From positions 1 to 30,141 of the IMG/VR virus record IMGVR_UViG_3300046028_007200: a stretch of 30,141 bases of DNA, one strand, 5' to 3'. The position numbers and the translations under genes were made by a program. The notes under the pieces were generated by a model. The model worked only from the letters and a program-made list of their open reading frames with translations, did not search any database and was not told where the DNA came from. Shown in pieces: positions 1 through 30,141 of the stretch (position 1 is its first letter; every line of letters begins with the position of its first letter). The DNA is from a virus.

Positions 1-9
1 TTGTTATTA

Positions 10-624
10 TTATATAATAGGCTCTACTAACATTTTTTCCTTTTGTTCAGCATTAAATTGTCTAATTGTGTCAATATCAAAACCATGACGATTTCTAATA
101 CTATATTCACCCCACATAAAATCAGAATCTTTTTGTTTTATGTGTAATTCAATATATTTTACAATATCATTAAAATAATTAGTTAATTCTGCCGAAAATC
201 TAGCATTAGGATTATAATTCTTAACACAAAAATTTCTTTCAATAACATAATTACCATTATAATATAGAATATATTTAAAATTCTCATTATTATTTAAATA
301 ATAACCATTAGTATTATTTAACGCTTCTTGTTCAGAACTTAAAGGTGTTCTAACACTCTTATCATGCTCTTTACTTAAACCAAAGAATTTAACATCTTCT
401 TTATAGGTTTTTAAATATTTATCAATATTTAAATTACTATCATTAGTAGAAAGGATGTCTCTAAGACCTTTTATGATGTCATTAGCAACATCTTTTAAAT
501 TTAAATTCCTAGACTTTACATTATAAACATCAGCCCTAAAAACCCTCTCTAATATGGGGCTATCATTTAAGTATAAACCAAACTTATATTGGTCTTTTAC
601 AAAAGAATTAATTTGTTCACTCAT
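10..624 (-). CDS. Conserved phage protein of unknown function with an internal duplication
   Basis: I do not recognise a named function for this 204-residue soluble protein. It contains the same motif twice. The N-terminal copy (about residues 15-57) has an ERVF...YN.KSR...L..V.NDI pattern and the second copy (about 116-160) has ERNF...YNPNAR...L...FNDI. Each is preceded by a short beta-strand-like stretch (FGLYLND, FKYILYY). This suggests two copies of one small alpha/beta domain. It has no cysteine cluster, signal peptide or membrane segment. It is the first gene downstream of a conserved promoter-like cassette at 662-697 and follows the 5' nuclease on the same strand, so a role in replication or transcription is plausible by position only. 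The ATG at 624 has an A-rich leader and no Shine-Dalgarno site. Confidence 0.75.
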   Translation of the reverse strand: MSEQINSFVKDQYKFGLYLNDSPILERVFRADVYNVKSRNLNLKDVANDIIKGLRDILSTNDSNLNIDKYLKTYKEDVKFFGLSKEHDKSVRTPLSSEQEALNNTNGYYLNNNENFKYILYYNGNYVIERNFCVKNYNPNARFSAELTNYFNDIVKYIELHIKQKDSDFMWGEYSIRNRHGFDIDTIRQFNAEQKEKMLVEPII

Positions 625-661
625 TTGTTTTTTAAAATTTTAAGTTATTAATAATTATTTA

Positions 662-697
662 CAATTATAATTAAAATATCTGAATAATCCTATTATT
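662..697 (-). promoter_or_regulatory. Promoter-like cassette, copy 1
   Basis: Read on the minus strand, this block carries AATAATAGGATTATTCA, then after a short A/T spacer a -7-like TATAATTG, about 40 nt before the ATG at 624. It aligns without gaps to 7226-7261, with 32 of 36 bases identical, and the -7-like octamer is in the same register. The Bacteroidota consensus -7 is TAnnTTTG. The block abuts and slightly overlaps the stop codon of the 5' nuclease gene. Promoter activity is inferred. Confidence 0.55.
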
Positions 698-1761
698 TAT
701 TTATTATTTTTAAGATATTCTTTTTCTTTTAATATCACTGGATAAAATGGTAAACAAAAATCATTTATACTACCATTCCAAACTTTCATGAAACCATCTT
801 CTTTCATTAACATTAATAAATTCTTACTACCCCTATCAGTATCATCTAATTCTATTGTAGCAATATTCTCTACTTCATATTTCGCTTCCTTAGTAAGCAT
901 AGGCTCTTTAAGATTAATTATCTCATAATTTATACTATAAAAATCTCTACCCAATACTTTACCATCAATACCTCTACCATCTATAATAGCATCAAGAACT
1001 AATAAAGGTTTAAGTTTTTTATTTAAACTTCTTTCCTCTTTGATTAACTTAGCATTTTCAATAACTTCATCGATAAACATTTCTTCATTAATCGCCTTTG
1101 GAAATAATTTTAAAAACGTCTTTTCCTGCAATCCATCTATATTAAAAATATTATCTGAAATATCACCACAAAAAGTTTTAATCAAAGCAATATTTTTATA
1201 ATGATGATTGAAATGAAGAAAATAATTATCTTTTGTTATAACTATTTTTTTATTTGCTAAATACAACTTAACTGTATCATATTGTATTAACTGACATAAA
1301 TCCCTATCATTAGTAAAAATAGTAATATTTTCAGTTGTATGATATAACTTACAATAATACGCAATTAAATCATCAGCTTCAATAAATTCAACACTCAATT
1401 GACGAATAAATAATTCTTCTAAATATTGTTGGATTCTTACCTTAGTCTTTAAAAGAGATTCTTTTGATTCTTGCTCTCTCTTCATTTCAGCCTCAGATAA
1501 ATTAATTTTATTATACCAAGATTTGTTTTTTCTGTTAGCCTTATAGTTTTTACAAATGTTATGTCTTGGTTTTCCACCGTTCTCACCATCCCAACATACT
1601 AATATTTTATTAATTTTTAATTCCTTAGTAAGTGTTCTTAGTGTAAGAAAAAAATTAAATAACCCACTAATATTACCAAATTCATGTGTGTAATAATTTG
1701 ATTTAACCAAAAATGAACGCTTTAATAAGTAATGTCCATCAACTAATAATGTATTGTTCAT
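697..1761 (-). CDS. rnh: FEN-1/T4 RNase H-family 5'-3' nuclease
   Basis: A 5' nuclease of the PIN/FEN superfamily, the family of T4 RNase H, which removes RNA primers and 5' flaps on the lagging strand. Visible metal-binding residues are D8 (LLVDG), D57 in WDGE, the EADD cluster at 127-130, TNDRD with D151 and D153, and GDISDN at 198-203, which begins the helix-hairpin-helix-like DNA-binding part. The R..YK.NR stretch near residues 65-76 matches the arch/helical region of the family. At 354 residues it is longer than T4 RNase H (305), mostly through its C-terminal part. ATG at 1761 is the only sensible start. A tight cluster of small genes lies upstream on the same strand. The family assignment is firm; the T4-style gene name is by analogy. 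Confidence 0.9.
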   Translation of the reverse strand: MNNTLLVDGHYLLKRSFLVKSNYYTHEFGNISGLFNFFLTLRTLTKELKINKILVCWDGENGGKPRHNICKNYKANRKNKSWYNKINLSEAEMKREQESKESLLKTKVRIQQYLEELFIRQLSVEFIEADDLIAYYCKLYHTTENITIFTNDRDLCQLIQYDTVKLYLANKKIVITKDNYFLHFNHHYKNIALIKTFCGDISDNIFNIDGLQEKTFLKLFPKAINEEMFIDEVIENAKLIKEERSLNKKLKPLLVLDAIIDGRGIDGKVLGRDFYSINYEIINLKEPMLTKEAKYEVENIATIELDDTDRGSKNLLMLMKEDGFMKVWNGSINDFCLPFYPVILKEKEYLKNNK

Positions 1762-1764
1762 TTA

Positions 1765-1911
1765 TTAATGCGTTAAATATAATAATACTGCTAATATATT
1801 CAGTGCAGCTAGAAATAAATCCCAATTATCCTTTGTTTTGTAATACAACCCCGTATAATATAATCCAAAAATTATAGTATATAATAATAGTACTATTCTA
1901 ATTATTTCCAT
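1765..1911 (-). CDS. Small membrane protein (48 aa)
   Basis: Reading from the ATG at 1911 gives MEIIRIVLLLYTIIFGLYYT followed by a charged loop (YKTKDNWD) and a second hydrophobic stretch (LFLAALNILAVLLYL) ending in THstop. This predicts two membrane-spanning segments joined by a short polar loop. It ends 3 nt before the 5' nuclease ATG and its start overlaps the next upstream small gene by 10 nt, so it is probably co-translated in that operon. No function is recognised. Small two-helix membrane proteins are common in phage early regions. Confidence 0.6.
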   Translation of the reverse strand: MEIIRIVLLLYTIIFGLYYTGLYYKTKDNWDLFLAALNILAVLLYLTH

Positions 1912-2051
1912 TTTAAATGTTTTTTAAGTAAATTTTTTAAATTATTTAAACTTTTTGTTATTCTTAAATCAATATCTGCACAACTAAAACAATAACCTAA
2001 TCTTGGATTAATTATATTTCCACAAGATTTACATATTATCTTATTATTCAT
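1902..2051 (-). CDS. Small zinc-ribbon-like protein (49 aa)
   Basis: The 49-residue product has two CxxC knuckles, CKSC at 7-10 and CFSC at 21-24, separated by ten residues. This is the spacing of a minimal zinc ribbon. A lysine/leucine-rich amphipathic tail follows. It may bind nucleic acid or a protein partner; the function is not known. It overlaps the upstream gene (stop at 2044) by 8 nt and the downstream small membrane gene by 10 nt, a compact translationally coupled arrangement. The four cysteines in a rational spacing argue that this short frame is real. Confidence 0.6.
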   Translation of the reverse strand: MNNKIICKSCGNIINPRLGYCFSCADIDLRITKSLNNLKNLLKKHLKWK

Positions 2052-2322
2052 TTTTCTTTATTTCAATAGTTTCTAAATCACAAACATTGTGATACTTTAC
2101 CTTAGTTGGGCTATAAGATTCAATGTCTTCAAAAGTAAGTGCTTCATTAGTATTGCTTTGTAGTTTTAATACAACAGATTCTCTTTCATCGCAAAAACTA
2201 ACAACTATTGTATGTAAGTATTTTGGTTTACTATTTGTTTTAATATACTGTAAAATACCTAAACCAATAATCATTAATAATAATATTATATTGACAATAG
2301 TAATATTTCTTTCTCTATTCAT
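2044..2322 (-). CDS. Single-pass membrane-anchored small protein
   Basis: A 92-residue protein with a short basic N-terminus (MNRER), one hydrophobic segment at about residues 8-26 (ITIVNIILLLMIIGLGILQY), then a soluble tail rich in beta-type residues with two cysteines. This topology predicts an inner-membrane anchor with the C-terminal part outside, or an uncleaved signal anchor. No lipobox is seen. The function is unknown. A Bacteroidota-type -7 element TAAATTTG lies on the minus strand at 2343-2350, about 20 nt upstream, so this gene may head the 2322-to-697 transcription unit. Confidence 0.65.
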   Translation of the reverse strand: MNRERNITIVNIILLLMIIGLGILQYIKTNSKPKYLHTIVVSFCDERESVVLKLQSNTNEALTFEDIESYSPTKVKYHNVCDLETIEIKKNE

Positions 2323-2342
2323 TATTTTTAATTTAGTATATA

Positions 2343-2350
2343 CAAATTTA
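2343..2350 (-). promoter_or_regulatory. Putative Bacteroidota -7 element (TAAATTTG)
   Basis: The minus strand reads TAAATTTG followed by TATATAC, matching the TAnnTTTG -7 consensus about 20 nt before the ATG at 2322. No clean -33 TTG was found at the usual distance, so this is a weak call in such A/T-rich DNA. Confidence 0.35.
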
Positions 2351-2388
2351 AACTATTATTTTTAATTAACCTAATAATCTAATATTAT

Positions 2389-2586
2389 TTACGGTTTATA
2401 ATTTTTATTAAAATATTTATTATAAATAACTACACCTAATATAAGTGTTACTATTACACCTACTAATGTAGTTGCAGGAAGAAATACATAAAACCAAGAG
2501 AAATATGTATTTATTATAAGTTTATAGTAAATTAATATAAGTGTTAACTGTCCTATAAGGAATGGTATGTAAAATTGAAGTTTCAT
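2389..2586 (-). CDS. Small two-helix membrane protein (65 aa)
   Basis: The product is almost entirely hydrophobic, with one segment at about residues 3-20 (LQFYIPFLIGQLTLILIYY) and another at about 32-54 (VFLPATTLVGVIVTLILGVVIY), and a basic tail (NKYFNKNYKP). It overlaps the stop of the upstream endonuclease gene in an ATGA arrangement (2583-2586), so translation is probably coupled. It could be a holin-like or superinfection-type membrane protein, but nothing in the sequence selects a role. Confidence 0.6.
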   Translation of the reverse strand: MKLQFYIPFLIGQLTLILIYYKLIINTYFSWFYVFLPATTLVGVIVTLILGVVIYNKYFNKNYKP

Positions 2587-3911
2587 AAAGGTGTGTTGTT
2601 TAGTAAATATTCTTCTAAGGTTTTTATTATATTTTTATCTGTATAAGGTATTCTTAATAAATTAATATCATTATCTTTACAGTATTTATTTTTAATTTCA
2701 TCACGAATTTGCGTTTCAATAAAAGATTTTTCACCACCAAACCATTCTATTGGTTTAAAATGTTGTTCTCCATCGTATTCTATGCATAAATTATATTCAG
2801 GTAGGTAAAAATCAAAAGTTAATACTTTTTTATATTTGCAATTACTGAATTTATGTTGTGGTATATATTTTATATTCTTATCATTTAGTAATTTACTTAT
2901 CTTTCTTTCGCCTAGGGATTCATTACAATATGGGCAACCACATTGACTAGATATGTGGTGTGATAATTTTTGTTTAAAACTTTTTTTACAACTATTACAA
3001 TAAATATCAATTTTATCTTTATTTGAATTAAAAATTACATTATCATAATTAAATTTATTTTTACTGTGAACTTTTTTTGCTTTTATTAAAAAATCTTCTA
3101 AACTCATTTTTAATGAATTTGATGTTTTTTCTGTACCGCATTTAGGACATCCTGTGGCATTTTTACCAATTAAATAACTAGAAATTGTTTCAAAATCACC
3201 ATGTTTATTACAGGTAACAATAACATTTGTTTTTGAATTTATATATTTAACCTTATCGTATTTATATTTATCACCGTGAGTGTTAATTAATTCTTTAATA
3301 AAGCATTCATTACTTTTATTTGTTTTATCACTTAAACACTGTTCACAATTTGTTGAACCATTTATATGATGTTTAGGTTTTTGATAAAAAAAAGTATTGT
3401 GTTTATTACACTGAATTTCAACAGCAGTATTGCAATTAATATATTTTATATTATTATAATTGTATTTATTTAAATGTATTTCTTTTGATTTATTAATAAA
3501 TAAATTTTTATATTCATCATTTTTACAATCTTTACAAGATGTTTTGTCTAATAATTGTGATGCTTTTATATTATAATACCCATGTTTTTTACAACCAATA
3601 ATTACATCTTTATTTATATTATTATATATTACTTTATCATATAAAAAATTATCACCATATATATTTTTTATTTTATTAATAAATTCTTCGTTAGTAAAAC
3701 TTCTTTGTTGTGAATTATATTCTTTCGCACATAATGAACATCCATGTTTTGAATAAATAAAATTACTTATTTTATTATCAAAATCACCATGAATATTGCA
3801 AGTTATTGTTATAATATCATTATAATTTTTAAATGATAAAACTTTGTCAAAATTAAATTTATCACCAAAAATTTTAAAAGATTTATTTTTTAAAATTTCT
3901 ATATTATTCAT
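2583..3911 (-). CDS. Freestanding homing-type endonuclease with five zinc modules
   Basis: A 442-residue protein in two parts. Residues about 10-330 hold five tandem modules of roughly 50-65 residues, each running from a K.N[FY].Y..V-type strand through C-x2-H-G (or C-x2-C in the fifth) to a C-x2-C knuckle (CSLC, CKDC, CEQC, CPKC, CPYC). Residues about 330-442 form a nuclease domain starting GERKIS, with FDFYLPEYN then IEYDGEQHF and a later R.D..K..Y. This is the core of the PD-(D/E)XK/Vsr-like endonucleases of phage homing genes (DUF723-type zinc modules with a DUF559/Vsr-like nuclease). It lies directly behind the uvsX terminator with no obvious promoter of its own. Such genes are selfish mobile elements that cut allelic sites lacking them; the target site is not known. 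Confidence 0.8.
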   Translation of the reverse strand: MNNIEILKNKSFKIFGDKFNFDKVLSFKNYNDIITITCNIHGDFDNKISNFIYSKHGCSLCAKEYNSQQRSFTNEEFINKIKNIYGDNFLYDKVIYNNINKDVIIGCKKHGYYNIKASQLLDKTSCKDCKNDEYKNLFINKSKEIHLNKYNYNNIKYINCNTAVEIQCNKHNTFFYQKPKHHINGSTNCEQCLSDKTNKSNECFIKELINTHGDKYKYDKVKYINSKTNVIVTCNKHGDFETISSYLIGKNATGCPKCGTEKTSNSLKMSLEDFLIKAKKVHSKNKFNYDNVIFNSNKDKIDIYCNSCKKSFKQKLSHHISSQCGCPYCNESLGERKISKLLNDKNIKYIPQHKFSNCKYKKVLTFDFYLPEYNLCIEYDGEQHFKPIEWFGGEKSFIETQIRDEIKNKYCKDNDINLLRIPYTDKNIIKTLEEYLLNNTPL

Positions 3912-3925
3912 ATATATTATATTTT

Positions 3926-3951
3926 AAATACCCCCAATTAAGGGGGTATTT
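3926..3951 (-). terminator. Terminator hairpin after uvsX
   Basis: A perfect 10-bp inverted repeat (AAATACCCCC / GGGGGTATTT) with loop AATTAA lies 4 nt past the uvsX stop codon. A five-G/C run is exceptional in this A/T-rich DNA. The U-tract on the minus strand is short, so read-through into the endonuclease gene is likely. Confidence 0.75.
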
Positions 3952-3954
3952 TAT

Positions 3955-5100
3955 TTAATCTACATCTTCATCTTTTGTAACAATTTCAGTTGTTTTTATT
4001 TCAACATCAGCATCTTCTGGAATACCTAATTTAGATAATAAAAATAATTTATTTTCTTTTTTGTATTCCTCAACACCATCAACAGAAATAAATTTGTGCA
4101 TTGTACTAATAATTTTATTCTCAGTACTAACCCCAGTAATATGATTTTTAATACATTTAGCTTTTACTTCAATACCATATTGATAACTATATTTTACACC
4201 TTTATATGTACATTCAGCATAAAGTTTTCTTGTACCATGTGTTAATTGACCACCAAGTAAATAAATTGCCCTGGCACTATAAAAAAATGTTTCACCACCT
4301 TTCATCTTAATAGAACTTCCATTCATGTTATCTAGCCATATCTTATTGACCGCCAGCACTGTATTGGTATATTGTCTATTCATTTTTCTAGAAGCAGGTA
4401 TTCTATAATTTAATAATGATTGAAATTGTGTTGCATATGCACCAGCAGCAAATTGATTATTTCTAGAACCTAATGCACTTTTTTCATCTGCAAGAACACC
4501 GATAGAATCTAATGTAATTAATAATGAGTAATCTAAATTACCATCTTCTTGTTCATCAAGAAGATGATTAATGCAAGCTGCTAAACCTTCAATTGTTGGT
4601 TCTTTTAACTTATTATTACGTTTTTTATCGTAATTATCTAATATATATTGTGAATTTATATATAAAAAGAAACCATCATAACCATTAATTTCACCAGTTT
4701 CTTCATCACAAACCTCTTCAAATTCCATACCCATTAATTTTGCACGTTCAAATGAAAAATTATTTTCAAGGTCAATAATTACTGGTAGTATACCTTTTTT
4801 TTGTGAGCCAACAATTGCTTCCATTACTAATGTAGATTTTCCAACACTTGAAAACCCTGCTACAATAGAAACATAACCGATAGCTATACCTAATCCTGTT
4901 GCTTCTTCAAATGCTGGTGAAACCCTAATATAATCTAATGTTTTATCTTTAACTTCATCATTTAAATTATTTTTTTGTTTAAAATCATTTAAACTAAACG
5001 ACTTTTTTTCCATAGGTTTTTTCCTTGTTGGAATATTCTTATCTTCAATAGTATTTTCAACATTACTATCTACTATATTTTTATCTACTGGTTTTTTCAT
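3955..5100 (-). CDS. uvsX: UvsX-type RecA-family recombinase
   Basis: A RecA/UvsX strand-exchange ATPase, which would load onto SSB-coated single-stranded DNA and drive recombination-dependent replication. The Walker A loop GFSSVGKST is at 82-90, the family glutamate region follows (IIDLENNFSFERA, about 109-120), and the Walker B strand LLITLDS is at 193-199. Later stretches rich in N, Q and T (about 212-260) fit the DNA-binding loops. Length is 381 residues against 391 for T4 UvsX. The N-terminal 50 residues are lysine-rich and low in complexity and the C-terminus is acidic (KDEDVD), as in UvsX, where the tail tunes DNA binding. It lies downstream of the SSB gene on the same strand, with two hairpins between them. 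Confidence 0.9.
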   Translation of the reverse strand: MKKPVDKNIVDSNVENTIEDKNIPTRKKPMEKKSFSLNDFKQKNNLNDEVKDKTLDYIRVSPAFEEATGLGIAIGYVSIVAGFSSVGKSTLVMEAIVGSQKKGILPVIIDLENNFSFERAKLMGMEFEEVCDEETGEINGYDGFFLYINSQYILDNYDKKRNNKLKEPTIEGLAACINHLLDEQEDGNLDYSLLITLDSIGVLADEKSALGSRNNQFAAGAYATQFQSLLNYRIPASRKMNRQYTNTVLAVNKIWLDNMNGSSIKMKGGETFFYSARAIYLLGGQLTHGTRKLYAECTYKGVKYSYQYGIEVKAKCIKNHITGVSTENKIISTMHKFISVDGVEEYKKENKLFLLSKLGIPEDADVEIKTTEIVTKDEDVD

Positions 5101-5128
5101 TATATTATTATTTATATCATTAATTAGT

Positions 5129-5152
5129 TATTCCATATTCCGATATGGAATA
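5129..5152. repeat. 10-bp perfect palindromic hairpin upstream of uvsX
   Basis: The arms TATTCCATAT and ATATGGAATA enclose a 4-nt loop (TCCG on the plus strand). It lies about 29 nt before the uvsX ATG. It could be an operator or an mRNA hairpin in the uvsX leader. It lacks a U-tract in either direction, so it is not a clear terminator. Confidence 0.6.
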
Positions 5153-5171
5153 TGTTATTCTTTAAAATATA

Positions 5172-5219
5172 AAGTCACCAAAACAATTAATCTTACGGGA
5201 TTAAAAGTTAAGGTGACTT
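5172..5219 (-). repeat. Nested stem-loop between ssb and uvsX
   Basis: The outer arms AAGTCACC (5172-5179) and GGTGACTT (5212-5219) enclose a second inverted repeat, TTAATC / GATTAA (5187-5192 and 5199-5204). The structure starts 15 nt after the ssb stop codon. On the minus strand it is followed by TATATTTT, so it may act as an attenuating terminator or an mRNA 3'-end stabiliser. Confidence 0.5.
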
Positions 5220-5234
5220 ATATAGGGGTTTTAT

Positions 5235-6140
5235 TTAGAATGGCATATCATCATCACCAAGACTTGCAATTTTTTCTGCATTTGTTTTTGGTTTCGATGT
5301 TTTAGGTTCTTCTGTTGGGACACCTACTTTTTTCGACCATTCATCATCACTTAAAATTTCATTATCAGAACCACCTTCTTCTTCATATACTACATTACTA
5401 GGTGTAGTTGCTGTTTTAGGGGTTGTTGGTAAGATATTATAATTAACCTTAGATAAGTTAGGTAAGATATCTTTTTCAATTACGTCTAAATAAAATTGTT
5501 GATGTTTTTTATGATTTTTAATTTCAGCTTCTTCACCATCGACAATTTTTTTAATCATTGTTGGTGGGACATCTGCTTTGAAGTCATATTTCCAAGATGC
5601 TTTTGTTTTATCTTCACCACCATCTTTTGGTGCTGCGAATCTAAAAAAGTCTTTTGAACCGCTAACCCAATCTTTATCATGTCTTAAAGTAAGATTGAAA
5701 TTAATTTCTGTTTTACCGTTTTTTTGTGATTCATTTTTGATAATAGATAGTTTAATTAAACCATATGATTTAATATTTGCTAAACTATTTAGCATGGTGC
5801 TTACCATACTGTTTACTCTACCTTCATTATTTGTAAATGGTAATTGTAGAATATAATTTTCATTATCATCATCTGTAAATGAAAATTTAACATTTGGTGC
5901 TGGAATAATCTTTCCTGTTGAATCTTTATATGTAGCTTCTGAATCAACTTTAATATCCAATAGATAGCCATGAAATGGTAGTGGATAGTTAGCTGAGTTT
6001 TTTATTAGGGTGTGTACATATTTTCCATCCCTTTTTTCTGATAATTGGAAAAATTTTCCTAAGATAATATCGCCATTTTTTTCGGAGATAACTTTTAACC
6101 ATTTTACTGGTTTTGCGGTGTTTTGTGTTTCAAATCCCAT
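5235..6140 (-). CDS. gp32-like single-stranded DNA-binding protein with bacterial SSB-type tail
   Basis: A 301-residue SSB, the same length as T4 gp32. It should coat single-stranded DNA during replication and recombination. The central OB-fold-like region (about 30-190) shows FRFAAPKDGG and repeated aromatic strands. Residues 225-301 are a low-complexity acidic tail ending LGDDDMPF. That ending is the bacterial SSB C-terminal tip (DDDIPF in E. coli), which docks host repair and replication proteins. I find no cysteine in the protein, so the zinc site of T4 gp32 is absent. An A/T-rich leader with a TTG-N19-TACCTTTG promoter precedes the ATG at 6140. The SSB assignment is strong; direct homology to gp32 rather than another phage SSB family is less certain. 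Confidence 0.85.
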   Translation of the reverse strand: MGFETQNTAKPVKWLKVISEKNGDIILGKFFQLSEKRDGKYVHTLIKNSANYPLPFHGYLLDIKVDSEATYKDSTGKIIPAPNVKFSFTDDDNENYILQLPFTNNEGRVNSMVSTMLNSLANIKSYGLIKLSIIKNESQKNGKTEINFNLTLRHDKDWVSGSKDFFRFAAPKDGGEDKTKASWKYDFKADVPPTMIKKIVDGEEAEIKNHKKHQQFYLDVIEKDILPNLSKVNYNILPTTPKTATTPSNVVYEEEGGSDNEILSDDEWSKKVGVPTEEPKTSKPKTNAEKIASLGDDDMPF

Positions 6141-6192
6141 AATTTTAATTTAATTTTTAATTTATTATTATTCACTATTAGTTTAACTATAA

Positions 6193-6222
6193 CAAAGGTA
6201 ACATTTATATTTTATATAACAA
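6193..6222 (-). promoter_or_regulatory. Bacteroidota-type promoter of the SSB gene
   Basis: On the minus strand TTG (6222-6220) is followed after 19 nt by TACCTTTG (6200-6193), matching the Bacteroidota primary sigma consensus TTG-N17/23-TAnnTTTG. It lies about 52 nt upstream of the ATG at 6140. Confidence 0.65.
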
Positions 6223-6230
6223 ATAAAATA

Positions 6231-6256
6231 TCAACTATTTTATTATAAATAGTTGA
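6231..6256. repeat. 10-bp inverted repeat next to terminator
   Basis: The arms TCAACTATTT and AAATAGTTGA enclose the loop TATTAT. The right half contains one copy of the 12-mer ATTATAAATAGT (6242-6253) also found upstream of two plus-strand genes. It lies between the sigma gene terminator and the SSB promoter. Confidence 0.5.
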
Positions 6257-6262
6257 AAAAAT

Positions 6263-6301
6263 AAAAAAGTACCTTAGTTATTACAATTAAGGTACTTTTT
6301 T
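6263..6301 (-). terminator. Strong hairpin terminator after the sigma factor gene
   Basis: A 14-bp stem (AAAAAAGTACCTTA at 6263-6276 with its complement at 6288-6301) and an 11-nt loop begin directly after the sigma gene stop codon. A run of T follows on both strands, so it could work in both directions. Confidence 0.85.
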
Positions 6302-7093
6302 TTAGCCTACAACATCTTTTTTCACCATAAAATAAAGACTTTTAAATTTAAGTATTGATTTTCTAATATCTTTTGTATCTAATCTTGTTTGTTCTTTTAA
6401 AATATAAAATATTTTATTTTTGGTGTATATATTTGATGTTTTTTGTTTTTTAAGTTTTCCTCTTTTAGTATACTCTAATTTTTCATCATTTTCTTCGTAG
6501 AAGAAATATTCATAATTCATTAAAATAAGTATAATAGATTCTGCTACTTTTATATCATCATCTCTTAATGTTTTATTCTCTTTAATTTCCTTTTTAAGAG
6601 CCTCTACGGTATTATTAACTATTTTGTCTAGTACATCTGCTTCGCTACTAATATTGTCGTCTATATACGCTTTATCTTTGATTTGTTGTTCAATATAATC
6701 TAAATTATATTGACCGATATCATCATTGATAGATTCTTTTTTATTTGCTTGTAGTGAGTGTGTTTTGTAGTAGTTGTTACATATAGTACCTAAGTATGAA
6801 AATGCTTTAACATTTTTACCATCTTTTCCTATTTTTGTATAATCGAATCCTTGTATTGCATTATATACTTGTATGTATGCTCTTGCTTCTAATTCATCTA
6901 TACCGCAACTACCTACATATCTGGGGTATTTTTGTAATAAACCTTTTACTAATTTTTCGATAGGTTCGTGAAGATATTTTGTATAGATATAATTTTTTTC
7001 ATCATTATCTTTTGAGGATAAATATTCTATAACAGCTTTTTCTTCTTTTTCCCCGAAGTAATTTTCTTTTTCAGGTTTTTTTAATTTAGACAT
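6302..7093 (-). CDS. Late sigma factor, gp55-like
   Basis: A 263-residue sigma-like protein that would redirect host RNA polymerase to late phage promoters. The sigma region 2-like core is at about residues 65-112: an acidic D-E-L-E-A start, then AYIQVYNAIQGFDYTKIG, then KAFSYLGTICNNYYK. The F(D)..K...K.FSYL..I..N pattern is typical of T4 gp55 and its relatives. The rest is lysine/glutamate-rich helix with a basic C-terminal part (residues 205-263) that may hold a clamp- or flap-binding segment. It is longer than T4 gp55 (185 aa). It is expressed from the promoter cassette at 7226-7261 and ends at a strong terminator, so it is probably a monocistronic unit. Assignment is by motif, not alignment. 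Confidence 0.75.
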   Translation of the reverse strand: MSKLKKPEKENYFGEKEEKAVIEYLSSKDNDEKNYIYTKYLHEPIEKLVKGLLQKYPRYVGSCGIDELEARAYIQVYNAIQGFDYTKIGKDGKNVKAFSYLGTICNNYYKTHSLQANKKESINDDIGQYNLDYIEQQIKDKAYIDDNISSEADVLDKIVNNTVEALKKEIKENKTLRDDDIKVAESIILILMNYEYFFYEENDEKLEYTKRGKLKKQKTSNIYTKNKIFYILKEQTRLDTKDIRKSILKFKSLYFMVKKDVVG

Positions 7094-7225
7094 TTAAATA
7101 ATATTCATTATAAAAAAAATTAGGTTAAAAAATAGTTTAAAATAATATATAAAATATTGTATTATTTAAAAATATATAAAAATATATAAAACTATTTTAA
7201 AAATATTGTTTCTAATTATTATATA

Positions 7226-7261
7226 CAAATGTAAGTAAAATATTTGAATAATCCTATTATT
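7226..7261 (-). promoter_or_regulatory. Promoter-like cassette, copy 2
   Basis: On the minus strand AATAATAGGATTATTCA is followed by an A/T spacer and a -7 TACATTTG (7233-7226), a full match to the Bacteroidota TAnnTTTG. It is the second copy of the block at 662-697 (32 of 36 identical). It drives the sigma gene, whose ATG is about 130 nt downstream, leaving a long A/T-only leader. Confidence 0.6.
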
Positions 7262-7285
7262 GTTTCATTTATTTTACTTACATTT
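7227..7285. repeat. 16-bp perfect inverted repeat around promoter copy 2
   Basis: AAATGTAAGTAAAATA (7227-7242) is the exact reverse complement of 7270-7285, with a 27-nt loop holding the upstream half of the promoter cassette. On the minus strand it starts 6 nt after the stop codon of the glycosyltransferase gene and could act as its terminator, though it lacks a clear U-tract. Confidence 0.6.
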
Positions 7286-7291
7286 TTTTTA

Positions 7292-8089
7292 TTAAGATAA
7301 AATATATTCTACTTTTCTTTCATCGGTAAAGTAGTATTCTTTTTTTGCCGTTTCATACCAGAATGTAACTTCTTCTTGTGTGATACCACGTTTATTTAAA
7401 ATATCTAAATAAGAGCCTTCTCTATTATTTCTATGTAATAATCCAATTTTAGGGATTGTATAAATAATTTGGTCATTAAATGTTGCTCTTAGTAAATATT
7501 CATAGATAAAACTAATACTTAGTGAACTTTTAAAACCATTAATAATATTAAAGTCTTCTGTTTTATACATACCACCTGTAACTAATAATAATGTTAATTT
7601 ATCTAACATTTTATTTGTAACAACACCAATTTTACCATCTTGATAAAAGCCTTTTGAAAATGCTTCTGTGTCAGTAAATTTCATGAAATTGTCTTTATTG
7701 TCAGTTTCTACAATAATAGGTAAAAATAGTGATACATTTGTATATGCTTTTGAATATTTATTATAATTTTTAAGGGCGTTATCACTTAATTCATCATCAA
7801 GTTCCAATGGAATAAAATATTCTGTAACACATTTTTCTTTTGCAAAGAAATTGATTTGTGAACAGTAATCACTATTACCTTTATTAATAATAACGTTTAA
7901 GTTATATTTTTTTACTAAATCATTTATATCATATTCTTTAACTTCTTTTGTAAGAACAAGATTGATTGATTTTGGTGTAAAGTTATTTTTATCAATTGAT
8001 TCCAATGCTTTTTCAAGAAAAACTTTATCATCTTTCGTAAGTTCATTGATAGGTATTACAATTGAGATATTTTCTAAAATTTCTTTCAT
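7292..8089 (-). CDS. GT-A-fold (family 2-like) glycosyltransferase
   Basis: A 265-residue protein with the layout of a family 2 glycosyltransferase. An N-terminal nucleotide-binding strand ISIVIPINE (8-16) is followed by a Rossmann-like half. A DxD-like site comes next (YFIPLELDDELSDNAL, about 91-106), and then GGMYKTEDFNIINGF (about 172-186), the acceptor-side segment usually written GG....F...GGFDE. It would transfer a sugar from a nucleotide-sugar. The acceptor is unknown. It follows the GT-B gene by 32 nt on the same strand, and a TATAAATA (8126-8119, minus) lies in that gap, a possible T4-type late promoter. It is soluble, with no membrane segments. Confidence 0.7.
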   Translation of the reverse strand: MKEILENISIVIPINELTKDDKVFLEKALESIDKNNFTPKSINLVLTKEVKEYDINDLVKKYNLNVIINKGNSDYCSQINFFAKEKCVTEYFIPLELDDELSDNALKNYNKYSKAYTNVSLFLPIIVETDNKDNFMKFTDTEAFSKGFYQDGKIGVVTNKMLDKLTLLLVTGGMYKTEDFNIINGFKSSLSISFIYEYLLRATFNDQIIYTIPKIGLLHRNNREGSYLDILNKRGITQEEVTFWYETAKKEYYFTDERKVEYILS

Positions 8090-8121
8090 TTTATATATTT
8101 TATTTTATATTTATTAGTTAT

Positions 8122-9189
8122 TTATACAGTTTCTGTTGTGGTTTGAACTGGTTCAAGATATCTATTGAATTCTAATACTCTTTTGTTGAAGAAATATTTG
8201 TATGTATCTTCAATTGATTTATTTGAATTTTCGATAGTATATTTTGAAGCTGTTTCTCTCATTTCATTGTAGAAACTATCATCGATTTTATCTTGAATAA
8301 AATCTTCAATAAAATTTGCAATTAGTGTTGGCATTTGAAGAATATCATTTGTCCAGTAACCATTTTTTTCTGTAATATATTCTGGTCTTAAATCTGGGAT
8401 AAAGCCAATTGGTACTGAACCGCATTTCATTGCTTCGATTGGTGTTGTACCAAAACTAGCGATTCTATCAATCCATAATGTTGCAGCTGATTTTGACATT
8501 TTATCAGCAAATTCACTTCTTTTTGTTGGTCTTAAATCTTCAAAAGAAACAAATCTATAATGTGGGTATTTTAGATAAAATAATTTAAATACTTTACTAG
8601 CTTCTTGTGGATTTCTAGTTATAAAAGAAATAATTAAATCTTTTGGTTTAGTTGGTTCTTTAAAATATTCTGGAATACCGATTGTATAATTTTTTACATC
8701 ATAATTTTGTGACATATTAGTTTTAACAAATTCAGTTAAATTTTCATTTGTGGTAATTACATTAGTAATACCATATTTATCACCCCATTGTTCACCTGGT
8801 AGTAAACCTTTTAATCCATTTTCATATGATTGTAAAAGAACAACTTTACCACAATTCAATTGAGTGATTTGTTCCATTACATTAGTAAAGATTTCAGGGA
8901 TAATTAGGAAATCTTCAACTGAAATATTAAAATTAACTTTTGATGAAATATGTGGTAATACTTTCAAATCGTCATCTAACCATTCTGGTACAACATATTC
9001 ATCTGTATCTGTTAAAATTTGTGAATCATATCCAAGTCCTCTTAGGATTTTAACATGATTATAAATTTCGATTACAGATGCACAAGCAGCATCTGGTTGA
9101 ATCATAAAAAACATTACTTTAAAATTTTTATTTAAAATGTTTTCTTTTGATAATTTAATTTTTTCTAATTTTTCATTTAATTCACTCAT
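8122..9189 (-). CDS. GT-B-fold (family 4-like) glycosyltransferase
   Basis: A 355-residue two-domain glycosyltransferase. The N-terminal domain opens with KVMFFMIQPDAACASVIEIY, the usual strand-loop-helix of GT-B enzymes, followed by a helix carrying ILRGLGYDSQILT. The C-terminal domain has the family 4 signature region SFGTTPIEAMKCGSVPIGF (about 245-263), whose glutamate normally contacts the nucleotide-sugar, then the ..NGYW.. loop. The first 20 residues are a charged helix and the last 15 are low complexity (PVQTTTETV). It lies between the degenerate HAD gene (10 nt) and the GT-A gene, which suggests a joint pathway. The acceptor is not deducible. Confidence 0.75.
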   Translation of the reverse strand: MSELNEKLEKIKLSKENILNKNFKVMFFMIQPDAACASVIEIYNHVKILRGLGYDSQILTDTDEYVVPEWLDDDLKVLPHISSKVNFNISVEDFLIIPEIFTNVMEQITQLNCGKVVLLQSYENGLKGLLPGEQWGDKYGITNVITTNENLTEFVKTNMSQNYDVKNYTIGIPEYFKEPTKPKDLIISFITRNPQEASKVFKLFYLKYPHYRFVSFEDLRPTKRSEFADKMSKSAATLWIDRIASFGTTPIEAMKCGSVPIGFIPDLRPEYITEKNGYWTNDILQMPTLIANFIEDFIQDKIDDSFYNEMRETASKYTIENSNKSIEDTYKYFFNKRVLEFNRYLEPVQTTTETV

Positions 9190-9199
9190 TGTATTTTAT

Positions 9200-9763
9200 T
9201 TATTTTAATAATTTAAGTATAATTTTAGGTAAATCTTTTATTTCTCTAATAGAATATTCGGTAGAGATATTTTTATTGTATTCCATATCTAGTTTTACAA
9301 CTACCATACCATCTTTTTTAACTGACAGTATTTCTGGGTTGCTTGATAGCAATATAGAACAATTTTCTGTAATTTCCAAATTATTTTTAAAGAATTTTAT
9401 TTCATCGGACTGAATGACATGTTTTGCTAAAAAATATAATGTTGTTGGTTGTGCTTTGTATTGTTCAGTAGTACATAATCTAACTAAATAACCTTGGTCA
9501 TTTAAAAATTGTTTTACTTTATTATAGTCTTGCGAACAACCTTGATAACATTCTGTTGCCATGCCGAGTAATTCAAATTGATTTTCTAAATGTAAAAATT
9601 CTTCTTCTTCCTTTTTATTAAAAAAATATCTATTAATATCATAAGGATTTAAATCAGTTATTTTATCTCTATCTGGATATGTTTGTTCATATAAATATAT
9701 AAATGTACCTGAATAATCTCTTATTACATCATCAATACAAATATTAATTATTTTTTGTTCCAT
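9200..9763 (-). CDS. Degenerate HAD-fold protein, probably catalytically inactive
   Basis: A 187-residue protein whose N-terminus NICIDDVIRDYSGTF aligns with the nucleotidase half of the gene at 24700 (GLDIDGVLADFSGRF). The HAD motif I nucleophile, the first Asp of DxD, is replaced by C9 while the second (D11) is kept. At motif IV the paired Asp of VDDCWDN is replaced by SS (LLSSNPE, S140-S141). VRLCTTE (about 94-100) stands where motif II (VTAR) would be. The fold is inferred, and the missing residues argue against phosphatase activity, leaving a binding or regulatory role. It sits 3 nt downstream of PhoH and 10 nt upstream of the GT-B gene. Confidence 0.6.
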   Translation of the reverse strand: MEQKIINICIDDVIRDYSGTFIYLYEQTYPDRDKITDLNPYDINRYFFNKKEEEEFLHLENQFELLGMATECYQGCSQDYNKVKQFLNDQGYLVRLCTTEQYKAQPTTLYFLAKHVIQSDEIKFFKNNLEITENCSILLSSNPEILSVKKDGMVVVKLDMEYNKNISTEYSIREIKDLPKIILKLLK

Positions 9764-9766
9764 AAA

Positions 9767-10606
9767 TTATCCTTTTAATATTTTCTTACCCCAAAAGTTA
9801 GTGGTTTCTTTATTATTATTTATTTGTTCATCTTTATATTGTTCGTATCTTTCAACAACTTCAATAAGAAATGGACTTCTCATTATATCTTTAGTAGAAA
9901 ATTCAAATATTTTAATATCTTTAATATCTTTAACCATATTAATAAAATCTAGTAATTTAACATCTCTTCGTTTGATATCGAATTGTGAAACGTCTCCCAT
10001 AATAATTGCCTTGCTCTCTCTTCCTGTACGTGTTAACCATAACATTAATTGTTGCATTGTACAATTTTGTGCTTCATCAATTAACATTACTGAATTAGAA
10101 TATGTTTTACCACGCATGAATGCTAATGGTTGTACAATAATAAAACCACCTGTTTTTAATAATTCAAGTGTAAATTTACCGATAATTAATTCAAAATTAC
10201 TATAATAAGATTCAATATACGGACTTACTTTTTCATCTTCATTTCCAGGGAGAAAACCCATATTTTCACCAGATTCAACCATTGGTTTGGTTAGGATTAT
10301 TTTATCAACTTTACCGTCAGCTAATAATGTTAGTGCAGCATAGCATGCTGATAATGTTTTTGATGTACCTGCTGGTCCTGATATAATTGTTAATATATTA
10401 TTTCTAATATCTTTTTGTAAAGATAATTGTTTTTCTGTTAAAATAATTGGTGATTTATCTATATCAGATTTTTTTAAAAAATCACTAATTTTATTTGTTT
10501 TACCTTTATTATTTAAATTATTAACCGATACTTTATGTACTGATGGTGTATAATCTTCAATATCGGTTAATGATACTTTTTTTGCTCTACTTTTTGAAAC
10601 AGCCAT
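9767..10606 (-). CDS. phoH: PhoH-like ATPase
   Basis: A 279-residue PhoH-family P-loop NTPase, common in myoviruses, where it is thought to act on RNA or DNA; its exact role in phage is not settled. The N-terminal 50 residues are basic and low in complexity. The helicase-like core begins at TEKQLSLQKDI, with Walker A GPAGTSKT at 77-84, LTKPMVESGENMGFLPG (105-121, the family motif after strand 2), Walker B MLIDEAQN at 174-181, and the sensor segment IIMGDVSQFD (about 196-205). All catalytic motifs are intact. It heads the 10606-to-7292 run with the HAD-like and glycosyltransferase genes. Confidence 0.92.
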   Translation of the reverse strand: MAVSKSRAKKVSLTDIEDYTPSVHKVSVNNLNNKGKTNKISDFLKKSDIDKSPIILTEKQLSLQKDIRNNILTIISGPAGTSKTLSACYAALTLLADGKVDKIILTKPMVESGENMGFLPGNEDEKVSPYIESYYSNFELIIGKFTLELLKTGGFIIVQPLAFMRGKTYSNSVMLIDEAQNCTMQQLMLWLTRTGRESKAIIMGDVSQFDIKRRDVKLLDFINMVKDIKDIKIFEFSTKDIMRSPFLIEVVERYEQYKDEQINNNKETTNFWGKKILKG

Positions 10607-10634
10607 TTTAATTTATGTTGAAAACTTAAAAAAA

Positions 10635-10805
10635 TTAGTTAATTACTTCTGCCGAAGGCTGTTCTTCTAGTCCTTGTTGTTTTTTTATATATTCATCAAC
10701 CATAGTTCTGAACATTTTTTCTTGTTTTTTCTTAGCTTCAACACTTTTTTGTTTAAAACTAGCGACCTTTTTCGCATGGTTTTTTCTATTTTTTGATACT
10801 GCCAT
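10635..10805 (-). CDS. Small lysine-rich basic protein (56 aa)
   Basis: The ATG at 10805 opens a 56-residue frame starting MAVSKNRKNHAKKVASFKQK, followed by a helical KKKQEKMFRTMVDEYIKKQQ segment and an acidic tail. The MAVSK start is shared with PhoH (MAVSKSRAKK) just downstream. This may reflect a duplicated N-terminal tag or start region. High lysine content suggests nucleic acid or ribosome binding. It starts 1 nt after the stop of the upstream 73-aa gene, which supports it as a real, coupled gene. Confidence 0.65.
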   Translation of the reverse strand: MAVSKNRKNHAKKVASFKQKSVEAKKKQEKMFRTMVDEYIKKQQGLEEQPSAEVIN

Positions 10806-10806
10806 T

Positions 10807-11028
10807 TTATTTAATTGTTAAGATTTTATTTTTAATTAGTGTATTAATCATTATAGATGTTGTGATAGGCATTTCATCATTATCACCAATATCAGTTTCA
10901 TCAACAAAATTTTCATCATTTAGGACCATTAAAATAATATTAGATACTATATCACTTGTTTTACCTGAAACATCAGTTTCCATTAGTGTCTTTTGTAATT
11001 TTGCTAATTCCTTTAAATTGATTTCCAT
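10807..11028 (-). CDS. Hypothetical 73-aa acidic protein
   Basis: A soluble, mainly helical protein: an N-terminal amphipathic helix (MEINLKELAKLQKTLMET), an acidic middle (NDENFVDETDIGDNDEMP) and a C-terminal helix. I do not recognise it. It is the first gene of the minus-strand operon leading into PhoH; the minus strand upstream carries TATTATTG, a poor match to TAnnTTTG. The divergent 452-aa gene begins about 120 nt away. Confidence 0.6.
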   Translation of the reverse strand: MEINLKELAKLQKTLMETDVSGKTSDIVSNIILMVLNDENFVDETDIGDNDEMPITTSIMINTLIKNKILTIK

Positions 11029-11148
11029 AGTAAAAATATTTATATATTACAATAATAGGTAAAAAAAGTAATATATCCTAATTATATTTAAAAATTATTT
11101 TCTTAAATGTAATATATTAAATTAAACTATTTAAATATAAAGTATATT

Positions 11149-12507
11149 ATGTCATTGATTTCGGATAAAAAATCAGTTTTAGATTCAGTTGTATCAATAA
11201 ATTCATTATCTGATAGTTTGGCTACATTAAATAAATTAGATTTTTTAGATTCTTTTAATCCTGATGTTGATTTAAACACAAAAGATATTGTTCCTTTTTT
11301 TGTATCATTATTAACTACTTTACAAGGTGTTGAAAACACTAAAAAATTGATTAGTGATATTATAGTAAAACATACCAATGAATTTAATATAATTATAAAG
11401 GAACAATTAAAAAATCAAGTTTTAAATATTAGTAATAATAAATTATTAGATACCAATATTAAAATTAAAATAAATATTTCTCAAATTGACCCAAATGGTA
11501 ATTTAAAAATTAGAGATAGTAATAATATTATTTTTACTGAAAGTAAAAAAACAGGTGGAAAAATTTATAATTCTATTATTAATTTTTTAGATAATAATAT
11601 TGCTAGTGATACTTTTTATAATTATGCATTTGATGGTAAGGATGTTATTTTAACACCTATTATTGGTGGTGATACACAAATTAGTTTATTGAATAAAATA
11701 ATAGATGATACTAATTTTATATCTAGTAAAATAATTGTTAGTGAGGTATTACAATTATTATTTGGTAGTAATTATAAGTTAATGGGTAGTACTCAAAACC
11801 AAATATTGAAAAATGAAACTACTAACCTTATTTTAAATAAAATTATCGATAGTGAAGATATTAATAATGAAATATTTAATCTAAATGATAATGATTTAAA
11901 AAATTTACAAACATCAATAGATAAAGCAAATAAAGGTAATTTAATTGATGTTGATTGTTCTTACGGTGAAGTTTCTTTATCAAAAGATGAAATTAATAAT
12001 ATAGTTAATTCTACCAACCCTATTGATGCGATTAGTACATCATTAAATAATAATATTAATGATTCTGATATTAATGTTAAATATAGTGATGATAGTAGTA
12101 AGCAAAAAAGACAAGAGTTTTTAAATAATAGTAAAACTTTATCAAGGTTTAAAGATAAATCTGCTATGCAAAGTAAATTAACATCTGATATTATTAAAGC
12201 TACTAGTTTTATTATTGTTAAAAACGCAATATTATCACCGCAATTTCTAATTGTACAAAATATTGCCGAGTGTTATATTAAAGATAATGCTACTTCTTTA
12301 TTTCCTAATAATGAATTAGATATTATTAAAAATAATAAAAATACAATAATTTGTGTTATTAAAGCCTTAAAAAATAAATTTACAACATTAATATATAATG
12401 AATTAATTAAATTAATTAAAAAGAAAATATTACCAGTAGTTACATCTATTGTTGCTGAAAAGTTAAAATCTTATACTAGTCAATTAACATCATTGGTTGG
12501 ATTTTAA
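11149..12507 (+). CDS. Possible virion/tail-associated protein of unknown family (452 aa)
   Basis: A large soluble protein rich in N, I, S and L. The N-terminal region is helical (SVVSINSLSDSLATLNKLDFLDS). The middle (about 105-180) has a beta-like pattern. The C-terminal third (about 325-452) is strongly helical, with AILSPQFLIVQNIAECYI and then a long amphipathic KKILPVVTSIVAEKLKSYTSQL. There is no signal peptide and no catalytic motif. It is one of the two plus-strand genes inside the minus-strand structural block. It ends in a 4-nt convergent overlap with the 80-aa gene. Size, composition and neighbours suggest a structural or assembly protein, but this is inference. Confidence 0.55.
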   Translation: MSLISDKKSVLDSVVSINSLSDSLATLNKLDFLDSFNPDVDLNTKDIVPFFVSLLTTLQGVENTKKLISDIIVKHTNEFNIIIKEQLKNQVLNISNNKLLDTNIKIKINISQIDPNGNLKIRDSNNIIFTESKKTGGKIYNSIINFLDNNIASDTFYNYAFDGKDVILTPIIGGDTQISLLNKIIDDTNFISSKIIVSEVLQLLFGSNYKLMGSTQNQILKNETTNLILNKIIDSEDINNEIFNLNDNDLKNLQTSIDKANKGNLIDVDCSYGEVSLSKDEINNIVNSTNPIDAISTSLNNNINDSDINVKYSDDSSKQKRQEFLNNSKTLSRFKDKSAMQSKLTSDIIKATSFIIVKNAILSPQFLIVQNIAECYIKDNATSLFPNNELDIIKNNKNTIICVIKALKNKFTTLIYNELIKLIKKKILPVVTSIVAEKLKSYTSQLTSLVGF

Positions 12508-12746
12508 TCAAAATATTGTATATTTTGATAATTAATTTTGTTTGATTCAATATCAAGTTTACAATCAATTAATTTAATTATTTTGCTATCAAAAATAATG
12601 AAAATATATTCATAGTTAGAACTAATTATTTCAAAACCGTAGCTATCGATTATATTAAATTTAAAAATATTATTATTTGATAATCGATTAAAATTAATTT
12701 TGTAAATTAAATTATTAACTATAATATTTCCAATTTTCACATTCAT
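12504..12746 (-). CDS. Hypothetical 80-aa protein of the tail gene block
   Basis: A small, beta-rich, isoleucine- and asparagine-dominated protein (KIGNIIVNNLIYKINF...) without cysteines or membrane segments. Its ATG overlaps the stop of the 52-aa gene upstream in an ATGA arrangement, which supports translation. Its 3' end overlaps the convergent 452-aa gene by 4 nt with no terminator between. The function is unknown. A small tail or baseplate component is possible from its position. Confidence 0.55.
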   Translation of the reverse strand: MNVKIGNIIVNNLIYKINFNRLSNNNIFKFNIIDSYGFEIISSNYEYIFIIFDSKIIKLIDCKLDIESNKINYQNIQYFD

Positions 12747-12901
12747 TTAATATAATTATCACGTTTAATTATTTGTTCTATTAGAATATTAATTAATTCT
12801 TTTGCTGAACTATCAATTGTATGTAAATTTTCAACTTCTTTTATTAATTTATTTGTTGATATTAATTTAATATCAAAATCATTTTTTATATTTATTTCCA
12901 T
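12743..12901 (-). CDS. Hypothetical 52-aa helical protein
   Basis: From the ATG at 12901 the frame reads MEINIKNDFDIKLISTNKLI followed by a helix with KEVENLHTIDSSAKELINIL and a basic end. It fills the gap between the 1321-aa tail gene and the 80-aa gene, starting 15 nt after the former and overlapping the latter by ATGA. The function is unknown. Confidence 0.5.
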   Translation of the reverse strand: MEINIKNDFDIKLISTNKLIKEVENLHTIDSSAKELINILIEQIIKRDNYIK

Positions 12902-12916
12902 ATTAATGTTTTATTA

Positions 12917-15900
12917 TTAAATAGGTATTTTAACCATAGTGTAATCACTACTAGTAGTTACAGGAACTATTGTACCAGTTATTCCAGTGAAATATCTAGT
13001 GCTATCAACCATTATATTATAAACATTTCCTAGTGTTAATCCACTATATTGTGGTGTACTAAAATCAACAGTTAAATCAAATATATTTTCACCTGATATA
13101 AATGGTGTAGTTCCAGTAGCTAAAACATTTGTAAATGTTGTATCTATTAAATCAGCAAATTTAAGTGTGAAAATACCGTTCTCGATTGGTATTTGTTTTC
13201 CTATTGACCATTCAAATGTAAATGGATTAGTTGTAATGGTATATATTGTTGTTGTACTATTATCAACATAATAGGCGGTTACAATATCATTAGTTTCTAA
13301 ATTAGTATTAATAATAATTTTATTACTAACTAATGTAGATAAACTATAATCAGTTGTAGGTACTTGTATTAAACCATTTAAACTTATTTGTACTCTATTA
13401 GTATCACCAATATTTGTATTATCTGAAAAGAATACATATTTATTAATACTTGTATCATATAGTATTTTTTTACCAGCTGTTTGTGTTGTACCACTTGGTA
13501 TAACATAATTGACAACTTCACTCTCACTAATCATTTCTGATGCTAAACTATTAATAACATAAGAAACTGTTACAGTGTCTGTTGTAATTGTTGGTATGGC
13601 AATATAAAATAATCTATCTGTTAATGGTGCTATAACATTTGTAACACCACTATATTCAACATTTTTAACTAATGTAATACCATTTAATGTTAATGTTATA
13701 TCACCATTAGGTATATATGATAATATTACATTACCATTAATGTCTGGTGAAAATGTTTCAGTAATATATGTTCCTAAAACACTTGTGGTACTATTTGGTG
13801 TTAAATTTAATAAAGATGGTTTTTCTGGTGATTTAACTACAACAAAATACCAATCTTCTGATGAATCATATGTTTTGTAAGGAAAACTTAATGCACTATA
13901 ATCTGATTCTGTTGAATAAGTTGTTCCTGTATAATTTTTATATTTACTATAATCATAATAGAATTCATATTTATCCTGATTTTGTGGGTAATCAACTAAT
14001 GTAAATACATTATAAGGTTCATTGTTAGTATAGAAATCAATTGTTTCACCTGTTGTAGTGTTTTTATTATATGTATAATATGATTTAATTAAATATTCAG
14101 TATCACCAGTTAATGATGTATTATTAATAATATCTGTGTATAAATTAGTTCCACCACTAAAATAACTATGTGGTACAGTTTTATCATAAACTGATGTAGT
14201 ATTAAATTCAGTTGTACTATTATTATAATTAAATAATTTATAATTAAAAATACCATATTCAGTGTTTCCTGTTAATGATGTAGTATTTCCAGTAAAAATA
14301 AATGATAGTGTTTTACCAGTTGTTGTTGTATCAATATAATATACGCTATTATTTAATGGTAGTGAACCTATTTTTGTTGTACCTGACATAGTAAATGAAG
14401 GTACATCAAAACTAAATAATGATGTTGTCCACCTATCTTTTGGTTTAATAGTTTGACTTACTTTTATTAATAAATTACTAGTATTTGTTGTATTATCGTT
14501 TGTACCAGTAAAATTAGCTACACCCAAAGATTTAAATATATATGTTTTATTAACTATTGGTTCATTAAAAGTAATACCAATTTGTTTGATATTATTTAAT
14601 GATGTTTCAGTGGATATTGGTTGATTACTACTGAACTCAGAACTATCATCTATACCGTGTTTATATGTAAATTTTTGTTCGGTAAATATAGTATTTCTAA
14701 CTTTCATACCATCTTCTGCAATAATTGTTGTTGCAGGGATTAATTGAAACATAAAATTTTGATATTGATTTTGAAATTTCTTTATATAATTAAAAATTCT
14801 TTTAATATCATATTGTTTTGATAGTGTACCATTTTCACTATAAGTTCTTAATAAATAATCTTCATATAATTTATATAATGATGGATAGTTTATACCGTTA
14901 CTAGCTTCAACTACTTTTCTGTTTTGAACATTAATGAATTTACTATATATATCAAATATATATTCATTAAATGTTAATCCAGATACATTAAATATATTTG
15001 ACAATCTATCTGGATATGGTGGTGTTGTTCTCCCTGTTGAAGATACAGGATAATTATAATTAAAGTTATAATCATAAACATCACATTCAATTGCTTTAAT
15101 AGGGTCAACAAAAATACCGATTTCTTTTGTATTAATAATTAATTTACTACTATCAATACTATAATTGGTTTCTGTATTTGTAAAATCATCATAATGCGTT
15201 GTTTTTCCTGTTGAAAATACCCAAGATTTCCTATTATCAATAGTTTTATGTATTTTAAAACCTAATTTTCTATATACATCTAAATAACTTTGACCAAAAT
15301 CTGTATCACCAGATATTTGAAAATAATAATCACTTATTTCATTTGATGCAATAGGATAACCTTCACTATCATATGGAAGTGTAGTTAATTCTTCATTTAA
15401 TGGATATATTAAATCAGGTAACGATGTATCGTTTGGATTTATTTTACCTTCAACAGTATAAACATATTCATTTACTTCAATAAAACAATCAGGTAGTCCT
15501 ATTAATGCAAAAATAGCTTCAATAGCTTTTCTAGTACCTTTTGATTTAAATAAATAATTTGTATTTAATAATATTCTTCGCCAAAATTCAATATCTAATT
15601 CATTTGCCGATAAAGAATTATTAACGCCTTGAATATCTTTACTAAATATAGAATTAAATAAATCATCAGTTTCTAATGTATTAAAAGTTTTCCAACCTAG
15701 TGTTTGTGCTAAATTTTTAATAAATAAATCAGGTGTATTTTCAACTTTATCATATGAAATTGTATTAACAAAAGCTATACCATCAATAAATTTCTTGATT
15801 TCATCAACTTCTCTACCTAAAATTCTACTAATTTGTTTTGATTTATTATAAACTGTTGTATCAGTGTTTGTAACTGATGAAGGAATTAACATTCTATATA

Positions 15901-16882
15901 TGATATCTGTTTTAAATTCATCATATATTGTTGATAATGATATTAAATCATTTAAATATGTTTTAAATGAACTAGTATCTATATCAATATTATAACCATC
16001 ATTTGTTGTCCATGTATAGTTTTTATCATTATAAATTAATATATCATCATCTTCATTTATAATAGGTACTTTTACTGAAATAGTAAATTTAGGTGTACTA
16101 TCAGTATTGATTAAGTATTTTTCGAAATCATCTAATTTATTATAAAAATAAGCGTATTCAGTCTCATTTGGTTTTATATGATATGATGTTGATAATGTTC
16201 CACCTGATGCAGTTGGAAATGGATTACCTTTAACTGTAAAATATAATGTAGTTTGGTTACTATTAGTTAAACCAGTAAAACTTAATACAGGATATTCAAT
16301 TGCTGTATCTAAATTTAAAACATTATATTTTAAATATTGTTGTGATAATAATTTTATATCATCAGATGTTGTATCACTAATTATATTATTAGTTAAATCT
16401 AATAAAAATTTATTTTCAACTAAAAATAGCGGAATATTAAAACTACTTATATCGTCATAATGATTATAATTATAATTTATTATTGTATTATAATTATTAC
16501 CACTATTGTATTTATTAACAAATAATGAACCACACCAATTTAATATAATATTATCAACTGATGTTCTTATTCTATCATATAATGAACCATAATAAGCATA
16601 ATTATATAAATTCTTTTTATCAAAATTTATATTTAAATTATTATTTGTGTTTAAATGTTTATCAATATTATTAAAATCAACACCTAATGTATCTAATGTT
16701 ATTGGTTTTGAAAAAGAAGTTAATGTTGTTGTGTAGTCATTAATTTTTCTTTTATTAAGATTAGTGGTAATATTAAAATCACCTATATTGAATATTGTAT
16801 TTACATTTGCAAATTCACTATTCGATAATATAGAAACATTAGAATTTGGAACATTTGTTCCTACCACTTTAATTTTAGTCAT
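12917..16882 (-). CDS. Large baseplate/tail protein with P2 gpI-like core and fibre-like C-terminus
   Basis: At 1321 residues, this is the largest gene in the window. Residues about 350-470 resemble the P2 gpI family of baseplate proteins, which links the baseplate to tail fibres. They contain ISRILGREVDEIKKFIDGIA, FIKNLAQTLGW, then EFWRRILLNTNYLFKSKGTRKA with the hallmark KGT..AI....LIGLP. Residues about 1-330 are beta-rich with N/T-rich linkers. The C-terminal half is beta-sandwich-like, with two related segments near residues 1110-1240, each of the form ..LNG......YS....N......DTVT.SY/AYYV, as in fibre shafts. Together this suggests a baseplate-to-fibre connector or distal tail protein. 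A leader of under 40 nt separates it from the divergent winged-helix gene. The gpI resemblance is from motif recall, not an alignment. Confidence 0.65.
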   Translation of the reverse strand: MTKIKVVGTNVPNSNVSILSNSEFANVNTIFNIGDFNITTNLNKRKINDYTTTLTSFSKPITLDTLGVDFNNIDKHLNTNNNLNINFDKKNLYNYAYYGSLYDRIRTSVDNIILNWCGSLFVNKYNSGNNYNTIINYNYNHYDDISSFNIPLFLVENKFLLDLTNNIISDTTSDDIKLLSQQYLKYNVLNLDTAIEYPVLSFTGLTNSNQTTLYFTVKGNPFPTASGGTLSTSYHIKPNETEYAYFYNKLDDFEKYLINTDSTPKFTISVKVPIINEDDDILIYNDKNYTWTTNDGYNIDIDTSSFKTYLNDLISLSTIYDEFKTDIIYRMLIPSSVTNTDTTVYNKSKQISRILGREVDEIKKFIDGIAFVNTISYDKVENTPDLFIKNLAQTLGWKTFNTLETDDLFNSIFSKDIQGVNNSLSANELDIEFWRRILLNTNYLFKSKGTRKAIEAIFALIGLPDCFIEVNEYVYTVEGKINPNDTSLPDLIYPLNEELTTLPYDSEGYPIASNEISDYYFQISGDTDFGQSYLDVYRKLGFKIHKTIDNRKSWVFSTGKTTHYDDFTNTETNYSIDSSKLIINTKEIGIFVDPIKAIECDVYDYNFNYNYPVSSTGRTTPPYPDRLSNIFNVSGLTFNEYIFDIYSKFINVQNRKVVEASNGINYPSLYKLYEDYLLRTYSENGTLSKQYDIKRIFNYIKKFQNQYQNFMFQLIPATTIIAEDGMKVRNTIFTEQKFTYKHGIDDSSEFSSNQPISTETSLNNIKQIGITFNEPIVNKTYIFKSLGVANFTGTNDNTTNTSNLLIKVSQTIKPKDRWTTSLFSFDVPSFTMSGTTKIGSLPLNNSVYYIDTTTTGKTLSFIFTGNTTSLTGNTEYGIFNYKLFNYNNSTTEFNTTSVYDKTVPHSYFSGGTNLYTDIINNTSLTGDTEYLIKSYYTYNKNTTTGETIDFYTNNEPYNVFTLVDYPQNQDKYEFYYDYSKYKNYTGTTYSTESDYSALSFPYKTYDSSEDWYFVVVKSPEKPSLLNLTPNSTTSVLGTYITETFSPDINGNVILSYIPNGDITLTLNGITLVKNVEYSGVTNVIAPLTDRLFYIAIPTITTDTVTVSYVINSLASEMISESEVVNYVIPSGTTQTAGKKILYDTSINKYVFFSDNTNIGDTNRVQISLNGLIQVPTTDYSLSTLVSNKIIINTNLETNDIVTAYYVDNSTTTIYTITTNPFTFEWSIGKQIPIENGIFTLKFADLIDTTFTNVLATGTTPFISGENIFDLTVDFSTPQYSGLTLGNVYNIMVDSTRYFTGITGTIVPVTTSSDYTMVKIPI

Positions 16883-16896
16883 TATAAGGTGCTTTA

Positions 16897-16908
16897 ATTA
16901 TAAATAGT
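16897..16908 (+). promoter_or_regulatory. Putative T4-type late promoter (ATTATAAATAGT)
   Basis: TATAAATA (16899-16906), the T4 late consensus, lies on the plus strand inside a 12-mer that recurs exactly at 20784 and 6242. It is 15 nt before the plus-strand ORF that starts at 16921. Confidence 0.45.
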
Positions 16909-16920
16909 TAAAACCTTAGT

Positions 16921-18090
16921 TTGTTTAAAATAGTTTTTATTAATTGTTTGTTAATATCGATTTATTTTTATATCTTAGCGAGATATTCTAATCCAATAAA
17001 CTTTATTAAACAAAAAACGTACATATCAATTCCAAAGGTTATTTTAAATCATTTAGATTCAAAAGAAGATTTTACTATTGTAGAGTTCTTTTTTAAACTA
17101 AAAGGTTTGACTAATTGTGGTTGTATTCACAATTACAGGAAGAAGTATGTGTTTTTGTCAGGTGAGCTTGGTTTATGTGAATCTTCTGTTAGGAAGAGAA
17201 TTTCTCTTTTGAAAGAAAAAGGATTATTGTGGACAGATAGTAATGGTAGTTTATTTATTGGAGCGAAAAGTAAAATAATTGAATATCTTGGATACAAAAA
17301 TAATTATGATAGACAAACTTCTGACGTAAAATTTAATTCATTAAAAATTAAAAAAGAAGTTATTTATGGTTTAAATACCAAATGTGATTCTGATGGGTGT
17401 ATAATAAATGATGATTTAATAATTAATGGTAAAAAAGTTTATGATATACATAATATTAAATATTGGGATACAAAAATAAATTATGGTAAAAAATCTAATG
17501 ATGCAAAAGAAAAATTTAAGTTAATTCTGTATAGTTATAAGTTCAATAATAATATTGAACAACAGAAAAACGCTTATAAACAAAAACATGTCAAAAAAGT
17601 AATAGGTAGAAAAATCACCGATAATAAAAACCATATATCAACATATGATAAAAAAGTTGTTAAACAAGCTAATAAGCAAGTAGACAATAAATTATCAGAA
17701 CTTTTGTTGAATGATAAACACAGTGTGAAATTAATACTCAATAATATTGACAACAGTAAATTAATTACTGAATTTATTAAAAATAATAGAAATACAAATT
17801 TTACTTTATCTAGAAAAGGTTTAGCTAAACAAGCTGGATTTAAATCACCTAGTACAGGTACTAATATCATTAATAAACTAAAAAAACTTAATCTTATTAA
17901 TAAAGATGAAGTTAATGAATATGTTTTTAATGATAATGGTATTTTATTTGATGATTTATCATTTAATGATAATATAAATAAACTTGGTAGAATTTACTAT
18001 TCTAGTAAAAAGAAATCAACAATACTTAAATATTCAAATAACTTAGAATTTAATAACTTTGAGTTAGAGTTTTCTTTTTTACAATTATAA
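16921..18090 (+). CDS. Winged-helix DNA-binding protein without an ATG start
   Basis: A plus-strand gene set between minus-strand tail genes. It encodes two helix-turn-helix-like units: residues about 79-104 (LSGELGLCESSVRKRISLLK, a typical wHTH recognition helix pair followed by a KGLL wing) and about 285-320 (FTLSRKGLAKQAG then NIINKLKKLNLINK). The middle is lysine/asparagine-rich. It is probably a transcriptional regulator or replication-initiator-like protein. No methionine codon occurs anywhere in the frame. The frame can open at TTG 16921, but the first 25 residues then look like non-coding hydrophobic translation. A start at ATA 16996 (then NFIKQKTYISIPK) gives a more natural N-terminus. 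TTG-N20-TATCTTAG, near the Bacteroidota promoter consensus, lies just before it. The true 5' end is therefore uncertain. Confidence 0.65.
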   Translation: MFKIVFINCLLISIYFYILARYSNPINFIKQKTYISIPKVILNHLDSKEDFTIVEFFFKLKGLTNCGCIHNYRKKYVFLSGELGLCESSVRKRISLLKEKGLLWTDSNGSLFIGAKSKIIEYLGYKNNYDRQTSDVKFNSLKIKKEVIYGLNTKCDSDGCIINDDLIINGKKVYDIHNIKYWDTKINYGKKSNDAKEKFKLILYSYKFNNNIEQQKNAYKQKHVKKVIGRKITDNKNHISTYDKKVVKQANKQVDNKLSELLLNDKHSVKLILNNIDNSKLITEFIKNNRNTNFTLSRKGLAKQAGFKSPSTGTNIINKLKKLNLINKDEVNEYVFNDNGILFDDLSFNDNINKLGRIYYSSKKKSTILKYSNNLEFNNFELEFSFLQL

Positions 18091-18157
18091 ACCATTTATG
18101 GTTAAATAGTAGTTGCAAAAAATTACCAAACAGTAAAAAAAGACTAAAATTAATAGT

Positions 18158-19465
18158 TTATAAATTAATAAGTCTACCGCCAAAAGTTGTAGTTTTACCA
18201 TAAAGATTCATCTCACTCTTATAATTATTAATAATACTACTAACATTTAATGATTTATTATAAATTCTTAAAGTTTGTATACCACCAGTAAAGCTTCCAT
18301 TAAAATTTTTCTCAATTAATAAATCTTTCTGTTCTGGTATTTGTACAAAAGTACTACCAGTATTAAACCTATAAGAATTAGATAATCCTTGTGTTCCACC
18401 ACCAAATGAAATATTATAACCAACACCAACACATTTTTCTTTTGTTGTATTAATATCAGTTGTATAAAATTCTAAATAATCATTTAATAACCAAAATAAT
18501 CTACCATTAATATATATTGATAAATCACCTAATCTTGGGTTAATATTAGGGCATGTTAAATCTAAATCTTCATATGGTTTATATGTAATTACAATATTAG
18601 TCCAACCAGTTGTTGTAACTATCTTATCAGATGTAGTTTCATTTATTGAACCATATTCATCTATTCTTCTTAATGTTATTGTTTTATTTTTATTAAATTT
18701 AAATGCAATACCATTACCATATATAGAATCTTCCAAATCAGAACTATCAGGACCTAATGTATTACCGTAAGATGTAGTTAACCCACTTTCTGTAATACCA
18801 CTTAAACTAGAATTTAAAAGTGATAATGTATATTTATTTTCTGCCCTAGCACCAATATAAAATAATATACCATCAGTATTACCAGTAATTGATGTAAATG
18901 TATTTGATTCAATATTAATCCAACTATCTATTGTAATACCATACCTATATCTTGGCGGTAAAAATTCTGTACCATAACCTTGATATTTAAAAACACCCTG
19001 AAAATAAGAACCACCACTTAAATTGAAATAAGTACCCATTGTTCCACCTGTTACTGGTGTAATATTACCAACACTAAATGTATTTCCACTAATATTATTA
19101 TACTTCACTGAACTAAGTGATAAGAATCTATCACTATTACTTAATGTTAATGTAGCACCACTCATTACGTTAGTTAAACCAACATCAAATGCTGTTAAAC
19201 CGTAATCAGATATAGTTGTCGCTGTTGTAATTACTGTTGAAGGTGATACTAATGAAGTTATAGTAAAACCAGTATTATTATTCCAAGAATCTATATTAGA
19301 AGTATTATACCAAGCTAATAATCCATCAGTTTCAATTTGTGGTCCACAGTAATTCATTAAATTATTATTTTTAAAATCATTTTTTTCATTAAAAGATAAT
19401 GTAAAATCGTAATAACTATCATTAAATAAAATAGCATCTATATTAAAATTATTACGATTAGACAT
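18158..19465 (-). CDS. LamG/concanavalin A-like virion appendage protein
   Basis: A 435-residue beta-rich protein. After a short N-terminal segment and IETDGLLAWYNTSN (the usual start of phage LamG-like domains), residues about 160-430 form a jellyroll-like domain. Its motifs are GITIDSWINIES, TGWTNIVITYKP, LSIYINGRLFW and the terminal GGIQTLRIYNKSLNVSSIINNY. LamG-like domains bind glycans; in phages they occur on tail or capsid decorations. It lies between the acidic 159-aa gene (6 nt) and the winged-helix gene, and has no signal peptide. I cannot tell whether it is tail or capsid attached. Confidence 0.7.
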   Translation of the reverse strand: MSNRNNFNIDAILFNDSYYDFTLSFNEKNDFKNNNLMNYCGPQIETDGLLAWYNTSNIDSWNNNTGFTITSLVSPSTVITTATTISDYGLTAFDVGLTNVMSGATLTLSNSDRFLSLSSVKYNNISGNTFSVGNITPVTGGTMGTYFNLSGGSYFQGVFKYQGYGTEFLPPRYRYGITIDSWINIESNTFTSITGNTDGILFYIGARAENKYTLSLLNSSLSGITESGLTTSYGNTLGPDSSDLEDSIYGNGIAFKFNKNKTITLRRIDEYGSINETTSDKIVTTTGWTNIVITYKPYEDLDLTCPNINPRLGDLSIYINGRLFWLLNDYLEFYTTDINTTKEKCVGVGYNISFGGGTQGLSNSYRFNTGSTFVQIPEQKDLLIEKNFNGSFTGGIQTLRIYNKSLNVSSIINNYKSEMNLYGKTTTFGGRLINL

Positions 19466-19471
19466 ATATAA

Positions 19472-19951
19472 TTAAGATAATTTATTTTTTAGTGTTTTTA
19501 TTATATTACTTTTATATTTATTATCAATAGTAGATAAATCTAAATTTTTTAATAAATAATTAAAAGCAGTTATTTTTTCATTATCATCAAAGTAATCATT
19601 AAAAACCGATATAAAATATTTAGTTTTATCTAAATATTCAATATTTTCTGTTTCATCTTCTGGTAATGGTGCATCTTCATCTATATTTAATAAATCAAAT
19701 GCATTATATTGTTTTTTATCAAGGATATTTTCTTTAATATCTTCACTTTCAAGTATTGGACCAGAAAAATAACCTAACCCCCAGTTAAAAGCCATAGTTT
19801 GTGGTGACGTTTTCATATCAGCAGATTGGTCAGTAGTTTTATTTGACATACTTTTTTTATTATTTGAAGATTGTGGTTCATCACCAGATATTTGATGAAT
19901 AGGTCCATCAAGTGTATCAATAAATTCATCTAATTTATTTTTAATTTCCAT
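19472..19951 (-). CDS. Acidic hypothetical protein of the tail block
   Basis: A 159-residue protein with a polar, probably disordered N-terminal third (QSSNNKKSMSNKTTDQSADM), a conserved-looking aromatic patch (MAFNWGLGYFSGPILES), an acidic stretch (DEDAPLPEDETENIEYLD) and a helical C-terminus. I do not recognise a family. It starts 1 nt after the spanin-like gene and ends 6 nt before the LamG gene, so it belongs to the same transcript. It could be a small virion or assembly protein. Confidence 0.6.
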   Translation of the reverse strand: MEIKNKLDEFIDTLDGPIHQISGDEPQSSNNKKSMSNKTTDQSADMKTSPQTMAFNWGLGYFSGPILESEDIKENILDKKQYNAFDLLNIDEDAPLPEDETENIEYLDKTKYFISVFNDYFDDNEKITAFNYLLKNLDLSTIDNKYKSNIIKTLKNKLS

Positions 19952-19952
19952 A

Positions 19953-20726
19953 TTATAGTAATGTTACAATAGCGATTCCAATTACAATACCAACTCCAAC
20001 TTTTGTTAATGTTGATGTAATTTTAGTTGGAGAAAAAATATTATTTAATTTTTTCTTTAATTTATCTTTAAAAGAAGGACTTACTTCTTCTTTATTTATT
20101 TTATCAGTTATAATTGCATCTTGACTCAACACCTTAGTAGAACCATCTTTTGGTGTAACATCTAATAAAATTTTTCCATCCTTATCAAATTTATAATCAA
20201 TAGCAACATCATTATAAATTTTTATTTTTTTAATATTTAATTCAGCACCCTTTAAAGGTTTTACATTTAAAACAGTTATTTCATAATCTAAACCATTTGT
20301 ACTATCTTTAAATGTAATTGATGTATCAGTTATTTCAATTGGTTTACTATTTTTTATACTATCCTTTAATGTCATTAATTTAAGATTCAAAACAGATATA
20401 ATATTTTTATCTTTCTTAAATCTAGTAGCTAAATCTTTATAATTAGCAGATAATAAATTATTATTTTGTTTTAATAAATCTAAATTTGCTGAAAGAACTG
20501 TTTTTTGTGATGTTATAGTACCATTAACATTATATAAAAGTTTAATAGAATCACCCAAAACTTTATTAAATTCTTGTTGCTTTAATACAAGATTTTTATT
20601 ATCTATGTTATTATTATGTTCACAACCATACATTGAAAGCAATATTAGTATTATCATAATTAATGATAATATTAATTTATTTTTAATTTCTAACGATGTG
20701 AATAAAGAAAATAATTTATTTATCAT
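19953..20726 (-). CDS. Membrane protein with both ends anchored; candidate unimolecular spanin
   Basis: A 257-residue protein with a hydrophobic N-terminal segment (residues 18-34) ending in SMYGC-EH, a lipobox-like site with Cys at 35 (Met at -3 is unusual). A helical, coiled-coil-like region follows (about 45-120), then a beta-rich part (about 130-200) and a C-terminal membrane segment (VGVGIVIGIAIVTLL, about 243-257). A lipoprotein signal plus a C-terminal transmembrane helix is the topology of phage T1 gp11-type unimolecular spanins, which span the periplasm and fuse the two membranes at lysis. No lysin or holin is visible nearby. A tail-associated membrane protein is the main alternative. 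Confidence 0.5.
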   Translation of the reverse strand: MINKLFSLFTSLEIKNKLILSLIMIILILLSMYGCEHNNNIDNKNLVLKQQEFNKVLGDSIKLLYNVNGTITSQKTVLSANLDLLKQNNNLLSANYKDLATRFKKDKNIISVLNLKLMTLKDSIKNSKPIEITDTSITFKDSTNGLDYEITVLNVKPLKGAELNIKKIKIYNDVAIDYKFDKDGKILLDVTPKDGSTKVLSQDAIITDKINKEEVSPSFKDKLKKKLNNIFSPTKITSTLTKVGVGIVIGIAIVTLL

Positions 20727-20783
20727 TTTATTAGGATTTATTAATTTTTTTATGTATGTTTGAAAAACAATACTTAAACTTTT

Positions 20784-20795
20784 ATTATAAATAGT
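20784..20795 (+). promoter_or_regulatory. Putative T4-type late promoter (ATTATAAATAGT)
   Basis: The 12-mer identical to 16897-16908 has TATAAATA at 20786-20793, 20 nt before the ATG of the plus-strand glycosyltransferase. It lies in the divergent gap between that gene and the spanin-like gene. Confidence 0.5.
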
Positions 20796-20813
20796 ATTTT
20801 AAACTTTTTTAAA

Positions 20814-22157
20814 ATGAGTAAAATTAAAATTCTTTTAGCCAATAGAGATTCTGCTGGTGTATTCTATTGGAGAACTTACCTCCCCTCACTAATGTTAAAT
20901 AAAAATCATTCAGATGAATTTGATGTCGTTATTAATCAAGACGTTAATTTTAATGATTTTGAATATTTAAAACAATTTAATATTATACATACACATCAAG
21001 GCTTCAATACATTTGATAGATTACAAGAATTAAAAGATTTCTTTGATGCAAATGGCATTGTAACAATTGTTGATTTAGATGATAATCCATCATTACACCC
21101 AACACATCCAATGTATCATAGTATTAAAGCAGAAAATCTTGATTTAAAAATATTTAATGTTTTATCATATGTTGATGCTGTTAGCACAACTACACCATAT
21201 TTCGCAAATGTATTAAAAAAATACAATAAAGAAGTAATGGATTTTCAAAACTCTGCAACAAAAACAATTACACCACAATTTTCTAATAAAAGAAAAGAAT
21301 CTAATAAAATTAGATTTGGTTACATTGGTGGTTCATCACACCTAAAAGATATTGAACAATTAACTGACATGTTTCAAGTTTTTTCTAGCGATAAAAATAT
21401 TCAAGAAAAAGCAACATTTAGTTTACATGGTTTTGATTTAAGAGGTTCTTCAAGACAATCTATGATTAATCCTGATTTAATGAAAGAAATTAGTGGTAGA
21501 GGATTAGGATTAAGAGATGTAATGGTTCAATTCAATAAAGTTAATGGTGATATTAATAAAATGAGTACTATACCTGATGATTTAAAAGATAAGTATAAAA
21601 ATCATTTTGTTCAATATATTGAAAAACCAATTTCACCACAAGAAAATGTATGGGTTAAATATGAAGAAATTTTTACCGATAATTATAAATTAATTAAAGA
21701 TGAAAATTATTTACAATATTTAAAAAAATATAATGATGAAATATATGATGATTTAGACTCTCAACCATATAAAAGATTTTATACAAAAAATATTAATACA
21801 TACATGAATCATTATGATGAAATTGATGTATCATTAATACCATTAGTTAATAATGAATTTAACTTATGTAAGTCACCACTTAAATTGGTTGAAGCATATC
21901 TTAAAGGTTGTCTACCTATTGTTTATAATGTACCACTATATACACAATATATTACAAATGGTGTAAATGGTTTTGTAGCAAAAGATGAAAGAGATTTTAC
22001 TAAAATTGTTAAAAGAATTATTAATAACCCAACATTAATTACTGAAATGACAGAAAATTTTGTTAATTCTGTAAAAGATGAATTTGACTTAGAAATTGTA
22101 ACTAAAAAAAGAGTTGAATGGTATAAACAACTTTTACAAAAGAAAAATAATAAATAA
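20814..22157 (+). CDS. GT-B-fold (family 4-like) glycosyltransferase
   Basis: A 447-residue glycosyltransferase and the third in the window. The N-terminus KIKILLANRDSAGVFYWRTYLP gives the GT-B strand-loop-helix; IVTIVDLDDNP follows. The second domain begins at RFGYIGGSSHLKDIEQL, the standard family 4 opening. It ends with FNLCKSPLKLVEAYLKGCLPIVYN and ITNGVNGFVA, which hold the nucleotide-sugar-binding glutamate and the NG-FV loop. Between them (about 215-335) is a long insertion rich in charged residues not usual for compact family 4 enzymes. It heads a plus-strand operon and is preceded by a T4-type late promoter-like element. The acceptor is not apparent. Confidence 0.8.
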   Translation: MSKIKILLANRDSAGVFYWRTYLPSLMLNKNHSDEFDVVINQDVNFNDFEYLKQFNIIHTHQGFNTFDRLQELKDFFDANGIVTIVDLDDNPSLHPTHPMYHSIKAENLDLKIFNVLSYVDAVSTTTPYFANVLKKYNKEVMDFQNSATKTITPQFSNKRKESNKIRFGYIGGSSHLKDIEQLTDMFQVFSSDKNIQEKATFSLHGFDLRGSSRQSMINPDLMKEISGRGLGLRDVMVQFNKVNGDINKMSTIPDDLKDKYKNHFVQYIEKPISPQENVWVKYEEIFTDNYKLIKDENYLQYLKKYNDEIYDDLDSQPYKRFYTKNINTYMNHYDEIDVSLIPLVNNEFNLCKSPLKLVEAYLKGCLPIVYNVPLYTQYITNGVNGFVAKDERDFTKIVKRIINNPTLITEMTENFVNSVKDEFDLEIVTKKRVEWYKQLLQKKNNK

Positions 22158-22158
22158 A

Positions 22159-22398
22159 ATGGAATATCTAAAACCAATGGTAACAATTTCATTAGATGAA
22201 TATTTATTACTTAAAGATAATATTAATACTGAAAATGTAACTGATGAAGATTATCTTGAATTATTTAATATCATTAAAGAATATTATAAACAACATGTTG
22301 CATTTGAAAATGGTACAACTTCAATAATACCTGAATCATTTCCTATTTTTATTAAACATATACAAAATAAATTTTATATTAAAAAAAATAATAAATAA
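22159..22398 (+). CDS. Hypothetical 79-aa helical protein
   Basis: The frame is open from 22114, but the ATG at 22159 (MEYLKPMVTISLDEYLLLKD) lies 1 nt after the glycosyltransferase stop and avoids overlap, so it is the preferred start. The product has an EYLLLKDNI motif and a tyrosine-rich helical region, without cysteines. It overlaps the next gene by 1 nt (TAATG). The function is unknown; the ISLDEYLLLKD type of opening is common in small phage proteins. Confidence 0.6.
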   Translation: MEYLKPMVTISLDEYLLLKDNINTENVTDEDYLELFNIIKEYYKQHVAFENGTTSIIPESFPIFIKHIQNKFYIKKNNK

Positions 22399-22802
22399 TG
22401 TTATTATTATCATATATTGAACGAGTTGATATCTACACAGAAAAAAATGAAAATGTGTTTAGATTTTATTTTACTAATGAAGATAAAATTGATGATGTTG
22501 TTGGTGAAGGATGGTCTACAATTTGCTCAAACCAAGTTGTTAGACCATATAAAAAATATATAGAATCAACATACATTATCGAGAATAGAAGATTAGATAT
22601 GGAATTATTAACTGAAAATGATTACTATACTTATAATGATGGTGCAGATGGCATAATTGCACTAGCTTGGGAATATTCTGAAAATGAAACACCAAATAAA
22701 AGATTAGTATTCAATTTCGGTGATACATTAGATGAAGTTGAAAATAAATTATATAATAAAGAAATTTTACTTAAAAAAGAAAAATTGAAATTTGAAGATT
22801 AG
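22398..22802 (+). CDS. Hypothetical 134-aa protein
   Basis: A soluble alpha/beta protein beginning MLLLSYIERVDIYTEKNENV, with an acidic core (YYTYNDGADGIIALAWEYSE) and a lysine-rich end. The FNFGDTLDEVENKLY segment near the C-terminus looks like a strand followed by a helix. No family is recognised. It is coupled to the preceding gene by a one-base stop/start overlap and ends at a bidirectional terminator. Confidence 0.65.
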   Translation: MLLLSYIERVDIYTEKNENVFRFYFTNEDKIDDVVGEGWSTICSNQVVRPYKKYIESTYIIENRRLDMELLTENDYYTYNDGADGIIALAWEYSENETPNKRLVFNFGDTLDEVENKLYNKEILLKKEKLKFED

Positions 22803-22823
22803 GTTGTTTTTGTGTTTATTTTT

Positions 22824-22853
22824 AAAAGGAAGAAATTAATTTTTCTTCCTTTT
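22824..22853. terminator. Bidirectional terminator between convergent genes
   Basis: A 12-bp stem (AAAAGGAAGAAA / TTTCTTCCTTTT) with loop TTAATT is followed by a T-run on the plus strand. The stop codon of the minus-strand gene (22836-22838) lies in the loop. Confidence 0.8.
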
Positions 22854-23255
22854 TGTTTTTACATCACTTTCCGAAATACCATTATCATCAATAATAATAT
22901 CAATACCCTCTTCTTCATTAATATTATTATCTGAAATATTTATTTTAGTAATATCATCACTATTTGTTTCAATACTATTATTAATAATATCTTCATTAAT
23001 ATCTGGTGTGATAGTATTTTCAGATTTAATTGAGAATAATTTAACATCATTACTACTAATATGGTCAATACTAATCATATTATTTATATGCATAATTTTT
23101 GCAGTTGCAGGTATAAAATATAAAATAATTGAATCGTCTGGTTGTATAACATGTTTAATCATACAACCAAAATCATCTTTAAATTCTAATGTAATTGGAA
23201 CAGGTTCTTTAAATCTTTTATTAGTTCTACTAATATTTTTGATAATATAAGGCAT
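22836..23255 (-). CDS. Hypothetical 139-aa protein with acidic disordered tail
   Basis: A single minus-strand gene within the plus-strand block. Residues 1-80 look like a small beta-domain (MPYIIKNISRTNKRFKEPVP, then ITLEFKDDFGCMIKHVIQP, DDSIILYFIPATAKIMHI). The rest is an acidic, I/D/N-rich low-complexity tail with a basic end (KTKRKKN). The head resembles a small virion or decoration-type domain, but I cannot name it. It shares a convergent terminator with the 134-aa gene. Confidence 0.55.
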   Translation of the reverse strand: MPYIIKNISRTNKRFKEPVPITLEFKDDFGCMIKHVIQPDDSIILYFIPATAKIMHINNMISIDHISSNDVKLFSIKSENTITPDINEDIINNSIETNSDDITKINISDNNINEEEGIDIIIDDNGISESDVKTKRKKN

Positions 23256-23309
23256 ATTTTAACTATTTAAAATAAAAAATAATTTAGTTTTTTTTAATTT
23301 TACTAATAT

Positions 23310-23804
23310 ATGAAAAATTTTTCAATAAAACAAGGAAATCATCATAGTAATTTTTATTTTGATTTCACAATAAAAAAAGAAATTGATTTTACAGTAATTT
23401 TTAAAGAAAATTGTTTATATCCTATCGATAAAAATAATGAAAATTCATACGATATAAATAAATTATTTGGATTATCAGATGATTATACTCACATGAAAAA
23501 TTCATTAAGAATAGGGTGGATATGTGAAAATAATAAGAATATAAATTTATATAGTTTCATACATAATAATTATATATTTAATAGTGAATTACTTTGTACC
23601 ATTAATCCAGAAGAAGAAGTAAAAATAAAATTAATAATATATAATAATGAATATGGTATATTATTATATTATAAAGATAAAATAATATATAAAAAATATA
23701 AAAGAAGTAGTAAATGGTACATACCTTTTAGATATATATTAAAACCATATTTTGGTGGTAATTTAGTTTCACCAAAAAATTTAGATATTTTAATTGATTA
23801 TTAA
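23310..23804 (+). CDS. Hypothetical 164-aa protein
   Basis: A soluble, tyrosine- and asparagine-rich protein, MKNFSIKQGNHHSNFYFDFT with alternating strands (VKIKLIIYNNEYGILLYYKD), suggesting a beta-sandwich or beta-barrel. It has no motif for a catalytic function. It starts divergently from the 139-aa minus-strand gene with a 54-nt gap of A/T only. Not recognised. Confidence 0.6.
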   Translation: MKNFSIKQGNHHSNFYFDFTIKKEIDFTVIFKENCLYPIDKNNENSYDINKLFGLSDDYTHMKNSLRIGWICENNKNINLYSFIHNNYIFNSELLCTINPEEEVKIKLIIYNNEYGILLYYKDKIIYKKYKRSSKWYIPFRYILKPYFGGNLVSPKNLDILIDY

Positions 23805-23852
23805 AATAATAATTATTATATTTAAACCATATAACCTTAAAAGATAAAACCC

Positions 23853-24293
23853 ATGTTAAAAAATATAAAAATATACATATATAATTACCTATTAAAACAA
23901 GTAAACAAGAATGAAAATGATATAAAAAATTCTATATTAAAAAAATATGGTGAATTCTTATATAATGAATTAGAAACTATACCTGGAAAACAATGTAATA
24001 ATTGTAATGGTGAAAAAGAAACGTGGAACAAAAATGATTTTGGACAATATATTTTCGGAACATGTAGAACTTGTGGTGGTACAAATTATATTGTAGAACC
24101 AATATATAATGTTATAGCAGTATATAAATTAAAAGATAATGAATTTAGATTTATAAATAAAACATATAATAATATAGAACATATGAAAGACACTATTACA
24201 GGTAAAATGTATAGGAAAACAAATATTAAAATAAAAGAAACATTTTTTAATAAAATTAAAACAAATATTATTTATTTTTTACTATCTTTGTAA
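23853..24293 (+). CDS. DnaJ-like zinc-ribbon protein
   Basis: A 146-residue protein with two Cys motifs: CNNCNG (about residues 46-51) and CRTCGG (about 71-76). These are the CxxCxG repeats that bind zinc in DnaJ-type fingers. A basic helix precedes them (LKNIKIYIYNYLLKQVNKNE), and NYIVEPIYNVIAVYKLKDNE follows. It is probably a small nucleic acid- or protein-binding factor. The last codons overlap a putative promoter element (TATCTTTG) for the next gene. Confidence 0.65.
   Translation: MLKNIKIYIYNYLLKQVNKNENDIKNSILKKYGEFLYNELETIPGKQCNNCNGEKETWNKNDFGQYIFGTCRTCGGTNYIVEPIYNVIAVYKLKDNEFRFINKTYNNIEHMKDTITGKMYRKTNIKIKETFFNKIKTNIIYFLLSL
24283..24290 (+). promoter_or_regulatory. Putative Bacteroidota -7 element (TATCTTTG)
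   Basis: A match to TAnnTTTG at the end of the zinc-ribbon gene, 37 nt before the ATG at 24328. No clear -33 TTG was found. Confidence 0.35.
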
Positions 24294-24327
24294 TTGAATT
24301 TAATAATAAAAGATATAAAATAGAATA

Positions 24328-24645
24328 ATGAACGTTATATGTATAAATAATAAGAATAAGCCAAATGAAATACCAAATTCAAATTGGTTAATTGAAAAAC
24401 AAAAATATACTGTTGTTAAATTATTAAGAAATAAATTAACAAAAGAATATTATTATAAACTTGAAGAAGTTTCGCCACCGTCACCTTACGGTGGCTATAA
24501 AATAACTAGATTTGCAATTCCAATGGAAGAATTAGAGAAATTTTGCGAAATGTTTAATCTTGACATTGAAAAAATAAAAGAAGATAATGAAGAATTATTT
24601 GAAATATTAAAAAAAGAAAGAATTTTAGAAGAAGAATTAATATAA
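24328..24645 (+). CDS. Small SH3-like hypothetical protein
   Basis: A 105-residue protein. The first 70 residues alternate short strands (MNVICINNKNKPNEIPNSNW, YTVVKLLR, YYYKLEEV, YGGYKITRFAIP) typical of small SH3-like barrels found in many Bacteroidota phages. The C-terminal 35 residues are an acidic helix (EELEKFCEMFN...EELFEILKKE). The function is unknown. A GC-rich perfect hairpin (24474-24495) lies in the coding sequence at SPPSPYGG. Confidence 0.6.
   Translation: MNVICINNKNKPNEIPNSNWLIEKQKYTVVKLLRNKLTKEYYYKLEEVSPPSPYGGYKITRFAIPMEELEKFCEMFNLDIEKIKEDNEELFEILKKERILEEELI
24474..24495 (+). repeat. GC-rich 8-bp hairpin inside coding sequence
   Basis: GCCACCGT and ACGGTGGC flank the loop CACCTT. 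Six of the eight pairs are G-C, unlike the surrounding A/T-rich sequence. Confidence 0.6.
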
Positions 24646-24648
24646 TTT

Positions 24649-24679
24649 TTGTTTTGTAAATAAAATTATATTACATTTG
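24649..24679 (+). promoter_or_regulatory. Bacteroidota-type promoter of the nucleotide-metabolism operon
   Basis: TTG (24649-24651), a 20-nt spacer and TACATTTG (24672-24679), a full match to TTG-N17/23-TAnnTTTG, about 20 nt before the ATG at 24700. Confidence 0.7.
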
Positions 24680-24699
24680 TAACTGAAAATAATATATTA

Positions 24700-25581
24700 A
24701 TGGAAAATAAAGAAAATTTAGACTTTACGAAAGGATTACGTTTTAATGAAGGTAAAATTAGGTATGAATTAATACCTGAGAACGCATTAAAAGAATGGGC
24801 TAAGGTGTTAACCTATGGTGCTAATAAATATACTATAAAGGATAGTAAAACAGGTGTTATATTGAATGATGGTGCAAACAATTGGAGAAAAGGTTTACCT
24901 TGGAAAGATGTTTTAAGTTCATTGAAAAGACATATTCAAGATTTTGAAATCGGTATTGATAATGATGATGAATCCCAATTAAAACATCTAGGTCATGCAA
25001 TGTGTAATATCGGTTTTCTTTTAGAATATTATAAGATATACCCAGAAGGTGATAACAGAAATCATAATTATTTAAATAAAAAGAAAGTTGGTTTAGATAT
25101 TGATGGGGTATTAGCTGATTTTTCAGGTAGATTTATTGAAGAAGCCAAAAAACATAATGTTTATTCAAAAGATTATACATTTACACAATCACATTGGGAA
25201 TTTCCTTATGAATGGGGTAGTATTTGGAATAAAATTAAAGATAATGAAGAGTTTTGGCTATCAATAAAACCATTAGTACCTTCAAATGAACTACCTTTTG
25301 AACCAGAATGTTATGTAACAGCTAGGAATATACCAACAGAATGGACTGAAAAATGGTTATCTTTAAATGGTTTTCCTTGTAAACCAGTATATTCAACAAA
25401 TTACGGTAGTAAAGTAAAAAAGATTAAAGAACTAAAACTTGACATCTTTGTAGATGATTGTTGGGATAATTTTAAAGAATTAAATCAAAATGGTATTTGT
25501 TGTTACTTATTTGAAGCTGAATATAATAAAAAATATGATGTAGGGTACAAAAGAATTAAAAATTTAAACGAATTACTATAA
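24700..25581 (+). CDS. Fused dATP/dGTP diphosphohydrolase and HAD 5'-nucleotidase
   Basis: A 293-residue two-domain protein. Residues 1-115 match the dATP/dGTP diphosphohydrolase N-terminal family (formerly DUF5664, which includes cyanophage S-2L MazZ). The features are GLRFNEGKIRYELIPENALK, YGANKY (39-44), NNWRKGLPW (60-68), H78 with EIGIDND, and HLGHAMCNIGFLLEYY (96-111). Residues 128-293 form a HAD 5'(3')-deoxyribonucleotidase: DIDGV with D133 and D135 (motif I), VTAR with T207 (motif II), basic K238/K240 region (motif III) and VDD with D252 and D253 (motif IV). All core residues are intact. Together the domains could take dNTP to dNMP and then to nucleoside. It is first in a plus-strand operon with its own promoter and overlaps the next gene by 1 nt (TAATG). 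The Z-genome enzyme PurZ is not in this window, so 2-aminoadenine chemistry is not claimed. Confidence 0.8.
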   Translation: MENKENLDFTKGLRFNEGKIRYELIPENALKEWAKVLTYGANKYTIKDSKTGVILNDGANNWRKGLPWKDVLSSLKRHIQDFEIGIDNDDESQLKHLGHAMCNIGFLLEYYKIYPEGDNRNHNYLNKKKVGLDIDGVLADFSGRFIEEAKKHNVYSKDYTFTQSHWEFPYEWGSIWNKIKDNEEFWLSIKPLVPSNELPFEPECYVTARNIPTEWTEKWLSLNGFPCKPVYSTNYGSKVKKIKELKLDIFVDDCWDNFKELNQNGICCYLFEAEYNKKYDVGYKRIKNLNELL

Positions 25582-25895
25582 TGAATATTATATATAAACC
25601 AGGATTAATTGCATTTATTTGTAATGATATTACAGATTTTAACGGAATGAATAATAATGAATATTATCCAATTACAAAAGAATCTGATTTAATCTGTAAA
25701 AGATTTAAAGATGTAATTAAAGATGTTTTTTATATTGGTGATGATAGTTTATATAATATTACTAAACAATATTGTATTGAAAAAAATAGTTATTATAAAT
25801 CTGAATTCACATTAGAAGAACAAATAGAAATTATTGAAAAACAAATGCAAGATTTAAAGAAAATTAAAAAAGAATTAAAACAAAAATTAAAATAA
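25581..25895 (+). CDS. Hypothetical 104-aa protein
   Basis: A soluble protein with a beta-type first half (MNIIYKPGLIAFICNDITDF, then EYYPITKESDL) and a lysine/glutamate-rich C-terminal coiled-coil (EEQIEIIEKQMQDLKKIKKE). It is coupled to the fused nucleotide enzyme by a one-base stop/start overlap and lies 2 nt before the MazG-like gene, so it may assist these enzymes. No family is recognised. Confidence 0.6.
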   Translation: MNIIYKPGLIAFICNDITDFNGMNNNEYYPITKESDLICKRFKDVIKDVFYIGDDSLYNITKQYCIEKNSYYKSEFTLEEQIEIIEKQMQDLKKIKKELKQKLK

Positions 25896-25897
25896 AT

Positions 25898-26518
25898 ATG
25901 TTAGAAGTAGAAAAAATATTATTAGAAAAGGTAAGAGAATTTCAATTATCATTTAATCACCATATTGGTAATGGTATCAATTTCCCATCTGAAAAAAATT
26001 GTAATTTAAGATTAGACCTTATTAATGAAGAAGAAGGTGAATACATTAAAGGTGTTAAAGAAGAAAATAAATTAGAAATCGTTGATGGTCTATGCGATTT
26101 AGCATACGTTATTGCAGGTGCTTATTTAACTTTTGGAATTAAACCAAAAACTAGTAAAGACCACTTCGTTAGCGATGAATTATATATCGAATCTTGTAAA
26201 AATAAAGATTTTATTGGCGTTCAAAGATATTTAGATTATAAATCAAAACAATTAAAGAACTACATAAAGAAACATCAATTTAAATCGTTTTTAAGTGCGT
26301 TCTACGAGACCCATAGAAGTAATATGTCCAAAGCATGCTCTTCACTAGAAACTGCTCATAAAACTATGGCACAAGATAAATATAAAGATATTCCTGTTGA
26401 ATTTATTCAAAGAGATGGTTTGTATTTTATACATAAAAAAGAAAATAGTAAAACAATTAAATCAATTGATTATTCAGAAGCTAATTTTACACCATATATA
26501 AATGATATTACAGTATGA
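25898..26518 (+). CDS. MazG/PRA-PH-like nucleotide pyrophosphohydrolase
   Basis: A 206-residue all-alpha protein. The first 85 residues carry the MazG-superfamily metal-binding pattern, EEEGEYIKG (EExxE) followed by EIVDGLCDLAYVIAGAYLTFG (ExxD). The remaining 120 residues (from about KPKTSKDH) include a second helical part with NMSKACSSLETAHKTM, seen in phage MazG-like and phosphoribosyl-ATP pyrophosphohydrolase-like proteins. It would hydrolyse NTP or dNTP to NMP and pyrophosphate. It is in operon with the fused dNTP diphosphohydrolase/nucleotidase, so the two probably act on the same pool. Confidence 0.75.
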   Translation: MLEVEKILLEKVREFQLSFNHHIGNGINFPSEKNCNLRLDLINEEEGEYIKGVKEENKLEIVDGLCDLAYVIAGAYLTFGIKPKTSKDHFVSDELYIESCKNKDFIGVQRYLDYKSKQLKNYIKKHQFKSFLSAFYETHRSNMSKACSSLETAHKTMAQDKYKDIPVEFIQRDGLYFIHKKENSKTIKSIDYSEANFTPYINDITV

Positions 26519-26745
26519 AAATAAATATCACATTCGATTTAGATAATATAGAAAGTGATGATAATATAAATTATAAAATATATTCTCAATCAATGGAAAT
26601 GTATTGCGTTCTATTTGATATGTTAGAACATCTTAGATATAAAATAAAATATTCAGATAATGAAGATGAAATAAAATATGCAGAAGAAACTAGAACAGTA
26701 CTACTTGAAAAAATAAATGAAAATAATATAAAAAACTTTTATTAA
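26515..26745 (+). CDS. Hypothetical 76-aa protein
   Basis: A small acidic protein: MKINITFDLDNIESDDNINY, followed by a helix with MEMYCVLFDMLEHLRYKIKY and another with EIKYAEETRTVLLEKINE. It overlaps the MazG-like gene in an ATGA arrangement and closes the operon. Helix pairs of this kind are widespread in phages; no function is recognised. Confidence 0.6.
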   Translation: MKINITFDLDNIESDDNINYKIYSQSMEMYCVLFDMLEHLRYKIKYSDNEDEIKYAEETRTVLLEKINENNIKNFY

Positions 26746-26771
26746 TATTAGGTTTTTAAAATAAAAAACAC

Positions 26772-26779
26772 TATAATTG
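26772..26779 (+). promoter_or_regulatory. Putative -7 element of the Hc1 gene (TATAATTG)
   Basis: Same octamer as in promoter cassette 1 on the other strand, 30 nt before the ATG at 26809. Its match to TAnnTTTG is partial and there is no clear -33. Confidence 0.3.
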
Positions 26780-26808
26780 TATTATAATAATTTAAACAAA
26801 TAATAAAA

Positions 26809-26997
26809 ATGGAAGATTTAATTAAATCAATGATTGAAAAACACGAAACAGCAGTTTCTGAAATGAGTAAATTCAACGAAAAAGGAGTTATGGCTTCTGG
26901 TTCAAGAGCCAGAAAAGCACTTGGTGAAATTGGTAAAATTACAAAAGAATTGAGAAAAGCAATTCAAGATGTAAAAAATACTAAAAAAACTGCTTAA
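26809..26997 (+). CDS. Hc1-family histone H1-like DNA-binding protein
   Basis: A 62-residue basic, helical protein whose sequence matches the Hc1/bacterial histone H1-like family common in Bacteroidota. It has a first helix (EDLIKSMIEKHETAVSEMSK), the F-x-x-K-G turn (FNEKGVMASGSRARKALGEI) with the family signature RARKAL, then a second helix ending in a lysine-rich tail (KNTKKTA). Such proteins bind DNA non-specifically and compact nucleoids. In a phage it could package or coat phage DNA, or perturb the host nucleoid. It stands alone between the nucleotide operon and a strong bidirectional terminator. Family confidence is high; the role in the phage is inference. Confidence 0.85.
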   Translation: MEDLIKSMIEKHETAVSEMSKFNEKGVMASGSRARKALGEIGKITKELRKAIQDVKNTKKTA

Positions 26998-27030
26998 CAT
27001 ATTTTAGTGATTTTTTCTATTAAATAAGTT

Positions 27031-27066
27031 AAAAACTACCTATTATTAATTTAATAGGTAGTTTTT
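27031..27066. terminator. Strong bidirectional terminator
   Basis: A perfect 15-bp stem (AAAAACTACCTATTA at 27031-27045 with 27052-27066), loop TTAATT, with A-runs and T-runs at both ends. It separates the plus-strand Hc1 gene from the minus-strand 89-aa gene. Confidence 0.85.
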
Positions 27067-27074
27067 CTTTATTA

Positions 27075-27344
27075 TTACCTATTAACTCTCATTACTTTAT
27101 TTAAAGGTATATTATATCCATTTGGGTCAATTATAGCTTCATAATCTAATGTTTCTTCATTTTCAATATATTCAATTTCCAACCAATCACTTGTTTTTGG
27201 GTTGTCACTACCAAAGGCATCACGAACCTTTGCACTATCACCATCATCTGATAACATAACTTCATAACCACCAGAATTTGATTTAGTATAAAATCCATGT
27301 GCAATAAAATCTTCTTGATTTTCCTTAATAATCTTTTTAACCAA
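27075..27344 (-). CDS. Hypothetical protein with a frame break at its N-terminus
   Basis: The downstream frame reads VKKIIKENQEDFIAHGFYTK and continues to an acidic alpha/beta protein ending NKVMRVNR. It has no in-frame ATG; TTG at 27344 is the only conventional start. Upstream the frame stays open and reads ITLNELRTLVKKII, an N-terminal helix of the kind seen in many T4-like phage virion and core proteins. An ATG at 27387 (MQNKK) lies in another frame, and a run of 11 A (minus strand; 27378-27368) separates it. With 10 A the reading would be MQNKKKITLNELRTLVKK and so on. The gene may therefore use slippage at the A-run, or the run may be miscounted. The function is unknown. Confidence 0.6.
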   Translation of the reverse strand: MVKKIIKENQEDFIAHGFYTKSNSGGYEVMLSDDGDSAKVRDAFGSDNPKTSDWLEIEYIENEETLDYEAIIDPNGYNIPLNKVMRVNR

Positions 27345-27467
27345 AGTTCTTAACTCATTTAAGGTTATTTTTTTTTTTGTTTTGCATTTTTTAATTTATT
27401 TTTAATTTTTATTAGTTTTATTATTAAATAGTATTTTTTTTTTAGTTATATAAATTAATTTTTCTTT

Positions 27468-27614
27468 TTAACAACCTACATTATTATAGGTATTTATATT
27501 ACCACCACTATTTGAATAATGTACATTAATATATTTTTCATATATTAATATATTATATTCTTCTTTTGTTATTTGATTTAATAATAATAATCTATCAAGT
27601 ATTTCTTTTTTCAT
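27468..27614 (-). CDS. Hypothetical 48-aa protein
   Basis: From the ATG at 27614 the frame reads MKKEILDRLLLLNQITKEEY followed by NILIYEKYINVHYSNSGGN and a polar tail ending in Cys. It has an N-terminal amphipathic helix and a helix-turn-like ITKEEYNIL segment. No homology is recalled. Clean helix periodicity makes it plausible, but it is short. Confidence 0.4.
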   Translation of the reverse strand: MKKEILDRLLLLNQITKEEYNILIYEKYINVHYSNSGGNINTYNNVGC

Positions 27615-27685
27615 TGATGTTAGTTTTAAAATTACAAAAACTATACAATAGTTTCAATTTTATTTTTTAAAGTTTCTATAATAGA

Positions 27686-27745
27686 TTATTGTAAATCAAT
27701 TTGATTTTTAAGTTCCATAAACCTTGTTTTTTCTGTGATTTCCAT
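27686..27745 (-). CDS. Possible 19-aa peptide
   Basis: The frame MEITEKTRFMELKNQIDLQ starts at the ATG 27745, 4 nt after the LamG gene stop. It reads like a real helix, but at 19 residues chance cannot be excluded. Confidence 0.2.
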   Translation of the reverse strand: MEITEKTRFMELKNQIDLQ

Positions 27746-27749
27746 TTTG

Positions 27750-28529
27750 TTAAAATCTTGATTTTGTAGCATTATAGTTTTGAATAATTTCAATTTGTGT
27801 TAATTCTCTATTATATACAAATACACTACCAACTTTTATATTAGAGTAATATCCACATAGTACACCGCCAAAGTATAATTTAGTAGTTGTAAAATTAATT
27901 GGTTTATTTTGTAATCCATTTGAATCTGCAACTCCATCTCTATATACTAATACTTTATTATTAGAATATACAACACACCAATGATGCCATGTATTAAAAT
28001 CTTTAATAAAAGAAGTATCATAGTCACCTGGTGAACTTTGCCATGTAGTAAATCGAACATAGTTACTAGAAGGTCTATAATACAAACCAATTGCTTGTAG
28101 TGGACTACCACAAGTTCCATAAAACAATGATACAACGTCCCCATTTTGATTACTTAAATGGTTACACCAAAAAGATATAGTTATTGGTGCATTTCCACTT
28201 ATATTCAAATCGGGAGAAACTACATAATCATTTGAACCATCAAACACGATACTACCCCCATTTCCATTATTAAATACAGGTCCATTATTTAACGTACTAT
28301 TGTTATTTTTTCCACTAATATCAACCCATATATTACTGTTATAAGGAGGTAGGTATGAACCTGAATTATTAGCATCTAAATGTAATACAAGACCATCTCT
28401 AACTATTGTATTAGATATAAAATCATTGCCTTGTATTCCAGTGGTTAATCCATTTAGTAATCCGTTATTATCTACTTCATATATACCTTGTCCTAAACCT
28501 GTATATATACCTTGCGATAAACCAGACAT
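27750..28529 (-). CDS. LamG-like phage appendage protein
   Basis: A 259-residue protein with a short glycine-rich N-terminal segment (MSGLSQGIYTGLGQGIYEVD), then a LamG/concanavalin A-like jellyroll: DGLVLHLDANNSGSYLPPYN, WVDISGKNNNSTLNNGPVF, IVFDGSNDYVV, a SFWCN strand, WHHWCVVY and NIKVGSVFVYNRELTQIEI. This is the typical phage LamG-like module used for binding glycans or as decoration. It follows the 149-aa beta-rich gene by 2 nt, so the two are probably parts of one appendage. It is a remote paralogue of the protein at 18158-19465, with a different N-terminal region. Confidence 0.75.
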   Translation of the reverse strand: MSGLSQGIYTGLGQGIYEVDNNGLLNGLTTGIQGNDFISNTIVRDGLVLHLDANNSGSYLPPYNSNIWVDISGKNNNSTLNNGPVFNNGNGGSIVFDGSNDYVVSPDLNISGNAPITISFWCNHLSNQNGDVVSLFYGTCGSPLQAIGLYYRPSSNYVRFTTWQSSPGDYDTSFIKDFNTWHHWCVVYSNNKVLVYRDGVADSNGLQNKPINFTTTKLYFGGVLCGYYSNIKVGSVFVYNRELTQIEIIQNYNATKSRF

Positions 28530-28531
28530 AT

Positions 28532-28981
28532 TTATTGATAGTCCGCACCTGAGGCGTTAACCCACGCAGTTTGAGAAGCTGACAAATTAGTCAATGTAGT
28601 AGCTTTCAAAACATCGTTTGCGAGTAATGGTATATATTGTCTACCTGTATTATCAATAGGTAAACCAGGTAAATTAGTTCCATTCAAGAAATCAATTGGA
28701 AAACGTGCTGCATTAGTGTTTCCCGAAGATAAAGGTATATTTACCATACCAATAGGAATAACTGTTGTTCCTCTATATATATATAGAAATATATTAACAG
28801 TAACTGTATCCGTAGTTGTAGCTATTAGTGAAATAATTCGACCACCTTTAGTGCCAGCAGTATATATATTAACACCATTAGTATTACTTCCTTGTGTTCC
28901 TATTGTTGTTCCTGTTAGTATTCCTACACCTGCATTTATTACATTTGCAAGTAAAGGTATTTGTCCGTTTGTAAGTGCCAT
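28532..28981 (-). CDS. Beta-rich virion appendage protein (149 aa)
   Basis: A threonine-, glycine- and asparagine-rich protein with a recurring strand pattern: NGVNIYTAGTKGGRIISLIA, DTVTVNIFLYIYRG, IPIGMVNIPLSSGNTNAA, ending in DVLKATTLTNLSASQTAWVNASG. This is typical of small phage adhesin or decoration domains with a beta-sandwich fold. It starts MALTNGQIPLLANVINAGVG, with no signal peptide. It is flanked by the LamG protein and the 70-aa protein in one minus-strand run leading from the tail fibre. Family not named. Confidence 0.65.
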   Translation of the reverse strand: MALTNGQIPLLANVINAGVGILTGTTIGTQGSNTNGVNIYTAGTKGGRIISLIATTTDTVTVNIFLYIYRGTTVIPIGMVNIPLSSGNTNAARFPIDFLNGTNLPGLPIDNTGRQYIPLLANDVLKATTLTNLSASQTAWVNASGADYQ

Positions 28982-28986
28982 CGTTT

Positions 28987-29199
28987 TTAGTTAATAGAGT
29001 CTATGTATATGATTTTAGAAATAAAGTTATCAAAACTTGAGATTTGTATCAGCAAATTTTTTGACCAAGCTGTTTGATAAATTTCATTTTCGTTTATTTC
29101 TGATTTAATGAAAAATAAAACATTATCTAATGCTATTCCATTCGCCCATTCATCTAATAATTCTGAAAAATTAGATGTTGTTAATTTAATTTTTGTCAT
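28987..29199 (-). CDS. Hypothetical 70-aa protein next to tail fibre
   Basis: MTKIKLTTSNFSELLDEWAN opens a small alpha/beta protein ending in NFISKIIYIDSIN. The opening MTKIK is shared with the 1321-aa tail gene, a minor similarity. It lies 3 nt downstream of the tail fibre stop and 5 nt upstream of the next gene, so it is part of this tail transcript. A small tail fibre-associated or assembly factor is possible. Confidence 0.55.
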   Translation of the reverse strand: MTKIKLTTSNFSELLDEWANGIALDNVLFFIKSEINENEIYQTAWSKNLLIQISSFDNFISKIIYIDSIN

Positions 29200-29202
29200 A
29201 AT

Positions 29203-30141
29203 TTAATATTTATAAGTTGATTTGAATGAATATGCTAATAAATAATCTACATCACTTATTATTACACTATCTATGTAATTTTTAAGCGTTATAGGTAAAT
29301 TTAACTTAGAATCAGTACCATCACCTTGATACATAATAATATGGGGAGCTGAACCAGTTAATCCTACAACTGCATAATACTTAATTGCTATTCTTGATGT
29401 TTCACTACTTAATGTTGCGACATCTCTTGAAGATGTAATAATGTATTCTGCATTTAATCCTAAAATAACTTGAGATGGACCTAAATCTACTAATTTAACT
29501 ATATCAACACCTAATGATGTAGTCTCCCAAACCTCAGCTCTAATTTGTATATCACTTGTACCACTTTCTTTACCTGCATGAAAATGTGTACTATATTCAC
29601 CATCAGGAATAAATTTACTATTAGGATAATTTGGGTCAGTAATATAAGTTAATAATAATTGATTATTTACGACATCGATAAAACTAATAGATGATAATAA
29701 TAATTGTGGTGATATACTAGCTTTATAGTATGTTAAAACATCTGAACTACCGCTAATAAGATAATATGTTAATCTAGTAAATTGTGGTAATGGTTGCCAT
29801 GAAGGTGAAGTTGCACCAGAACCCGTACCTATTGATGATAAAAATAATTGATTACTAGTTTGATTACCACTTAATTTAGTTAATGTATTTGTACTACTAG
29901 CATATAAAATATCACCAACAGTATAACTAGTTTGATTTGTACCACCATATATTTCATTTATTGGTGTACCACTCCAAGAGCCTGTGGTTATTCCACCAAC
30001 AGTATTTATAGAAGTTTGACCTGTATATGTTGATGCAATATCAATTGTACTACCTGATACCGTTATTCTGTTTGTTGTGCCGCTATATGTAGTTAAACCA
30101 CTATAATTTGCTAATGTTGATGGTGTTACAAAGACACTAGT
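29203..30141 (-). CDS. Tail fibre protein, C-terminal part (5' end outside window)
   Basis: A 312-residue fragment open to the window edge. Its N-terminal half shows the short beta-repeat typical of phage fibres (SGLTTYSGTTNRITVSG, then TGSWSGTPINEIYGGTNQTS, then YTVGDILYASSTNTLTKLSG). The C-terminal half (from about SWQPLPQF) is a beta-domain with many aromatic and serine/threonine residues, ending LLAYSFKSTYKY. It probably forms part of the receptor-binding or distal fibre. The stop codon is at 29203-29205 and the start is beyond 30141, so length and N-terminal attachment are unknown. Confidence 0.8.
   Translation of the reverse strand, partial: TSVFVTPSTLANYSGLTTYSGTTNRITVSGSTIDIASTYTGQTSINTVGGITTGSWSGTPINEIYGGTNQTSYTVGDILYASSTNTLTKLSGNQTSNQLFLSSIGTGSGATSPSWQPLPQFTRLTYYLISGSSDVLTYYKASISPQLLLSSISFIDVVNNQLLLTYITDPNYPNSKFIPDGEYSTHFHAGKESGTSDIQIRAEVWETTSLGVDIVKLVDLGPSQVILGLNAEYIITSSRDVATLSSETSRIAIKYYAVVGLTGSAPHIIMYQGDGTDSKLNLPITLKNYIDSVIISDVDYLLAYSFKSTYKY

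Follow-up and report, generated by a model that had tools for sequence, protein, structure and literature searches.

A tail-less Hc1-family protein encoded in a phage fragment with a likely Bacteroidota host, and the gene neighbourhoods of its viral relatives

The stretch of DNA analysed here (the window) is a virus record from IMG/VR (IMGVR_UViG_3300046028_007200), some 30 kb (30,141 nucleotides) in length and with a GC content of 23.5%. It is clearly only part of the genome of a larger tailed phage, and among its genes are those for a UvsX-like recombinase, an exonuclease, PhoH and nucleotide pyrophosphohydrolases. The gene under study is an open reading frame of 62 codons plus stop, starting with ATG, which follows on the same strand a dATP/dGTP diphosphohydrolase/NT5C-like gene, a 104-aa ORF, a MazG-like gene, a 76-aa ORF and a gap of 63 nt (Table 1). 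In the first gene of this series (24700-25581) a dATP/dGTP diphosphohydrolase N-terminal domain is fused to a 5'-deoxynucleotidase-like part. The idea of a modified-base (Z) genome, which such an enzyme raises, was rejected, since no member of the adenylosuccinate-synthetase family was found in G005 (the nearest large kin of the window phage), G007, G019 or the Flavobacterium phage immuto. The scan returned no relatives of a neighbouring 293-aa protein, and no tRNA or Rfam family was found within the window.

Table 1. Features at and around the Hc1-family gene, in window coordinates
Feature	Position	Strand	Remarks
Nucleotide-metabolism genes upstream	24700..26518	+	dATP/dGTP diphosphohydrolase + NT5C-like part, 104-aa ORF, MazG/PRA-PH-like protein
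Preceding ORF	26515..26745	+	76 aa, no family match
Upstream gap, 63 nt	26746..26808	+	room for promoter; none recognised
Hc1-family gene	26809..26997	+	62 aa, pI 9.8, net charge +5
Helix 1 codons (predicted, residues 2-25)	26812..26883	+	AlphaFold2; 4 K/R vs 6 D/E
Helix 2 codons (predicted, residues 28-61)	26890..26991	+	AlphaFold2; 10 K/R vs 3 D/E
Bidirectional terminator, perfect 15-bp hairpin	27031..27066	.	between convergent genes
Convergent ORF	27075..27344	-	89 aa, no family match

The hairpin downstream of the gene (folding z -4.6) has terminator scores on either strand; it is a bidirectional terminator that closes the block and is shared with the convergent ORF. The earlier note had credited the gene with a terminator of its own and had taken this as a sign of regulated, possibly strong expression; the hairpin is indeed there, but it is not the gene's own, and the suggestion about expression is not supported; no TAnnTTTG, the -7 element of Bacteroidota, was found within 80 nt upstream of the gene. 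A strong promoter belonging to the gene was also considered and found no support: sigma-70-like sites in the window are no commoner than in shuffles (105 vs 96), so that no promoter rises above the AT-rich background.

The ORF is a real gene and a member of the Pfam family Hc1. In hmmscan, PF07432 matches it with 42.9 bits (curated cut-off 23.5 bits; E 4.3e-11), the alignment spanning model positions 2-57 of 57, and the profile search suggested by the earlier note therefore places the product inside the family. The GC content by codon position (40/35/14%) shows a coding bias and fits a coding gene in a genome of 23.5% GC. The core residues of the family, namely the Arg and Lys of RxRK and a later Arg, are all present (R33, R35, K36 and R49). 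Searches made with the window's own peptide patterns, RARKALGE included, which biases the sampling, retrieved relatives at 33 bacterial loci and at least 387 viral loci of IMG/VR, taking the ORF far beyond a chance match, and upholding the call of a phage-encoded Hc1-family protein; Hc1 genes are thus common in environmental phages. Among other resources, NCBIfam profiles and a PDB sequence search gave zero matches to the protein, and PHROGs gave just weak ones, to two families of unknown function.

The AlphaFold2 model, computed as a single chain from an alignment of 34 sequences, consists of two helices with a mean pLDDT of 96.5. The three arginines that are invariant or nearly so across 103 distinct Hc1 sequences (R33 and R49 in all of them, R35 in 102) sit in the predicted helix 2. 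This helix is amphipathic (hydrophobic moment p 0.004), and the moment of its lysines and arginines is not significant (p 0.29). The helix-turn-helix-like layout reported previously is right as far as two helices joined by a turn are concerned, but it does not extend to a DNA-binding HTH: the model is a helical hairpin, and neither the winged-helix domain nor the three-helix HTH domain of eukaryotic linker histone H1 and other HTH proteins was found in it. Fold searches of PDB and BFVD gave no match with E < 0.001, since a helical hairpin is too plain for this kind of comparison.

The family takes its name from chlamydial Hc1 (HctA), and we take the Pfam model to correspond to the N-terminus of that protein. 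Chlamydial Hc1 dimerises through its N-terminal domain and binds DNA through its lysine-rich C-terminal domain (PMC2848022); the full-length protein binds DNA with nanomolar affinity and, when expressed ectopically, compacts DNA and represses growth (PMC8343073). The phage protein shares the conserved N-terminal domain, but its ORF stops after it and lacks the lysine-rich DNA-binding tail, so that DNA compaction is not transferable by homology alone. Binding of nucleic acid nevertheless stays plausible, since the invariant residues are basic. The missing tail is also a warning that the family name is in itself no ground for annotating such genes as DNA-compacting histones.

RARKAL, which spans residues 33-38, had been read as a signature of Hc1 from Bacteroidota, and our data do not bear this out. 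Among the matches retrieved, the nearest cellular relatives are from Spirochaetes (L082, L085 and L086), which share the RARKALGE core at ~58 aa and up to 55% identity, but come from bacterial genome bins. Bacteroidota do encode Hc1-family proteins themselves, and the few copies sampled read RVRNAMQ, RTRKRMM and RIRKGMQ at this site. In the best tree, built on 58 alignment columns with three Bacteroidota rows, all Cytophagales, one group joins Bacteroidota with phages that are kin by UvsX, and another holds Spirochaetes, Nitrospinota and most viral sequences; the window protein falls, on a long branch, in the second group, with the RARKALGE sequences of viruses and Spirochaetes. Forcing it into the group of Bacteroidota and UvsX kin was not rejected (AU p 0.39 on these 58 columns), and the tree is compatible with a recent gain from the host as well as with an old phage lineage.

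Of 30 records with a related UvsX, 7 carry an Hc1 gene, two of these being 194-195 kb long, and the remaining records are mostly fragments; the near-identical contigs L115-L120 are uninformative, because they end short of the Hc1 region. The Hc1 of G005 is only 19% identical to the window copy and has a net charge of +1, an example of the low charge of some relatives. Such comparisons suggest that Hc1 may have been exchanged between lineages. The gene is also carried by huge phage records of 462-642 kb, and one phage record of 634,780 bases (LR745206.1; L218, L222 and L226) has two Hc1 matches, of 61 and 26 bits.

The surroundings of viral Hc1 genes were surveyed in 40 dereplicated loci, with gene families assigned from one representative each. 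In 11 loci Hc1 has an SbcC/gp46-like gene (phrog_77) close upstream, mostly with at most one small gene between them, and an SbcD/gp47-like gene (phrog_100) is found in nine loci of the survey. In 4 other loci Hc1 has a gp33-like late-promoter regulator (phrog_254) before it and a gp59-like helicase loader (phrog_269) after it, and a single-stranded DNA-binding protein (SSB; phrog_224, gp32-like) follows further on. In total, Hc1 stands among replication or recombination genes in 15 of the 40 loci, which share ancestry and are not independent events. The gp46-like gene neighbours both core subtypes of Hc1, GVKA and GN-A, suggesting that this association may be old. Many of the neighbourhoods favour a role in replication or recombination over one in packaging. 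In the papers found we saw no description of this synteny. With gp46/gp47-like genes in some loci and gp59/gp32-like genes in others, it leads to a specific hypothesis open to testing, and we regard it as the most useful outcome to build on. In six UvsX kin (L206-L211, at ~9-11 kb, L208 reversed) Hc1 belongs to a different cassette, with a putative cell-wall hydrolase 0.8-1.5 kb away; this conserved cassette of small genes without assigned function comprises proteins of ~157 and 74 aa, Hc1, a membrane-like protein of 70 aa and one of 206-257 aa. The window copy matches neither the replication/recombination setting nor this cassette, following nucleotide-metabolism genes and not standing beside replication genes.

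Our preferred reading, to which we give a probability of about 0.42, is that the window Hc1 is a small nucleoid-associated protein, weakly basic and able to dimerise, that works on phage DNA within the infected cell. The short tail-less protein would form one helical hairpin that dimerises via its hydrophobic face, the conserved basic residues (Arg and Lys) of helix 2 would touch nucleic acid independently of sequence, and the protein would serve replicating and recombining phage DNA in the cell and not act as a packaged virion histone. What is observed or predicted here comprises the gene and its family membership, the fold model, the distribution of charges and the clustering of many viral relatives with replication and recombination genes, and from these we infer dimerisation, nucleic-acid binding and the intracellular role. 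The reading is argued for by the Pfam match, the conservation of R33, R49 and R35, the confident hairpin, the amphipathic, basic helix 2, the dimerisation of the chlamydial N-terminal domain (PMC2848022) and the 15 syntenic loci. Counted against it are the absent tail, the lack of a significant one-sidedness of lysines and arginines on helix 2, the low net charge of some relatives, the cassette near the hydrolase and the position of the window copy away from replication genes. A more specific version, speculative and in our opinion rather unlikely, is that phages have retained tail-less Hc1 proteins as dedicated partners of recombination-dependent replication (gp46/gp47, gp59, gp32), nucleoid factors organising replicating DNA, and that the window copy represents a lineage that passed from phage to phage and left the cluster.

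Three other explanations were weighed against the nucleoid-associated one. The hairpin could be an adaptor, a module for dimerisation or protein binding directed at a replication or recombination protein of the phage or at a host protein, itself not organising DNA. It does correspond to the family domain with a documented dimerisation role in Chlamydia, and the Hc1 genes of relatives are fixed beside gp46-like or gp33/gp59-like genes; still, we consider it improbable, as the invariant residues are basic, which suits nucleic acid, and the many free-living bacteria that have the family do not share such a partner. Equally doubtful is a role in host takeover, in which Hc1 would join the host nucleoid, perhaps paired with the host's own Hc1, and silence or reorganise host transcription. 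The Hc1-family proteins of Bacteroidota and the compaction and growth repression caused by full-length HctA (PMC8343073) would agree with it, but HctA, to which those effects belong, has the DNA-binding tail and the phage version lacks it, the neighbours of the relatives are phage replication genes and not early takeover genes, and an early promoter was not recognised. The least probable of the three is a virion or packaging protein that neutralises or condenses phage DNA, even though such a role has been proposed for moraphages (PMC12619734) and the hydrolase close to Hc1 in the six UvsX kin marks an inferred late region: 62 aa at a net charge of +5 make a poor charge neutraliser, and the neighbours in the 15 loci are replication or recombination genes. 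We know of no detection of Hc1 in phage virions.

The presence of Hc1 in phages is already known. Histone H1-like Hc1 proteins (PF07432) have been published in moraphages, large phages of aquatic settings whose predicted hosts are Bacteroidota (PMC12619734). Their likeness to the window phage is one of gene family and predicted host; the lineage is to all appearances a different one. In the Synechococcus phage S-SRM01 an annotated 'Histone H1' (QPX48246.1) has, like ours, 62 aa, a RARKAL core and no tail, at ~40% identity; however, this phage belongs to the Kyanoviridae and has a cyanobacterial host, and the core reads RARKALQE, of the GN-A subtype. In immuto, whose UvsX is remotely related to that of the window, gp196 (YP_010114487.1) is a 57-aa protein with a weak Hc1 match (21 bits), but this score is below the Pfam cut-off, and the gene is annotated as hypothetical and adjoins GroEL/GroES. 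No experiments on any phage Hc1 were found in the literature, and immuto, a cultured Flavobacterium phage, offers a possible bench model through gp196.

Concerning the phage itself, the best UvsX comparisons are with a 195-kb IMG/VR contig (83% identity) and, among named phages, with the Flavobacterium immuto phages (39% identity), the closest of these. The order of recombinase and exonuclease is common to the window and immuto; in immuto an SSB gene precedes them, and in the window this position is occupied by an ORF with no family match (5235-6140). TAnnTTTG occurs six times within the 80 nt upstream of window genes, against 1.6 times in simple mononucleotide shuffles. Given these elements and the UvsX kinship, a Bacteroidota host, as the earlier note had implied, is likely.

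Between the UvsX and exonuclease genes the window encodes a 442-aa HNH/homing-type endonuclease (2583-3911), which is missing at the same place in L119 and L120, with flanking genes ~90% identical. L120 has a 41% identical copy at 3392-4444, upstream of its PhoH gene. The PhoH-like protein of the window (9767-10606) is 47% identical to that of L119 (2690-3499) and 39% to that of L120 (4458-5258), and the genes flanking it are 82-94% identical between the window and these two contigs; it looks as if the PhoH gene had been replaced, perhaps driven by the nearby endonuclease. Adjoining PhoH, a small lysine-rich protein of 56 aa (10635-10805, MAVSKNRKNHAKK...) with no Pfam or PHROG match is conserved in L119 and L120 at 81-88%. 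Finally, a 389-aa ORF on the plus strand (16921-18090), flanked by two large structural-type genes on the minus strand and with no PHROG match, looks to the eye like a DNA-binding or replication-initiator type protein.
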